This document shows, one piece after another, positions 1-64,000 of a DNA stretch of 64,000 nucleotides (its first letter is position 1; each line of letters opens with the position of its first letter). The notes below the pieces were generated by a model. That model did not search any database, had not been told where the DNA came from, and saw nothing but the letters and a program-made list of their open reading frames with translations. Where the stretch lies: contig JAPHRO010000019.1 in the NCBI GenBank assembly GCA_026195895.1, positions 21,354-85,353 of the forward strand. The letters are read 5' to 3'. Position numbers and translations under genes: made by a program. This DNA comes from Gammaproteobacteria bacterium. GTDB lineage: Bacteria; Pseudomonadota; Gammaproteobacteria; SZUA-229.

Positions 1-1784
1 ACTGTACGATTTCGAGTATCGTGCGAATAACTTGCGACCAGCGTAAAGGCATCTATAGCAGCTTCCAGGAAATCGCCATTAACATCCACTTCGCCTTCAC
101 CATAAGCCGCCAGAAAATCTTCAACTTCTTCTGTTACAGTATCCGTACCCCGAATAATATCTGTATGCTCAAATCCAACACCAAGACGAATACTGTCATA
201 CTCTGTTAGTGGGATACCATAGGTCACGCTGGCACCATATGTGTTTTCCAGATAATTAACAATATCCTCTTCTTCAGTATCACGCTCTCGATAGGAAAAA
301 TTAAACGTCCGACTGATACCATCCACCGTGTAATACGGGTCGGTAAAGGCAAGACTGTAAATTTTATTAGCACTGTCATTATTAAAATTCAGAGATAATT
401 TTTGGCCAGTTCCCATGAGGTTATCCATTTCCAAACCAAGATTAAAGACAAAGCCCTGATTCTGAGAAAAACCTGCACCAATATTAAAACTACCCGACAG
501 ACGTTCTTTAATTGTTATTTTGATATCAACAAGATCATCAGTACCAGGCACTGGCAATTTATCTACTTCAACTTCTTCAACATAAGCCAGGCGCTGCAAA
601 CGCACTTTCGATCGTTCAAGTTTACTATTCGATAATTCGGCACCTTCCATGAGACGCATTTCACGTCTTAAAACTTCATCATGGGTTTTATAATTACCAT
701 CAAAGCTTATACGCCTTACATATACTTTTTTCCCAGGGTGAATGGAATAGGTCAAATTCACTGATTTAGTTTCATCGTCAATTTCCGGTAAAACCCGCAC
801 TTTTGCAAATGCATAACCTTCATTGCCAAGAAGCTTGGTTATTAGATCCTGACCTTCTACCATTTTGCGTCGGGAAAAAAGCTCATTCGATTTAACTAAC
901 ATTAAAGCGCGAATCTTTTCCTCTTCCACAATTAATTCACCGGCGAGATTTATTTCATTGATCTTATAAACATCGCCTTCTGTTACATTGATATTGATAT
1001 ATATATCTTTCTTGTCCGGAGTAATACTGACCTGTGTCGAGTCAATTTTAAAGCGCACATAGCCTCTATCCTGATAATAAGAATTTATAGCCTCTAGATC
1101 CGCAGATAATTTTGGCTTGGCATACTCGTCTTCGCTTGAAAACCATTCCCAAAAACCCGGAACACCAAGCTGCAATTCGGATAAAAGCCGGTCATCATCA
1201 TAGACTTTATTACCAGCTATATTGATCTGCTTAATTCTTGCGATAACGCCTTCAGAAATATCTATCTCTATTTTTACTCGATTCCTTTCTAGCTCAGTCA
1301 CTTTTGTGTCAATGCGAACACCGTATTTGCCCTGACTGAAATACGCCTGCTGTTTAAGTCCCTGTTCAATTTTATCCAGCGCAGAAGGGTTAAACACCCT
1401 GCCTTTAACAATGCCTATATCCTTAAGAATTTCTTCAAGTTGTTCGTCATCTATATCATTATTACCGTCAAACTTAACCTCGGCTATCGCCGGGCGTTCA
1501 ACCACCTGGACCACCAGCACATTATCATCACGCGCTAACTTTACATCTTTAAAAAAACCGGTTTTATAGAGTTCCTGAATAGCATATCCAGTTTGCTCGA
1601 CATCAAAGGAGTCCCCTATATGTACTGGCAAATAATTTAATAAAGTACCATCTGCAATACGTTCCAGGCCTTCAATACGAATGTCAGACACTACAAAACT
1701 TTCCCTGGCCTGCACTGCTGAAGAAAACACATTTAGAACAACAAGGAAAACCAACCAGCGCGGATTTACTAACTGAATTATCAT
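1..1784 (-). CDS. bamA: Outer membrane protein assembly factor BamA (3' end missing)
   Basis: Central subunit of the BAM complex, which folds and inserts beta-barrel proteins into the outer membrane. Translating the minus strand from ATG at 1784 gives an open frame of about 594 residues to the window edge with no stop. A signal peptide (MIIQLVNPRWLVFLV..., cleavage likely after VQA, then RESF) is followed by repeated POTRA domains to about residue 420, recognisable from phrases such as IRIEGLERI and VKFDGNNDID, and then the first barrel strands (FNIGAGFSQNQGFVFNLGL). Full-length BamA is usually 750-800 residues, so the last part of the barrel lies outside the window. It starts 8 bp after rseP, as the last visible gene of the pyrH-to-bamA operon. 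Confidence 0.95.
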   Translation of the reverse strand, partial: MIIQLVNPRWLVFLVVLNVFSSAVQARESFVVSDIRIEGLERIADGTLLNYLPVHIGDSFDVEQTGYAIQELYKTGFFKDVKLARDDNVLVVQVVERPAIAEVKFDGNNDIDDEQLEEILKDIGIVKGRVFNPSALDKIEQGLKQQAYFSQGKYGVRIDTKVTELERNRVKIEIDISEGVIARIKQINIAGNKVYDDDRLLSELQLGVPGFWEWFSSEDEYAKPKLSADLEAINSYYQDRGYVRFKIDSTQVSITPDKKDIYININVTEGDVYKINEINLAGELIVEEEKIRALMLVKSNELFSRRKMVEGQDLITKLLGNEGYAFAKVRVLPEIDDETKSVNLTYSIHPGKKVYVRRISFDGNYKTHDEVLRREMRLMEGAELSNSKLERSKVRLQRLAYVEEVEVDKLPVPGTDDLVDIKITIKERLSGSFNIGAGFSQNQGFVFNLGLEMDNLMGTGQKLSLNFNNDSANKIYSLAFTDPYYTVDGISRTFNFSYRERDTEEEDIVNYLENTYGASVTYGIPLTEYDSIRLGVGFEHTDIIRGTDTVTEEVEDFLAAYGEGEVDVNGDFLEAAIDAFTLVASYSHDTRNRT

Positions 1785-1792
1785 CTACCGTC

Positions 1793-3169
1793 TCAATTTA
1801 TTAATCGCTGGATATCATTAAAGATAGCAAGCCCCATAAGCATCAATAACAATGCCAACCCTATTTGCTGCCCCAACTCCTCGAAACGTTCGGATACTGG
1901 AGAGCCTTTTATCATTTCAATTAAGTAATAAAACAGGTGACCGCCATCCAGCATAGGAACCGGCAGTAAATTCAAAACACCTAAACTGACGGATATAATC
2001 GCCAGGAAACTCAAATAGGTGGTTACGCCGATACTGGCGGTCATCCCTGCATAGGTCGCTATGGTGATTGGGCCACTGATATTTTCCAGTGCCGCTTCAC
2101 CTAAAAGCATTTTACCCAATACTCGCAGCGTCAGCGCAGACATGGACCAGGTTTTCTCAACCGCTTTAAACAATGCCTCAACCGGACCGTATTCTATCCT
2201 GGTTTTAAATTTGCTCAGCAGTTCTTCAGGTGTATCAGGGTAAGCCCCCATAAATCCTGTTTTTTTACCATTTTTTTCTCTACTGCCAAGATGTACGGTA
2301 ATAAGTTTTTCGGTGCCCGCACGGTTGATCAAAAATTCTCTGGTTTGATCAGGACTTTTCTGTACCAGCTGAACTAACTGATCCCAGTTTGGAATTCCCG
2401 TGTCGTCTACAGCTAGTATCAGATCGCCTTGCAGTAGACCTGCACTATGCGCAGCGCCATCGGATGTTGTACCGCCAATGACCGGCAATATATCCACTTG
2501 CACAGGATTGAACCCCATTTGATCAATGACATCATTCTTATCATCAAGGATATGTCGATCACCAATGGTTAACACGCGTGTCACAACATTCAGTTCACGG
2601 GTTTTTACCTGAATGTTCAGGTTTCCCCCATCAATACCCTGATCAATCAGCGCCAATCTGAATGCCTGCCAGGTTTGTACCCTGGTATTTCCTAAAGACA
2701 GTATTTCATCTTCTTCCTGAAACCCGGCAAGAGCCGCTGGTGTATCCACATCTGGCGCACCTATTAAAGGACGAGTACCGTCCACACCATTAATAAATAC
2801 GATCCAGTATAATGCTATTGCAAGAATGAAATTAAATATTGGCCCCGCAGCCACAATAGCTATGCGATTGATAACGGGCTGAGCGTTAAAAGCTCGATGT
2901 TTTATTTTATCATCGACAGGCGCTTCCCGCTCATCGAGCATTTTGACATAGCCACCCAAGGGAATAGCCGCGATGACGAACTCGATATCATCTTCACCTT
3001 TTCGTCTGGTCCATTTAACTAACGGCTTGCCAAAACCCACTGAAAAACGAATCACTTTTACATTTAATAAACGCGCCACCCAGTAATGACCAAACTCGTG
3101 AAAGGTGACCAGCACACCAATGGCAATGGCAAAAAATATTATGTTATGGAGCAAACCGCCAGAACTCAT
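1793..3169 (-). CDS. rseP: RIP site-2 metalloprotease RseP
   Basis: Inner-membrane zinc protease of 458 residues that cleaves anti-sigma factors within the membrane, classically RseA in the sigma-E envelope stress response, and clears signal-peptide remnants. The HExxH zinc motif is HEFGH at residues 24-28 in the first membrane helix. The third ligand region LDGGH is at about residue 408 in a C-terminal helix. Two PDZ-like domains lie between them (GFQEEDEILSLGN and AGLLQGDLILAVDD). Its ATG overlaps the stop codon of dxr by 4 bp, which suggests translational coupling. The bamA neighbour is the usual arrangement in Gammaproteobacteria and links outer-membrane assembly with its stress sensor. 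Confidence 0.96.
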   Translation of the reverse strand: MSSGGLLHNIIFFAIAIGVLVTFHEFGHYWVARLLNVKVIRFSVGFGKPLVKWTRRKGEDDIEFVIAAIPLGGYVKMLDEREAPVDDKIKHRAFNAQPVINRIAIVAAGPIFNFILAIALYWIVFINGVDGTRPLIGAPDVDTPAALAGFQEEDEILSLGNTRVQTWQAFRLALIDQGIDGGNLNIQVKTRELNVVTRVLTIGDRHILDDKNDVIDQMGFNPVQVDILPVIGGTTSDGAAHSAGLLQGDLILAVDDTGIPNWDQLVQLVQKSPDQTREFLINRAGTEKLITVHLGSREKNGKKTGFMGAYPDTPEELLSKFKTRIEYGPVEALFKAVEKTWSMSALTLRVLGKMLLGEAALENISGPITIATYAGMTASIGVTTYLSFLAIISVSLGVLNLLPVPMLDGGHLFYYLIEMIKGSPVSERFEELGQQIGLALLLMLMGLAIFNDIQRLIN

Positions 3170-4362
3170 GCGCTGACTCCTGTTTTCAATATATGCTCTT
3201 CAGCATATTGGCGTGAAATTTTATCAGCCTGTAAGATGACATCCAGACTTGTCGCTTTTTCAACAGATACTGTTTCAAGTGTTTTCTCGATCACTGATGC
3301 TATTCCGGTAAATGCCAGTCGTTTGTTTAAAAAAGCATCGACGGCTATTTCATTGGCGGCATTTAATATGGTGGTTGCAGTACCACCAATCTGTAAAGAT
3401 TCATAGGCCATTTTTAAACATGGAAACCGATTAAAATCCGGTTGTTCAAATTCTAGCTTTGCGACATCGAAAATATTCAGAGGTTCAACACCGGAACTTA
3501 TTCGTTTTGGCCAGGCCAGGGCATGGGCTATCGGTGTTCGCATATCTGGATTACCCATTTGAGCCAAAACCGACCCGTCATTATAACTGACCATTGAGTG
3601 AATAATACTCTGTGGATGTATAACTACCTGAATCTTATTGTGATCGGTATTAAACAACCAGCAAGCCTCAATAACTTCAAGCCCCTTATTCATCATGGTG
3701 GCTGAATCGACAGATATTTTGCGCCCCATGACCCAATTTGGATGCGCGACGGCCTGCTCCGGTGTTACTGAAGAAAGCTCACTAACAGGTTTATTTCTGA
3801 ATGGCCCGCCGCTGGCTGTCAATAAAATTCTATCAACGCCGGTCTCATCAAACCCTTTGGTAAAATCGTTAGGCATACACTGAAAAATAGCATTGTGTTC
3901 ACTGTCTATGGGCAGTAGTTCAGCGCCATGCTTTTTGATTTCATCCATAAAAATAGCACCCGACATAACCAGTGCTTCTTTATTGGCCAGCAATACACGC
4001 TTACCTGCTCGTGCTGCGGCAAGTGTCGGCAGTAATCCGGCTGCACCGACTATTGCTGCCATTACATAATCAACCTGGTCCAGTGAAGCCACGGATTCAA
4101 GGCCTTTCAATCCCGATAACACCTGAGTTGCAGAGCCCACCGATTTAAGTTTCTTTTCCAGTTGCTCAGCAGATGACGAGTCGGCCATGGCTGCATATTC
4201 GGGCTGATAGTCAATGCATTGCTGAAATAGCCGTTCAACACCCGTGTTGGCCGTTAAAGCGACCAGTTGATAATCTGCCGGATGACGCGCAACAACATCT
4301 AGCGTATTGACGCCGATCGTGCCGGTGGATCCAAGTATGGTGATGGCTTTAGCGTTAGACAT
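3166..4362 (-). CDS. dxr: 1-deoxy-D-xylulose 5-phosphate reductoisomerase
   Basis: Catalyses NADPH-dependent conversion of DXP to 2-C-methyl-D-erythritol 4-phosphate, the committed step of the MEP isoprenoid pathway. The 398-residue length is typical. The NADPH-binding loop GSTGTIG is at residues 11-17. The metal and substrate region has the family phrase LLPIDSEHNAIFQ, and the flexible loop region contains HPNWVMGRKISVDSATMMNKG (only partly quoted in the family signature, HPNW and MNKGLE). Its start overlaps the cdsA stop by one base (TAATG) and its end overlaps rseP by 4 bp, so it is a coupled internal operon gene. It supplies isoprenoid precursors used by the nearby uppS. Confidence 0.97.
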   Translation of the reverse strand: MSNAKAITILGSTGTIGVNTLDVVARHPADYQLVALTANTGVERLFQQCIDYQPEYAAMADSSSAEQLEKKLKSVGSATQVLSGLKGLESVASLDQVDYVMAAIVGAAGLLPTLAAARAGKRVLLANKEALVMSGAIFMDEIKKHGAELLPIDSEHNAIFQCMPNDFTKGFDETGVDRILLTASGGPFRNKPVSELSSVTPEQAVAHPNWVMGRKISVDSATMMNKGLEVIEACWLFNTDHNKIQVVIHPQSIIHSMVSYNDGSVLAQMGNPDMRTPIAHALAWPKRISSGVEPLNIFDVAKLEFEQPDFNRFPCLKMAYESLQIGGTATTILNAANEIAVDAFLNKRLAFTGIASVIEKTLETVSVEKATSLDVILQADKISRQYAEEHILKTGVSA

Positions 4363-5177
4363 TATAAAATCACTAAATTCAGCATCAGCACGAAAAAAGG
4401 CGCTGATGAAGTAACGCTATCGATTCGATCCAGTACACCGCCATGACCTGGCAAAATATGACTACTATCTTTTATACCGCGTTCACGCTTATACAAACTG
4501 ATAAACAGGTCACCTACCACAGACAGTAAGCTTGCAAAAAATGCCGCAATCAATAGCAGCAACATCTGAATAAAATCAAGATTAAAATAAGCTGCAGCCA
4601 GCAGGGTATAGAGAGACGTTAATAACACTCCACCATATAGCCCTTCTCGCGTTTTCCCTGGACTGATATCAGGCGCCAGCTTATTTTTGCCAAAACGCCT
4701 GCCCGAAAAATAAGCACCTATATCCGCTATCCAGACAATACTCATGACATAAAACAACCAGAAAGGTCCCTGCTCCACACTATGGATATTGACCAGGGCA
4801 ATAATGGGGGGAACCAGCGTTATCAATCCTATAAATAATTTTTTATACGATATATTCTGAGATACTGGCTGCGGTGATATCACCGTCATTTTATAAGTTA
4901 TATAAAACCACCAAACTATCGCGCCAGTCATTAACCAGACAAAAAAGTCGCCATGCGCCATAAACTGATTAACTATAAAAACAACAGCACCGATAACCAT
5001 TCCATATACTATTCGGAATAAATTGTTTTCTATGCCTGCAAGCCGTGCCCATTCCCAACCTGCAATAACACTCACTAATAAAAACGCATAGAACAAAACG
5101 TCAGATGATTGAAAAAATATCAACCAACCGACTAATAATGCGAGTGGTATTGCAGTTAATACACGTTGCCAGAGCAT
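4362..5177 (-). CDS. cdsA: Phosphatidate cytidylyltransferase
   Basis: Integral inner-membrane enzyme making CDP-diacylglycerol from phosphatidic acid and CTP, the entry to phospholipid synthesis. The 271 residues contain multiple hydrophobic segments. The C-terminal CDP-alcohol signature starts at about residue 227, with KRERGIKDSSHILPGHGG followed by LDRID. ISPGKTREG, another conserved phrase of the family, precedes it. It lies 9 bp after uppS and ends in TAATG, which is shared with the dxr start. The order uppS-cdsA-dxr is the standard gammaproteobacterial one. Confidence 0.96.
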   Translation of the reverse strand: MLWQRVLTAIPLALLVGWLIFFQSSDVLFYAFLLVSVIAGWEWARLAGIENNLFRIVYGMVIGAVVFIVNQFMAHGDFFVWLMTGAIVWWFYITYKMTVISPQPVSQNISYKKLFIGLITLVPPIIALVNIHSVEQGPFWLFYVMSIVWIADIGAYFSGRRFGKNKLAPDISPGKTREGLYGGVLLTSLYTLLAAAYFNLDFIQMLLLLIAAFFASLLSVVGDLFISLYKRERGIKDSSHILPGHGGVLDRIDSVTSSAPFFVLMLNLVIL

Positions 5178-5186
5178 TTAATAAAC

Positions 5187-5948
5187 CTATACCAGATTGG
5201 TAAGTTGTTCACCGGTTTTACCAAAACGTCGTTGTCGACCGCTAAACCAGTGAATCGCCTTTTCAAGTTCTTTTTGATCAAAATCTGGCCATAATACATC
5301 GGAAAAATATAACTCAGTATATGCCAACTGCCAGATAAGGAAATTGCTAATGCGCTTTTCTCCGCCAGTGCGAATAAATAAATCAGGTTCAGGTAAATCA
5401 GCCAGGCAAACATACTGGCTGAGCAGTTCTGCATTTATATCAGAAACATCCAGTTTTTTATCAACGATTTTTTCAGCAATTATTTTGCACGCCTGGGCAA
5501 TATCCCAACGTCCACCATAACTCACCGCTATATTCAGCACCATGCCAGTATTTTCATGTGTTAATTCACTGGCCTGTCGAATTTTTTCCTGTAACTTTTC
5601 TGAAAAAGCGGAGCACTCGCCAATAAAACATATTTTGATATTTTGTTTATGCAGTTCTTTAACTTCAGCCTGTAAGGCAGATACAAACAATTCCATCAAA
5701 CTATTAACTTCCTGTTCAGGGCGTTTCCAGTTTTCACTACTGAATGCAAACAGGGTTAATACTTTAATATTATTTACCAGACAATTTTCAACTGTTTTTC
5801 GGGTGGCTTTAACACCCGCATGATGCCCTGCCGATCGAGGCATATAGCGCTTCTTCGCCCATCGACCATTTCCATCCATCACAATCACAACATGCCTTGG
5901 CAGAACAAGGTCTGTATTTTTATTTTTATCAATAGACGTGATAGACAT
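5187..5948 (-). CDS. uppS: Undecaprenyl diphosphate synthase (cis-prenyltransferase)
   Basis: Condenses isopentenyl diphosphate onto farnesyl diphosphate to form the C55 lipid carrier for peptidoglycan and other wall polymers. The protein has 253 residues. The catalytic motif MDGNGRWAKKR begins at residue 24, with the essential Asp at 25. The C-terminal signature is present (RTGGEKRISNFLIWQLAYTE, near residues 194-213), as is the FSSENW motif. It starts 11 bp after the frr stop. It is expected to be cytosolic but membrane-associated. Confidence 0.96.
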   Translation of the reverse strand: MSITSIDKNKNTDLVLPRHVVIVMDGNGRWAKKRYMPRSAGHHAGVKATRKTVENCLVNNIKVLTLFAFSSENWKRPEQEVNSLMELFVSALQAEVKELHKQNIKICFIGECSAFSEKLQEKIRQASELTHENTGMVLNIAVSYGGRWDIAQACKIIAEKIVDKKLDVSDINAELLSQYVCLADLPEPDLFIRTGGEKRISNFLIWQLAYTELYFSDVLWPDFDQKELEKAIHWFSGRQRRFGKTGEQLTNLV

Positions 5949-5959
5949 AATCCTGGCCG

Positions 5960-6517
5960 TTAGATTTCCATCATTTCCTTTTCTTTGGCAGCTAGTGCCT
6001 CATCGACTTTAGCAATATATTTATCAGTGAGTTTTTGAATATCATCTTCAGCATTACGAGCAGCATCTTCTGAAATTTCTTTCTCTTTGAGTAAATCTTT
6101 AAAGTCACTGTTGGCATCGCGACGAATATTGCGAATCGCAACACGTGCGCCTTCCGCTTCCTGTTTTACTATTTTTACCAGGTCACGACGACGCTCTTCT
6201 GTTAGCGGCGGCATCGGCACACGAATCACGGTGCCGGCGGAAGCCGGATTTAGTCCTAAATCCGCTGTCATAATAGCTTTTTCAATAACCTGCACCATGG
6301 GTTTTTCCCAGGGTGTAACGGCCAGTGTGCGTGAATCTTCCACGACAACATTTGCCACCTGTTTAATGGGTGTGGGCGTACCGTAATAGTCAACCATTAC
6401 GTGATCCAGCAAACTTGGATGAGCCCTGCCTGTACGAATCTTTGCCAGATCTGTATGCAGCGATTCAACGCTTTTCTGCATGCGTCGCCCAGCATCCTGT
6501 TTTATTTCTTCGATCAT
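5960..6517 (-). CDS. frr: Ribosome recycling factor
   Basis: With EF-G, splits post-termination ribosomes into subunits. At 185 residues it has the standard length. Conserved phrases are visible: [13 protein letters not shown] near residue 26, VTPWEKPMV, and the C-terminal helix region [11 protein letters not shown]. Its ATG overlaps the pyrH stop by 4 bp (ATGA), so translation is probably coupled to that of pyrH. pyrH-frr is among the most conserved bacterial gene pairs. Confidence 0.97.
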
Positions 6518-7248
6518 GTTTTGTCTCCGGGAATAACTGATGTACCGATCGATTTATCATGAACCACTCGGGTTAAATCACCTTCATTGTTCAAATTAAA
6601 TATTCTTAATGGCATATTCTGTTCTTTACACAATACAATTGCAGTGGCATCCATAACGCCAAGATTTTTCTGTAAAACATCATCATAAGTTAACTGCTCA
6701 AAACGTTTGGCATCGGGATTTTTCATTGGATCCGAATCATAAACACCATCGACTTTGGTTGCCTTGATCAAGGCATCGGCGTTAATTTCGATGGCACGCA
6801 GGCTACCTGCACTATCCGTGGTAAAAAATGGATTGCCGGTACCGGCACCAAATATAACAATACGGCCTTTTTCCAGATGACGTATCGCTCGGCGGCGCAC
6901 ATAATCTTCACAGACCTGATGAATGCTTAAGGCCGACATAACACGGCAAACTCCGCCCTCATGTTCAATCGCATCCTGCAGTGCCAGGCAGTTCATGACG
7001 GTGGCCAGCATGCCCATATGATCGCCGGTAACTCGATCCATACCTCCATCAGCCAGGCCTTTACCCCGGAAAATATTACCTGCACCGATGACTATGCCAA
7101 CTTCGACACCATTGTCTGCGATGGCTTTTACTTCTTTGGCGATTCGATGGAGGATTTGAGTATCAATGCCATAAGATTGATCACCCATCAGCGCTTCACC
7201 ACTGAGTTTAAGCAAAACACGTTTATATAATGGGTTTTGTTGTGTCAT
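6514..7248 (-). CDS. pyrH: Uridylate (UMP) kinase
   Basis: Phosphorylates UMP to UDP for pyrimidine nucleotide synthesis. It is a hexameric enzyme of the amino-acid-kinase fold, usually activated by GTP and inhibited by UTP. The 244 residues carry KLSGEAL at 14-20 and the glycine-rich [11 protein letters not shown] segment that binds the phosphates. VDGVYDSDP follows further on. It is the first gene of the seven-gene unit running to bamA. Unlike gene clusters where tsf reads straight into pyrH, here a strong terminator and 191 bp separate them, so it probably has its own promoter. Confidence 0.97.
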
Positions 7249-7379
7249 ATTCGTGGCCGCTTTCTATGCTTTTCAATTCTTGTTCGACCTGATTCAGGAT
7301 TTTACCCACGATAATCAGGAATTAATAACAGTCAGACTCCGGTGAATCAGGCTGCAATGCGTATAACTATTTATTATTA

Positions 7380-7415
7380 CACAAAAAACCGGGATACGAT
7401 TCCCGGTTTTTTGTG
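7380..7415 (-). terminator. Rho-independent terminator after tsf
   Basis: A perfect 15 bp stem (CACAAAAAACCGGGA against TCCCGGTTTTTTGTG) with a 6-base loop ends in a T run on either strand. It sits 25 bp beyond the tsf stop codon on the minus strand, so it should end the rpsB-tsf transcript and separate it from pyrH. Confidence 0.9.
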
Positions 7416-7439
7416 ATCCTTAACTCAGTATTAGTTGCC

Positions 7440-8318
7440 TTAGCCGTTAATCTGAGCCATGACTTCGTCAGCGAAGTTCTCCTGTTTCTTCTCGATGCCT
7501 TCACCGACTTCATAACGGAAGAAGCTGTTTACATTCGCGTTGGCAGATTTAAGAAGTTGACCGACTGTTTGATCAGGGTCTTTAACAAAAGGCTGGCCAA
7601 TCAGGGTGATTTCAGCCAGGTATTTACGCACCCGACCTTCAATCATTTTCTCGATGATGCTATCAGGCTTGCCCGATTCTTTAGCTTGAGCAATCAAAAT
7701 TTCTTTTTCTTTCTCCAGCATTTCAGTGGGCACCTGATCCTCGTTTACACAGGCCGGGTTGCTCGCAGCAATATGCATCGCCACATCCTTAATAAGGTCG
7801 GCATTGTCCACGTCCATTTCAACCAGAACGCCAATACGAACACCATGCAGATAAGAGCCAAAGGCACCGTCTGTAGACACGCGCTGGAAACGACGTACCT
7901 GGATATTCTCACCAATTTTGGCAATCATTTCCTGACGAGTTTCTTCGATTGATTTGCCACCGTCTTCTAATGGCATCGCCGTCAGCGCTGCTACGTCGGC
8001 GGGAGAATCGGCAAGCACGCGATTTGCAACAGCAGTCGTGAACGCTTTAAAGTCATCACCACCGGAAACGAAATCGGTTTCACAGTTAACTTCAACAATT
8101 GCCGCTTCTTTTTTGTCGTCGCTAAGCGCGATAACAACCAGACCTTCGGCAGCAGTACGACCCGACTTTTTGTCTGCTTTTGCCAGGCCCGACTTACGCA
8201 TGTCTTCGATGGCTTTTTCCATATCACCATCAGCCGCCTGCAGGGCCTTCTTACATTCCATCATACCTGAGCCAGTACGCTCACGCAGTTCTTTAACCAT
8301 AGCAGCAGTAATCTGCAT
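7440..8318 (-). CDS. tsf: Translation elongation factor Ts
   Basis: Guanine-nucleotide exchange factor for EF-Tu. The 292 residues are close to the family norm (E. coli 283). The N-terminal UBA-like part has KELRERTGSGMMECKKAL at residues 9-26. The core contains the EF-Tu contact motif as VNCETDFVS and the phrase MHIAASNP. It starts 55 bp downstream of the rpsB stop. The promoter before rpsB and the hairpin after tsf define a two-gene transcription unit. Confidence 0.97.
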   Translation of the reverse strand: MQITAAMVKELRERTGSGMMECKKALQAADGDMEKAIEDMRKSGLAKADKKSGRTAAEGLVVIALSDDKKEAAIVEVNCETDFVSGGDDFKAFTTAVANRVLADSPADVAALTAMPLEDGGKSIEETRQEMIAKIGENIQVRRFQRVSTDGAFGSYLHGVRIGVLVEMDVDNADLIKDVAMHIAASNPACVNEDQVPTEMLEKEKEILIAQAKESGKPDSIIEKMIEGRVRKYLAEITLIGQPFVKDPDQTVGQLLKSANANVNSFFRYEVGEGIEKKQENFADEVMAQING

Positions 8319-8373
8319 TGCTTTTCACCTCATAAAAAAGTATTAAAAACGCTACTCGTTAACTATGTAGCTA

Positions 8374-9237
8374 TTATTTATCGCCTTCTGCTTCAGCAGG
8401 TGCGGCTTCGTCCTCAGCTTTTGGAGCTGCTTTTTTCTTTGGTGCAGCTTTTTTCACAGTCGCCTTTTTCTTGGGCACTGCTTTTTTCTTTGGCGCGGGC
8501 TTTGCTTCAGCGCTGTCCACTTCTACATATTCACTGTCCCCACCGGCGGTCAGGGAAGCGGCCTTGCCTTCGATGATCGCATCGGCGATGCCTTCAACAT
8601 ATAACTTGATGGCACGAATAGCATCGTCATTACCAGGGATAACATAATCAACTGAATCAGGCTGATTGTTAGTATCAACAACGCCGATAACTGGAATATT
8701 CAGGATACTGGCTTCATGAACAGCAATTTTTTCGTGGCCTACATCGACAACGAATACTGCGTCTGGAACACCGCCCATGTCTTTAATACCGCCAAGGGTT
8801 TTTTCCAGTTTTTCCATTTCGCGAGTCAGGTTCAATGCTTCTTTTTTGATCAGACGCTCAAAAGAACCATCGGTAGACATCTGCTCCAGCTCTTTCAGAC
8901 GGCGAATAGACTGGCGTACTGTATTGAAGTTGGTCAGCATACCGCCTAACCAGCGATGGTTTACATAAGGCATGCCACATCGTTCGGCTTCTTCACGCAT
9001 AATTTTAGAAGCCGCACGTTTAGTACCGACGAATAAAACTTTACCGTTGCTCGCTGCGATCTTACTGATGGCATTCAAAGCATCGTGGAACATTGGAAGG
9101 GTTTTTTCCAGATTAATGATATGGATTTTGTTACGTTCACCAAAGATATACTCTGCCATCTTTGGGTTCCAGAAACGGGTTTGGTGACCGAAATGAATTC
9201 CAGCCTCCAGCATTTGACGCATGGTCGCTTTTGCCAT
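8374..9237 (-). CDS. rpsB: 30S ribosomal protein S2 with a Lys/Ala/Pro-rich tail
   Basis: Small-subunit ribosomal protein needed for assembly and S1 docking. The core is typical: [19 protein letters not shown] near the start, [13 protein letters not shown], and the signature [16 protein letters not shown]. The protein is 287 residues against about 241 in E. coli. The extra C-terminal 45-50 residues are a low-complexity tail made of repeated PKKKA units ([12 protein letters not shown]) followed by an acidic end ([14 protein letters not shown]). The start is supported by a good ribosome site, CAGGAGATATCC, before ATG. The tail is probably disordered and RNA-binding, which is inference. Confidence 0.97.
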
Positions 9238-9385
9238 TGGATATCTCCTGACGGGTTAAGCCTCCACCTACCCCATGTAGCAACCCATTTCAGGGCTCAT
9301 TTAGAGCCATTCGGGCACCCAGTTACACGTGTCGGTAAGTGTGAGTATTTAAAAATAAAATTAAGTTTGCGCTAAGCGCGGCGGC

Positions 9386-9414
9386 TTTATACCATACCCG
9401 GGTTTATGACACAA
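9386..9414 (-). promoter_or_regulatory. Sigma-70-type promoter for rpsB-tsf
   Basis: On the minus strand TTGTGT (9409-9414) is followed by a 17 bp spacer and TATAAA (9386-9391), preceded by TG as in an extended -10. The predicted start leaves about 140 nt of leader before rpsB. That leader could hold the S2 autoregulatory structure known from other Gammaproteobacteria, but I could not fold it. Confidence 0.65.
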
Positions 9415-9509
9415 CAAAAATACATCTTAGAGATGAAATGGCTTTAACGCTAAGTCACCGAAATATAAAGTAAAATAGCCCACTTAACAGGTGCGGGCGC
9501 AGGAAATTA

Positions 9510-10277
9510 ATGAGCATAAAAATCAAAACCGCTGAAGAAATCGAAAAAATGCGTATTGCAGGTCGCCTGGCGGCTGAAGTGCTGCACATGATTCGCCCTC
9601 ATGTGAAAGCCGGCATTAGCACCGACGAACTGGATCGCATCTGCCACGATTATATCGTCAATGAACAACAGGCTATTCCTGCACCACTCAACTACCATGG
9701 CTTCCCCAAATCGATTTGCACCTCGATCAATCACCAGGTATGCCATGGCATTCCCAGCGAAAAGAAACTCAAAAAAGGCGATATCATTAATATTGACATC
9801 ACGGTCATCAAAGATGGCTATCATGGTGATACCAGCAAGATGTTCTATGTCGGCGAACCGAGCATCAAGGCCAGACGAGTATCTGAAATCGCCCATCAGT
9901 GTATGGTAAAAGGCATTGAACAGGTAAAACCGGGCGCACACCTGGGTGATATTGGCGCCGTGATTCAGCAACATGCCGAAGCTAATGGTTGCTCCGTGGT
10001 GCGTGAATACTGCGGCCATGGCATTGGTGTGGAATTTCACGAAGAGCCACAGGTACTGCATTATGGCAAAGCCGGTACCGGGGTTAAACTGGAACCCGGC
10101 ATGGTGTTCACTATTGAGCCGATGATTAATATTGGTAAACGCCAGGTCAAATTGCTGAATGACCAGTGGACCGTGGTCACCAAAGACCACAGTCTATCCG
10201 CCCAGTGGGAGCATACGCTGGTGGTCACCGATAGTGGCTATGAGGTGCTTACTATCTGTCCAGGCGACGATATTTAA
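9510..10277 (+). CDS. map: Methionine aminopeptidase, type I
   Basis: Removes the initiator methionine from nascent proteins. The length of 255 residues matches the short type I enzymes. Metal-ligand regions of the pita-bread fold are visible: NIDITVIKDGYHGDTSKMF (two Asp), the HGIGVEFHEEP segment (His), and the Glu-containing MVFTIEPMI and QWEHTLVVT. It begins after AGGAAATTA, divergently from rpsB, the classic arrangement. The next gene, glnD, follows after about 22 bp on the same strand. Confidence 0.96.
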   Translation: MSIKIKTAEEIEKMRIAGRLAAEVLHMIRPHVKAGISTDELDRICHDYIVNEQQAIPAPLNYHGFPKSICTSINHQVCHGIPSEKKLKKGDIINIDITVIKDGYHGDTSKMFYVGEPSIKARRVSEIAHQCMVKGIEQVKPGAHLGDIGAVIQQHAEANGCSVVREYCGHGIGVEFHEEPQVLHYGKAGTGVKLEPGMVFTIEPMINIGKRQVKLLNDQWTVVTKDHSLSAQWEHTLVVTDSGYEVLTICPGDDI

Positions 10278-10299
10278 CCAGGGATACCCGAGTTCAACT

Positions 10300-12948
10300 T
10301 TGAATACTATTTCTGCTTTCGATGCTGCCAGTTTTCAACAGGCGCTGCAAAATACCCCCGCCAATAGCCTGCAGCTATTTAAACAGGCGGTAGCCGCCGG
10401 CAATGAAACACTTAAAACCGCTTTTGAGCAGGGTGCCGATACCATTGAACTGGTGCATGCCCGAGCGGATTTTATTGATCAAATTTTACAGCAGGCCTTC
10501 ATTCACTGCTTTCATAACAGTGAACAGAATATCGCTTTAATCGCGGTTGGCGGCTACGGACGGGGCGAACTGCACCCGGTGTCTGATATCGACCTGATGC
10601 TGCTACTGGATCAAGCAGAATCAGCCGAAACTAAAAGCGCACTCGAACAGTTCCTCATGCTGCTATGGGATATCAAACTGGAGATCGGCCACAGCGTTCG
10701 TACCCTCACTGAATGCATAGACGAAGCTAAAGCCGACATCACGGTTGCTACAAATATCATGGAAGCCCGGTTGCTATACGGTGACCAGCAGCTATTCGAG
10801 GCGATGAAACAGGCAACTGGCCCCGACAAAATCTGGGATAGCCAGGCCTTCTTCCAGGCGAAACTGGACGAACAGGTAAAACGGCATCGGAAATTCCATG
10901 ACACTGCCTACAATCTGGAACCGAATATTAAGGAAAATTCCGGCGGTTTACGTGACATCCAGATGATCGGCTGGGTAGCCAAACGCCACTTTGGCGCCCA
11001 GACGCTGGAAGAACTGATCGATCATGGGTTTTTAACCCGATCTGAATTCAACACCCTGCAGGAAGGACAAACCCTGCTCTGGCGTATTCGCATGTGCCTG
11101 CATTACCTGACGGGACGGCGTGAAGACAGGTTGTTATTTGACCTGCAACGCCAATTAGCACAGCAGTTTGGCTATGAAGATGGTGAAAATAACCTGGCCA
11201 TCGAACAGTTCATGCAAACCTATTACCGCACCGTGATGCAATTAGAGCGTTTAAATGAGCTGCTACTCCAGTTATTCAGGGAAGCCATTCTGTATGCGGA
11301 TAAATCCGGCGAACCGGAAATTCTTAACCAGCGCTTCCAGCTGGTTAATGGCTATATTGAAGCCCGCTATCCAGAAATGTTCCAGGAACATCCCTCAGCA
11401 TTGCTGGAAATCTTTTTACTCATGGAGACGCGCGCCGATATTTGCGGTGTGCGGGCGGAGACCATCCGTCTCATTCGGGAACACCTGTATCTGATCGATG
11501 ACAAATTTCGCCAATCCGATACATCCAAACAGTTATTTATGGATATCATCCGCCAACCCAGGGGCGTCACCCACGAAATGCGCCGGATGAATCGCTACGG
11601 CATCCTCGCGGCCTATATCCCGGCATTTGAGAAAATCACCGGTCGCATGCAATATGACCTGTTCCACGCCTATACCGTCGATCAACATACCTTATTCGTG
11701 GTACGTAACATGCGCCGCCTGTCGGTACCCCAGTTCGCCCATGAATTTCCGCTGGCCAGCGGCATCTTCCATCACTTACCCAAGCCCGAACTGCTCTACC
11801 TGGCCGGTCTGTTTCACGATATCGCGAAAGGTCGCGGCGGCAACCATGCCGAACTGGGCGCCATTGATGGCAAGGAGTTCTGCCTGTCCCATGGCAAATC
11901 AGAGGAAGACAGCGAACTGGTTGCCTGGTTGATTAAAAATCACCTGCTAATGTCGATGGTGGCGCAGCGCAAAGACTTGAGTGATCCGGAAGTCATATCA
12001 GTATTTGCCGAACAGGCTGGTAATCAAATACGCCTTGATTACCTCTATTTGCTGACACTGTGTGATATTCGCGCAACGAATCCTACCCAGTGGAACTCCT
12101 GGAAAGATAATCTGCTGGCCGAGCTCTATCACAAAGCTTCCACCAACCTGCATATGGGCGATGAAAATCCAATAAATCGCGAAATGGCCATGCAGGCAGC
12201 ACAGACATCTGCCTTACGTTTATTATCCCAGCGGGGCTACAGTCCGGAAGTGATCAATGATCTGTGGCAGCATTTCACCAGCGATTACTTCCTGCACCAT
12301 GCACCCTATGAAATACGCTGGCATACGCAAACCATACTTGGCGCCAGAACGTCGGACTATCCTCTGGTCAATGCTCGGATCAGTGACGACACAGGCAGAA
12401 TTGAAATTTTCATATTTGCCAGGGAAGCACCCGACCTGTTTGCTCGCGTCGCCTCCACCATCGACCAGCTAGGTCTGACAACAGTCGATGCACAATTGAT
12501 GGCCACCGATAATGGACTGAAACTGGAAACCTTCAAGGTACTGGAAGAAGATGGCAGTATTTCCAACGCGGAATATCGCATACAGGAAATAATTGACCGC
12601 CTGAAAAAAGAACTTGGTAGTGAAAAAGCCACCACCGGCAACGCCTGGCGCCCAAAACCACGCACGCTGAAGCACTTCAGCGTTAAAACCCGAATACGGT
12701 TTGAACAGCTACCGGGTAAAGACTTAACCGCGTTGAATATCATTACTACTGACCGTCCGGGCCTGTTAGCCAGCCTCGCGCAGGCCTTTGTCGAATGCAA
12801 TATTCGCATTCACAACGCCAAAATCTCCACCGCAGGGGAAAAAGTCAACGACACCTTCCACATTACCGATAGCCAGAACCAGCCTCTGCTGAATGACGAT
12901 GTGAATCAACAGCTAAAAAAGACCATACTCAAACACCTTGGCGAATAA
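10300..12948 (+). CDS. glnD: Bifunctional uridylyltransferase/uridylyl-removing enzyme GlnD
   Basis: Nitrogen-status sensor that uridylylates PII proteins when glutamine is low and deuridylylates them when it is high. I place the start at TTG 10300, giving 882 residues (E. coli 890). The frame is open further upstream, but only inside map, and that part has no family resemblance. Using this start, the nucleotidyltransferase motif GGYGRGELHPVSDIDLMLL lies at about 84-102. The HD hydrolase motif LFHDIAKGRGGNHAELG is near 503. Two ACT domains start near 699 and 810 (IITTDRPGLLASLAQAF in the second), where glutamine is sensed. Its position after map is conserved in Gammaproteobacteria. Confidence 0.94.
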   Translation: MNTISAFDAASFQQALQNTPANSLQLFKQAVAAGNETLKTAFEQGADTIELVHARADFIDQILQQAFIHCFHNSEQNIALIAVGGYGRGELHPVSDIDLMLLLDQAESAETKSALEQFLMLLWDIKLEIGHSVRTLTECIDEAKADITVATNIMEARLLYGDQQLFEAMKQATGPDKIWDSQAFFQAKLDEQVKRHRKFHDTAYNLEPNIKENSGGLRDIQMIGWVAKRHFGAQTLEELIDHGFLTRSEFNTLQEGQTLLWRIRMCLHYLTGRREDRLLFDLQRQLAQQFGYEDGENNLAIEQFMQTYYRTVMQLERLNELLLQLFREAILYADKSGEPEILNQRFQLVNGYIEARYPEMFQEHPSALLEIFLLMETRADICGVRAETIRLIREHLYLIDDKFRQSDTSKQLFMDIIRQPRGVTHEMRRMNRYGILAAYIPAFEKITGRMQYDLFHAYTVDQHTLFVVRNMRRLSVPQFAHEFPLASGIFHHLPKPELLYLAGLFHDIAKGRGGNHAELGAIDGKEFCLSHGKSEEDSELVAWLIKNHLLMSMVAQRKDLSDPEVISVFAEQAGNQIRLDYLYLLTLCDIRATNPTQWNSWKDNLLAELYHKASTNLHMGDENPINREMAMQAAQTSALRLLSQRGYSPEVINDLWQHFTSDYFLHHAPYEIRWHTQTILGARTSDYPLVNARISDDTGRIEIFIFAREAPDLFARVASTIDQLGLTTVDAQLMATDNGLKLETFKVLEEDGSISNAEYRIQEIIDRLKKELGSEKATTGNAWRPKPRTLKHFSVKTRIRFEQLPGKDLTALNIITTDRPGLLASLAQAFVECNIRIHNAKISTAGEKVNDTFHITDSQNQPLLNDDVNQQLKKTILKHLGE

Positions 12949-12954
12949 GCGATG

Positions 12955-12990
12955 TGCAATGTAGAGAAAACCATAATTCTCTGCATTGCA
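12955..12990 (+). other. Strong hairpin just after glnD
   Basis: A 14 bp stem (TGCAATGTAGAGAA with TTCTCTGCATTGCA, one G-T pair) around an 8-base loop begins 6 bp after the glnD stop. It is followed by AAAAATAC rather than a T run, so it is not a standard intrinsic terminator. It may protect the 3' end of the mRNA or act as a weak or Rho-assisted stop. Confidence 0.55.
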
Positions 12991-13071
12991 AAAATACTGT
13001 ACTACAATAAAACAATGGCTTAGCGTAGATTGTTAATCTAGAACTATAGCCGCTGTTGATAAATTAACTCT

Positions 13072-14568
13072 GTGGGCAGTTGGGTGAAAAGAATTAAAAA
13101 CAAACATTTATTGGGCATCGTACTGGGTCTATTTATTGCTGCAACGGGCCTGCACAACGCTCTGGCTACTCAGAAATCACCGCTGGACGCGCTGGTCATC
13201 ATGGATAGCTCGGGCAGCATGAAAAAAACCGATCCCAGGGAATTACGCAAACCGGCGGCCAAACTATTCATTACCCTGCTGGGTAATGAAGATAAGCTCA
13301 GCGTCGTTAGTTTTAGTTCCCAGGCCTGGCCGATCACCTTCCTCACCCAGCTCAACACTGAAACAAACAAAGACAAGGCCATCAAGGCTACCGACCGGGT
13401 GTCATCTAAAGGCATCTATACCAACATTCACGCCGCCATTGTTAAAGGCATAGACATGCTGAAAGCAAGCAAGGCACTGGATCGAGATCCGATTATTGTG
13501 CTGATGTCGGATGGCAAAATGGATGTGGGCGATGCAAACAAATCCACTGAACTACGCCAGCAAATATTCGATGAACTGATTCCCCAACTAAAACAGCACC
13601 ATATTAAAATCTACAGCATTGCGTTTACCGAAAACTCGGATCAGACACTGCTGCAGGAGATTGCAGATGCCACTGAAGGTCGCTATGCACTGGCTGCCAG
13701 TGATGATGTGCTGCATAAAGTCTTCGCAAAAATATTCGAACAAAGCAAAGAACCTAATTTGCTCCCCTTATCCGAAAATCAATTTGTTGTTGACCCCAGT
13801 ATTCGGGAAATAACCATTATTGCGAATAAAAAATCCGACCAGAGCAAAATTTATCTGGAATCTCCAGGGGGTCACCGCTACAACTCAAACTTCAAAAAAC
13901 AGGGTCTGAAATGGTTTGAATCCCCTGGTTTCGACATGATCACCTTGAGCAAACCCGAAGCAGGCAACTGGAAAATTCTGTTCAGTGATGATGACAATAA
14001 GGCCTATATCGTGGCAGATATAAAACTGCGCACACAGTTTGAATACAACACTGAAAGTTATTATCCAGAATTGATGATTAAAACCTGGTTTGATAAAGAC
14101 GATGCGACGGTGTCGAACAATGAACTGCTGAATAATATGGAACTGGTTCTTGAAATAGAGCACCCCGATGGCTCTATAGATAAACAGGACATTGATGCTG
14201 CCAATGCCGATGGCATATTTACAACGCGGTATAAACCGACTATGGATGGTATTTACGCAGCCAGTATCATCGCCACGTCCAAAACATTTCAGCGTCAGCA
14301 GATATTCTCTTTCCGAGCAGTTATTCCTAAACAGCCCCCGCCGGAACCAGAACCTGAAATAGAAACAACTGAAGAAATTAAGTCCGTAGACGAAACTAAA
14401 ACGGAAGTTGTGCCGATAGCTGAACCCGCACCGGCTCAGCAAGAACCCGAAGACGATCTGACACAGGCATTAATTTATTTTTTGATTGGCAATTTAATTC
14501 TGTTATTTCTTGGTGTAAATGGTTTTCTGATATTCCGCATGATGAAAAATAAAAAGACCAGTCAATAA
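13072..14568 (+). CDS. Periplasmic von Willebrand factor A domain protein with C-terminal membrane anchor
   Basis: Unnamed protein of up to 498 residues. GTG at 13072 or GTG at 13084 could be the start; neither has a good ribosome site. A signal sequence (KNKHLLGIVLGLFIAATGLHNALA) precedes a vWA domain with an intact MIDAS: DSSGS in the first strand, a Thr in KGIYTNIHAA, and Asp in VLMSDGKMDVGD. It therefore probably binds a divalent metal and a protein ligand. A beta-rich region (about 225-410) and a Pro/Glu-rich linker follow, then one hydrophobic helix (LIYFLIGNLILLFLGVNGFL) and a short basic tail, which suggests most of the protein is periplasmic. The coiled-coil gene starts 2 bp after its stop, so the two are probably one unit. 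Function unknown. Confidence 0.85.
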   Translation: MGSWVKRIKNKHLLGIVLGLFIAATGLHNALATQKSPLDALVIMDSSGSMKKTDPRELRKPAAKLFITLLGNEDKLSVVSFSSQAWPITFLTQLNTETNKDKAIKATDRVSSKGIYTNIHAAIVKGIDMLKASKALDRDPIIVLMSDGKMDVGDANKSTELRQQIFDELIPQLKQHHIKIYSIAFTENSDQTLLQEIADATEGRYALAASDDVLHKVFAKIFEQSKEPNLLPLSENQFVVDPSIREITIIANKKSDQSKIYLESPGGHRYNSNFKKQGLKWFESPGFDMITLSKPEAGNWKILFSDDDNKAYIVADIKLRTQFEYNTESYYPELMIKTWFDKDDATVSNNELLNNMELVLEIEHPDGSIDKQDIDAANADGIFTTRYKPTMDGIYAASIIATSKTFQRQQIFSFRAVIPKQPPPEPEPEIETTEEIKSVDETKTEVVPIAEPAPAQQEPEDDLTQALIYFLIGNLILLFLGVNGFLIFRMMKNKKTSQ

Positions 14569-14570
14569 AT

Positions 14571-15827
14571 ATGTACATCCCAAGCATTTACATTTTATTT
14601 TTGGCCGAATTCCTGCTTCTCCTGCTTGGAGCCTGTATAGTTCTGGTCATTTATGTTTTCAAATCAAAGTCAGCCAGTTCGGAACCCGAAACCCCTCAGC
14701 TTGATGAAGCTGAAAAACAGATTAATCCTGGCACCAGCTACAGCGAATACATTGAACAGGAACAGCTAAGAAACGAAATAAAAACCAGCCAGCAGGCACG
14801 CATAGAATCTGAAGAGATTACCGAAAATGAACAACCGACTGAGGACAATATTGAAAACCTGTCCCAAGCACCCAATGAACAGCAAAGCGAATTACTCAAT
14901 GCTCGTCACTTATTCCTGGACGTGGAAAGACAGGCGGCCGAACACAGTGAAAATGATATTACTTTCTGGGAAACACTTTATGGGGGTATGCAAAAGGTCC
15001 TGGAACAGCTTAAAACATCTGAAATTGTTTATACTGAAACAACAGAAGAACATGAGCCAGTTCATACACAGACCGAAACCAGAGAAAAAATATTCTACAT
15101 TGAAGCCCAGGGCAAAAATATCGATGGTGAAGTAACCAAGTTAAAAGACATTGTATTTGAACAGGAAAACAGCCTGAATAGCCTGAGAAAGGCGCTCAAA
15201 AATGCTGAAGGCGTGTCACCTGACATAGCAGAACAACTCACCGAACTATTCTCACAAATTGATAATTTCGAACGCCAGCTAAACGATTCTAAAATGTGTA
15301 TCGAAGTTCTTGAGATGGAGAACGATAAACTACAGAAAGAAGTTGGTAAACTTGAAAAACGGCATTCGGAGTTATTCGAACAGGATGGCGAGAAAGAGAC
15401 AGAGACAGATTCTGAAGCTGAAGCATCATCAATGATAGATTTGGCCGAGATGAAGGAAGTGCTGGATAAACAGGAACAGCAAATCAATGAATTGCTAACT
15501 ACGATTGATAATCTGTCTCTTGAAGCAGAACAGGCTGAAAAACTAAAGGCCACGATTCATGATTTCACACGCACCAGCCATGAAATGATGGGATGCATTT
15601 CCATCCTGGAAGAAGACAACGAGCGCCTGAAAGAACAACTCAGCCATGTCGGCGTTACTTCTCCAGAAGACGAATCAAATGGCGATACCGAACAGCTACA
15701 AAGCCAGATAAGCACACTGGAAGAAGACCTTATCAAAAAAGATGTAGCTTATGCGCAACTGCAGGATGAGTTCAATTCCATGGAAAAAGAATATCTCTCT
15801 ATGTATGAGGCATTACATGGAGATTAA
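14571..15827 (+). CDS. Membrane-anchored coiled-coil protein, function unknown
   Basis: A 418-residue protein I do not recognise. One hydrophobic helix at about residues 6-30 (IYILFLAEFLLLLLGACIVL) is followed by lysines (KSKSAS), which by the positive-inside rule puts the rest in the cytoplasm. The remainder is acidic, rich in Glu, Gln and Leu, with long heptad-like stretches from about 190 to the end, e.g. LKDIVFEQENSLNSLRKAL and DNERLKEQLSHV. It lies 2 bp after the vWA gene. The pair could form a cross-membrane assembly, with the vWA domain outside and the coiled coil inside, but this is inference. No catalytic motif is visible. Confidence 0.8.
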   Translation: MYIPSIYILFLAEFLLLLLGACIVLVIYVFKSKSASSEPETPQLDEAEKQINPGTSYSEYIEQEQLRNEIKTSQQARIESEEITENEQPTEDNIENLSQAPNEQQSELLNARHLFLDVERQAAEHSENDITFWETLYGGMQKVLEQLKTSEIVYTETTEEHEPVHTQTETREKIFYIEAQGKNIDGEVTKLKDIVFEQENSLNSLRKALKNAEGVSPDIAEQLTELFSQIDNFERQLNDSKMCIEVLEMENDKLQKEVGKLEKRHSELFEQDGEKETETDSEAEASSMIDLAEMKEVLDKQEQQINELLTTIDNLSLEAEQAEKLKATIHDFTRTSHEMMGCISILEEDNERLKEQLSHVGVTSPEDESNGDTEQLQSQISTLEEDLIKKDVAYAQLQDEFNSMEKEYLSMYEALHGD

Positions 15828-15849
15828 TTATTAGAAAGCAAACAAATGA

Positions 15850-17049
<1,200 letters not shown>

Positions 17050-17079
17050 AACATATACATCTGAAAAAGGCATAGAAAA

Positions 17080-17463
17080 ATGAACCGGGAAAAAGTCGTC
17101 TTTAGTTTTTTTATGATACTGGCCCTGACCTTGAATTTTGGTTTCTTCGCTGGCTCAGTTGATAATCCAGAGCACCACAATGTCTACGAGCTTTATGCTG
17201 TTGTAATTGTCAATCTCATTGCAACCATATTAAAATTTGGCGATCGGTCACAAATGGGCGCAATGCTACTAGCGACTAGCCTGGTCGCTCTGGTTCAACT
17301 ACTTTCTGCCTCTCTTGTCTGGGCCGTTGCGGTCCATGTAAACGAAACCGGCTTAACACCCAATACCATGGCGACGATAGTTTCCCTCAGTGGAGGTGCC
17401 ATGGTCGCAAACATTATATCTGTGGTGCTGCTAATAATTGAAACAGCCATGATGCGTCACTAA
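17080..17463 (+). CDS. DUF6394-family small membrane protein
   Basis: A 127-residue protein with about four hydrophobic segments: KVVFSFFMILALTLNFGFFAG, YAVVIVNLIATIL, a central LLATSLVALVQLLSASLVW, and VANIISVVLLIIET at the end. It resembles the DUF6394 family of inner-membrane proteins of unknown function. The assignment is from recall of the sequence type. The K+ channel gene begins 12 bp after its stop, so the two are probably co-transcribed, and the protein may assist or modulate the channel, which is inference. Confidence 0.8.
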   Translation: MNREKVVFSFFMILALTLNFGFFAGSVDNPEHHNVYELYAVVIVNLIATILKFGDRSQMGAMLLATSLVALVQLLSASLVWAVAVHVNETGLTPNTMATIVSLSGGAMVANIISVVLLIIETAMMRH

Positions 17464-17475
17464 AAGGCATCACCC

Positions 17476-19254
17476 ATGTCAGTGGTGACTTCCATCATAC
17501 TGCGCCAGATGCGCGCACCTTTTATTATCCTTATTATGGGGTACAGTATTGCTATCCTCGGTATGGTGCTCACACCAGGGATTGATGACCAAGGTAATGA
17601 ATGGCATATGAGCATCTTCGATGCCATCTATTTTGTCAGCTATACCGCAACCACCATCGGCTTTGGAGAAATACCCTATCCACTTAGCAGTGCACAACGC
17701 ATGTGGGCACTTGTCACCATCTATGTCACTGTTACTTCATGGTTTTATGCACTTGGAAAAACGCTATCCTTAATTCAGGATCCCACGTTTAGAGAAGCCT
17801 TAACAAAAAATACTTTTTCCCGAAATCTGAAGAAAATTAACGAGTCATTTATTCTGATTTGCGGATTTGGAGAAACCGGTACAGCACTGGCCCATGCCTT
17901 AACAGAAAGGAATATTCGTGCAGTCATCATTGAACGAGATAATGACAAACTACAAACCTTACCACTCGCCGATTTCCCCGTCTTTGTTCCAGGTATACAG
18001 GGTGATGCCCGAGATCCCGAGCAACTCATACGGGCCGGACTTCAACATAAAAAATGTGCTGCGATTATCGCTGTAACCGCTTCTGATGAAACCAATCTCA
18101 AAATTGCAATTTCAAGTAAATTACTAAACCCTAAAATTTGTGTTATTTGTCGCTCAGAATTAAGGGACTTTGAAGAAAACATGTTTTCTTTTGGTACCGA
18201 CTTTGTCATTAACCCTTTTCAAACCTTTGCAAATATCTTTGCCATGGCCATGCATTCGCCTTCACTACACCTGCTTTATGACTGGTTAACCGGTGTTCCT
18301 AATACCAGTTTAACCAACCCTGTATATATACAGGAAGGACACTGGATTATTTGCGGCTTTGGTCGATTTGGGCAAAGCCTGTATAAACAATTAATCAGAT
18401 ATGAAACCCCTGTAACGATCATTGATCCATCTGAGGCGAAGCGAGAAAAGTTTTTAAATAAACCTGAAAATAAAAACAATGATTTTATTATTGGCTCAGG
18501 CTTTGACGCCCACACACTTAAACTAGCGGGTGTCGAAGAAGCAGCGGGTCTGATTTCCGGCAGCGATAATGACTCGAATAATTTATCGATTATTATGACG
18601 GCGCGTGAACTTAATCCTGAATTATTTACTGTGGCCCGGCAAAATAAAAAGGCCAACGAAAAATTATTTATTGCTACACATGCCAATATCCTGATGCAAC
18701 CGAGTGAAATAATTGCCCGCAAAATACGCACCCTTCTAAACTCCCCATTAATGATTGCCTTTCTTAACAAAGCGCGTCATCAGGATCCTGAATGGGCTAA
18801 TATCGCAATCAGTCGTTTGAGTGGCGTTTTAGGCGAAGAAAGACCGAACATATGGACCATAAGTGTTACCAAAAAAGAAGCAAAAGCACTTCATCTTACG
18901 CTTAATCTTGGCAGGGTTATTCGTGTTGGCAATTTGTTACAAGATCCAAGAGCGCGCGAAAACAGTTTAAAAAGCGTTGCTCTGCTGCTAAAGCGAAATA
19001 ATAAGTTACTACTAATGCCAACCGATGACATCGCCATAAAAGCCGATGATCAAATCCTTTATTGTGGCACTCCCGTAGCCGAACGCAGTATGAAATGGAC
19101 GCTGAATGATATTCATAGCCTGAATTACATAATGACTTATGAAGACACTCCTGATTCCTTTGTCTGGCGAAAACTACATAGCTATATAAAAAGAAACGAT
19201 CGCCGACGCCGGCCTCGTGCGCAACGACATCTGGATCACTCCAAAAAACATTAA
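17476..19254 (+). CDS. Two-helix potassium channel with tandem RCK (TrkA-N/TrkA-C) domains
   Basis: A 592-residue ligand-gated cation channel type. The N-terminal part has a first helix (APFIILIMGYSIAILGMVL), a pore loop with selectivity filter TATTIGFGE at residues 57-65, and a second helix. The usual K+ filter is TVGYGD; TIGFGE is a common bacterial variant. Two Rossmann domains with nucleotide-binding glycines follow: CGFGETG at about 130 and CGFGRFG at about 293. Residues after about 420 resemble TrkA-C. The C-terminus is very basic (DRRRRPRAQRH). It probably handles K+ flux gated by nucleotides or ions. It is paired with the DUF6394 gene upstream. Confidence 0.88.
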   Translation: MSVVTSIILRQMRAPFIILIMGYSIAILGMVLTPGIDDQGNEWHMSIFDAIYFVSYTATTIGFGEIPYPLSSAQRMWALVTIYVTVTSWFYALGKTLSLIQDPTFREALTKNTFSRNLKKINESFILICGFGETGTALAHALTERNIRAVIIERDNDKLQTLPLADFPVFVPGIQGDARDPEQLIRAGLQHKKCAAIIAVTASDETNLKIAISSKLLNPKICVICRSELRDFEENMFSFGTDFVINPFQTFANIFAMAMHSPSLHLLYDWLTGVPNTSLTNPVYIQEGHWIICGFGRFGQSLYKQLIRYETPVTIIDPSEAKREKFLNKPENKNNDFIIGSGFDAHTLKLAGVEEAAGLISGSDNDSNNLSIIMTARELNPELFTVARQNKKANEKLFIATHANILMQPSEIIARKIRTLLNSPLMIAFLNKARHQDPEWANIAISRLSGVLGEERPNIWTISVTKKEAKALHLTLNLGRVIRVGNLLQDPRARENSLKSVALLLKRNNKLLLMPTDDIAIKADDQILYCGTPVAERSMKWTLNDIHSLNYIMTYEDTPDSFVWRKLHSYIKRNDRRRRPRAQRHLDHSKKH

Positions 19255-19328
19255 CTCAGGACTACATAATAAGCATCACTCATTGTATGATACGCAAGCT
19301 AAATTAAATTTGCTCTGACAGCTGTTGA

Positions 19329-19334
19329 TATAAT
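19329..19334 (+). promoter_or_regulatory. -10 element of the tRNA-Arg promoter
   Basis: TATAAT lies 22 bp before the mature tRNA 5' end, preceded by TTGA. A clear -35 is not visible at 16-18 bp. Confidence 0.45.
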
Positions 19335-19356
19335 ATGCCTGTTTTAGCTAAAAACT

Positions 19357-19432
19357 GTCCTCGTAGCATAACGGATAATGCAACTCCCTCCTAAGGAGTA
19401 GATTGCAGGTTCGAATCCTGCCGAGGACGCCA
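19357..19432 (+). tRNA. tRNA-Arg (anticodon CCT)
   Basis: A complete 76-base cloverleaf: acceptor stem GTCCTCG with CGAGGAC, D arm GCAT/ATGC, anticodon stem ACTCC/GGAGT with loop CTCCTAA (anticodon CCT at 19390-19392, reading AGG), and T arm GCAGG-TTCGAAT-CCTGC. CCA is encoded. ppiB begins 26 bp later, so tRNA and ppiB may share a transcript. Confidence 0.95.
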
Positions 19433-19458
19433 TTTCCTTAACCATGAGATAGTAAACA

Positions 19459-19959
19459 ATGTCTGAAAAAGTCTGCCTTGATACCAACCACGGAAAAATT
19501 ATCATAGAACTGGATACTGAAAAAGCACCCATTACTACTGAAAATTTTCTGAATTATGTCAAAGATGAATTCTATAACGCAACAATATTCCATCGTGTTA
19601 TTCCAGGATTCATGATCCAGGGTGGTGGCTTTCTTGAAGGCATGATTCAAAAATCCACTAACGATCCAGTCAAAAATGAAGCTGACAATGGCCTGCCCAA
19701 CAAACGCGGCACTATTGCAATGGCTCGCACGCCCGATCCAGATTCGGCCAGCTCACAGTTTTTCATTAATCTGAAAGACAATGATTTTTTGAACTATACC
19801 GCGCCTACTTCACAGGGCTGGGGCTATTGCGTGTTTGGTGAAGTAACTGAAGGTATGGATATTGTTGACAGCATTGCCCAGGTTGCAACGGGCAGCAGCA
19901 TGGGACACGGTGATGTGCCAGTGGAAACTGTTGTCATCAACAGTGCTAGCATAGTTTAA
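19459..19959 (+). CDS. ppiB: Cytoplasmic peptidyl-prolyl cis-trans isomerase (cyclophilin B)
   Basis: A 166-residue cyclophilin without a signal peptide, accelerating proline isomerisation in folding proteins. Family motifs are present: the [13 protein letters not shown] catalytic stretch with its Arg, then [18 protein letters not shown] and [12 protein letters not shown]. The tRNA-ppiB-lpxH order matches many gammaproteobacterial genomes. The lpxH start follows after 17 bp. Confidence 0.96.
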
Positions 19960-19976
19960 AATTATGCATCGATATT

Positions 19977-20702
19977 ATGTCGAAAATTCTTTTTATTTCT
20001 GATCTGCATCTGGCGCCTGAACGGCCTGACATCATCCAGCTTTTTATAAAATTCCTTGATGAGCAGGCCAGTGCCGCCAGCGCACTATATATTCTTGGCG
20101 ATCTCGTTGAATACTGGCTGGGCGATGATGATCAGGCCGCAGGTCTCGACGATGCATTTGGAAAGTTAAAAGAAACATCCGATAAAGGCATTAACATTTA
20201 TCTCATGCATGGCAACCGTGATTTTCTGATGGGAGAACGGCTGGCAAACAAATGTGGTTGCACTCTCATCCATGAGCCTTACATCGCTGATCTCAATAAA
20301 ACTCCTGCATTGTTATTGCATGGTGACACTTTATGTACCGATGATACTGGCTATCAGCAATTGCGACAGATGCTAAGAAACCCTGCCTGGCAAAAAGATT
20401 TTCTGGCCAAGCCGCTTACAGAACGGGAACAAATGGCTCAGGCACTACGTGAACAGAGCAAGCAGGAAACGCAATCTAAATCTGCTGAAATTATGGATGT
20501 GAATGCCGATGCAGTAGCCGCAGCTTTTAAAGACCATGGGATTTCACTGATCATTCATGGCCATACTCATCGTCCAGATATTCACTATTATAAAATTGAT
20601 AATCGACAACTGACGCGTATTGTACTGGGCGACTGGTATAAATCAGGCAACGTGCTGGAATTCGAAGACATCAACAATTACAGACTCAGAGAATTTAATT
20701 AA
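19977..20702 (+). CDS. lpxH: UDP-2,3-diacylglucosamine hydrolase LpxH
   Basis: Calcineurin-like phosphoesterase that makes lipid X in lipid A synthesis, acting at the inner face of the cytoplasmic membrane. The 241 residues show all dimetal motifs in order: SDLHLAP at 8-14, LGDLVEYWLGDD, MHGNRDF, and GHTHRPDIH near the C-terminus. It lies 17 bp after ppiB and converges with the minus-strand gene at 20718; no terminator hairpin is visible in the 15 bp between them. Confidence 0.96.
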   Translation: MSKILFISDLHLAPERPDIIQLFIKFLDEQASAASALYILGDLVEYWLGDDDQAAGLDDAFGKLKETSDKGINIYLMHGNRDFLMGERLANKCGCTLIHEPYIADLNKTPALLLHGDTLCTDDTGYQQLRQMLRNPAWQKDFLAKPLTEREQMAQALREQSKQETQSKSAEIMDVNADAVAAAFKDHGISLIIHGHTHRPDIHYYKIDNRQLTRIVLGDWYKSGNVLEFEDINNYRLREFN

Positions 20703-20717
20703 TATATTTTTTGTCTC

Positions 20718-21422
20718 TTACTCAGGCACAAAAGCCGCATATTTCCGGTAGGACTCGGGCAATTTAAATAAACTATTAGCCACAGATATTTTTTGATAAT
20801 TTTTTAAAATTTTTGCATAACCTCGCGCATGCCATTCCTGCACGGGCAAACCTAAATCATAATACTCACCATTATTGTAAATCTGAGCCAGTAAAAAACA
20901 GGGTGTCTGCATCTCTTTTGGGGTGTTTTTCATCATTCTGCTTTGCTGACCGGAAAGAATATTTTGATAAGATTTAAAAACGGCCATTTCATCTGTATAT
21001 ATATTGGGTATCAACTGTACATCCATACATATTTCATCATCTGCTTTTAAGTGCATTGTTTTCAGATGTTTACCCGCAATGGTCGGCGCATCTTTCAATT
21101 CGTTTATCTCAATTTTCCTGTTGAAATTAAACATCGGCATTTTCCATAGGAATTTATTGATAAATAAAATTGTCCGATCTTCCCGGTTTACGCTATAAAT
21201 GATCTCTGCGGATTTATCATAAAGAATAAAATCATCGTCCGCATCACCATAGTCAATCCGCAGAAAATCAGGCGTCACCAGGTAGCGCATCTCAGTCTGA
21301 CCTGCATCTTTTTCAATCTCATCGTAAAAAAATGCCATGGCTGAAATAAACTGCTTATCATCCTGTGCAAATACCGGTGTGCTATGCAGAGCTATCAATA
21401 ATATAGCCATTATTTTTTTCAT
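20718..21422 (-). CDS. Secreted protein of unknown function
   Basis: A 234-residue protein with a clear signal peptide (MKKIMAILLIALHSTPVFAQ, cleavage after FAQ or VFA). The mature part has mixed beta-strand-like stretches, e.g. TEMRYLVTPDFLRIDYGDAD and DRTILFINKFLW, and two cysteines (EICMDVQ, TPCFLL) that could form a disulfide. The first half, about a value read out as ILYDKSAEIIYSVNRED, recalls periplasmic DUF4412-like proteins, but I cannot assign it. It is alone on its strand, 30 bp from the DUF455 gene upstream, possibly in one unit with it. Confidence 0.75.
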   Translation of the reverse strand: MKKIMAILLIALHSTPVFAQDDKQFISAMAFFYDEIEKDAGQTEMRYLVTPDFLRIDYGDADDDFILYDKSAEIIYSVNREDRTILFINKFLWKMPMFNFNRKIEINELKDAPTIAGKHLKTMHLKADDEICMDVQLIPNIYTDEMAVFKSYQNILSGQQSRMMKNTPKEMQTPCFLLAQIYNNGEYYDLGLPVQEWHARGYAKILKNYQKISVANSLFKLPESYRKYAAFVPE

Positions 21423-21452
21423 AAGTTTATAACCACTACGTTAACCAGTAAT

Positions 21453-22256
21453 TCATAATTCGAGAGCCTTCAGGTCAGCGATTTCCTGCTCGGTAAAACC
21501 GGCCTGTTTGCGAGCAACTTCATCATAAGGACCGCGCAATGATCCTTTCATATAATCGTTGATTAGTTGTTTGAAAGTCTCTCTGGATTCAAGTTGCCGC
21601 TGGGCGCACAAATATTTAAACCAGTGATTGCCAATAGCCACATGCCCTATTTCATCACGCTGAATGATTTTTAAATGCTCGACAAACTCCATGTCGTGCA
21701 CCTGCTGTAACTTAGCCATAATTCCCGGGGTGACATCCAGTCCCCTGGCTTCCAGCACCCGTGGCACCAGTGCCATCCGTATCATTACATCATGGGCCGT
21801 TTTCTGGGCCATTTCCCAGAGACCATTGTGCGCATCGTAGTCGCCATAAGCATGACCACGATCTTTTAGATATTGTTCTAACAGGCTGAAATGATAAGCT
21901 TCTTCGTCGGCAACCCTGATCCAGTCGCTATAGAATTTTCGCGGCATATCCCGAAAACGATACACTGCATCAAGCGCCAGGTTGATGGCATTAAACTCAA
22001 TGTGAGCCAGTGCATGCGCCAGTATTATTCTACCTGACTCAGAATTGACACTGCGTCTGGGTAAATTTTTAGGTGAAACCAGATGAGGTTTGTCAGGTCG
22101 CCCCGCTTCACCAATCGGCTCGACCGGTTCAGTACTATCCAGACTTAGCTCACCAGCACGCCAGGCCCGGGCCAGGGCACGGGTCAGTGTATATTTGTCG
22201 TTGCAGTCAGAGGACTGTAAACACCGATTAGCCTGCTGAAAAAGTGATAATGACAT
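21453..22256 (-). CDS. DUF455 ferritin-like protein
   Basis: A 267-residue protein of the DUF455 family (COG2833), a ferritin-like four-helix bundle expected to bind a diiron centre. The carboxylate/histidine helices are visible: HIEFNAINLALDAVYR, RVADEEAYHFSLLEQYL and MEFVEHLKIIQRDEIGHVAIG. The C-terminal RGPYDEVARKQAGFTEQE is also characteristic. The family's biochemical role is not established; relatives include tRNA hydroxylase-like and stress proteins. The start is ATG at 22256. Confidence 0.9.
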   Translation of the reverse strand: MSLSLFQQANRCLQSSDCNDKYTLTRALARAWRAGELSLDSTEPVEPIGEAGRPDKPHLVSPKNLPRRSVNSESGRIILAHALAHIEFNAINLALDAVYRFRDMPRKFYSDWIRVADEEAYHFSLLEQYLKDRGHAYGDYDAHNGLWEMAQKTAHDVMIRMALVPRVLEARGLDVTPGIMAKLQQVHDMEFVEHLKIIQRDEIGHVAIGNHWFKYLCAQRQLESRETFKQLINDYMKGSLRGPYDEVARKQAGFTEQEIADLKALEL

Positions 22257-22326
22257 TAGAGTGGCACAAGATTAAAACGCCATTATCGCCTAATGCCTAA
22301 ATCACTACCAGATGCAGGGGTATTAA

Positions 22327-22611
22327 TTATTTCGGCTTCCAGACACCGAAGGCGTCCTGTGCAGGTGGTGCCACCTGGGGTTTTTGTGATTCCATATACT
22401 CAAAAACATGCTTCATAAATCCTGACAGATCCCCAAGCGCATTCTGTTTGTCCATTTGAGGATTAGCATAATTTGATAGCAACATGCCCGCTGCTGCGAC
22501 CAGATACTGCATGGCCAGTACATCATCTTTTGATCTTGGGTCCTGCTTCATCATGGCTTCGCGTAAATCGTCCATCAGCTGGGGTGAAAGCTGGATACCA
22601 TCATCACTCAT
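22327..22611 (-). CDS. Small conserved-type protein, function unknown
   Basis: A 94-residue soluble protein, largely helical: DGIQLSPQLMDDLREAMMKQ, then DDVLAMQYLVAAAGMLLSNY, then SGFMKHVFEYMESQKP, ending in a Pro-rich DAFGVWKPK tail. No known domain is recognised and no signal peptide or membrane segment is seen. It is divergent from the NIF3-like gene and 70 bp upstream of the DUF455 gene on the same strand. Confidence 0.7.
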   Translation of the reverse strand: MSDDGIQLSPQLMDDLREAMMKQDPRSKDDVLAMQYLVAAAGMLLSNYANPQMDKQNALGDLSGFMKHVFEYMESQKPQVAPPAQDAFGVWKPK

Positions 22612-22702
22612 TTTTAAAATCCCGGTTCATTATTAATAAAGAAGGCAGTATTCTACATGAACTTAAGCAAATAATTCATCAGCCTTTATCTGGGATTTAA
22701 TA

Positions 22703-23014
22703 ATGTACAAAATCAGCACATTTATACCCCTGTCCCATCTTGAAGCCGTGAAAACAGCCATGTTTGAAGCCGGTGCTGGCCGTATAGGCGATTATGACTG
22801 CTGTTGCTGGCAAACCCCGGGAACCGGCCAGTTCAGACCGCTGGACAGAGCTCAACCCTTCATCGGCCAGCCAGGCAAGATTGAATCAGTCGAAGAATAT
22901 AAAGTTGAAATGGTCTGCGCTGACGACCATATTGAGCAGACTATAACGGCCTTGAAACAGGCCCACCCCTACGAAGAACCCGCATACGATGTGTGGAAGC
23001 TGGAAGATCTATAA
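22703..23014 (+). CDS. NIF3-like/YqfO small domain protein
   Basis: A 103-residue protein matching the stand-alone form of the PII/CutA-like domain that is inserted into NIF3 (YqfO) proteins. It begins YKISTFIPLSHLEAVKTAMFEAGAGRIGDYDCCCW, of which the GAGRIGDYDCCCW core is the family hallmark, and ends HPYEEPAYDVWKLED. The Cys cluster and the HPYEEPAYD motif suggest metal or small-molecule binding, but the stand-alone protein has no established function. It lies 61 bp before the DUF302 gene on the same strand. Confidence 0.88.
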   Translation: MYKISTFIPLSHLEAVKTAMFEAGAGRIGDYDCCCWQTPGTGQFRPLDRAQPFIGQPGKIESVEEYKVEMVCADDHIEQTITALKQAHPYEEPAYDVWKLEDL

Positions 23015-23075
23015 ACTATACAATTAGATTGTGCTAATATTTGGCCAATTTATTTTTTGAATCGGGAGAATCAAC

Positions 23076-23459
23076 ATGTACGGTTTTAATGTCACTCTAA
23101 AAACATCGATGGCAGATGCTGAAGCAAAAGTTCGGGAAGCACTCATGGCCGAGGGATTTGGTGTATTAACTGAAATCGATGTACAGAAAGTTATGAAAGC
23201 AAAACTGGACGTCGACCGTAGCGGCTATAAAATACTGGGCGCCTGTAATCCTAATCTTGCCCACCAGGCCATCGAAGCCGAACCCGACATCGGCTTGTTA
23301 TTACCCTGCAATGTTTTATTGCGGGAAGAAAGCAATGGCGATATCACTGTTGGCTTCATGGATCCCGTCGCTGTACTGGGCATGATCGACAACCCGGCTA
23401 TTGCCGAGGTGGCCCCGATCGTGCGAGGAAAACTTCAGCAGGTAGCAAATTCTTTGTAA
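23076..23459 (+). CDS. DUF302 domain protein
   Basis: A 127-residue protein consisting of one DUF302 domain. Family phrases are GFGVLTEIDVQKVMKAKL, the central YKILGACNPNLAHQAIEAEPDIGLLLPCNV, and a C-terminal VAVLGMIDNP. It begins after GGGAGAATCAAC, a good ribosome site. The domain is small, soluble and of unknown function, often found with sulfur or metal metabolism genes. A terminator hairpin follows at once. Confidence 0.92.
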   Translation: MYGFNVTLKTSMADAEAKVREALMAEGFGVLTEIDVQKVMKAKLDVDRSGYKILGACNPNLAHQAIEAEPDIGLLLPCNVLLREESNGDITVGFMDPVAVLGMIDNPAIAEVAPIVRGKLQQVANSL

Positions 23460-23480
23460 TTCACAACAAACTTTACTGTT

Positions 23481-23518
23481 AAAAAACCTGGATGCATTAA
23501 TTGTTTCCAGGTTTTTTT
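23481..23518 (+). terminator. Rho-independent terminator after the DUF302 gene
   Basis: A 12 bp stem AAAAAACCTGGA with TCCAGGTTTTTT, loop of 13 bases, followed by further T. It starts 21 bp after the stop codon. The A run on the other side means it could also serve the minus-strand HPP gene that ends at 23556. Confidence 0.85.
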
Positions 23519-23555
23519 TAATACCAGCGATTTTTCAGGGCCAGCAAAACCCGCG

Positions 23556-24488
23556 TCAGTCCGGTTTTATTTTCCATTCATTATTTTCAAAAACGACTTC
23601 GTGTTTAGCCCAACGCGCAAATGCAGCTCGAGTAGTCGATTCGGTTTTTTTACGGTCTGGTCCGGTGATAACTTTATAAATAATCATATCCTTGTTGTCT
23701 TCCGATGCATCAATAATTCTGCGTATTACACCGGTATCATCGTTTTTTCCATGCAAATAATAATGGCCCAGTTTTATATCTTCTGAGCTCAGGGATGTGG
23801 CTCGGCCGTGTTCAGTAGCCGTCTCATAAATTTTTTCAAGTTCCTCCTCGGAAATATCCGCGAATGAACGCATGGATTTCAATGCATACTCCAGGTCTTT
23901 TCGAGGTATTCGGCCCAACTGTCCATGCTTTTCTTTTTCAGTCTGTTTGGGTCGGTAAACTTCAGCCAGAGCAGTAGGATAGCGTCGCCAGTCGAAAGGA
24001 TAATTAACTAAAATGGCAGCGCACAGTATGACCAGCGCATTGAACAATACCGGTGTTATCACGAACATGAAACCTAGCGCATGAACTTCGGGTCCACTGA
24101 CGACTGCCGCCAGCGCCGATGCGCCCCCCGGGGGATGAATACATCGCAGGTAATACATCGCGCCGATACTGACACCAACGGCAACAGCACCTGCGACAAA
24201 CATATCCGGTATAAGCAAACGGCAGCTTACGCCGATACAGGCGGAGATCACATGACCACCTACCAGTGGCCAGGGCTGTGATAATGGTCCGTGAGGCACT
24301 GCAAATAACAAAACCGCCGAGGCCCCCATGGAAGCGACAATTAAGGCGGCACCCTGGGCGCCGACAAAATGATGCGTAATTTGCAATATTAAAAAAATAC
24401 CGATAAATCCACCGATGGCGGAAATAAATTTTTCTTTGTGGGGTGTGGTATCGAGCTGAATACCCAGGAGTTCAATAAATCGTTTCAT
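23556..24488 (-). CDS. HPP-family membrane protein with a C-terminal cytoplasmic domain
   Basis: A 310-residue protein. The first 170 residues form a membrane bundle with about five helices and carry the motif that names the family, HPPGG (118-122), after MASMGASAVLLFAVP-type repeats. Some HPP proteins have been linked to nitrite transport, but the substrate here is unknown. Residues from about 185 on are soluble and charged: LEYALKSMRSFADISEEELEKIYETATEH, then an IDASEDNKDMIIYKVITG stretch. This tail looks like a regulatory add-on that I cannot name. It is 9 bp after the methyltransferase gene and probably co-transcribed with it. Confidence 0.86.
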   Translation of the reverse strand: MKRFIELLGIQLDTTPHKEKFISAIGGFIGIFLILQITHHFVGAQGAALIVASMGASAVLLFAVPHGPLSQPWPLVGGHVISACIGVSCRLLIPDMFVAGAVAVGVSIGAMYYLRCIHPPGGASALAAVVSGPEVHALGFMFVITPVLFNALVILCAAILVNYPFDWRRYPTALAEVYRPKQTEKEKHGQLGRIPRKDLEYALKSMRSFADISEEELEKIYETATEHGRATSLSSEDIKLGHYYLHGKNDDTGVIRRIIDASEDNKDMIIYKVITGPDRKKTESTTRAAFARWAKHEVVFENNEWKIKPD

Positions 24489-24497
24489 AAAATCGGG

Positions 24498-25112
24498 TTA
24501 ATTAATTTTTTTATAGTGAAAATAAATAAATTTTTGTTCTTTATTATCAGGAGTGATGTGAATTTCATGATGTACATCCTGCAGCTCATAATCCGGTCCC
24601 AATTCATTCGACATTCTGGATTCGTCATATTGAACAATATCCAGGCCACTGCATTTTTCAGGTCCACCAATAGCAAAGGTCGCTATGATTAAGTGCCCAT
24701 TTGTACGCAGGCCATGATTCAAACTGGTCAGATATTTAGCACGATCGGCTGCTTCGGTTAAAAAATGAAATACCGCCCGATCGTGCCAGAGTTCGAATTT
24801 ACGTGGGGATTCAAAGCCAGTTACATCACTAACAAACCATTCAACCTGTTCCTGTTGATGCCCCAGTCTGGATTGGGCATGTTCAATCGCCGACGCCGAA
24901 ATATCCAGCACAGCGAGATTGTCGTAACCGGCTTCTAGCAAGTGGTCGACCAGGCGCGAGGCACCGCCCCCCACGTCAATAATGGCGGAATTTTTGTTGA
25001 CGCCGGAGGCATTAATTAGCTGTAAAGACATTGATGGCTCATTCTGAAACCAGCTAACTTCCAGCGGTAACTTATCGGTATAAACTTTATTCCAGTGTTT
25101 TTCTCGACTCAT
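24498..25112 (-). CDS. Class I SAM-dependent methyltransferase
   Basis: A 204-residue small-molecule-type methyltransferase. SAM-binding motif I is IDVGGGASRLVD starting at residue 45, motif II LAVLDISASAIEHA follows, then WFVSDVTGFE and the post-motif DRAVFHFLTE. N-terminal HWNKVYTDK is typical of the thiopurine/tellurite TehB-like group, so the substrate is uncertain. It heads a two-gene minus-strand unit with the HPP membrane protein. Confidence 0.9.
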   Translation of the reverse strand: MSREKHWNKVYTDKLPLEVSWFQNEPSMSLQLINASGVNKNSAIIDVGGGASRLVDHLLEAGYDNLAVLDISASAIEHAQSRLGHQQEQVEWFVSDVTGFESPRKFELWHDRAVFHFLTEAADRAKYLTSLNHGLRTNGHLIIATFAIGGPEKCSGLDIVQYDESRMSNELGPDYELQDVHHEIHITPDNKEQKFIYFHYKKIN

Positions 25113-25239
25113 TTCATATAACCTTGATAGGATTTGAGCGCCACTATATCAGGACTGACACTGCTGCAACAATCCCTTTAATAGAGAAATGCAGGAACCA
25201 CAATGATATGAAATATTGCGCCTGGCCTGATTACCCCGG

Positions 25240-25269
25240 GCCGGCTTTAAGTTCAACAATAAGCCCGGC
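25240..25269 (+). other. GC-rich hairpin
   Basis: GCCGGCTT (25240-25247) pairs with AAGCCCGGC (25261-25269) with one bulged C, around a 13-base loop. No T run follows. Confidence 0.4.
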
Positions 25270-25361
25270 GCTTACGCATAATTATGAATAACTGGTGCGT
25301 AAAATATTGGACATTTATCAAAATATGCCTGTTTAGTATTCAAAAGCCACATGCTTTAATA

Positions 25362-25457
25362 TGTTTACCCTGTTCCCATCACCAAATAATCCTTATGAGC
25401 GATTTCAGAATAACAGGGCCCCAGGAGGTAAATGAATTGCTCCAGAATGGGTAAACA
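25362..25457. repeat. Nested inverted repeats
   Basis: TGTTTACCC (25362-25370) is the perfect reverse complement of GGGTAAACA (25449-25457). Overlapping it, CCCTGTT (25368-25374) is the reverse complement of AACAGGG (25412-25418). The two pairings share CCC and so are mutually exclusive, as in a switching RNA or an operator pair. AGGAGGT lies between them at 25423-25429. Confidence 0.5.
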
Positions 25458-25669
25458 ATAACTTAGCGAACACTTCTGAGCTTCAGACATAATAAAATTA
25501 ACGCCTCATAAATACAGTCAATCAAGCTCACTAATTTCTGTCAGCCTGATAAATTAATTCGATTAGGCTCTTTGCCAGGCGCCCCCTATATTGATAAAAC
25601 ATCGTAAATAACAATGGAGCACACAGCATCAATCTCATTATTTAAATTATTTTCATTGAGGAGCACCTT

Positions 25670-26092
25670 ATGCCAAAAACCTGGGTTGTTGTAGCCGAAA
25701 GCAGTCGCGCTAAAATTTTTGAACTGGATAAAAAAAATTCACCCCTGAAAGAACTCCAAGGACTTGCTCATACGTGTTCACGAATTCACGAAAAAAAACT
25801 AACCTCGACCCTCTCGGGATGGGTTCCCGAAAAACACAAATTAACATCACGAACATCCATTAAACAACATGAAAGCCAGGTGTTTGCCAGAACTATCGGT
25901 AAACATCTTGACAACGCCTATAACCGGGGCAAATTCAGCAAGCTGATTATTATGTCATCACCCGGTTTTTTAGGTCAGCTACGTAAACAAATCGGCACTC
26001 AAATTCACAAACAGATCATTACGGCCATAGACAAAAACCTGGTTCGCCATAACACTACCGATATACAGGCTCACCTGCCCTATTCTTTCTAG
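25670..26092 (+). CDS. Host-attachment-type protein (Host_attach family)
   Basis: A 140-residue protein of the family annotated as required for attachment to host cells, named after an Agrobacterium gene. Typical phrases are VVAESSRAKIFELDKKN at the N-terminus, HESQVFARTIGKHLDNAYNRGKFSKLIIMSSPGFLGQLRKQI in the middle (only the core of this is needed for recognition), and NLVRHNTTDIQAHLP at the end. The fold is related to archaeal release-factor-like baeRF domains, so an RNA- or ribosome-linked role is as likely as attachment. TTGAGGAGCACCTT precedes ATG. A strong terminator follows. Confidence 0.88.
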   Translation: MPKTWVVVAESSRAKIFELDKKNSPLKELQGLAHTCSRIHEKKLTSTLSGWVPEKHKLTSRTSIKQHESQVFARTIGKHLDNAYNRGKFSKLIIMSSPGFLGQLRKQIGTQIHKQIITAIDKNLVRHNTTDIQAHLPYSF

Positions 26093-26106
26093 ACATTTAA
26101 CACTGA

Positions 26107-26142
26107 CACAAAAAAACCCGAATTAATTCGGGTTTTTTTGTG
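26107..26142. terminator. Bidirectional terminator, perfect 36 bp palindrome
   Basis: CACAAAAAAACCCGAATT followed directly by its exact reverse complement. It lies between the convergent host-attachment gene (ends 26092) and sulP gene (ends 26158) and has A and T runs on the correct sides for both. Confidence 0.92.
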
Positions 26143-26157
26143 GGCATTTTTACGGCA

Positions 26158-27687
26158 TCAGGCCAACTGATCATCGGCCACATGATATTTTGGATCTTCC
26201 ATCATATTTACTTCTACCAGATCACCGGCTTTTTCCAGTAACAAAACACATTCTGGACTCAGATGTCTAAAATGCAATGTCTTGCCTGCCTTGATATATT
26301 TTTCCGCGAGGGAATCTATTGCTTCGATGGCGGAATGATCTGCAACACGAGAATTCTGAAATTCAATAATTACTTCCTGTGGATCATTTTCCGGATCAAA
26401 TAAATCCATGAAATGTTTTACCGATCCGAAAAATAACGGGCCATTCAGTTCATAGATGCGAATACCGTATTTATTATCATAAGTTTTTACATTGATATGC
26501 TTGGCATGCTCCCAGGCAAACACCAGGGCTGACACAATAACGCCGACCACAACCGCCATAGCAAGATCAGTGGCGACCGTCACAGCAGATACCAGAATTA
26601 ATACAAATGCATCATGACGAGGAATCTTGCCCATGATACGGAAACTGGACCATTCAAAGGTTCCCATTACTACGATGAACATAACGCCCACCAGGGCTGC
26701 CATCGGTATTTGTTCAATAAGGTTGGAAGCAAACAAAATAAAGCCCAGCAGAAATAATGCCGCCGATATGCCCGATAAACGCTGATGACCGCCAGAATTC
26801 ACATTGATCATACTCTGGCCTATCATGGCGCAACCGCCCATACCACCGAAGAAGCCCGTTACGGTATTGGCAATACCCTGGCCAACACATTCGCGGTTTC
26901 CACGGCCACGGGTGTTGGTTACTTCATCGATCAGACTCAAGGTCAGTAGTGATTCGATAAGGCCGACCGCCGCCAGAATGAATGAATAAGGCAAAATAAT
27001 CATCAGGGTTTCCAGCGTAAAAGGTACCTCTGGAATACTGAAGCTGGGTAATCCCCCCTCGATGGATGCCAGATCACCAACCGTATTTGTATCAATATTG
27101 AGCCCAATCACCAGCAATGAAACCACCAGAATAGCGGCCAATGATGATGGAATCGCCGTGGTAAGTTTTGGTAGATACCGAATAATTGCCATGGTCAAAA
27201 TAATCAGCCCGGCAAAGATAAACAGCGGTGAGCCGGTCATCCACTCTTTAGTTCCATCGGGGGCGGCAAACTGGAAATGCTGGATCTGTGCCAGGAAAAT
27301 AACAATTGCCAGACCATTCACAAATCCCAGCATAACTGGATAGGGCACGATTCGAATAAATTTACCCAGCTTTAACACACCTGCGCTTATCTGGATCAAT
27401 CCGGTTAGCACCACCGCTGCAAACAGGTATTCAACGCCATGATCGGCCACCAGCGACACCATAACCACCGCCATGGCGCCGGTTGCACCTGAAATCATGC
27501 CGGGGCGGCCACCAAAAATGGCAGCCAGCAACCCCACCATGAACGCGGCATAGAGCCCCACCAGCGGATCAACGCCAGCTACAAAAGCAAATGCCACAGC
27601 CTCGGGCACCAGCGCTAGAGCGACTGTTAATCCGGATAAAATTTCGTTTTGAACACAAACACGGTTTTTACAACCTAGCTGAAACAT
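26158..27687 (-). CDS. SulP-family anion transporter with STAS domain
   Basis: A 509-residue inner-membrane transporter of the SLC26/SulP type, for sulfate, bicarbonate or dicarboxylates. It opens with the family signature ([20 protein letters not shown], residues 23-42), continues with [16 protein letters not shown], and has 10-12 hydrophobic segments. The cytoplasmic STAS domain is at about 415-490 ([20 protein letters not shown], then [13 protein letters not shown]). Sequence alone does not fix the substrate. In bacteria with inorganic-carbon needs many such proteins carry bicarbonate, which would suit an autotroph, but that is inference. Confidence 0.92.
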
Positions 27688-27899
27688 AGATTTCCTTGGT
27701 GAATCTGGGGGAATAAACGGCTGCGGAGTTTAGCAGAATCCGTCCATTTTTGACACCACGGCTTAGGCTAGCGCCCAGACCTTAATGTGTTTAACGCACA
27801 TATATCCCTTGATTTATATACTATTATTATATTGAGCCTGGCTGACATAGATATACAGAGACAAAAATATGAATTTGTCCAAAACCAACCTGATAGCAG

Positions 27900-30800
27900 A
27901 TGAAACATCTAAAAGCACATAAATTTCCGAAACCCCTGCACCGGCAGCAATCGATTGAACCAAACCGTATCAGGATCAAGAGATGGTCTTTAATAATGAT
28001 GGGTATATGGACAATATCAATTGTTAGCTCATTTTTACTGAATAACCACCAGATTCGCACGCTCATCATGGATCAGGCGCGCTCTGAACTCAGGGCCAGC
28101 TTTTTCAAAGACCTCACCTTTCGCCAGTGGGGTACAAAACATGGCGGCGTATACGTGCCGGTAACCGAAGACACACAGCCGGATCCTTACATAGACTATC
28201 TGCCTGAGCGGGATATAACCACACCGTCCGGGCGAGTGCTGACATTGATTAACCCTGCACTTATGGTGCGAAAATTCAACGAAATGGCAAAACAAACCAA
28301 CGCAACACAAGGCCATATCAGCAGCCTGCGCCCGCTTAATCCGATAAACCGCCCCGACCCCTGGGAAGCGAAAGCATTAACATTATTTGAATCAGGCACC
28401 AATGAAATCACTGAAGTTTCAACAATTGAGGGCAATCCCTATTTGAGACTGATCAGGGCACTCACCATGTCCGAGAAGTGCCTTTTGTGTCACCAGCAAC
28501 AGGGCTATAAAGAAGGAGATGTTGCGGGTGGTGTTAGTGTGTCTGTACCTTTATTAGAACTCGAACAAACGGCGGACAAAAAAATAGCTTTTATTGGTCT
28601 CGGCCATGGTGCTTTATGGATGCTTGGCATAGCCGGCATCATTCTCGGCAGCCGCAAATTAATACAGGGTTTTGATGATAGCAATCGAGCCTATATAGCA
28701 CTGGGTGAAAATGAGGCACGCACCCGATCCATTTTGAGTACGTCATTAGATGCAATCATCACCATAGATTCGTCAAACATCATCACTGACTGGAACAGGC
28801 AAGCTGAAAATATTTTTGGCTGGCCCCGCAGCGACGCAATTGGCAAAGACCTCGCCGACCTCATCATTCCACCGCAATATCGTGAACAGCATCGCAAAGG
28901 CATCGCAACATTTCTTGAAACGGGTGAAGGTCGAGTAATAAATCAGAGAATGGAAGTCTCTGCCCTGAAAAGCGATGGCACTGAATTCCCAATAGAACTA
29001 ACCATCGCCCCGATCATTATAGAAGGACAGCCTGCTTTCAGTTCATTCATTCGGGATATTAGTGAGCAAAAAAAAGCGGCTGTACAAATCAACAACGACT
29101 ATCATTCTCAACGGGTTATTGCTTCGGTACTGGAAATCTCAACACGTTCAATACCCTTCAAAGAAAAACTGGAACAATCACTGGATGCGATTTTGTCCAC
29201 GCCCTGGCTAAGCCTACAGGGCACAGGCATGGTTTTTGTTGTCGATAAAGAAGCTGAAAATTTAATTTTAACCGCCGAACGAGGCGTTTCTGAAACCATT
29301 CAGCTCAGGTGTAGCCAGGTCAAATTTGGTGAATGTCTGTGCGGTCAAACAGCACAAACACAACAGGAGATCTACACGTACTGTCTCGATGAAAAACACA
29401 CGGTAAAATATGAGGGCATGCAGGAACATGGCCACTACTGTATCCCAATAAATTCTGCAGACCGGCTTATGGGTGTGCTCAATTTATATCTGGATCATGG
29501 CCATAAAAAAAATGATGAGGAATTAAAATTTCTTAAAGCGATAGCCAACACCCTGGGCAATATAATCCAGCAACAGCAAAATGAAGAAAAACTACAGCAC
29601 TATGCCTATTATGATGAATTAACTGAACTGCCCAATCGCACCCTGTTTGTTAATCGCTTAAATCAGTGCATTAAACAAACCAGACGTGATCCATCTTATA
29701 TCTATGCCGTATTGTTTCTCGATCTTGATCGATTTAAAAACATTAATGACAGTCTGGGCCACACGGTAGGTGATCAGGTGCTGGACAATGTTGCCGAACG
29801 GCTAAATAAATGTGTCCGTCAAACAGATACTGTCGCCAGATTAGGCGGTGACGAATTCGCAATACTATTAGATAATATTGAGAATATTTCTGTTTCATAT
29901 CGTACCGCCAGTCGAATTCATCAGGAACTGGTTAACCCATTGAAGCTAGCTCGCCACGAAGTCTACACTTCCACCAGCATCGGTATAGTTCCCGGTCTGG
30001 TTACTTATGAAACTCCCAGCGATTTACTACGTGATGCGGATATCGCCATGTATCGCGCAAAGAAAAAAGGCAATGGTCATACTGAAATTTTTGATGAAAA
30101 AATGCATGCCCAGGCCGTTAAAACATTAGGTATTGAAACCGAATTACGTCGGGCGCTGGAACGACAGGAATTCAATATTTATTTACAGCCGATTATATCC
30201 CTGCAAAACAATCGACTGATTGGTTTTGAATCATTATTACGCTGGAACAACCCAGAACGCGGACTGGTCTCCCCGGTAGATTTCATTCCCATTGCGGAAG
30301 AAACCGGTCTGATTAATGAAATAGGATTATGGGTGCTACAGGAATCATGCAGACAAGTCCAGCTCTGGAATAACAATTACCCGGAACACAAGTCACTTTA
30401 TGTTAGTGTTAATTTATCCCCTGTCCAGTTCCTTAAAAAAGATCTTATTTCTCAAATCGATAATCATTTGAATTCAATTTCATTTGATACAGCTAATTTA
30501 CGTCTGGAGATTACCGAAAGTATATTAATGGAGAATCCTGAAACAGCAGCGCAAATACTTCAGGACCTAAAGAACCGGAATATTCGTTTATACCTGGATG
30601 ATTTTGGGACAGGCTATTCTTCGCTAAGTTACCTGCATAACTTTCCTTTCGACACATTAAAAATAGACCGAAGTTTTATATCTAAACTCGCTACGGGCAA
30701 TGAACATATTGGTATGGTTAAGACCATTATCGCGGTAGCGAAAAACTTCGGTATGGATGTAATTGCTGAAGGTGTAGAAACGACAGAAGAATTAGCAATA

Positions 30801-30908
30801 CTAAAAAACCTGGGCTGCCATAATATACAGGGCTACTATTTTTCGCCGCCGGTCACAATAAGCGATGCAGAAAAAATGTTAGTCAACCCGGTTTTGTATA
30901 ACAGTTAG
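27900..30908 (+). CDS. Haem-sensor type PAS-GAF-GGDEF-EAL cyclic-di-GMP protein
   Basis: A 1002-residue membrane signalling protein. One helix (about 31-47) and another (about 230-252) flank a periplasmic sensor of the DUF3365 (Tll0287-like) type that contains CLLCH at 194-198, the c-type haem attachment motif. Then come PAS (about 275-390, DAIITIDSSNIITDWNRQAE), GAF (about 417-557, GECLCGQTAQTQ), GGDEF (intact GGDEF motif near 648) and EAL (about 742-990). The EAL signature reads ESLLRW instead of EALLRW; DDFGTGYSSLSYL and IAEGVET are intact, so both cyclase and phosphodiesterase activity are possible. It may sense redox state or a gas. The ATG at 27900 has no clear ribosome site. Confidence 0.9.
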   Translation: MKHLKAHKFPKPLHRQQSIEPNRIRIKRWSLIMMGIWTISIVSSFLLNNHQIRTLIMDQARSELRASFFKDLTFRQWGTKHGGVYVPVTEDTQPDPYIDYLPERDITTPSGRVLTLINPALMVRKFNEMAKQTNATQGHISSLRPLNPINRPDPWEAKALTLFESGTNEITEVSTIEGNPYLRLIRALTMSEKCLLCHQQQGYKEGDVAGGVSVSVPLLELEQTADKKIAFIGLGHGALWMLGIAGIILGSRKLIQGFDDSNRAYIALGENEARTRSILSTSLDAIITIDSSNIITDWNRQAENIFGWPRSDAIGKDLADLIIPPQYREQHRKGIATFLETGEGRVINQRMEVSALKSDGTEFPIELTIAPIIIEGQPAFSSFIRDISEQKKAAVQINNDYHSQRVIASVLEISTRSIPFKEKLEQSLDAILSTPWLSLQGTGMVFVVDKEAENLILTAERGVSETIQLRCSQVKFGECLCGQTAQTQQEIYTYCLDEKHTVKYEGMQEHGHYCIPINSADRLMGVLNLYLDHGHKKNDEELKFLKAIANTLGNIIQQQQNEEKLQHYAYYDELTELPNRTLFVNRLNQCIKQTRRDPSYIYAVLFLDLDRFKNINDSLGHTVGDQVLDNVAERLNKCVRQTDTVARLGGDEFAILLDNIENISVSYRTASRIHQELVNPLKLARHEVYTSTSIGIVPGLVTYETPSDLLRDADIAMYRAKKKGNGHTEIFDEKMHAQAVKTLGIETELRRALERQEFNIYLQPIISLQNNRLIGFESLLRWNNPERGLVSPVDFIPIAEETGLINEIGLWVLQESCRQVQLWNNNYPEHKSLYVSVNLSPVQFLKKDLISQIDNHLNSISFDTANLRLEITESILMENPETAAQILQDLKNRNIRLYLDDFGTGYSSLSYLHNFPFDTLKIDRSFISKLATGNEHIGMVKTIIAVAKNFGMDVIAEGVETTEELAILKNLGCHNIQGYYFSPPVTISDAEKMLVNPVLYNS

Positions 30909-30930
30909 TTTTTAAAAAATTCCGGACAAA

Positions 30931-30965
30931 AAAAAGCCGCCACCTTGAATAGGCAGCGGCTTTTT
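30931..30965. terminator. Bidirectional terminator between the GGDEF/EAL gene and adk
   Basis: AAAAAGCCGC (30931-30940) pairs with GCGGCTTTTT (30956-30965) across a 15-base loop that can add a short inner CC/GG pairing. It lies 22 bp after the plus-strand stop and 17 bp beyond the adk stop. Confidence 0.85.
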
Positions 30966-30982
30966 ATCTAGCAATACCGGAT

Positions 30983-31624
30983 TTATTTACCCAGTTTTTT
31001 CTTGATAGCATCAATTACTGCATCAGATGAAGTTGCAGTCACCGTCAGTAACATGCCTTCTTTTTCATAGAAACCAGCCAGTGGCGCTGTTTTCTCATTG
31101 TATACATCCAGACGATTACTGATAGCTTCTTCAGTTTCATCATCACGTTGTACAACCGGGCCACCACACTTGTCACATTTGCCTTCTTCTTTTGGTGGGT
31201 TAGATTTGACGTTGTAAATCTCGCCACAATCAGTACAGGTACGACGTGTTGTCAGGCGATCCAGGATCACATCACGTGGCACATCGATGTTCACAACACA
31301 ATCCAGCTCTTCACCCATCTCAGCCAGCAGTACTTTAAGTGCTTCGGCCTGAGGAATAGTACGAGGAAAACCGTCTAACAGGTAACCTGCTTTGCAATCG
31401 TCTTCTTTCAGGCGTTCACCCATGATGCCCATGATCAGATCATCAGAAACCAGGTCACCGGCTTTCATCGCAGCTTCGGCTTTTTTGCCCAGCTCGGTGC
31501 CCGCGGCTACCGCAGCGCGCAGAATGTCGCCCGTTGAAATTTGAACAGAGCCGTCCATTTTAGTCAGTAATTTTGCAACAGTGCCTTTACCTGCACCAGG
31601 CGCACCTAAAAGAATCAGTTTCAT
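30983..31624 (-). CDS. adk: Adenylate kinase with a four-cysteine (zinc) lid
   Basis: Interconverts ATP + AMP and 2 ADP. At 213 residues it is the long bacterial form. The P-loop GAPGAGKGT is at 7-15, and DGFPRTIPQAE marks the AMP region. The LID domain has Cys130, Cys133, Cys150 and Cys153 (TCTDCGEIYNVKSNPP, then KCDKCGG), the zinc-binding set typical of Gram-positive enzymes. Enteric enzymes have His/Ser/Asp/Thr there instead. It sits 200 bp downstream of pgi on the same strand, at the edge of the glycogen island, whose ADP-glucose synthesis consumes ATP. Confidence 0.96.
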   Translation of the reverse strand: MKLILLGAPGAGKGTVAKLLTKMDGSVQISTGDILRAAVAAGTELGKKAEAAMKAGDLVSDDLIMGIMGERLKEDDCKAGYLLDGFPRTIPQAEALKVLLAEMGEELDCVVNIDVPRDVILDRLTTRRTCTDCGEIYNVKSNPPKEEGKCDKCGGPVVQRDDETEEAISNRLDVYNEKTAPLAGFYEKEGMLLTVTATSSDAVIDAIKKKLGK

Positions 31625-31782
31625 GGGATATCCTCAGAAATATATAAAATCCGGTTCATGGCCTGTTAGCAGACACATGGGCTTAAAAATTCAGGGGCGT
31701 ATTTTGCGGTTTTCGGGAGTTTAAAGCAAATAAAATTAGACGGATCACCAGCGATGGCTCGTTCCCGACAGCATAGCACCGC

Positions 31783-31812
31783 AAAAAACCGGCTTTTTGC
31801 TTATAAAACCGG
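31783..31812 (-). terminator. Rho-independent terminator after pgi
   Basis: On the minus strand CCGGTTTT is followed by a short AT-rich loop, AAAAGCCGG (one G-T pair) and TTTTTT. It lies 11 bp past the pgi stop and separates pgi from adk. Confidence 0.65.
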
Positions 31813-31823
31813 CCGATCTTGCG

Positions 31824-33488
31824 CTAACCCCCTTTCAGTGGCCGATTGGCCTTGTAATAGTTGATCAGTCCGTTGGTCGAGCTATCATGGCTACGCACCG
31901 GCTGCAGGTCGTTTAATTCATGTAAAATACTGGTCGCCAGATGCTTACCCAGTTCAACGCCCCACTGATCGAATGAATTTAGATTCCAGATAACCCCCTG
32001 CACGAAAATCTTGTGTTCATAGAGTGCGATGAGAGATCCAAGCGTTTTCGGATCCAGCGTCTTAAACAGGAAAGTATTGGTCGGGCGGTTTCCTGGAAAT
32101 ATTTTATAGGGTAGTAATTTTTCTATCTCCTGCTCATTCAGGCCGGTGGCCTTGAGCTCCGCATAGACTTCATCCCGTGTTTTACCTTTCATCATAGCTT
32201 CAGTCTGGGCGAACACATTCGACATCAGCGCCCGATGATGCTCTGCAATACATCGGAAATTGGAAATTGGCGCCAGCATATCTGCGGGCACCAGCTTGGT
32301 ACCCTGGTGCAATAGCTGATAAAAAGCATGCTGGCTGGCAATGCCAATCTCACCAAACAGGATCGGGCCGGTCGAATAATCCACCGCCTGGCCGTCACGA
32401 TCGACAGCCTTGCCATTGCTCTCCATATCCGCCTGTTGCAGATAAGCAGGAAAACGGTGCAGATGTTGATCATAAGGCAAAATAGCAATCGCTTCCGAGC
32501 CAAAGAAATTGTTATACCAGATGCCCAGCAAAGCCATGATGACAGGAATATTCTGCTCGAATGGCGTATGACGGAAGTGCTGATCGGCTGCATAGGCACC
32601 CTGCAGCAAGGCATCGAAATTCTCTGAGCCGATGGCAATGACAATGCTCAGGCCAATGGCAGACCACATCGAATAACGGCCACCGACCCAGTCCCACATT
32701 TTAAAGACATTAGCTTCAGCGATACCAAATGCCATCGCCGCTTCAATATTGGCGGTTACGGCGACAAAATGCCGGTGCAACTCACTTTCATCCTCAATTT
32801 TCCTGAGCAACCATTTACGGGCGGTCATAGCATTGACCATGGTGTCCTGGGTAGTAAAGCTTTTTGAGGACACAATAAAGAGTGTGGTTTCCGGATTCAG
32901 TGTTTCCAGCGTATCGTTGATATGATTCTCATCGATGTTGGACACATAGTGAATATGTAAATCCCTGATCGCATAAGGCCGCAACGCCTCTGTGGCCATT
33001 AACGGCCCGAGATGGGAGCCGCCAATACCGATATTGACCACATCGGTGATCGGTTGGCCAGTCACCCCACGCCAGCAACGAGTACGCACGGATTCAGCCA
33101 GTTGTTTCACCCGTTTAAGCTCACCGCAGACTTCTGGCATCACATCTTCACCGCCGATGGTCATGGGCTCGCTGCCGCTCTGTGGGCAATTTCTTAAGGC
33201 CACATGAAGGACTGCCCTTTGCTCGGTATGGTTAATGATTTCGCCACCGAACATCCGCTTGATCCAGTTTTCCAGATCAGAGTCCCTGGCAAGCTGGAGC
33301 AACAAATCCATTGTTTCACTGGAGATTCGATTTTTTGAATAGTCGAACAGGATATCGTTCAGTTTCAGTGAAAATTGTTCAAAGCGCTGCGCATCCTGCT
33401 CGAACATATCACGCATATGTACATCTTTTATCATCTGGTAATGCTGCTGCAACTTCGACCAGATGTGTCGTTCTGATAATTTTGTCAT
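31824..33488 (-). CDS. pgi: Glucose-6-phosphate isomerase
   Basis: Interconverts glucose-6-P and fructose-6-P, linking glycogen carbon to glycolysis. The 554 residues match the E. coli-type enzyme (549). Signatures are present: VVNIGIGGSHLGP, FIVSSKSFTTQDTM, VGGRYSMWSAIGL, and the C-terminal QWGVELGKHL with the catalytic Lys. Located next to pgm and the glg genes but on the opposite strand. The 340 bp region up to pgm must hold promoters for both genes. Confidence 0.97.
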   Translation of the reverse strand: MTKLSERHIWSKLQQHYQMIKDVHMRDMFEQDAQRFEQFSLKLNDILFDYSKNRISSETMDLLLQLARDSDLENWIKRMFGGEIINHTEQRAVLHVALRNCPQSGSEPMTIGGEDVMPEVCGELKRVKQLAESVRTRCWRGVTGQPITDVVNIGIGGSHLGPLMATEALRPYAIRDLHIHYVSNIDENHINDTLETLNPETTLFIVSSKSFTTQDTMVNAMTARKWLLRKIEDESELHRHFVAVTANIEAAMAFGIAEANVFKMWDWVGGRYSMWSAIGLSIVIAIGSENFDALLQGAYAADQHFRHTPFEQNIPVIMALLGIWYNNFFGSEAIAILPYDQHLHRFPAYLQQADMESNGKAVDRDGQAVDYSTGPILFGEIGIASQHAFYQLLHQGTKLVPADMLAPISNFRCIAEHHRALMSNVFAQTEAMMKGKTRDEVYAELKATGLNEQEIEKLLPYKIFPGNRPTNTFLFKTLDPKTLGSLIALYEHKIFVQGVIWNLNSFDQWGVELGKHLATSILHELNDLQPVRSHDSSTNGLINYYKANRPLKGG

Positions 33489-35482
<1,994 letters not shown>

Positions 35483-35574
35483 ATCGACCATATTTGCCTG
35501 TTAGCAGAGGCATACAAATATTTTCGTTTAAAAAATTATAATCACAACAATAAAAACACTTTTCTGGATACTGA

Positions 35575-38139
35575 ATGATGAACGAAACAATCTACGAATT
35601 AGAAGTCCGACCCTTTATACCTGACGAATTGTTTGGTCTGATTGAGTTATCAAATAACCTGCTATACAGTTGGGATAGAAACGCCCGTGGTTTATTTTAT
35701 CGACTTGACCCAAAACTTTGGGAACAATGCGACCACAATCCAAAAGTATTTCTTCGCCGTGTTTCACAGCGTGTCCTGGAAGAAGCCATTCAGGACAACG
35801 TGTTTATGGAAGAATACTCACGCGTTATCTCTACTTTTGAATCTTATCTGGCAAAAAACACCCACCATGATATTGATGAATACCTTGATGTCGACAATGA
35901 CCTGATCGCCTACTTTTGTGCTGAATTTGGTTTACATGAAAGTTTTCCAATTTACTCCGGCGGCCTGGGTATTTTAGCCGGCGATCATTGCAAGGCAGTC
36001 AGCGATCTGGGCGTCCCTTTTGTGGCCATTGGCCTGCTGTATCGCCAGGGTTATTTCAGCCAGGAAATCGATGCCTGTGGCAATCAGGTCGCAATTTATA
36101 ACACCACTCGCTTTAGTGAATTACCCATTGAACGCGCAGTAAATAGCAAAGGCGAAAAAATTACAATAACAGTCGATATGGCTGGACATGAAGTTAAATT
36201 AAAAGCCTGGAAAGCCATGACTGGCCACACCACAATGTATTTTCTGGACAGCAATGTGGCAGAAAATAGTGAACAGGATCGACAGATTACTTTCCGCCTC
36301 TACGGCGGCGATAAAACCACGCGTATACAGCAGGAAATCGTGCTAGGTATCGGTGGTGTCAGATTAATTCGTGAACTCGGATTAACTCCAACCGCATGGC
36401 ATATTAATGAAGGGCATGCTGCATTTCAAATTATTGAACGATGCCGAGAAATACTTGGCGATGATATGGATTTTGCATCCGCGCTGGAACAGGTTGCTGC
36501 AGGCACCGTATTTACCACGCATACTCCAGTACCTGCGGGACATGATATTTTCGATAAAAATTTAATGATCGAATATTTTTCTAACTGCTGTAAACGTCTA
36601 AATATTGATTTTGATGATTTCATGTCTTTTGGTCATTCACCAATCGCTGAAAACAGTTTTAACATGACAGCTTTTGCGCTACGTGGATCACGTTTTCACA
36701 ACGGCGTTAGTCAAATCCACGGTAATGTTGCATCAAACATGGAATCCTATGTCTGGCCACAAATACCTGTGAATGAAAACCCCATACGCTATGTCACCAA
36801 TGGCGTACACGCGCCTACTTTTCTGGCCAGAGAATGGTTAAATCTATTCGACATGCGCTTTCGTGAGTGGCGCAATAAATTACTGGATGACGACTACTGG
36901 GCATGTATAGATGAAATCCCCGATCATCGTTTCTGGAGTTTGCGTCAGGAATTAAAAAGTCAAATGCTAAACGAAACGCTTAAACGCACTAACAAACGTT
37001 ACAAGCGCAATCATAGCAACGACGCCTTAATTAGCCACGTTACGCAAAGCATTGTCGAATCTGAGAGCGATGTACTTGTGTTAGGTTTCGCGCGTCGTTT
37101 TGCTACCTATAAAAGAGCAACCCTGTTATTTTCAGATCCCGAACGACTGGCGCGTTTATTAAACGATCCAGAAAGACCGGTGGTTCTCATGTTTGCCGGT
37201 AAAGCGCATCCAAAAGATGATCCTGGCCAGACTTTGATACGCACCATTCATGAGTTTGCCCATCGCCCAGAATTCTTAGGCAAAATAATATTGCTCGAAG
37301 GCTACAACATGGCCATGGCTAGAAACCTGGTAACCGGGGTAGATGTCTGGATTAACACACCCGAATATCCAATGGAAGCCAGCGGAACATCAGGACAAAA
37401 AGCAGCCATCAATGGTGTTTTAAATTTAAGTGTGCTGGATGGCTGGTGGGGCGAAGGCTTCAATGGCAAAAATGGCTGGGGAATTTCACCTCATGGCCCA
37501 GAAACGACAGCTGACGTTCGTGATCGCGAAGAAGCAAACGAATTGCTGGAAATTCTGGAATATGAAATTATCCCCACGTTTTATAACCGCGGCAAACAGG
37601 GATATTCAAAAGACTGGGTAAAACTATCCAAAGAATCCATGAAATCATGCATTCCACAGTTCAATGCCTCACGCATGGTAATGGACTATGTAAAGAACTT
37701 TTATACACCGGCGACGATCCAGTATCGACGAATGAAAGAAAATAATTCAGCTCCGGCAAAAGAACTGGCGAAATGGAAAGCTAAAATACATGCTCAATGG
37801 CACAATATCAAAATTGAAAGGGTCGATGATGCAGCAACAGCTATTAATGATGGTGAAGCTTTATCAATAAATATCAAAGCCTATCTTAATGGCCTGTCAC
37901 CAGAAGACGTTGCAGTGGAATGCATGGTTGATACCAGCCCAGATCAAATCGATGAAAATCTATTCGATAATCCTACCTGCTACCGGCTGAATTATGTACG
38001 TGAAGAAAATGGCTCACATATTTTCTCGCTCGATTTACAACCGGTTAACTCGGGTATAAATTATTATAAGATCCGTATTTTTCCCTACCACGAACTGCTA
38101 AGCCACCCATTGGAAACTGGCTACATGATATGGTTATAA
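35575..38139 (+). CDS. glgP: Alpha-glucan (glycogen) phosphorylase
   Basis: Releases glucose-1-P from glycogen using phosphate. The 854-residue protein belongs to the GT35 subgroup with an N-terminal DUF3417 region, rather than the classical rabbit-muscle-like type. Motifs: YFCAEFGLHESFPIYSGGLG near 119, WHINEGHAAF near 282, FARRFATYKRA, and the pyridoxal-phosphate lysine in GTSGQKAAING at about 603. The catalytic product is the substrate of the upstream pgm, and malQ and the GH57 gene on the facing strand act on the same polymer. A hairpin separates it from malQ. Confidence 0.94.
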   Translation: MMNETIYELEVRPFIPDELFGLIELSNNLLYSWDRNARGLFYRLDPKLWEQCDHNPKVFLRRVSQRVLEEAIQDNVFMEEYSRVISTFESYLAKNTHHDIDEYLDVDNDLIAYFCAEFGLHESFPIYSGGLGILAGDHCKAVSDLGVPFVAIGLLYRQGYFSQEIDACGNQVAIYNTTRFSELPIERAVNSKGEKITITVDMAGHEVKLKAWKAMTGHTTMYFLDSNVAENSEQDRQITFRLYGGDKTTRIQQEIVLGIGGVRLIRELGLTPTAWHINEGHAAFQIIERCREILGDDMDFASALEQVAAGTVFTTHTPVPAGHDIFDKNLMIEYFSNCCKRLNIDFDDFMSFGHSPIAENSFNMTAFALRGSRFHNGVSQIHGNVASNMESYVWPQIPVNENPIRYVTNGVHAPTFLAREWLNLFDMRFREWRNKLLDDDYWACIDEIPDHRFWSLRQELKSQMLNETLKRTNKRYKRNHSNDALISHVTQSIVESESDVLVLGFARRFATYKRATLLFSDPERLARLLNDPERPVVLMFAGKAHPKDDPGQTLIRTIHEFAHRPEFLGKIILLEGYNMAMARNLVTGVDVWINTPEYPMEASGTSGQKAAINGVLNLSVLDGWWGEGFNGKNGWGISPHGPETTADVRDREEANELLEILEYEIIPTFYNRGKQGYSKDWVKLSKESMKSCIPQFNASRMVMDYVKNFYTPATIQYRRMKENNSAPAKELAKWKAKIHAQWHNIKIERVDDAATAINDGEALSINIKAYLNGLSPEDVAVECMVDTSPDQIDENLFDNPTCYRLNYVREENGSHIFSLDLQPVNSGINYYKIRIFPYHELLSHPLETGYMIWL

Positions 38140-38170
38140 ATTCCTGATAGAAAAGCCAAAAAATCCGTGT

Positions 38171-38199
38171 AGAATCGCCATGCCTTGCATGGTGATTCT
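38171..38199. terminator. Long hairpin between convergent glgP and malQ
   Basis: A 13 bp stem (AGAATCGCCATGC with GCATGGTGATTCT, one G-T pair) and a 3-base loop, followed by TTATTATC on the plus strand. The T run is interrupted, so termination strength is uncertain, but position and stem fit a shared terminator. Confidence 0.6.
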
Positions 38200-38230
38200 T
38201 TATTATCTGCTTTAATATTCTGGCTGCCTT

Positions 38231-39715
38231 TTAAATTCGACCATAAATTTCGTTCAACTTTCTTAAATCTGCGGGTAATCCCGCCCAGATTTGTTCCCAG
38301 TTGAAACGCCATTGCCAGTTGTTCTCTGTTGTACCCGGTATATTCATGCGGCTGTCAGAACCCAGACTTAAAATATCCTGCATCGGTAATATGGCTAAAT
38401 TAGCCACAGACGCCAGAGCCATCCGATTCAAAATCCAGGGCATATCCAGCTTTTTAGATTCCTGCACACCCAGATATTCATGCAAATAACGTTTCACATG
38501 CGGCTCAATATTTAAATACCAGCCGAGACTCGTGTCATTATCATGGGTGCCCGTATAAACAACCGATAACTGTTCATGATTATGTGGTAGATATATATTA
38601 TTGTTATCACCATCGAATGCGAACTGAAGTATTTTCATTCCTGGCAAATCAAATTCCTGCCGTAAGTTAATGACTTCTTCTGTAATCAAACCCAGATCTT
38701 CAGCAACCAGCGGCAAGGATTTAAATTTTCGGTATAAAGCCTTCAATAATTGACGTCCCGGACTTTTCACCCATTTACCATTTATAGCGGTTTCTTCATC
38801 GGCCGCTATTTGCCAAAACGCCTCAAACCCCCTGAAATGATCAATACGCATCAAGTCAAATAATTCCAGTTGGGTGACAAATCGCTGAATCCACCAATTG
38901 AATTTTTTTGACTGCATATATTGCCAGTCATATAATGGATTACCCCATCGCTGACCTTCATCAGAAAAAGCATCCGGTGGCACACCTGCAACATAATTTG
39001 CTTCACCATTTTCATCCAGCAGAAAATTTTCTCTACAGGCCCAGACATCTGCACTGTCATAAGCGACAAACATAGGTATGTCGCCAAATAAATAGACACC
39101 CTGCTCATGCGCATAATTCTTTAGCTCATGCCATTGTGTAAAAAACACAAATTGTTCAAATTGAATCTGAGCTATTTGATCGGCATATTGTTTACCGACC
39201 TTATTTAACGCCTTTGTTTCCCGGTTTGCCAGCGCATCCGGCCAGTCATTCCAGGACGCACCATGATGAGCCTCTTTGATGGCGACAAACAAAGCATAAT
39301 CATTCAACCAATGTTTATGCTCTGTAATAAACTCATGTAATTTTTTATGCCAGTGGGCATCATTTTTTTCTACAAATGTCTGGTATGCTATATGTAAAGA
39401 TTTTATTCGGTAACTGGAAAAATCCTGCGGCTCATGAACTTTAGCAAAATCCAGCCAGCCTTGTTCGACCAGCCAGTCCAGACTTATCAGCTTCGGATTT
39501 CCCGCATGAACTGAAAGACATTGATAAGGAGAAGCATCGGAATGGGTAGACCCCAGCGGCAGCATCTGCCAAACGGTGCAACCACTACTGACCAGAAAAT
39601 CCACAAACCGATATGCGGAAGAACCAATATCACCATTGGCATAAGGACCCGGTAATGATGTGGGATGCAGTAGTAAACCTGCCCTTCTTTTATTCAGTAT
39701 ATGCGCATCCGTCAC
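38231..39715 (-). CDS. malQ: 4-alpha-glucanotransferase (amylomaltase)
   Basis: GH77 enzyme that transfers maltodextrin segments between glucans, letting phosphorylase use short chains left from glycogen. The 494 residues match the short bacterial form. Family phrases: RRAGLLLHPTSLPGPYANGD at residues 10-29 (in part), LFGDIPMFVAYDSADVWA, the catalytic region LMRIDHFRGFEAFW, LVAEDLGLITEEV, and YTGTHDNDTSLGW. Its start overlaps the end of the GH57 gene by 4 bp, so the minus-strand genes glgC, GH57 and malQ look like one operon. Confidence 0.95.
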   Translation of the reverse strand: MTDAHILNKRRAGLLLHPTSLPGPYANGDIGSSAYRFVDFLVSSGCTVWQMLPLGSTHSDASPYQCLSVHAGNPKLISLDWLVEQGWLDFAKVHEPQDFSSYRIKSLHIAYQTFVEKNDAHWHKKLHEFITEHKHWLNDYALFVAIKEAHHGASWNDWPDALANRETKALNKVGKQYADQIAQIQFEQFVFFTQWHELKNYAHEQGVYLFGDIPMFVAYDSADVWACRENFLLDENGEANYVAGVPPDAFSDEGQRWGNPLYDWQYMQSKKFNWWIQRFVTQLELFDLMRIDHFRGFEAFWQIAADEETAINGKWVKSPGRQLLKALYRKFKSLPLVAEDLGLITEEVINLRQEFDLPGMKILQFAFDGDNNNIYLPHNHEQLSVVYTGTHDNDTSLGWYLNIEPHVKRYLHEYLGVQESKKLDMPWILNRMALASVANLAILPMQDILSLGSDSRMNIPGTTENNWQWRFNWEQIWAGLPADLRKLNEIYGRI

Positions 39716-41427
39716 TGTTGCTTACCGGGCAACATCACACCGCCCATTGCCGGGGAACCACTGCCATGAGAAAAAGCATGAGATAAATACTCTGGTGATT
39801 CTTTACCCAGAATACTGTACAAATTACTTAGATGCATTCGATACTGCTCATCAAATGCCTCTACTGAATCAGTAGGATTATAGTCACCAAACCACCAGAA
39901 CCAGTCAGAACCTTCACATATCGCTAATTGCAATTCTGCTCTTTCCCTGTCTTCATCAGTTAAACGCCCCGATTCCATCACCTGATCATAGACCTGCTTG
40001 GCGTCAGCCAGCATATCCCACGCTCGATTTTTATCTTCCTCGCCAATCCAGGTAGAAAAGGTACCGTATACCCAACTTCCCGCAACCATTTCAGTAAGCT
40101 TATTTGTTTGCGGATACTGATCCATATACTCACTGTATGTGGTTAGATTAATCACATCATGGGCAGCTAATTTTTCATACAATGCTGATAAAAAGTAATA
40201 ACCATTCTCTGGATAATACTCCCAGGCATTTTCACCATCGAGAATAATAGATACGATAGTAGCCGGGTTATCTGCACAGGAGCTGGCAATATTTTCTATA
40301 TGATGAATAAGATTTGCCACTGCATCGTCAGCATGCCAGTCAGAATATTTAAAACCGATTAGATCAGACAAACCATCGTCTCGAAAAAAACAAACCGCAC
40401 TATTATCTGCATACTTATAGCCAGAATGAATACAGATGTCTGCATCCATAGTCGATGCTGCTAGAGAATTTTTTAATACTGTCTCACCACTTGCCAGCCA
40501 GCGAATATTAGACTCTGATAACAATTCTACCGTAGCACCACTCACACTTCCCTCGGATGGCCAGCAGCCATGCGGCGTAAAACCGAAGGATCGTTGAAAT
40601 GTTTCCAGGCCTTTTTTCATATGCCATAAACTTCGCTGCTCACCACCGGGATAGTTTTTAGTTGCTGGCAAAAGCGCATCAGGCATTGCCTCTCTGGCAC
40701 TTTCAATATCCAGTAAAAGCGGCACAATAGGATGCGCATAAGGCGTCATTGATAATTCAATGCGTTTTTCTTCAGCCAGTTTTTTATAGCGGCCAATAAC
40801 GCCAGATACAAGTTTATAGATAATTTCTACCAGTGTCCGTCTGTCATGTATGGTAAACATATGGCCTTTATCCATTAAGGCTTTTATACGGCTGTCTTTT
40901 CTGCGTTCGGTTTCCGCCATCCATGCCAGGTGATACCACATCAGCAGGTCACTCAGAAATTGATCGTCATAATAGGCAATGGTTTGAGGATTTTCTATAA
41001 TCGTTTTTGCCATATCGGCAAGTTTTCTATAATTGGCAAAACGATCAATAAGTCGCAGTTCATTAGCACGCAAACAATCTTTTATCAGTGAAATTCTTTT
41101 GTGCGTTTTTTTCGTAATGACGGGTTCGGCCAGCGCCCTAAGCAAAGGATCACGCAAAGCACGTCCGTGATTGAGATAGCCATTAAGTTGCTGGCTATAA
41201 TCTTCAATCTGTTCCAGCAATACGGGAGCGAAATTCACTACTGCTTTTGCAGTGGGCACGGCTTCAAGATGCGCCGCCATATCGACATAATCTTTAATGG
41301 TGTGTAAATAAGTCCATGGAAGATTGTACTCACCATTGCGGAGATCACGATATTCTGGTTGATGCATGTGCCAATAGAGCACCAGGTTTATTTTCTTCTT
41401 TTTTTTAGGCTCTGGATTATCGGACAT
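39712..41427 (-). CDS. Glycoside hydrolase family 57 enzyme (alpha-amylase/glucanotransferase type)
   Basis: A 571-residue cytosolic GH57 protein. The first conserved motif of the family is [12 protein letters not shown] at residues 17-29. The catalytic-nucleophile region is probably [11 protein letters not shown], with the acid-base Asp in a later [13 protein letters not shown] segment. GH57 members include alpha-amylases, branching enzymes and glucanotransferases; I cannot tell which this is. It lies between glgC (11 bp overlap) and malQ (4 bp overlap). An unknown second glucan-modifying activity in the cluster is therefore likely. Lysines at 9-13 (KKKKK) give a basic start. Confidence 0.9.
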
Positions 41428-42688
41428 AGCGCAATTCCTGACCTAACATGTCTGGTGTTACCAGCACGACACCATTTGGAGTCACCGTAAATCGATTTTT
41501 GTCATCCTCCGTACTGACCCCAATTTTCATGCCTTCAGGAATGCGACAGCCTTTGTCGATAACTGCATTTCGTATTTCACAATGTTTGCCAATAGTCACA
41601 TCGGGCAGGACTACCGTATCTTCAATATTGCTGTAATCGTCAACACAGACATTTGAAAACAGCAAGGAATGTCTGACTATGGAACCTGAGATAATACAGC
41701 CACCCGAGACCATGGAATCAACCGCCATGCCACGACGATCATTCTCATCAAAGATAAACTTGGCGGGCGGCAACTGTTCCTGATAGGTCCATATAGGCCA
41801 GTCACTATCATATAAATTAAGTTCCGGGGTAACGCCGATCAATTCAAGATTCGCCTTCCAGTAAGCATCGACGGTACCGACATCGCGCCAGTAGGATTGC
41901 TCGCCACTTTGCACGTCCCTGAATGGATAAGCAAAAACCCGGTATTTATCTATGGCCCCAGGAATAATATCTTTACCGAAATCACGCGACGATCCTGGCG
42001 TATCACAATCACGGATTAACTGCTCAAACAGAAAATCGGTATTGAATATATAAATCCCCATGGAGCATAGGGCTGACTTATCATTGCCTGGCATGGTCTC
42101 TGGATGTTCGGGCTTTTCAAGAAAGCTATGAATACGGGTATCTTCATCTACCCCCATAACACCAAAGGCCCTGGCCTCTTCGATAGGCACTTCGATACAA
42201 CCCACGGTAATATCAGCCTGATTTTCCACATGCTGCGCAATCATCGGGCCATAATCCATTTTATATATATGATCGCCCGCTAAAATGAGGACATATTTAG
42301 GTCCGTGTGAACGAATAATATCCATGTTCTGATAGATCGAATCCGCCGTACCCGCATACCAGGATGTTTCATCAACCCGTTGCTGCGCAGGTAACAGTTC
42401 AACAAATTCGCCAAACTCGCCTCGCAAATGCCCCCACCCCCGCTGAATATGCATTAATAGAGAATGCGCTTTATATTGTGTGATAACACCTATCTGCCGG
42501 ATACCGGAATTAACACAATTTGATAAGGGGAAATCAATAATTCTAAATTTACCCCCAAATGGTACAGCAGGCTTTGCTCGCCATTGAGTAAGCTGCTGAA
42601 GTCGCGAGCCTCGCCCACCCGCCATAATCAGCGCCAGTGTATCTCGAGTAAGTCGACTGACAAATCTCAGGGAGCATTGTGATCTCAT
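41417..42688 (-). CDS. glgC: Glucose-1-phosphate adenylyltransferase
   Basis: Makes ADP-glucose from ATP and glucose-1-P, the committed and regulated step of bacterial glycogen synthesis. I choose ATG 42688 (423 residues; E. coli 431) because AAGGAAAG lies just upstream; the GTG 18 bp earlier would start within that ribosome site. Motifs: AGGRGSRL (nucleotide loop), [32 protein letters not shown], and FLEKPEHP, plus a C-terminal left-handed beta-helix region. It is divergent from glgB and heads the glgC-GH57-malQ unit. Confidence 0.95.
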
Positions 42689-43054
42689 AGTATTCTTTCC
42701 TTCCACGTCTAAACCGGTATCAACCGGACGTTATTAATTCTGTCATTTATTTTGTCAAAGACCCGGCAATTCTCACGCCATAATCCCTGTTTAATCCTTA
42801 TGTTGCCAGCGTTATAAATACAAGTCCATTAAGGTTTTTTTGCTCTCTTATATATCATCTTCGCTACTCAGTGCACTTAAAATGAGCACTGAACAAAATT
42901 AGAAAATTATTTTGTATAACAATCACCTATATTATTATCATATCTCAACACATTTATGTAATGATTGCGCAATATCATTAAACATTCGTGACATAATAAA
43001 AGCGTGTAGCTATTTACTGTATCAATAAAATAATTTAACTCTGAAAAACATACA
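42689..43054. other. 366 bp divergent control region between glgC and glgB
   Basis: No gene seen. AT-rich, with a perfect 10 bp palindrome ATTGCGCAAT at 42964-42973 inside the longer imperfect palindrome AATGATTGCGCAATATCATT, 81 bp upstream of glgB. CATAAT at 42992-42997 could be a -10 for glgB. Both glycogen-synthesis arms must be controlled from here. Confidence 0.5.
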
Positions 43055-45238
43055 ATGATCATAAAGACAGCCAAACCAACACTCAGCTCCGGCCAACAAA
43101 AAATACTGACTGCCTGCCACCATGATCCTTTCGCAGTATTAGGCTTACATCAGGAAAAAACCACGGCAAGGGTTTGTGCCTTTGCACCGCACACCCAGCA
43201 CCTTTCCATCCTGCCGGGGGATATTAAACTGAATCGCATCCCGGAAAGTGATTTTTTTGAATGGTCAGGAAAAGCAGGAGAAATTCCTGACCGGTATCAA
43301 CTTAAAAGCGTTAACAGTTCGGGCCATGAATCAATCTACTATGATCCCTATTGTTTCCCTCCCCAGCTTTCGGAATTCGACCTGCATTTATTTGCGGAAG
43401 GCAAACACTGGCATATATACCGGATTTTAGGTGCGCATTTACATTCCGTGGATGGCGTAGAGGGCGTGCTGTTTGCCACCTGGGCGCCCAGTGCTGAAAG
43501 GGTCAGTGTCATCGGTGATTTCAACGACTGGGATGGCCGCCGGCATGCGATGCGCAATCGCGGCAGCACCGGTGTGTGGGAGCTATTTATACCTGGCCTC
43601 GACGCGGGCACCCTGTATAAATTTGAAATACGCAACCAGGATAGCGGACAGATTCTGACAAAAACCGATCCCTATGGCCAGCAATTTGAAATGCGCCCCA
43701 AAACCGCATCGATTGTTACCGCTGAAAAAGAGTACCAGTGGCAGGATGATGCCTGGATGCAACAGCGCTTAAAACTCGACTGGTTACATGAACCCGTTTC
43801 CATTTATGAAGTCCATTTAGGCTCCTGGCAACGCGACGATAACGGCAACTTTCTCAATTACCGAGAAATCGCGCATCGACTGGTTGAATATATCCAGGAT
43901 ACTGGATTTACCCATATCGAATTATTGCCCATTACCGAACATCCGCTGGATGCCTCCTGGGGGTATCAGACTACCGGTTATTTTGCTCCAACCAGTCGAT
44001 TTGGTGACGTGGAGGATTTCCACTATTTCGTTGACTACCTGCACCAGCACAATATTGGCATTTTACTGGATTGGGTACCCGCGCATTTCCCCAAAGATGC
44101 CCACGGTCTGGCTAATTTCGACGGCAGCGCACTGTACGAGCATGCAGACCCGCGCAAAGGCGAGCATCGAGACTGGGGTACGCTCATCTATAACTATGGC
44201 CGCAATGAAGTTAAAAACTTTTTGTTATCCAGTGCCCTGTTCTGGCTGGAAGAATTTCATCTCGATGGTCTACGCGTCGATGCAGTCGCATCCATGCTGT
44301 ATCTGGATTATTCCCGGGAAGCCCATGACTGGGTACCCAACATCCACGGCGGCAATGAAAATATAGAAGCCATTCAATTTTTTCGCGAACTGAATTCTGT
44401 CACTCATGCAGAACATCCCGGTACTGTGGTCATCGCAGAAGAATCCACCGCATGGCCCCAGGTGACTCGTCCTACTGACATCGGCGGTCTTGGCTTTTCC
44501 ATGAAATGGAATATGGGCTGGATGCATGACACCCTGAGTTATATGCAAAAGGATTCCATACACCGTCATTATCATCACAGCCAGCTCACCTTTGGTCTGC
44601 TGTATTTGTTCAGTGAAAATTTCGTACTGCCTTTCTCCCACGATGAGGTCGTGCATGGCAAATCCTCCATGCTCCATAAAATGCCCGGGGATGACTGGCA
44701 ACGCTTTGCAAATTTACGCCTGCTGTATACCTACATGTTTACCTACCCTGGTAAAAAACTACTGTTTATGGGCTGCGAATTTGGACAGGGCGACGAATGG
44801 AACCACGATAAAGCTCTGGACTGGTATGTATTACAGTACCCCGGCCATCAGGGCATCAAGACGCTTATCGGGGATTTAAACAGTCTTTACAGGCAGCACT
44901 CAGCGCTTAATCACTATGACTTTGAACCCCAGGGTTTTGAGTGGATCGACTGCAACGATACCGACCAGTCTATATTGTCCTATCTGCGACGAAGCGATGA
45001 TGAAAATCTGGTTATAGTATTGAATTTCACCCCTGTACCGAGGGAAAATTATCGCATTGGCGTGCCCGAACCAGGTGTGTACGAAGAAATACTCAATTCC
45101 GATTCTGAGTATTATGCAGGTAGCAATGTTAGCAATGGGGTGAATATTCATTCAGAAAATGTAGAATGGATGAACCGCCCCTGCTCTGTCTCTCTGACAC
45201 TTCCCCCGTTAGCTGGCATAGTGCTTAGAAAAATATAG
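43055..45238 (+). CDS. glgB: 1,4-alpha-glucan branching enzyme
   Basis: GH13 enzyme that introduces alpha-1,6 branches in glycogen. The 727 residues match the two-N-domain E. coli type (728). N1 has [14 protein letters not shown]2 (CBM48) [13 protein letters not shown] near residue 150. Catalytic regions follow: [13 protein letters not shown] with the nucleophile Asp near 408, [10 protein letters not shown] with the acid Glu near 463, and [11 protein letters not shown] near 528. It lies 10 bp before glgA and is probably transcribed with it. Confidence 0.97.
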
Positions 45239-45248
45239 CGTAAGAAAA

Positions 45249-46709
45249 ATGAGTAAAATTCTATATATTAGTAGTGAAGCTTTTCCCTTCATCAAAACCG
45301 GTGGTTTAGGCGATGTTGCAGGTAGCCTGCCACGCGCCTTACAGAAAAATAAACAGGACGTACGATTACTGTTACCGGCTTATCAGGAAGTGCTGGATAA
45401 AGTCAAAAAGCAAAACTGTGTTGCGGAAACTTTTCACTACGGGCAGCATATTCGTATTCTGGAAACCTTCCTGCCCGGCACACGGGTTAAAACATGGCTG
45501 GTAGATAGCCCCGCTGTATTTGATCGACCCGGCAACCCCTACCTGGATCCGGAAGGCGAACCCTGGCATGACAACGCGTTTCGCTTTGCCCTGTTCGCAC
45601 AATGCGCCGTTGATATAGCACTTAACCGCTGCGGCCTGTCATGGCAGCCGGATGTTGCCCATTGTAATGACTGGCAAAGCGCCCTGGTACCTGCATTACT
45701 GGACACTTTTCCGCAACGACCAGCAACTGTGTTTACTATTCACAATCTTGCTTACCAGGGCATGTTTAACAGCCAGACATTTTTTGATCTGGGATTACCC
45801 GCCGAACTATGGGGTATGCACGGCGTGGAATTCCATCAGCATTTCTCGTTTATAAAAGGCGGCCTTGTATTTGCCGACCGCATTAATACGGTGAGTCCGA
45901 ACTATGCCAAAGAAATTCAGCAGCCTGAATTTGGCTACGGACTGGATGGATTACTGCGCCACCGGAAAGATCGATTATCCGGCATTATTAACGGTATAGA
46001 TACCGATGTGTGGAATCCCGGCACTGATAAACTGCTGGCAAAAAATTATAATCGTCGAACGCTGGCAGACAAATCAAAAAACAAAACATATTTACAAAAG
46101 CAGCTAAAGCTCCCTGCTAAAGCAAAAACACCGTTGATCGGTCTGGTTAGCCGACTGGTAGAACAAAAAGGTTTTGATAGCATATTAGCTGCAATGGAAA
46201 CTTTATTATCCCTGCCATTGCAGATCGCCATACTAGGCAGCGGTGAAAAGGTCTATGAAACGGCTTTGCTTGACTGGGCCAAAAAATATCCACAAAAATT
46301 ATCTGTCACCATCGGCTATGACGAGACTCTGTCCCACCAGATCGAAGCAGGATCTGACATTTACTTAATGCCCTCAACTTTCGAACCCTGCGGTCTCAAC
46401 CAGTTATACAGCCTGCGCTATGGCACCCTGCCGGTAGCACGGAATGTGGGTGGCCTGGCAGACACCGTTATCGACACCAATGAAAAATCTATGGCGAATA
46501 AAACAGCCAACGGTTTTATTATTGATAATGATACACCCGCAGCACTAATAGCCGCGGTGCGTCGTTCCCTGAAATTTTATAAAAACATTTCCGTCTGGAA
46601 ACAGTTGCAGCACAACGCAATGTCTCCCGACCGTTCCTGGCAGGCTAGCGCTCGCCAGTATATCGACCTCTATGAACAGGCCATCGCGGACAATCCGCAT
46701 CCAATATAA
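45249..46709 (+). CDS. glgA: Glycogen synthase (ADP-glucose type)
   Basis: GT5 enzyme that extends alpha-1,4-glucan from ADP-glucose. The 486 residues are normal. KTGGLGDV at residues 16-23 is the nucleotide-sugar motif. AHCNDWQSALVP and the C-terminal catalytic stretch PSTFEPCGLNQLYSLRYG are intact. Substrate comes from the divergent glgC. A short dispersed repeat starts 2 bp after its stop codon. Confidence 0.97.
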   Translation: MSKILYISSEAFPFIKTGGLGDVAGSLPRALQKNKQDVRLLLPAYQEVLDKVKKQNCVAETFHYGQHIRILETFLPGTRVKTWLVDSPAVFDRPGNPYLDPEGEPWHDNAFRFALFAQCAVDIALNRCGLSWQPDVAHCNDWQSALVPALLDTFPQRPATVFTIHNLAYQGMFNSQTFFDLGLPAELWGMHGVEFHQHFSFIKGGLVFADRINTVSPNYAKEIQQPEFGYGLDGLLRHRKDRLSGIINGIDTDVWNPGTDKLLAKNYNRRTLADKSKNKTYLQKQLKLPAKAKTPLIGLVSRLVEQKGFDSILAAMETLLSLPLQIAILGSGEKVYETALLDWAKKYPQKLSVTIGYDETLSHQIEAGSDIYLMPSTFEPCGLNQLYSLRYGTLPVARNVGGLADTVIDTNEKSMANKTANGFIIDNDTPAALIAAVRRSLKFYKNISVWKQLQHNAMSPDRSWQASARQYIDLYEQAIADNPHPI

Positions 46710-46710
46710 A

Positions 46711-46733
46711 TTAAGGCACCTCTGATCAATTAT
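46711..46733 (+). repeat. Short dispersed repeat, copy 2 (after glgA)
   Basis: Same 23 bases as at 35460-35482 with one T/C difference, starting 2 bp after the glgA stop. The following 120 bp (to about 46855) contain no gene and become GC-rich, so this may be the edge of an old mobile element, but no transposase remnant is readable. Confidence 0.5.
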
Positions 46734-46855
46734 GATCTATCTCTGGCTTACAGGTATGTTCGCAACCAAGACGCAGCTTTAAACGCATACTGAAGCCTGG
46801 TAAAAAGCTGCAACACAGAGTGCGGGCACACCTGCAAGCCCCAGAGGGCGAGTCC

Positions 46856-47062
46856 TTAAGCTACCGCCTGCTTTTTCGACTGGGTTAAACAATCGTCACG
46901 CCAGATGCATTCAGTTTGATCACATTCGCCCAGCAACGGCGTCGCAAAACAGTCGAAATTGCCTTCAGACGTCTGGATTTCCTTGATCAGATTTTGTTTG
47001 GTTATCCTTGAAGTTTTAATACCATGATTCTTTGCAATAAGTCTGATTTCCTGCATTTTCAT
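46856..47062 (-). CDS. Small SAP-domain protein with conserved cysteines
   Basis: A 68-residue protein beginning MKMQEIRLIAKNHGIKTSRITKQNLIKEIQ, a SAP-like helix-extension-helix of the kind that binds DNA. It is followed by a short cysteine module, GNFDCFATPLLGECDQTECIWRDDCL, with four Cys that could bind a metal. Small proteins of this build occur in several proteobacterial groups, without known function. I choose ATG 47062 because AAAAGGTAACGCAC precedes it; a TTG 18 bp upstream is also in frame. It lies downstream of the 120-residue gene on the same strand and overlaps its end. Confidence 0.75.
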   Translation of the reverse strand: MKMQEIRLIAKNHGIKTSRITKQNLIKEIQTSEGNFDCFATPLLGECDQTECIWRDDCLTQSKKQAVA

Positions 47063-47378
47063 GTGCGTTACCTTTTCCAATGTTTAAGTCTATCTTATCA
47101 ACCACTTGTGACGGCTTTAGGTCAGTCCTGGCCAGCTTGTCAGTTGTTATTATTATTGAGTGTATTTTTAATATATCGTACAACTCTTGTCTAGCTGAAT
47201 ATGACAAAGACCAATACTCTTTATACTGGCGTCCCTGGTTATACTGGCGTCCCCGGTGAATGGTATAGCCAGAACCCTCGAATTTTCGGTTTAACTCTGC
47301 TGAAATACGCTCTTCCAGTTGACGAATTTCTTCCAGCAGTTCCTGCAAATGGGACGTATCCTTATCCTTCTTTGACAC
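47016..47378 (-). CDS. Hypothetical protein with a tandem repeat
   Basis: A possible 120-residue protein from GTG 47378, which has no clear ribosome site. The N-terminal half is a charged helix (LQELLEEIRQLEERISAELN) followed by a short duplication, RGRQYNQGRQY, from an 18 bp tandem repeat. The C-terminal end (NAHENAGNQTYCKESWY) overlaps the SAP gene by 47 bp in another frame. The overlap and the poor start leave two options: a genuine small gene, or a gene whose end has been altered by a frameshift. No family is recognised. Confidence 0.5.
   Translation of the reverse strand: MSKKDKDTSHLQELLEEIRQLEERISAELNRKFEGSGYTIHRGRQYNQGRQYKEYWSLSYSARQELYDILKIHSIIITTDKLARTDLKPSQVVDKIDLNIGKGNAHENAGNQTYCKESWY
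47221..47256 (+). repeat. 18 bp tandem duplication
   Basis: TTATACTGGCGTCCCTGG (47221-47238) is repeated directly at 47239-47256 with one change (T to C). It is in frame in the 120-residue protein, adding six residues. Confidence 0.9.
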
Positions 47379-47411
47379 CAGACATTGGTGACTGGAAAAA
47401 CAGTTTATTTC

Positions 47412-50400
47412 TTACAGCTCGCCAGTTACTTTAGCTGTAGCAGTTCTGCTATGTTCGCTCCAGTCCAGTGCGGCTAACTGTTGTAAAAAATGATAACGAT
47501 GATTAACTTCCTGCTGTGCCAGTTGCAGGTAATGTTCAGCATCATCGGGATGCTTTTGCCACAACATGCTAAACCGGGTTTCAGTTTCTATATAATCCCG
47601 ATAGGGAATTTCGGGTTCTGCTGAATCAAGATGCAAAGGATTTTCGCCCGCAGTTATCCGTTTTGGGTCGAACCTGAACAAGGGCCAGTGACCGCTTTTA
47701 ACGGCTAACTGTTGCTGCTGATGATTGTGAGTTAAATCGATGCCATGCGCGATACAGGGTGAATAGGCAATTATGATTGACGGGCCATGATGCGCTTCAG
47801 CCTCTATGAAAGCACGCAGAGTCTGCACATCCCTGGCCCCGTATGCCACCTGAGCTACATATACATTTTCATAATTCATGGCCAGCAATGCCAGTTCTTT
47901 CTTGGCCTTATCTTTACCGCCCGCTGAAAATTTTGCCACCGCACCTCGCGGCGTCGCTTTGGAGGTTTGCCCGCCGGTATTGGAATAAACTTCCGTGTCC
48001 AGCACTAAAATATTTACATCGCGACCCGAAGCCAGCACATGATCCAGCCCACCATAACCTATATCATAGGCCCAGCCATCGCCACCGATAATCCAGACGC
48101 TTTTGCGACACAAATTATCCGCTAACTGGCTTAAGCGTATAGCCAGAGGAGAATCTATCATTTTCAGGGCTGTTTTAAGTTTTTCGACCCGCTGTCGCTG
48201 TTCATAAATACCCGCTTCATCTGACTGATCTGCATTTAATATTGCCGCTACCAGCACCGCATCCAGTTTATCTGCCAGTTGATGCAGTAGTTCTGTGGCT
48301 TGCTGCGCGTGTTCATCGATCGCAATGCGCATACCGGCACCGAATTCGGCATTATCCTCGAACAGCGAGTTGTTCCATGCCGGGCCGCGCCCATCTGCAT
48401 TCGATGTCCAGGGTGTAGTTGGCAGATTGCCACCATAAATGGACGAACAGCCTGTGGCATTAGCCACCACCATTCGATCACCAAATAACTGGCTGGCTAA
48501 TTTGATGTAGGGCGTTTCACCACAACCCAGACAGGCGCTGGAAAACTCAAACAAAGGCTGCAACACCATCGCTCCTTTTATGGTGCTGGTCTTAAGTTCG
48601 CGGCGGTCATATTCTGGTAACGATAAAAAATACTCCCAGTTCTGTTTCTCCTGTGAGCGTAATGGTGCCTGTGGATGCATATTAAGCGCCTTACGTTCTG
48701 GATTACTTTTGTCGCGTATCGGGCAAATATCGACACACAGACCACAGCCGGTACAATCCTCGGGCGCCACCTGATAAGTGATATGCATGCCTGCGGGAAA
48801 TCCTTTACCAATGGTCGCCGCGTGTCTGAATGTATCAGGTGCATCTACCAGCAAAGTATCAGCAAATATTTTGCTGCGAATTGCAGCATGCGGGCAGACT
48901 AGCGGACATTTACCACATTGGGTGCACAACTCAGGTTCCAGCAGAGGTATTTCCAGCGCAAGATTACGTTTTTCGTAAGCAGCTGTTCCAACTGGAAAGG
49001 TGCCATCTGCAGGCAATAAACTGACCGGGATATCGTTGCCTCGACCCGCAATAATTTCACCGGTTACCTGTTTGACATAATCCGGCGCGCTATCAACTAC
49101 AGGTGTCGGAATTTCAAATGCACTGCTGACCTGATCTGACATTTTGATCTGCTGCAAACTGGCCAGGGTTTCATCGATCGCCGCATAATTCATATCGAGC
49201 AGATGCTGTCCTTTCCTGCCATAAGTGTCTCTAACCGCATTTTTTATTTCAGTAATCGCCTGCTGTTTGGGCAAAATGTCAGAGATTGCAAAAAAGCAGG
49301 TTTGCATAATGGTATTGATTCTTTTTCCCAGACCTGTTTTCTCGGCAACGGCATAGGCATCAATGGCATAAAAACGGATATTTTTATCAATCATTTGCTG
49401 TTGCATATGGGCGGGCAAACTATCCCATATCGCCGCTTCAGGTAAGGCCGTATTCAGCAAAAATACCGCGTTCCTTTCAGCCTTAACCAGCATATCATAG
49501 CGCTCAAGAAAAACCGGCTGATGACAGCCAATGAAATTGGCATTGCCATCTTCTATTAAATAGGTTGATGCAATGTGATTGGGACCAAAACGCAAATGGG
49601 AAATGGTTACTGCGCCAGCTTTTTTCGAATCATAGACAAAGTAGCCCTGCACGCGTAAATCTGTATGTTCCCCGATAATTTTTATACTGTTTTTATTTGC
49701 ACTCACGGTGCCATCACTACCAAGACCATAAAATAACGCCTGATAGCTTTCATTATGAACATTGGTGCGGAATGCATGATCCCAGCGTAAACTGGTACTG
49801 GTTACATCATCATGAATACCAATCGAAAAATGATTTTTGGGATGTTGCTGGTTCAGCTCATCAAACACTGCCTTTACCATGCCAGGGGTAAATTCTTTTG
49901 ATGACAAGCCATAGCGGCCACCAATGACCCGTGGTAAATGATCAAACCGCGGATGCGCGCTCGAAACATGTTGCGCCAGTGCAGTTAAAACATCTTTATA
50001 CAAAGGTTCGCCATCCGCCCCAGGTTCTTTGGTACGGTCAAGCACCGCTATTTTTTTACAATTCTCAGGCAGTGCCTCAATCAGGGCAGCGGCAGCAAAG
50101 GGTCTATATAAACGGACTTTGATTAAACCCGTGGATTCACCTTTGGCATTCAAATAAGCGACCGTTTCTTCTACAGTTTCTGCACCTGAACCCATAATAA
50201 CGATGACACGTTCAGCATTTTTATCACCAAAATATTCAAACAGCCGATAGTGTCGCCCGGTCATATCTGCCAGGCGATCCATCGCACCCTGAATAATTTC
50301 TGGCATCTTGTCATAATATGCATTGACCGTCTCACGGGCCTGAAAATATACATCCGGATTTTGCGAACTACCGCGCAACACCGGATGTTCTGGTGAAAGT

Positions 50401-51023
50401 GCACTCATTCTATGACGAGTAAGCCATTCATCTTTGATCATATGACGTAAAGTTGAATCATCTAGCGGTGTAATTTTTCGTATTTCGTGAGAGGTACGAA
50501 AACCATCAAAAAAATGCACCATCGGCACCCGACCTTCTAAACTGGCCGCCTGCGCTATGAGTGCAAAATCCATCACTTCCTGAGGCGAGTTGGCGCACAA
50601 AAATCCAAATCCAGTCATCCGCGCTGTCATAACATCGCTATGATCACCAAAAATCGACAGCGCCTGACAGGCTAATGAACGAGAAGCCACATGAAATACG
50701 GTCGGTGTTAGTTCCCCTGCAATTTTGTACATATTGGGGATCATCAACAGCAAACCTTGCGATGCGGTAAATGTTGTTGTCAATGCACCCGCCTGCAAAG
50801 CCCCATGAATAGCACCCGCAGCACCGGCTTCACTTTGCATTTCAACAACCCTGGGTAACGCTCCCCATAAATTTTTTTGATTATCAGCAGACCATTCATC
50901 TGCCCACTCCCCCATAGGTGAAGCAGGAGTTATCGGATATATAGCGATAACTTCGTTTAGTTTATGGGCAATCGTAGCAGCCGCCTGATTGCCATCAATA
51001 GTCATAAATTTAGTATTTGCCAT
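47412..51023 (-). CDS. nifJ: Pyruvate:ferredoxin (flavodoxin) oxidoreductase
   Basis: Single-chain PFOR of 1203 residues that oxidises pyruvate with CoA to acetyl-CoA, CO2 and reduced ferredoxin or flavodoxin, and can run in reverse. Domains are in the usual order: N-terminal thiamine-binding (YPITPASPMGEWADEW), the domain II region, then a 2[4Fe-4S] ferredoxin domain with CTQCGKCPLVCPH near 697 and CTGCGLCVDICPIR near 756. The cluster Cys motif CLGCGETPY and the TPP domain (GGDGWAYDIGYGGLDH) follow. It is normally oxygen-sensitive, suggesting anaerobic or microaerobic carbon flow. The ppdK and aldolase genes nearby give it partners. Confidence 0.96.
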   Translation of the reverse strand: MANTKFMTIDGNQAAATIAHKLNEVIAIYPITPASPMGEWADEWSADNQKNLWGALPRVVEMQSEAGAAGAIHGALQAGALTTTFTASQGLLLMIPNMYKIAGELTPTVFHVASRSLACQALSIFGDHSDVMTARMTGFGFLCANSPQEVMDFALIAQAASLEGRVPMVHFFDGFRTSHEIRKITPLDDSTLRHMIKDEWLTRHRMSALSPEHPVLRGSSQNPDVYFQARETVNAYYDKMPEIIQGAMDRLADMTGRHYRLFEYFGDKNAERVIVIMGSGAETVEETVAYLNAKGESTGLIKVRLYRPFAAAALIEALPENCKKIAVLDRTKEPGADGEPLYKDVLTALAQHVSSAHPRFDHLPRVIGGRYGLSSKEFTPGMVKAVFDELNQQHPKNHFSIGIHDDVTSTSLRWDHAFRTNVHNESYQALFYGLGSDGTVSANKNSIKIIGEHTDLRVQGYFVYDSKKAGAVTISHLRFGPNHIASTYLIEDGNANFIGCHQPVFLERYDMLVKAERNAVFLLNTALPEAAIWDSLPAHMQQQMIDKNIRFYAIDAYAVAEKTGLGKRINTIMQTCFFAISDILPKQQAITEIKNAVRDTYGRKGQHLLDMNYAAIDETLASLQQIKMSDQVSSAFEIPTPVVDSAPDYVKQVTGEIIAGRGNDIPVSLLPADGTFPVGTAAYEKRNLALEIPLLEPELCTQCGKCPLVCPHAAIRSKIFADTLLVDAPDTFRHAATIGKGFPAGMHITYQVAPEDCTGCGLCVDICPIRDKSNPERKALNMHPQAPLRSQEKQNWEYFLSLPEYDRRELKTSTIKGAMVLQPLFEFSSACLGCGETPYIKLASQLFGDRMVVANATGCSSIYGGNLPTTPWTSNADGRGPAWNNSLFEDNAEFGAGMRIAIDEHAQQATELLHQLADKLDAVLVAAILNADQSDEAGIYEQRQRVEKLKTALKMIDSPLAIRLSQLADNLCRKSVWIIGGDGWAYDIGYGGLDHVLASGRDVNILVLDTEVYSNTGGQTSKATPRGAVAKFSAGGKDKAKKELALLAMNYENVYVAQVAYGARDVQTLRAFIEAEAHHGPSIIIAYSPCIAHGIDLTHNHQQQQLAVKSGHWPLFRFDPKRITAGENPLHLDSAEPEIPYRDYIETETRFSMLWQKHPDDAEHYLQLAQQEVNHRYHFLQQLAALDWSEHSRTATAKVTGEL

Positions 51024-51197
51024 AAACTATACCCGCAGAATCCATTTAATAACTGTAACTCAAGATTAGCCCCGGCTTGAAACAAGTCTATTGATACAGA
51101 TAAATAAATCTGTAAACTAAATAAATATAATTTGATTTATTGACTATACTTTTCAACTATTTAATACCACAGAAAAACCCACGTAAAGGAACCAACC

Positions 51198-51626
51198 ATG
51201 GCGAATGTCAAAAAGAAAACTAAAGCTAAAAAAGCAACCAAAACCCCTGCAAAAAAAAGAGCGGTCAGTAAGAAAAAAGTTGCCCGCAAAAAATCGACTG
51301 CTGCGACCAATCGCAAACAGGCTGCAGCAAAACGAAATGCCTTAGCCAAGAAATTAAGAGACGATCTTAAGGCTACCAAAGATGCGTTGAAATTTGCTAA
51401 AAATGCAGCGAGGGATGAAATCAAGCTTGCTAAAGATGCTGCCAAAGCAGAAATTGAAGTATTAAAAGATCAGTTATCAGCGGCATTAAAGCGTGAACAG
51501 GCACTGCTGGCACTGGGTGAGAAAAAAGCCAAAATGATGCTGGCAGCCGGCGAACGATGGGAACGTCAACAGGTTGCTAAAATTAAAAAGCTGGCGACTA
51601 AAAAACGTCGTAAAACCAGGAAATAA
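51198..51626 (+). CDS. Histone H1-like lysine-rich protein
   Basis: A 142-residue highly basic protein. The N-terminal 55 residues are nearly all Lys, Ala, Arg and Thr (KKKTKAKKATKTPAKKRAV...). A helical middle (LRDDLKATKDALKFAKNAARDE) with coiled-coil character follows, and then a basic end (KKLATKKRRKTRK). It resembles bacterial histone H1-like DNA-binding proteins. Low complexity makes homology hard to judge. A good ribosome site (AAAGGAACCAACC) and a terminator of its own suggest it is a real, separately expressed gene between nifJ and the aldolase gene. Confidence 0.8.
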   Translation: MANVKKKTKAKKATKTPAKKRAVSKKKVARKKSTAATNRKQAAAKRNALAKKLRDDLKATKDALKFAKNAARDEIKLAKDAAKAEIEVLKDQLSAALKREQALLALGEKKAKMMLAAGERWERQQVAKIKKLATKKRRKTRK

Positions 51627-51648
51627 ACTCCAGCCCATACTGAATAAG

Positions 51649-51676
51649 ACGGCCCTTTTAAGGGCCGTTTTCTTTT
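51649..51676 (+). terminator. Rho-independent terminator after the H1-like gene
   Basis: ACGGCCCTT with AAGGGCCGT (9 bp stem, 2-base loop as drawn) followed by TTTCTTTT, 23 bp past the stop. Confidence 0.92.
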
Positions 51677-51795
51677 AGTAGTAGACAAACTCATTCCAGT
51701 TAACGTATAAGAAGATATATTGAGACTATATATCGCAGGCATCAACATTAGCTTTCTGTAATATTAATTATTTAATTAGTGATAGGAGCATGAAC

Positions 51796-52845
51796 ATGAT
51801 TGATATAGAAAAGCTGTTGGGTAAAGAATCCGCATCATTACTTGACCATCGCTGCAGCGGGATCCCCACCGCGGATTTACATGCTCCAGGACCGGATTAC
51901 ATCGATCGCGTCATCAGCAAAAAAAACCGAAAACCCAGTGTCCTGCGCAATCTGGGTGCATTGTTTAATCATGGTCGGCTGGCAGGTACCGGCTATTTAT
52001 CCCTGCTTCCTGTTGATCAGGGTGTAGAACATTCAGCCGGCGCATCGTTTGCACCCAATCCCGCATTTTTTGATCCTGCTAATATAATTGAGCTGGCTAT
52101 AGAAGGTGGCTGTAATGCGGTTGCATCAACCCTTGGCGTATTCAATGCCGTCGCCCGCGACTACGCACATAAAATTCCCTTTATTGTGAAAATCAATCAC
52201 AATGAATTACTCAGCTACCCAAATATTTACGATCAAACCTTATTTGCCAGCGTCAACCAGGCTTTTGATATGGGAGCTACCGCGGTTGGCGCTACCGTGT
52301 ATTATGGTTCACCCGAGTCAAGACGCCAGATTCAGGAAATTTCAGAAGCATTTGAACATGCGCATGAACTGGGTATGGTGACAGTTTTATGGGCGTATCT
52401 GCGTAATAATGCATTTAAAAAAGATGGCACTGACTACCATGTAGCGGCTGATTTAACTGGCCAGGCTAATCATCTGGCAGCAACTATCGATGCGGATATT
52501 ATTAAACAGAAACAGGCCCAGAATAATGGCGGCTATAATGCCATCAAATTTGGCAAAACCCACCCGGCTGTTTACAGCCAGCTTTCGTCCGATCACCCCA
52601 TTGATCTGGTCCGTTATCAGGTCGCCAATTGCTACATGGGTAGAGTCGGCATGATTAATTCCGGTGGTGCTTCGGGAGAAGATGATCTAGGTCAGGCGGT
52701 AAGAACTGCAGTGATTAACAAACGCGCCGGGGGCATGGGTCTGATTTCAGGTCGCAAAGCGTTTCAAAAACCGATGACGGAAGGTATCGAGCTGCTGAAT
52801 GCGATACAGGATGTTTATCTTTCAAATAAGATAACAATAGCCTGA
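51796..52845 (+). CDS. fbaB: Class I fructose-bisphosphate aldolase
   Basis: Schiff-base aldolase of the DhnA/FbaB type, metal-independent, cleaving or forming fructose-1,6-bisphosphate. I take ATG 51796 (349 residues) because TAGGAG lies 7 bp before it; the ATG at 51790 is only one base from that site. Motifs: [20 protein letters not shown] near 75, [17 protein letters not shown] near 135, and the [11 protein letters not shown] stretch near 254 with the likely Schiff-base Lys. Its neighbours nifJ and ppdK suggest a reversible glycolysis gene group. Confidence 0.93.
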
Positions 52846-53098
52846 ACCAATTATCTAAATCATCAATTCAATGCCGTTATTAGTGCCTGTAGTTCAGTGC
52901 AGTCCATCCCTGGGTTATGGTTAAGATCGATCGAGATTTTTCAGGTTCAGGCCTGCAAGACTCTTACTGTTCAAACCCAACCAGGAAAACCAGCTAAACT
53001 GTACAAAGAACCCACATAGAATAGTAATGTATTTAGCCAGATAAAAATTATGCTAAATATGCTTTAAAGAATAAATAATGGATGTGATTCAGAGCAAA

Positions 53099-53353
53099 CT
53101 AACTACTTCGAAGTAAGCTTTCTTTTCCCGCCTTACCCAGTTTTCTAAGAGCATATTCCCTTTTTGAAGCCTCTGATCTGGATTCAACAGACTCATGATA
53201 AACAAGCTCAACCGGTCTTCTATTCCGCGTGTATTTGGCCCCGAGTGTATTGCTATTATTATGCTCATTTACTCGCCGTGTAACATCCCTGGCTATTCCT
53301 GTGTATAAACTATCATCACTGCATCGCACCATGTAAACAAACCATTCACTCAT
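53099..53353 (-). CDS. GIY-YIG domain protein (YhbQ/UPF0213-like)
   Basis: An 84-residue protein made of a single GIY-YIG nuclease domain. It reads FVYMVRCSDDSLYTGIARDVTRRVNEHN, so the motif is VYM (in the GIY position) and YTG (YIG), with the Arg of the active site in DVTRRV and Glu in VYHES. The family includes small, mostly uncharacterised endonuclease-like proteins in bacteria. It starts 6 bp after the efpL stop and is probably co-transcribed with it. Confidence 0.9.
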   Translation of the reverse strand: MSEWFVYMVRCSDDSLYTGIARDVTRRVNEHNNSNTLGAKYTRNRRPVELVYHESVESRSEASKREYALRKLGKAGKESLLRSS

Positions 53354-53359
53354 TGGTGT

Positions 53360-53923
53360 TTATACTCTGGAGAGAAACTCTTTGGTATCAGGATTTATTT
53401 TTATAGTTTCACCCGGCGTCAGGTATTCAGGCACCTGCACCACCAATCCTGTATTCATAGTTGCGGGCTTGGTACGTGCTGAAGATGATGCTGCTTTCAT
53501 GGCTGGTGCGCATTCCATAATTTCTAATGCTACGGTGGGCGGTAATTCTATGCCCAATATCGCGTCTTCAGAAATCAAAGTGTTGATACCTTCCATACCC
53601 TCGATAATGAACGGCAGCTCATCTTCGAGCACATCGTCAGAGAGTATATATTGTTCATAGGTTTCGCTATCCATAAACGTCCAGCCATCGGCTTCACGAT
53701 ATAACGGCTGCACTGCTTTTCTCGATATTTCAACGGGAATGATATTGTCATCACCTTTAAAGCTTTGCTCAAATTTTTGTCGCGTGACGACATCCTGACC
53801 TCGTACTTTATACAGGGTATTGCCGCTTCTCGAGGAAGCGGTTTGTACATGAATCTGTTTGACAACAATATTTCTACCATCGGCCTGGAAAACCAGGCCG
53901 CGTTTTAGCTCATTTGCTTTCAT
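53360..53923 (-). CDS. efpL: Elongation factor P-like protein (YeiP/EfpL)
   Basis: A 187-residue EF-P paralogue with the three-domain form (KOW-like domain I, OB domains II and III). Domain I starts MKANELKRGLVFQADGRN. The tip of the loop that reaches the peptidyl-transferase centre has Arg32 (ASSRSGNTLYK), where true EF-P has a modified Lys, as in the YeiP/EfpL group that relieves stalling at certain proline-containing and other motifs. The C-terminus has VQVPEYLTPGETIKINPDTKEF. The first codons hold a strong hairpin at 53881-53900. It lies 44 bp downstream of ppdK on the same strand. Confidence 0.93.
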   Translation of the reverse strand: MKANELKRGLVFQADGRNIVVKQIHVQTASSRSGNTLYKVRGQDVVTRQKFEQSFKGDDNIIPVEISRKAVQPLYREADGWTFMDSETYEQYILSDDVLEDELPFIIEGMEGINTLISEDAILGIELPPTVALEIMECAPAMKAASSSARTKPATMNTGLVVQVPEYLTPGETIKINPDTKEFLSRV

Positions 53924-53938
53924 ATCAATATTTTTATC

Positions 53939-53958
53939 ACCGGTCTAAACTGACCGGT
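53939..53958. other. Hairpin between ppdK and efpL
   Basis: ACCGGTC (53939-53945) and GACCGGT (53952-53958) with a 6-base loop. On the minus strand it is followed by GATAAAAATA, not a T run, so it is not a standard terminator. It could regulate read-through from ppdK into efpL. Confidence 0.5.
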
Positions 53959-53967
53959 ATTCTAGCG

Positions 53968-56721
53968 TTATTTCTGCAACATTGCCGCATGTGCTGCCGC
54001 TAACCGCGCAGAAGGAATACGCGGTCCTGAGCAGGAGACATAAGTCAGTCCAATGCGATGGAAAAATTGTATCGACTGCGGATGACCACCATGCTCACCG
54101 CAAACCCCCATACGCATATCGGGTCGTGTTTGTCTGCCCCAGTCGATTGCCAGTTCCATTAACTTGCCGACACCTTTTTCGTCGAGCACTTCAAAGGGAT
54201 TGTCCTGCAGAATTTTCTTTTCGTGATACATGGGCAGAAATTTATTCTCCGCATCTTCACGGGAAAAGGAGAAGGTAGCCTGTGACAGATCATTGGTACC
54301 GAAGGAGAAAAATTCTGCCTCCTTGGCGAGAAAATCTGCTCGCATACAGGCACGCACCACTTCCATCATGGAACCGAATTTGAATTCCACCTTAACGCCA
54401 TATTTTTTCTCGACTTCCGGATGAATTACATCAAAATAGGATTTAACTCGGATCAGCTCTTCGGAAGTACACACCTGAGGCACCATGATTTCGGGGCAGA
54501 CGTGATCACCTTCTTTAATGCATTCAGCCGCTGCTTCCAGCACTGCACGGATTTGCATGGAATATATTTCGGGGAAAGTAATGCCCAGGCGCACACCGCG
54601 ATGTCCCAGCATAGGGTTGGTTTCATACAGGCTGCGCACCATTTTCAGTATGGTTTGTTTTTTCTGAATAACTTCCTCTACCATATGGGAGTCGGCGAGA
54701 TAACGTACCCGCTTCTGTTCGCCACCATCATGATAAAGTTGTTCCACCGCATCGGTCAGTACATTCATCCCCGCGACAGTGTCCTTGAGCTGGTGTAGCT
54801 GATCCAGTTCCTCCATCAGCTGTTGCTCCGACGGCAGGAATTCGTGGATCGGGGGATCCAGTAAACGAATAGTCACCGGCTTCGGACACATAATTTTAAG
54901 TATGGCTTTAAAATCTTCGCGCTGTATGGGGAGCAATTTCGCCAGTGCTGCACGGCGCTTTTCTTCGGTATCAGCGACGATCATATCAATCACAATGGGT
55001 AGCCGGTCTTTTGCATTAAACATGCGTTCGGTACGACATAGCCCTATACCCATGGCACCAAATTTCAGCGCCTGCTTGGCTGCCAGCGGAGTATCCGCAT
55101 TGGCCATAACAGCCAGCCGCGAACGTTCGTCAGCCCACTGAAGCAACACATCCAGTTCCGATGTAAATTCGGCTTCAATCATCGAAATTTCACCCAGATA
55201 CACATCCCCGGTGGTGCCGTCGATAGTAATCAGGTCGCCTTCTGCTATGACATGTTCACCGACAACCGCCATTCTGGTCTGTACATCAACGTGAATGCCT
55301 TCGGCGCCGGCAACACAGGGTTTGCCCATACCACGCGCCACCACGGCCGCATGGGAAGTCTTGCCACCTCGGGCCGTTAAAATACCCTGAGAAGCGAAAA
55401 ATCCGTGAATATCTTCCGGCTTGGTTTCTTCGCGTAACAGAATGACTCGATCACCATTTCGGCCCAGTTTTTCCGCCCGGTCCGCGTCGAATACCGCATG
55501 ACCGACTGCCGCACCAGGGGATGCCGGCAGGCCCCTGGCGATGGGAACTGATTTGGTATTGGGGTCGAGTCGTGGAAATAATAATTGCTCGAGTAAATCC
55601 GGCTGGATGCGTAGTAAAGCCTGATTTTTATCGATCAGCGCCTCACGCACCATATCCACCGACGTACGCACCATGGCAATGGCATTCATTTTTCCATTAC
55701 GGGTTTGCAGGCAATAGAGCCGACCTTTTTCAATGGTAAATTCAAAATCCTGCACTTCATGGTAATGTTCTTCAAGCTTGTCTCGTAACTGTTTTAACTG
55801 CTTGTACATTTTCGGCATTTCATCGAGCATGGCATCAATGGGTTTAGGTGTGCGTATACCCGCGACCACATCTTCGCCCTGTGCGTTCACCAGATACTCG
55901 CCAAACAATTCATTGGCGCCAGTGTCGGGATAACGGGTAAAACCCACACCGGTAGCACTGTCATCACCTAAATTGCCATAAACCATGGTAACCACGTTCA
56001 CCGCCGTACCGTTGGCCTTATCGGGGGTAATATTAAATTCTCGGCGATAGTCCACTGCACGCTTACCATCCCAGGAATTAAATACTGCCTTGATTGCTAT
56101 CTCGAGTTGCACATAGGGATCTTCTGGGAAAGGCAATCCGGTGACCTTTTTAACCACTTCCAGAAAACGTTCTGTTACCCGTTTAAGATCGATTGCCGAC
56201 AGTGCCAGATCTTCTTTAACGCCGACATTCTTTTTGATTTTGTCGAATTCCTTATCAAATTCTTCGTCAGGTATGCCCAGTGCCACCTTGCCAAATAACT
56301 GAATGAATCGACGATAAGCGTCATAGCCAAATCGTTCATTGCTGGTCTGCTGAATCAGGCCTTCCAGCGTTTCACTGTTCAGGCCCAGATTTAGAATGGT
56401 ATCCATCATTCCCGGCATGGACATGGCAGATCCAGAGCGCACCGATACCAGCAAGGGGTTGTCCTTGCCGCCGAACGTCTTGCCGGTTTTCTTTTCCAGC
56501 GCCATCATATGCTGGTGGACTTCCTCCATCACACCTGCGGGCAGATTTTCCTTATCTTCCAGATGGGCCAGGCAGGTTTCTGTGGTAATTACAAATCCCG
56601 GGGGTACATTGAGCCCTATCTGGGTCATTTCACAAAGATTGGCCCCTTTGCCACCCAGCAGCATTTTGTTTTTTCCATCACCTTCTTCGAACGCATATAC
56701 ATTCTTGGTTGTACCTGCCAT
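53968..56721 (-). CDS. ppdK: Pyruvate, phosphate dikinase
   Basis: Reversibly converts pyruvate, ATP and phosphate to phosphoenolpyruvate, AMP and pyrophosphate. The 917 residues are a little longer than the usual 870-880. The N-terminal ATP-grasp begins VYAFEEGDGKNKMLLGGKGANL. The phosphohistidine swivel domain has GGKTSHAAVVARGMGKPCVAG with His near 456. The PEP/pyruvate barrel contains GIGLCRTERMF, and the C-terminal GVCGEHGGHP with the catalytic Cys is present. With PFOR and the class I aldolase it points to a PPi-using, reversible lower glycolysis. Confidence 0.96.
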   Translation of the reverse strand: MAGTTKNVYAFEEGDGKNKMLLGGKGANLCEMTQIGLNVPPGFVITTETCLAHLEDKENLPAGVMEEVHQHMMALEKKTGKTFGGKDNPLLVSVRSGSAMSMPGMMDTILNLGLNSETLEGLIQQTSNERFGYDAYRRFIQLFGKVALGIPDEEFDKEFDKIKKNVGVKEDLALSAIDLKRVTERFLEVVKKVTGLPFPEDPYVQLEIAIKAVFNSWDGKRAVDYRREFNITPDKANGTAVNVVTMVYGNLGDDSATGVGFTRYPDTGANELFGEYLVNAQGEDVVAGIRTPKPIDAMLDEMPKMYKQLKQLRDKLEEHYHEVQDFEFTIEKGRLYCLQTRNGKMNAIAMVRTSVDMVREALIDKNQALLRIQPDLLEQLLFPRLDPNTKSVPIARGLPASPGAAVGHAVFDADRAEKLGRNGDRVILLREETKPEDIHGFFASQGILTARGGKTSHAAVVARGMGKPCVAGAEGIHVDVQTRMAVVGEHVIAEGDLITIDGTTGDVYLGEISMIEAEFTSELDVLLQWADERSRLAVMANADTPLAAKQALKFGAMGIGLCRTERMFNAKDRLPIVIDMIVADTEEKRRAALAKLLPIQREDFKAILKIMCPKPVTIRLLDPPIHEFLPSEQQLMEELDQLHQLKDTVAGMNVLTDAVEQLYHDGGEQKRVRYLADSHMVEEVIQKKQTILKMVRSLYETNPMLGHRGVRLGITFPEIYSMQIRAVLEAAAECIKEGDHVCPEIMVPQVCTSEELIRVKSYFDVIHPEVEKKYGVKVEFKFGSMMEVVRACMRADFLAKEAEFFSFGTNDLSQATFSFSREDAENKFLPMYHEKKILQDNPFEVLDEKGVGKLMELAIDWGRQTRPDMRMGVCGEHGGHPQSIQFFHRIGLTYVSCSGPRIPSARLAAAHAAMLQK

Positions 56722-56961
56722 TAAATTTCCCCTGGTTTGGTTTTTTTGTCAGTCATTTTGGCAAACTGCCACCTGCTTAAATAAATTAAGCACATTATAG
56801 CGCTGTAAAAGTTTTAAGTTTACATAAAAACTATGGCATGAATATGTAGCTGATAAGCCGGCCTCCATCAAGAAAACTCCGTTAATCCCCCGTTTCTACT
56901 AAAGATTTTTCAGTGCAAATCAACTAATATAGCGCCCCTGATTTTTAGCCAAGGAGCCGCA

Positions 56962-59838
56962 GTGCAGACATTCATCCCAGGTCAACGCTGGATTAGTGAC
57001 GCAGAACTACATATGGGACTGGGCACGGTTTTATCGGTCGATCACCGCACTGTCACCATCCATTTTCATGCGACCGGGGAAATGCGTACCTATGCCAAAC
57101 AAACAGCGCCCTTAACCCGGGTGGCTTTCGTTGCCGGCGATAAAGTGAAAAGCCATGAAGGCTGGCATTTAACCGTGGCGGCAGTAGATGAAGAAGCCGG
57201 CTTACTCACCTATATTGGCGGCGATGAAAATGGCGAACCGGCACAGCTCGAAGAAGGCCAACTGGATAACTTTATTCAGCTAAATCGTCCAACTGAACGT
57301 TTATTCAGCGGCCAGGTTGATAAGGACAAATGGTTTGATTTGCGCTACCAGACATTACAACGGATCAATCTCCTGGCCCATTCTGATCTTTATGGCTTAA
57401 CCGGTGCCCGTACCAGCCTGATTCCCCATCAGTTATATATTGCCCACGAAGTTGCAAATCGCTACGCCCCCAGAGTATTACTGGCCGATGAAGTCGGCCT
57501 GGGCAAAACCATCGAAGCCGGACTTATTCTGCATCACCAGCTACTCACCGAACGTGCCAGACGCATATTGATCGTGGTACCCGAAACACTGGTGCACCAG
57601 TGGCTGGTAGAAATGCTGCGGCGCTTTAATTTACATTTCAGTATTTTTGATGAAGACCGCTGTCTGGCGATTGATGAAAGCAGCGCACAGAACAATCCGT
57701 TTCATAGCGAACAGTTAATACTATGCAGTCTCGAATTTCTGGTTCAACATCCGGAACGATTTGAACAGGCATCCCAGGGTGAATGGGACTTGCTGGTGGT
57801 CGATGAAGCGCATCACTTACAATGGTCACAGGAGCATGTAAGCACCGAATATAAAATCGTTGAACAACTGGCCTCTTCTACCAAAGGCGTATTGTTGCTA
57901 ACAGCAACACCTGAACAACTGGGCAGGGAAAGTCATTTTGCCCGCCTGCGTTTACTGGATGCTGCACGCTTTCCCGATTTCAATCAGTTTATCGCAGAAG
58001 AAAATGCCTACGCGCCCATCGCTGCCGCGGTTGAACGCCTGTTATCGGATCAGCCTCTGGACGAACAAACCTTAATTATTTTAAAAAGCACCTTAAAAGA
58101 AGGTGATAATCAGCAGTTACTCGACGATATCGAAAATCATCAGGCACGCGAAGAGCTGGTAGAACATTTACTCGACCGTCATGGCACCGGTCGAGTGTTA
58201 TTTCGAAATACCCGGGCAGCGGTAAAAGGCTTTCCGCAAAGACAACTCAACGCATACCCCCTGCCGTTACCGGAAAGCTACGCCGTCTGCATCAATGACT
58301 ATCAATCCACCGGAATTTCTGATGCTCAGCTATTGCTGAGTCCAGAGCTATTATATAAATCCATTCATACCGATCAGCAGTTATCCTGGATCAAGCTTGA
58401 TCCAAGGGTGAACTGGTTAAGTGAAAAACTGATTCAGCTACACCCTGAAAAAGTGCTGGTTATTGCTGCCAGTGCTGACACTGCCATAGAACTGGCTCAT
58501 GAATTTAAAACCCGCCAGGGGATCCATGCCGCAGTTTTCCATGAAGGCCTGAGCATTGTAGAGCGAGATCGGTCAGCGGCATTTTTCGCCGATCAGGAAA
58601 CCGGCTGTCAGGTGCTGATTTGTTCGGAAATTGGTTCTGAAGGACGCAATTTTCAATTCGCGCATCACATGGTGTTGTTTGATTTACCACTGAATCCGGA
58701 TCTGCTTGAGCAACGCATTGGACGTCTTGATCGCATTGGCCAGAAACATACCATTCAATTGCACGTGCCTTATCTTGAAAACAGTGCCCAGGAAATAATT
58801 TATCGCTGGTACAAAGATGGCCTGTCCGCTTTTGAACATACCTGCCCTGCAGGACATAACGTATTTGTGCAGGTGCAGGATGAATTAATCGACGCCCTGC
58901 ACCAGATCGATGAAGGCATCGAAGATATCGATAATCTGGTCGAAATATCCAGCAAAATACATGGCGACTTGAATCAGGCTATGCAACAGGGTCGCGATCG
59001 ATTGCTGGAATACAACTCCTGTCGGCCACGCATTGCTAACGCCCTGAAAGAACAGGCGCTACGGGAAGATGAATACTCTGATATTTATCACTATATGGAT
59101 GCCATCTTTGACTGTTTTAATATCGACTTTGAAGAACACTCTCAGCATTGTTATATCATTCATCCCAGTGACCACATGATCAACAGCTTCCCTGGTTTAC
59201 CCGAAGATGGCGCAACCATTACCTTCAATCGAAACACCGCGCTGAAATACGAAGACGTGCAATATTTGAGCTGGGAACATCCAATGGTCAGCAGCGCCAT
59301 GGAAATGGTGCACAGTTCAGAATTAGGCAATACAGCAGTGACCGCGGTGGAATATAACAAACTCAGCCCCGGCACCATGTTACTGGAGTGTTTGTTTATT
59401 CTGGAATCGGCCTCCTCAGACCACCACCAGTCCAGCCGCTATTTACCGCCGACCATTATTCGTGTATTGCTTGATGAAACGGGCAAAGACCATAGTAACG
59501 ACCTGGATCGAGATTTTATTTTCCAGTCACAGACAATTGTTGATATCGAAACAGCCAAAAAAATAGTACGGGCCAAGGAAACTGAACTGCGACAACTGGT
59601 GAAAACCTGTGAAGACCATGCTTACAGGAAAGCACCGGATATACTGCGTCAGGCACATTTACAGACGCATCAAACACTGGAAAAAGAAATTAATCGCTTA
59701 CGTGCGCTACAAAAAGTAAATCCCAATGTTCGTAAAGAAGAAATTAATTTCTTCGAACATCAATTAAAAATACTAACGCAATTACTCGACTCAGCAAACC
59801 TGCGTCTGGATGCCGTTCGAGTTATCATTTCAACCTGA
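56962..59838 (+). CDS. rapA: RNA polymerase-associated protein RapA (Swi2/Snf2 ATPase)
   Basis: Recycles RNA polymerase after transcription. The 958-residue length is close to E. coli RapA (968). GTG at 56962 is the start, with AAGGAG 6 bp upstream. The N-terminal tudor-like region begins [20 protein letters not shown]. Helicase motifs: [12 protein letters not shown] (Walker A, near 176), VVDEAHHL (DEAH), LLLTATPEQ, and motif [13 protein letters not shown]. The C-terminal third is RapA-specific. It forms a unit with ppnP 17 bp downstream. Confidence 0.96.
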
Positions 59839-59855
59839 TTATAGAGACCCCTGTT

Positions 59856-60137
59856 ATGTTTAAAACTAATGAATATTTTGATGGCAAAGTAAAATCCATT
59901 GCGTTTCAGACAGAAACCTTAGCTGCAACTGTCGGTGTTATGGCGCCGGGCGAGTATGTTTTTAACACTGGTGACAAAGAAAAAATGACCGTTGTCAGTG
60001 GCGCGCTGACGGTAAAGCTGCCAGGTGAAAATGCAGAAAAAACATTCGCGGCGGGTGAATCATTTGATGTGGCAGCCAATGCGTCGTTTGATGTCAAAGT
60101 AGCTACTGAAACCGCTTATCTGTGTTTATATGGATAA
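59856..60137 (+). CDS. ppnP: Pyrimidine/purine nucleoside phosphorylase PpnP
   Basis: A 93-residue cupin-fold protein (formerly YaiE/DUF1255), which phosphorolytically cleaves several nucleosides. The family sequence is clear: [14 protein letters not shown] at the start, then [24 protein letters not shown], and C-terminal [21 protein letters not shown] repeats (here [17 protein letters not shown]). The start is ATG after GAGACCCCTGTT, 17 bp from the end of rapA. Confidence 0.94.
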
Positions 60138-60182
60138 GCCTCAACTTCTTGTTACCGTGTATTCTGGCGCCCGGATAATTTG

Positions 60183-60701
60183 CTAACAGGCAATAATCTG
60201 GCTGCCACACTGACGGCAGAAGTATCGCGCTTTGCCTGCCTGAATTTTATTGTGACGAACTGTGGTCAGTTGATGCTGCTGACAACCACATTGGTAGTTA
60301 AACCGTTTCTGTCGACGCACCGGTATGCCATGTAGATCATAGTTGCCGGTCACCTCCGGTTTTACCCCAAGCGACAGCATTAATTGTTGCCACTCCTTGC
60401 CATGGGGCTTGATGTTTTTCAGACCGAATAACACATCAGACACATAATGCGCTACTTCATGGGGCACCGTGGTTGACAGATTATCGTCAAAATAGCGGGC
60501 AAATAAATAGGGATTATAGCGAATAAACCGCTTTCGTCCACGCACCATATACATGCCCGATGCTCGGCCCTTTAAATCAAATTTAACCGGAATCGACGGC
60601 ACATTGATTCGATGAATATTAGCCAGTCGTTCAATACACTGATCTGTGATCTGACAAACCTGTGCTTGCTGCTCTGCGGTAATGGGTTCGATGAGTGTCA
60701 T
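60183..60701 (-). CDS. SprT-like zinc metalloprotease-type protein
   Basis: A 172-residue protein of the SprT/Spartan-like family. The zinc motif is HEVAH at residues 81-85. A C-terminal zinc ribbon is formed by CGCQQH near 138 and CRQCG near 164. The central QLMLSLGVKPEVTGNYDL stretch matches the SprT family. Eukaryotic relatives degrade DNA-protein crosslinks; the bacterial role is not established. It is convergent with ppnP and divergent from the MlaC-like gene. Confidence 0.9.
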   Translation of the reverse strand: MTLIEPITAEQQAQVCQITDQCIERLANIHRINVPSIPVKFDLKGRASGMYMVRGRKRFIRYNPYLFARYFDDNLSTTVPHEVAHYVSDVLFGLKNIKPHGKEWQQLMLSLGVKPEVTGNYDLHGIPVRRQKRFNYQCGCQQHQLTTVRHNKIQAGKARYFCRQCGSQIIAC

Positions 60702-60805
60702 GCAATAATATTGACGTCAATTTTAGACTTGCATGTAAAGATAAAATCTGAGAACGTTGGTTGAATATATGCGCACATTCTTGGTTATCAATTCGGGGTA
60801 TAAAA

Positions 60806-61426
60806 ATGACAAAACTGCTACCAGTTGTATCGGGTCTTATTTTAAGTTTATTAACCGTATCAGCATTTTCTAATCCATACAATCCATATCAGCGCCCATA
60901 TTACCGGGGTGCCGCACCCACCCAGCAACCAGGGCAACAAGTACAGGATCCCGCTGCCCTGGTACACCAGGCAGAGACCAGTTTAAAACAATTCCTCGCG
61001 AGCCAGCAGGCGCGCAACCAGAAAGTCATGCTGACTTTTTTGCATAAGGAAATTATTCCCCATATTGCCTTTCGCCAGATGATGCAAAAAGTCGCTGGCC
61101 CTTACCTGCGCTATATGAGCACCGACAACCTGAATCAATTTGAAAGCCAGCTTAAAGAATCATTTACCTCCAGCCTGCTGAGAAACCTGGGCAGCTTTAA
61201 TCGGAACACGCGGGTACACATTGAACCGGCCCGCTACCGATTCAACCGTGAGGCTATTGTCAGCACTAAAGTGTATTTGCCCAATACCTACCCGGCCCAG
61301 CTGGATTTCCGCTTCGCCCTGTTTAATGATCAATGGAAAATTGTCGATGTGCAGATCAATGGTGCCAGCGCCGTTGTATTTTATCGCAACCATTTTAGAT
61401 CGCAGTTGAGAGACTACCGGGGTTAG
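60806..61426 (+). CDS. MlaC/Ttg2D-family periplasmic protein
   Basis: A 206-residue secreted protein of the MlaC (toluene-tolerance Ttg2D) family, which shuttles phospholipids between membranes. I choose ATG 60806, 45 bp inside the longest open frame, because GGGGT lies before it and it gives a proper signal peptide (KLLPVVSGLILSLLTVSAFS). The mature part starts with a Pro/Tyr-rich linker, NPYNPYQRPYYRG, and then FLHKEIIPHIAFRQMMQKVAG and YKVEF-like beta strands. No mlaABDEF genes are nearby; the next gene, 18 bp on, is a cytochrome. Confidence 0.85.
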   Translation: MTKLLPVVSGLILSLLTVSAFSNPYNPYQRPYYRGAAPTQQPGQQVQDPAALVHQAETSLKQFLASQQARNQKVMLTFLHKEIIPHIAFRQMMQKVAGPYLRYMSTDNLNQFESQLKESFTSSLLRNLGSFNRNTRVHIEPARYRFNREAIVSTKVYLPNTYPAQLDFRFALFNDQWKIVDVQINGASAVVFYRNHFRSQLRDYRG

Positions 61427-61444
61427 CAGGAACGGTCTGATCGA

Positions 61445-62275
61445 ATGAATATAAAAACTTTACTCTGGCTGATTGCGGCTGCATTTTACCTGTCCCCGGC
61501 ATTGGCGGAATCCGGCATCACGCTGGAGCAGCCACCCAAATCACTGGCCAACTGGTACAAACCCGTCAATAAACGTCAGGTGTGGCTGCACACCATGTTC
61601 AGACTTCGCCGTTCCATGCTGGCCATTGAGGATTATGCTAACAGCGGCAATGCAGCAGGCATGACGAAATGGACGCAGAAACTGGAATCAGACTATCTGA
61701 AAATTGCAGAAATGGTGCCTGAATGGCAACAAAGAACCAAACCAGAACTATTCACTGAACTTAGTCTGGCGATTCAATCAGACGATACTGTCACTACCAA
61801 ACGCGTCTTAAAACAAATAGCGAAATCCTGTGACAATTGCCATGCGACCTATCGTCCCGTGGTTGCGGCCTTATATCGATCACCGGACTATGATGAAATA
61901 CTGGTCAGGAAAAATGCGACTGAAACCCAGGGTTTCGAGGATGCCATGCACCAACTGCCCAATTCGATTAACCGTATTTTGATTGCGCTGGAAGACAAAC
62001 GCAGTGCTGATGCGATCCAGGCGGCGCATCGGCTGACCACACAGTTGAATCATCTGGGCCAAAGCTGCACCGAGTGTCACAAAGATAATGCTCCGATTAT
62101 ACGCATCATGGGTAAACCCACTCAACGCCGCCTCGACAACCTGGTGCAGTATCTAACCCAGGGCCAGGTAAAAGAAAGCCAGAAATTGCTCGGTGAAATT
62201 GGCGTCACGGTGTGCGCGCGGTGTCATAGTATCCACCGAACACTGGCTGACCTAAAAGGCGTGCTGCAGCCGTAG
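61445..62275 (+). CDS. Periplasmic triheme cytochrome c with duplicated helical domains
   Basis: A 276-residue exported protein (signal MNIKTLLWLIAAAFYLSPALA). It carries three CxxCH haem sites: CDNCH 129-133, CTECH 208-212, and CARCH 257-261. Two of these sit at the end of about 80-residue helical repeats with similar plans (helix with Arg-Arg, acidic turn, helix, haem motif), like cytochrome c' halves. A third shorter repeat carries the last. No axial-ligand assignment is possible from sequence alone. It lies 18 bp after the MlaC-like gene, and the redox partner is unknown. Confidence 0.88.
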   Translation: MNIKTLLWLIAAAFYLSPALAESGITLEQPPKSLANWYKPVNKRQVWLHTMFRLRRSMLAIEDYANSGNAAGMTKWTQKLESDYLKIAEMVPEWQQRTKPELFTELSLAIQSDDTVTTKRVLKQIAKSCDNCHATYRPVVAALYRSPDYDEILVRKNATETQGFEDAMHQLPNSINRILIALEDKRSADAIQAAHRLTTQLNHLGQSCTECHKDNAPIIRIMGKPTQRRLDNLVQYLTQGQVKESQKLLGEIGVTVCARCHSIHRTLADLKGVLQP

Positions 62276-62380
62276 CTGTTTTTGACCCAGGACAAGCCAG
62301 TGCTGGAAATTATCTAGCGGCTTAGCCCTGTCCAATTGCCCGTGTTAATATTTTATTAATTCGATTCATCAAGAGCTGAA

Positions 62381-63256
62381 ATGACAAATATCATGAGCAT
62401 CTATCGCAGCTTCAGCCTGGTTTTTTTATTCCTGTTAGCAACAAACTGTCGTGCTGATATTCTGGTACTGGTGCACGGCTGGGCCGCCAACGCCAACACC
62501 TGGATCCAGAGTGGTGCACTGCCCGTTCTCGAAGCCAATGGCTGGCCCGATGCCGGCGTCATCACAGTCACGCCAGAAGGCGGCATAGTGCATCTACCCG
62601 GTCGCCAGTTGAATGCCGGTAACCGTGCCTATCGAGTGCATTTACCCGCCGAAGCCCCGCTGCAAATTCAGGCCGCGCACTTATTTACCCAACTACAGTT
62701 CATCCAGCGGCAACATCCTGATGAGCCAGTCATCATCGCAGCTCATTCTGCCGGTGGCGTAGTTGCACGGCTGGTGCTGGTTAATCCTTCAAGCCCAAAA
62801 ATTAACGCATTAATCACCATAGCATCGCCCAATCTTGGCACTGCCAGAGCTTTACAAGGACTGGATGTGGTGCATAGTCAGCCCTTTTTCTGCCCAGGAC
62901 CGGGCATAGATTTTCTTAAAAATGTTATCGGTGGCAACGACTACCAGTACCTCGAGCACTCGCAAGGAGCGCTGGTGGACTTAACGCCGGCTTTGCCCGG
63001 TAATCCAGCGACACATTTGCCGCCAGGAAACCTGATCGGCTGGCTGAATCAGCAACCGCACCCGGCCATTAAATACCATGCAATTGTGCGCAGCGCTCCG
63101 GGCATTGCCGGTGATGAAATCGTACCCGCTTTTTCGCAGGACCTGAATCAGGTAACTGAAATTAAAGGTCGCGCAAAAATACATATTACACCTGCTGGAC
63201 ATGCGCTTAATGCCGCCGATGGCAAATTGCTCGCCGATATTATTAGCACTCTCTGA
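62381..63256 (+). CDS. Secreted alpha/beta hydrolase (lipase/esterase-like)
   Basis: A 291-residue protein with an N-terminal export signal (SFSLVFLFLLATNCRA). The alpha/beta-hydrolase pattern is complete: oxyanion-side LVHGWAANANTW near 30-41, nucleophile elbow AHSAG with Ser123, a likely acid Asp in IAGDEIVPAF (about 249), and His274 in PAGHALNA. Two internal cysteines (FCPG and NCRA) may be structural. It resembles PGAP1/lipase-like hydrolases. The substrate is unknown. Confidence 0.85.
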   Translation: MTNIMSIYRSFSLVFLFLLATNCRADILVLVHGWAANANTWIQSGALPVLEANGWPDAGVITVTPEGGIVHLPGRQLNAGNRAYRVHLPAEAPLQIQAAHLFTQLQFIQRQHPDEPVIIAAHSAGGVVARLVLVNPSSPKINALITIASPNLGTARALQGLDVVHSQPFFCPGPGIDFLKNVIGGNDYQYLEHSQGALVDLTPALPGNPATHLPPGNLIGWLNQQPHPAIKYHAIVRSAPGIAGDEIVPAFSQDLNQVTEIKGRAKIHITPAGHALNAADGKLLADIISTL

Positions 63257-63277
63257 TAGACAAATACAGCCGTGAAT

Positions 63278-63694
63278 TCAGCTATCGCCTACCTTGCCAC
63301 GCAATGCCTTGGTACGACCACGCTGAGATTTCTCATCCATGCGCCTGGTACGCGCTGATTTTGAAGGTTTGGTCGGTTTGCGGATTTTTCTTACCTGCGC
63401 AACACTTTTGATTAGCTGACTCAGCCGATTGAGGGCATCTTCACGATTTTTCGACTGCGTCCTGAATTGCTGGGCCTTAATAATAATGTAACCTTCGCTA
63501 CTTATTCTTTTATCACTCAGGTTTAACAGCCTGCTTTTGTAAAACTCAGGCAGGGAAGAATTCCTGATATTGAAACGTAAATGCACTGCCGTGGACACTT
63601 TATTTACATTTTGTCCGCCCGCACCCTGTGCACGAATGTATCGAATTTCGATCTCATTTTCAGGAATATTAATCTGGCTTGATATTTGCAGCAT
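63278..63694 (-). CDS. arfB: Alternative ribosome-rescue factor ArfB (YaeJ)
   Basis: A GGQ-domain peptidyl-tRNA hydrolase that frees ribosomes stalled on mRNAs without a stop codon. I choose ATG 63694 (138 residues; E. coli 140); the longer frame would use a TTG 21 bp upstream. GGQ is within AQGAGGQNVNKVSTAVHLRF. The C-terminal tail, basic and disordered (RKIRKPTKPSKSARTRRMDEKSQRGR), enters the empty mRNA channel. Confidence 0.94.
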   Translation of the reverse strand: MLQISSQINIPENEIEIRYIRAQGAGGQNVNKVSTAVHLRFNIRNSSLPEFYKSRLLNLSDKRISSEGYIIIKAQQFRTQSKNREDALNRLSQLIKSVAQVRKIRKPTKPSKSARTRRMDEKSQRGRTKALRGKVGDS

Positions 63695-63755
63695 GGCTAT
63701 TTTGATTGAAATCAAAAAAATAAATCATTTGGGTTCATATTTATATCGAAATTAG

Positions 63756-63788
63756 TTGTCACTTTTTAAGAAAAATATGGTATATAAT
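63756..63788 (+). promoter_or_regulatory. Candidate promoter of the cold-shock gene
   Basis: TTGTCA at 63756-63761 and TATAAT at 63783-63788 are both good hexamers, but 21 bp apart rather than 17; an overlapping TATATA at 63781 would give 19 bp. Either way the message would have a leader of roughly 160-170 nt. Confidence 0.4.
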
Positions 63789-63958
63789 ATCCCGCATTCG
63801 TTGGATTAGGTCAGACATACTAACTGATCACCACGAATAAATTGAAAAAGTTATTTGTTGCACGTTCTATTTTGTACGCATAGAGCACCATTTCGGTTAC
63901 TCCTGTTACATGATCTGCAATTGAATACGCATTTAATATTACCAGAGGTAAATAAAAC

Positions 63959-64000
63959 ATGGCTACAGGCACCGTAAAATGGTTTAACGAATCTAAAGGC
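63959..64000 (+). CDS. Cold-shock protein, CspA family (5' end only)
   Basis: The window ends 14 codons into a gene beginning MATGTVKWFNESKG, the exact start of a CspA-type RNA-binding protein (usually about 67-70 residues). AGAGGTAAATAAAAC precedes ATG. The upstream stretch of about 240 bp without a gene is typical of cold-shock genes, whose long leader folds differently at low temperature. I could not identify the cold-box sequence. Confidence 0.93.
   Translation, partial: MATGTVKWFNESKG

What the first reader, a model, noticed from the sequence alone, without database searches (positions are those of the whole stretch)
13072..15827. Two-gene unit: periplasmic vWA receptor and cytoplasmic-side coiled coil
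A vWA protein with an intact metal-ion-dependent adhesion site, a beta-rich and Pro-rich region and one C-terminal helix is followed 2 bp later by a protein with one N-terminal helix and a long acidic coiled coil. The topology by the positive-inside rule suggests a complex spanning the inner membrane, one part outside and the other inside. I know no named system of this shape; it is the best candidate here for an undescribed assembly, perhaps a cell-envelope sensor or scaffold.
Basis: partly seen in the sequence, partly recalled or inferred. Interest (0 to 1): 0.7.

Follow-up and report, generated by a model that had tools for sequence, protein, structure and literature searches.

The report
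Widespread membrane-spanning vWA/coiled-coil protein pair
Two neighbouring genes, kept side by side in many bacteria, encode a receptor-type protein predicted to sit outside the inner membrane and a coiled-coil protein predicted to reach into the cell; one conserved polar residue in each membrane helix likely joins them, so the pair would link something in the periplasm to something in the cytoplasm, much as the McaA/McaB proteins that position magnetic organelles are thought to do.

Summary
In detail: 13072-14568 encodes a signal-peptide/vWA/beta-domain/single-TM protein with an intact MIDAS, and 14571-15827 a protein with one N-terminal TM helix and an acidic coiled coil. The unit is conserved. 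In 274 gammaproteobacterial genomes, 59 of 64 with a partner hit also have a TIGR03503-type (vWA family) hit, and in 56 of those 59 the two lie close together. The pair also occurs in Nitrospirota. Two features were not in the finding. (1) In 98 of 100 de-duplicated pairs the vWA TM helix carries an Asn and the partner TM helix a Glu (95) or Gln (3), at similar depth. (2) Thermodesulfobacteriota relatives are single-chain: vWA-TM-coil, 37 proteins ending in the partner's EYxxMY motif, without Asn in the TM core. Most likely the two chains form a transmembrane heteromer joined by this polar pair, connecting a periplasmic MIDAS ligand to a cytoplasmic scaffold. A named system of this shape exists: McaA/McaB of magnetotactic bacteria, which binds the actin-like MamK. 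The window pair lacks McaA's long cytoplasmic tail, and homology to McaAB could not be tested. Complex, ligand and target are inferred.

The parts
13072..14568 (+). gene 1: vWA protein, 498 aa (GTG start)
   Evidence: ORF; Pfam VWA 59 bits, GBD_Hemicentin 32.5 bits; NCBIfam TIGR03503 69 bits, below its cut-off of 305.6
13072..13167 (+). predicted signal peptide, residues 1-32 (KRIKNK..., hydrophobic 13-31, ALA then T)
   Evidence: hydropathy; cleavage site read from the sequence
13183..13749 (+). vWA domain, residues 38-226
13204..13218 (+). MIDAS DxSGS motif, codons D45-S47-S49 (with T117 at 13420-13422 and D147 at 13510-13512)
   Evidence: nearly invariant columns of A1, 32 rows; DxSxS as the MIDAS motif is stated in PMC9512821, T and second D recalled
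13780..14049 (+). beta domain, residues 237-326 (GBD_Hemicentin / start of TIGR03503)
14068..14319 (+). second beta domain, Ig-like by its strand pattern, residues 333-416
14320..14454 (+). Pro/Glu-rich linker, residues 417-461, low confidence
   Evidence: sequence; pLDDT 46-69 in blocks 421-460
14479..14535 (+). C-terminal TM helix core, residues 470-488; Asn474 at codon 14491-14493
   Evidence: Asn nearly invariant in A1
14571..15827 (+). gene 2: partner, 418 aa, N-terminal TM helix plus acidic coiled coil
   Evidence: ORF; no Pfam family over cut-off, nor for nine related partners
14592..14648 (+). partner TM helix, residues 8-26; Glu13 at codon 14607-14609
   Evidence: Glu invariant in A4 (18 rows) and A3 (40 rows), 24 of 25 in A2 (exception L101 by reading)
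15108..15818 (+). coiled-coil helices, residues 180-416
15789..15806 (+). EYLSMY motif, residues 407-412 (EYxxMY)
   Evidence: strict motif in 55 of 94 partners against 1.1 expected by shuffling

Best explanation
The two genes encode a conserved protein pair that is predicted to form one complex across the inner membrane, in which a vWA receptor, predicted periplasmic, and a coiled-coil protein, predicted cytoplasmic, are likely clasped together by an Asn in one membrane helix and a Glu in the other. The vWA domain would bind a metal-dependent ligand in the periplasm through its intact MIDAS. The TM pair would fix the coil beneath that site. The coil, through its conserved EYxxMY end, would hold or organise a cytoplasmic partner, most likely a cytoskeletal filament or scaffold, as reported for McaA/McaB and the actin-like MamK. 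Shown: domain content, MIDAS, adjacency, the conserved polar pair, natural fusions. Inferred: signal peptide, topology, the complex, the helix contact, ligand, cytoplasmic target, and any likeness of function to McaAB. Where the Glu is replaced in vWA-linked partners it is by Gln; only L101, whose vWA protein also lacks the Asn, and three unlinked partner-like genes (L231, L235, L236) have neither. So hydrogen bonding is favoured over proton coupling.
For: Co-occurrence: TIGR03503 hits in 78 of 274 class genomes, partner profile A3 in 64 of 274, both in 59. 12 of the other 19 TIGR03503 genomes carry a partner of another subtype next door. Polar pair: of 100 de-duplicated pairs, Asn with Glu 95, Asn with Gln 3, Glu without Asn 1 (L239), neither 1 (L101). 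Of 120 partner proteins listed from the large database (related to each other), Glu 95, Gln 23, 2 cut before the TM helix. Depth: Asn lies a median 15 and Glu/Gln 16 residues from the first cytoplasmic basic residue, 93 pairs, median paired difference 3. Fusions: all 37 proteins with a long coil tail have the motif (chance about 0.7% per tail), and none has Asn in the TM core; P0141 has one just ahead of it, before His-Lys. Sister contrast: in family f65, L099 lacks Asn and partner while L093 has both (support 93, not starred). McaAB layout and MamK binding: PMC9512821, PMC13170167. Soluble McaA and McaB parts without TM helices did not bind in vitro, while full-length proteins co-precipitate, which would fit a TM contact.
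Against: Eight loci without an adjacent partner keep the Asn. The tree-based independent-pairs test of Asn loss with partner loss is underpowered and not significant (4 pairs, median p 0.5). The link between fusion tails and separate partners rests on a short motif: BLASTP E 0.015, 2.9 and 0.005. Orphan partner-like genes with Glu occur in two genomes without an A1 match (L232, L233), and as a second copy in a third (L234). A Shewanella/Vibrio/Alteromonas-like set (names by eye) has lost the vWA domain but keeps the beta domains and Asn. No conserved neighbour points to a function.
Confidence: 0.52

Rival explanations
1. Envelope sensor: ligand binding to the vWA shifts the TM pair and the coil signals to a cytoplasmic regulator, rather than anchoring a filament.
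For: Receptor-like order vWA, beta domains, linker, one TM; Foldseek ranks ANTXR2 complexes second and third. Polar TM pairs are common in assembled receptors (recalled).
Against: No regulator recurs at a fixed place beside the pair; response-regulator-like genes form one loose cluster at scattered positions (26 loci). The partner shows no catalytic or output domain.
Confidence: 0.25
2. Proton-motive-force coupled unit: the TM Glu is protonated in a cycle, as in TolQ/ExbB or MotA-type motors (families recalled).
For: A near-invariant carboxylate inside a TM helix.
Against: Gln replaces Glu in 3 of 98 conserved pairs and in 23 of 118 intact listed database proteins, and cannot be protonated. 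Only one TM helix found per protein, signal peptide aside.
Confidence: 0.05
3. MoxR/vWA chaperone or aerotolerance-type (Bat) module.
For: vWA domain; weak BatA match 27.5 bits, cut-off 380. A MoxR-like gene (by eye) lies downstream in Thalassolituus L187 and near Hahella L188.
Against: No MoxR seen by eye among the ORFs of 90 aa or more in 8000-22000. The MoxR neighbours belong to partner-less relatives.
Confidence: 0.04
4. Adjacency without complex: two envelope proteins share an operon but act apart.
For: Orphan partner-like genes exist. McaA and McaB largely occupy different zones of the cell.
Against: Natural fusions and the paired TM residues.
Confidence: 0.14

Closest known systems
McaA/McaB of Magnetospirillum magneticum AMB-1 (Wan 2022 PMC9512821; Ra 2026 PMC13170167)
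   Same: Signal peptide, periplasmic vWA with intact MIDAS, one TM helix; second protein with a few residues, one TM helix and a cytoplasmic coiled coil; consecutive locus tags for the mca-like pair (amb0908, amb0907); McaB (219 aa) is the size of many gammaproteobacterial partners
   Different: McaA has about 380 cytoplasmic residues with a conserved 530 region, the window protein a tail of roughly ten residues. The window protein has TIGR03503-type beta domains. Most hosts here are not named as magnetotactic. Sequence homology and the TM polar pair in McaAB are untested
TIGR03503 family (NCBIfam)
   Same: Residues 231-364 match the model at 3.4e-19
   Different: 69 bits against a cut-off of 305.6; the one protein over the cut-off in 274 genomes (L091) lacks the vWA domain and has no adjacent partner
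vWA-TM-coiled-coil fusion proteins of Thermodesulfobacteriota (37 of P0121-P0159)
   Same: Same vWA family, beta domains, TM helix and EYxxMY coil end
   Different: One chain, no Asn in the TM core
FtsB/FtsL (PMC8749076 and others; listing and abstract starts only)
   Same: Single-pass proteins joined through TM helices and a coiled coil (partly recalled)
   Different: Coil is periplasmic, no vWA; no sequence link sought
ANTXR2-type vWA receptors
   Same: vWA plus beta domain plus one TM (recalled); fold match
   Different: Eukaryotic, single chain, no coiled-coil partner; fold likeness is to the vWA

Membership tests
Pfam VWA (PF00092) | Score over gathering cut-off | tested here: met
   59 against 23.8 bits
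Pfam VWA (PF00092) | Intact MIDAS residues | tested here: met
   D45, S47, S49, T117, D147 present and nearly invariant
TIGR03503 | Score over curated cut-off | tested here: not met
   69 against 305.6 bits
McaA/McaB | Periplasmic vWA with MIDAS, one TM; partner with N-terminal TM and cytoplasmic coil; neighbouring genes | tested here: met
   topology is predicted
McaA/McaB | Conserved cytoplasmic region of McaA (530-665) | tested here: not met
   tail after the TM helix is roughly ten residues
McaA/McaB | Sequence homology to AMB-1 McaA and McaB | not testable with these tools
   no McaAB sequence could be reached; the phylum search gave one hit outside the class, of another architecture, at E up to 1e-25
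McaA/McaB | Binding of MamK | not testable with these tools
   bench assay; MamK not searched for in this genome
MoxR/Bat vWA modules | MoxR AAA+ gene in the cluster | tested here: not met
   none seen by eye among the ORFs of 90 aa or more in 8000-22000
MoxR/Bat vWA modules | BatA model cut-off | tested here: not met
   27.5 against 380 bits for the Leptospira BatA model

The most novel reading that the evidence does not exclude
The pair is a general bacterial transmembrane clutch, integrin-like in logic: a periplasmic MIDAS receptor clasped through an Asn-Glu/Gln pair inside the membrane to a coil that grips a cytoskeletal filament. McaA/McaB would be its magnetosome-adapted branch, so that a system described as specific to magnetotactic bacteria is one offshoot of a module found across Gammaproteobacteria and Nitrospirota.
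Probability: 0.27. Interest if true: 0.85.

Novelty: new variant of a known kind. Interest (0 to 1): 0.6.

Why it matters
It turns two hypothetical genes into a defined, testable unit whose family is found in more than a quarter of sampled gammaproteobacterial genomes (78 of 274 have a TIGR03503-type hit; at least one of these lacks the vWA domain). It gives residues to mutate, N474 and E13. It also bears on McaA/McaB, where soluble parts failed to bind in vitro although the full-length proteins co-precipitate: if McaA and McaB carry the same TM residues, part of the missing contact may be in the membrane. It would put periplasm-to-cytoskeleton coupling on a wider footing in bacteria.

Tried and rejected
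Gene neighbourhoods: no functional neighbour recurs at a fixed place apart from the partner (genomic settings such as glnD/dapE recur within lineages). FimV core (216 of 274) and PilT family (257 of 274) are near-universal in the sample; PilT is present in all 78 TIGR03503 genomes against 179 of 196 others (Fisher p 0.004, relatedness ignored), too weak to build on. Fold comparison of the whole model is dominated by the vWA, so the beta domains were not tested alone. Profile A3 against solved structures gave 16 matches, helical bundles and coiled coils with one HAMP domain. Partner in the genomes of partner-less relatives: only weak hits, two of them below 1e-3 (G299, G300; an earlier single-sequence try found none in them). 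My first count of partner-less loci was too high because of my ORF selection; corrected. Papers: TIGR03503, 0 papers; vWA/glnD/dapE, 0; two broader searches gave McaAB and the FtsZl1-vWA operons (PMC2875224, passages only), which are another system; two of the four papers listed also concern vWA proteins in conflict systems (listing only). For PMC9512821 I saw abstract, passages and sections 9, 10, 13; for PMC13170167 abstract, passages, section 5 and part 1 of section 11; their supplements not at all. A phylum-wide hit (G347/L251) proved to be a vWA-TM protein with FHA-like domains, by eye. Plasmid collection: one weak hit in a chromosome-sized Aeromonas record. Rows dropped before counts: five duplicates by hand, five by identity, with seven contig-edge loci set apart; L164 (no TM helix in the piece) is among the 16 partner-less loci but has no Asn call. 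In the tree 50 of 98 normal pairs were used. L125 and L227 were counted as Asn/Glu by reading, since the script's thresholds missed them. One search printed 37 of 38 tails with the motif; the 38th (P0162) is not a fusion, as one search shows, so the count is 37 fusions. One search's wider window also flagged one Asn among these 37; by the segments printed it is P0141's, ahead of the hydrophobic core.

Full report
What is there. Gene 1 (13072-14568, 498 aa) and gene 2 (14571-15827, 418 aa) lie 2 bp apart between glnD- and dapE-like genes, names recalled from their sequences. Gene 1 has a predicted signal peptide, a vWA domain (59 bits) with the MIDAS residues D45, S47, S49, T117 and D147, two beta domains, a Pro/Glu linker and one C-terminal TM helix. 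Gene 2 has one TM helix at residues 8-26 and long acidic helices. No Pfam family reaches its cut-off for gene 2 or for the nine related partners scanned. A promoter/terminator scan gave nothing clearly above shuffled expectation; one terminator-like hairpin overlaps the end of gene 2.

Is it a unit? In 40 relatives the vWA query hits 23 genomes and the partner query 13; four of the 23 (G001, G010, G012, G021) have only weak vWA matches, E 1e-7 to 2e-9, likely vWA proteins of other kinds. In 274 gammaproteobacterial genomes, TIGR03503 hits 78 and the gammaproteobacterial partner profile A3 hits 64; 59 are shared, and Fisher p is 6e-37 with relatedness ignored. Of those 59 partner hits (best hit of each genome at the TIGR03503 locus where there was one), 56 lie on the same contig within 2.5 kb; G181, G223 and G069 do not. 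Of the 19 TIGR03503 genomes without an A3 hit, 12 have a partner of another subtype next door. The other 7 are G031, G038, G088, G162 and G294, without one, and G128 and G179, at contig ends. A3 hits without TIGR03503 are G118, G135 and G251 (clear) and G075 and G207 (weak). A scan of named genomes extends the pair to Nitrospirota and single MAGs labelled otherwise; it kept the best 80 of at least 377 relatives.

The membrane pair. The 25 diverse partners of A2 share one nearly invariant residue besides the start Met: a Glu inside the TM helix. It is invariant in A3 (40 rows) and A4 (18 rows). The vWA proteins share an Asn in their TM helix (90% or more of 32). In 100 de-duplicated adjacent pairs, 95 have Asn with Glu and 3 Asn with Gln (L117, L119, L121). 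L239 has Glu without Asn, and L101 lacks both; the two further partner-like genes of L101's genome (L235, L236) also lack Glu at that place. In the listed database hits 95 of 120 partners have Glu, 23 Gln, and 2 are cut before the TM helix. Both residues sit at similar depth: median 15 and 16 residues before the first basic residue, 93 pairs, median paired difference 3.

Loss of the partner. Of 16 partner-less loci, 7 lack the Asn, 8 keep it and one (L164) has no TM helix in its piece. Two of the 7 are fusions. Family f65 gives a contrast: L093 has Asn and partner, L099 neither. On a tree of 72 rows Asn changes 6 times and partner 8 times, but the independent-pairs test has only 4 pairs and is not significant. 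Covariation is therefore suggestive, not proven. Thalassolituus, Gilvimarinus and others keep the Asn with no partner found beyond weak hits.

Fusions. L142, L149 and their homologues carry the vWA, the beta domains, one TM helix and about 120 cytoplasmic residues of coil. All 37 listed homologues with such a tail have the EYxxMY motif near its end (about 0.7% expected per shuffled tail; the 37 are related), and none has Asn in the TM core; P0141 has one just ahead of it. Three non-fused proteins in the same list (P0160-P0162) keep the Asn. Separate partners have the strict motif in 55 of 94 against 1.1 expected. Direct BLASTP between a fusion tail and partners is weak: E 0.015, 2.9, 0.005. 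I read this as a one-chain version of the pair, on motif and position rather than on significant alignment.

How it likely works. By prediction the vWA is outside and the coil inside. The MIDAS would bind a periplasmic ligand; the Asn-Glu pair would hold the two helices together; the coil would present its EYxxMY end to a cytoplasmic target. The Glu-to-Gln exchanges argue for hydrogen bonding rather than a proton cycle. Ligand and target are unknown. By analogy I commit to a filament or scaffold as the target.

What is known. McaA of AMB-1 has a signal peptide, a periplasmic vWA whose MIDAS is needed for function and localisation, one TM helix and a cytoplasmic part; McaB has an N-terminal TM helix, a cytoplasmic C-terminus and a coiled coil at 81-112 (PMC9512821, PMC13170167). 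They co-precipitate with each other and with MamK, and the McaB cytoplasmic part co-pellets with MamK. Binding of the soluble parts McaA 400-776 and McaB 28-219, which lack the TM helices, was not detected in vitro; but two-hybrid tests of the full-length proteins were also negative, contact needs McaA's 530 region, and McaA fragments thought to lack the TM helix still co-eluted with McaB. So the McaAB data do not settle a TM contact. The 2022 paper calls the genes specific to magnetotactic bacteria. The window pair has the same layout, but no McaA-type cytoplasmic region, and I could not reach an McaA or McaB sequence. I therefore say 'works like', not 'is'. A phylum-wide search with A1 (41 of 378 genomes at E up to 1e-25) found one genome outside the class, with a vWA-FHA-like protein; how many Alphaproteobacteria it held is unknown.

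Verdict. A real, conserved, largely undescribed pair with a specific and testable membrane contact; a new variant of the McaA/McaB kind of system by architecture, with function inferred.

Noticed in passing
17080-19254: After the dapE-like gene lie a DUF6394 membrane protein and a two-TrkA_N ion-channel-like protein; genes of the same sizes and order follow in L079, L083 and L084.
   Followed up: no
L252, L253, L254: A Shewanella/Vibrio/Alteromonas-like set (names by eye) encodes a vWA-less version (beta domains and TM only, Asn kept) beside a dnaQ-like gene, without a partner next to it.
   Followed up: partly
L236 (4807-6162, minus strand): A partner-like gene without the TM Glu lies directly downstream of CheY- and CheZ-like genes (names by eye); the genome (G087) has three partner-like genes.
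   Followed up: partly
L178 genome G307, C194:76647-77517: Methylomonas koyamae may hold two partner-like genes in tandem (second hit weak, E 0.1).
   Followed up: no
L144: A record titled Klebsiella pneumoniae (MAG) carries the pair; the label is probably wrong (the TIGR03503 search rang in none of 14 control genomes; Enterobacterales were not searched as such).
   Followed up: no
L251 (7002-9422): A vWA-TM protein with two FHA-like domains (by eye) after the TM helix, in a genome outside the class (G347).
   Followed up: no
G000:C67:50630-51148: The window's genome holds a second, distant vWA protein (585 aa frame, E 1.6e-7).
   Followed up: no
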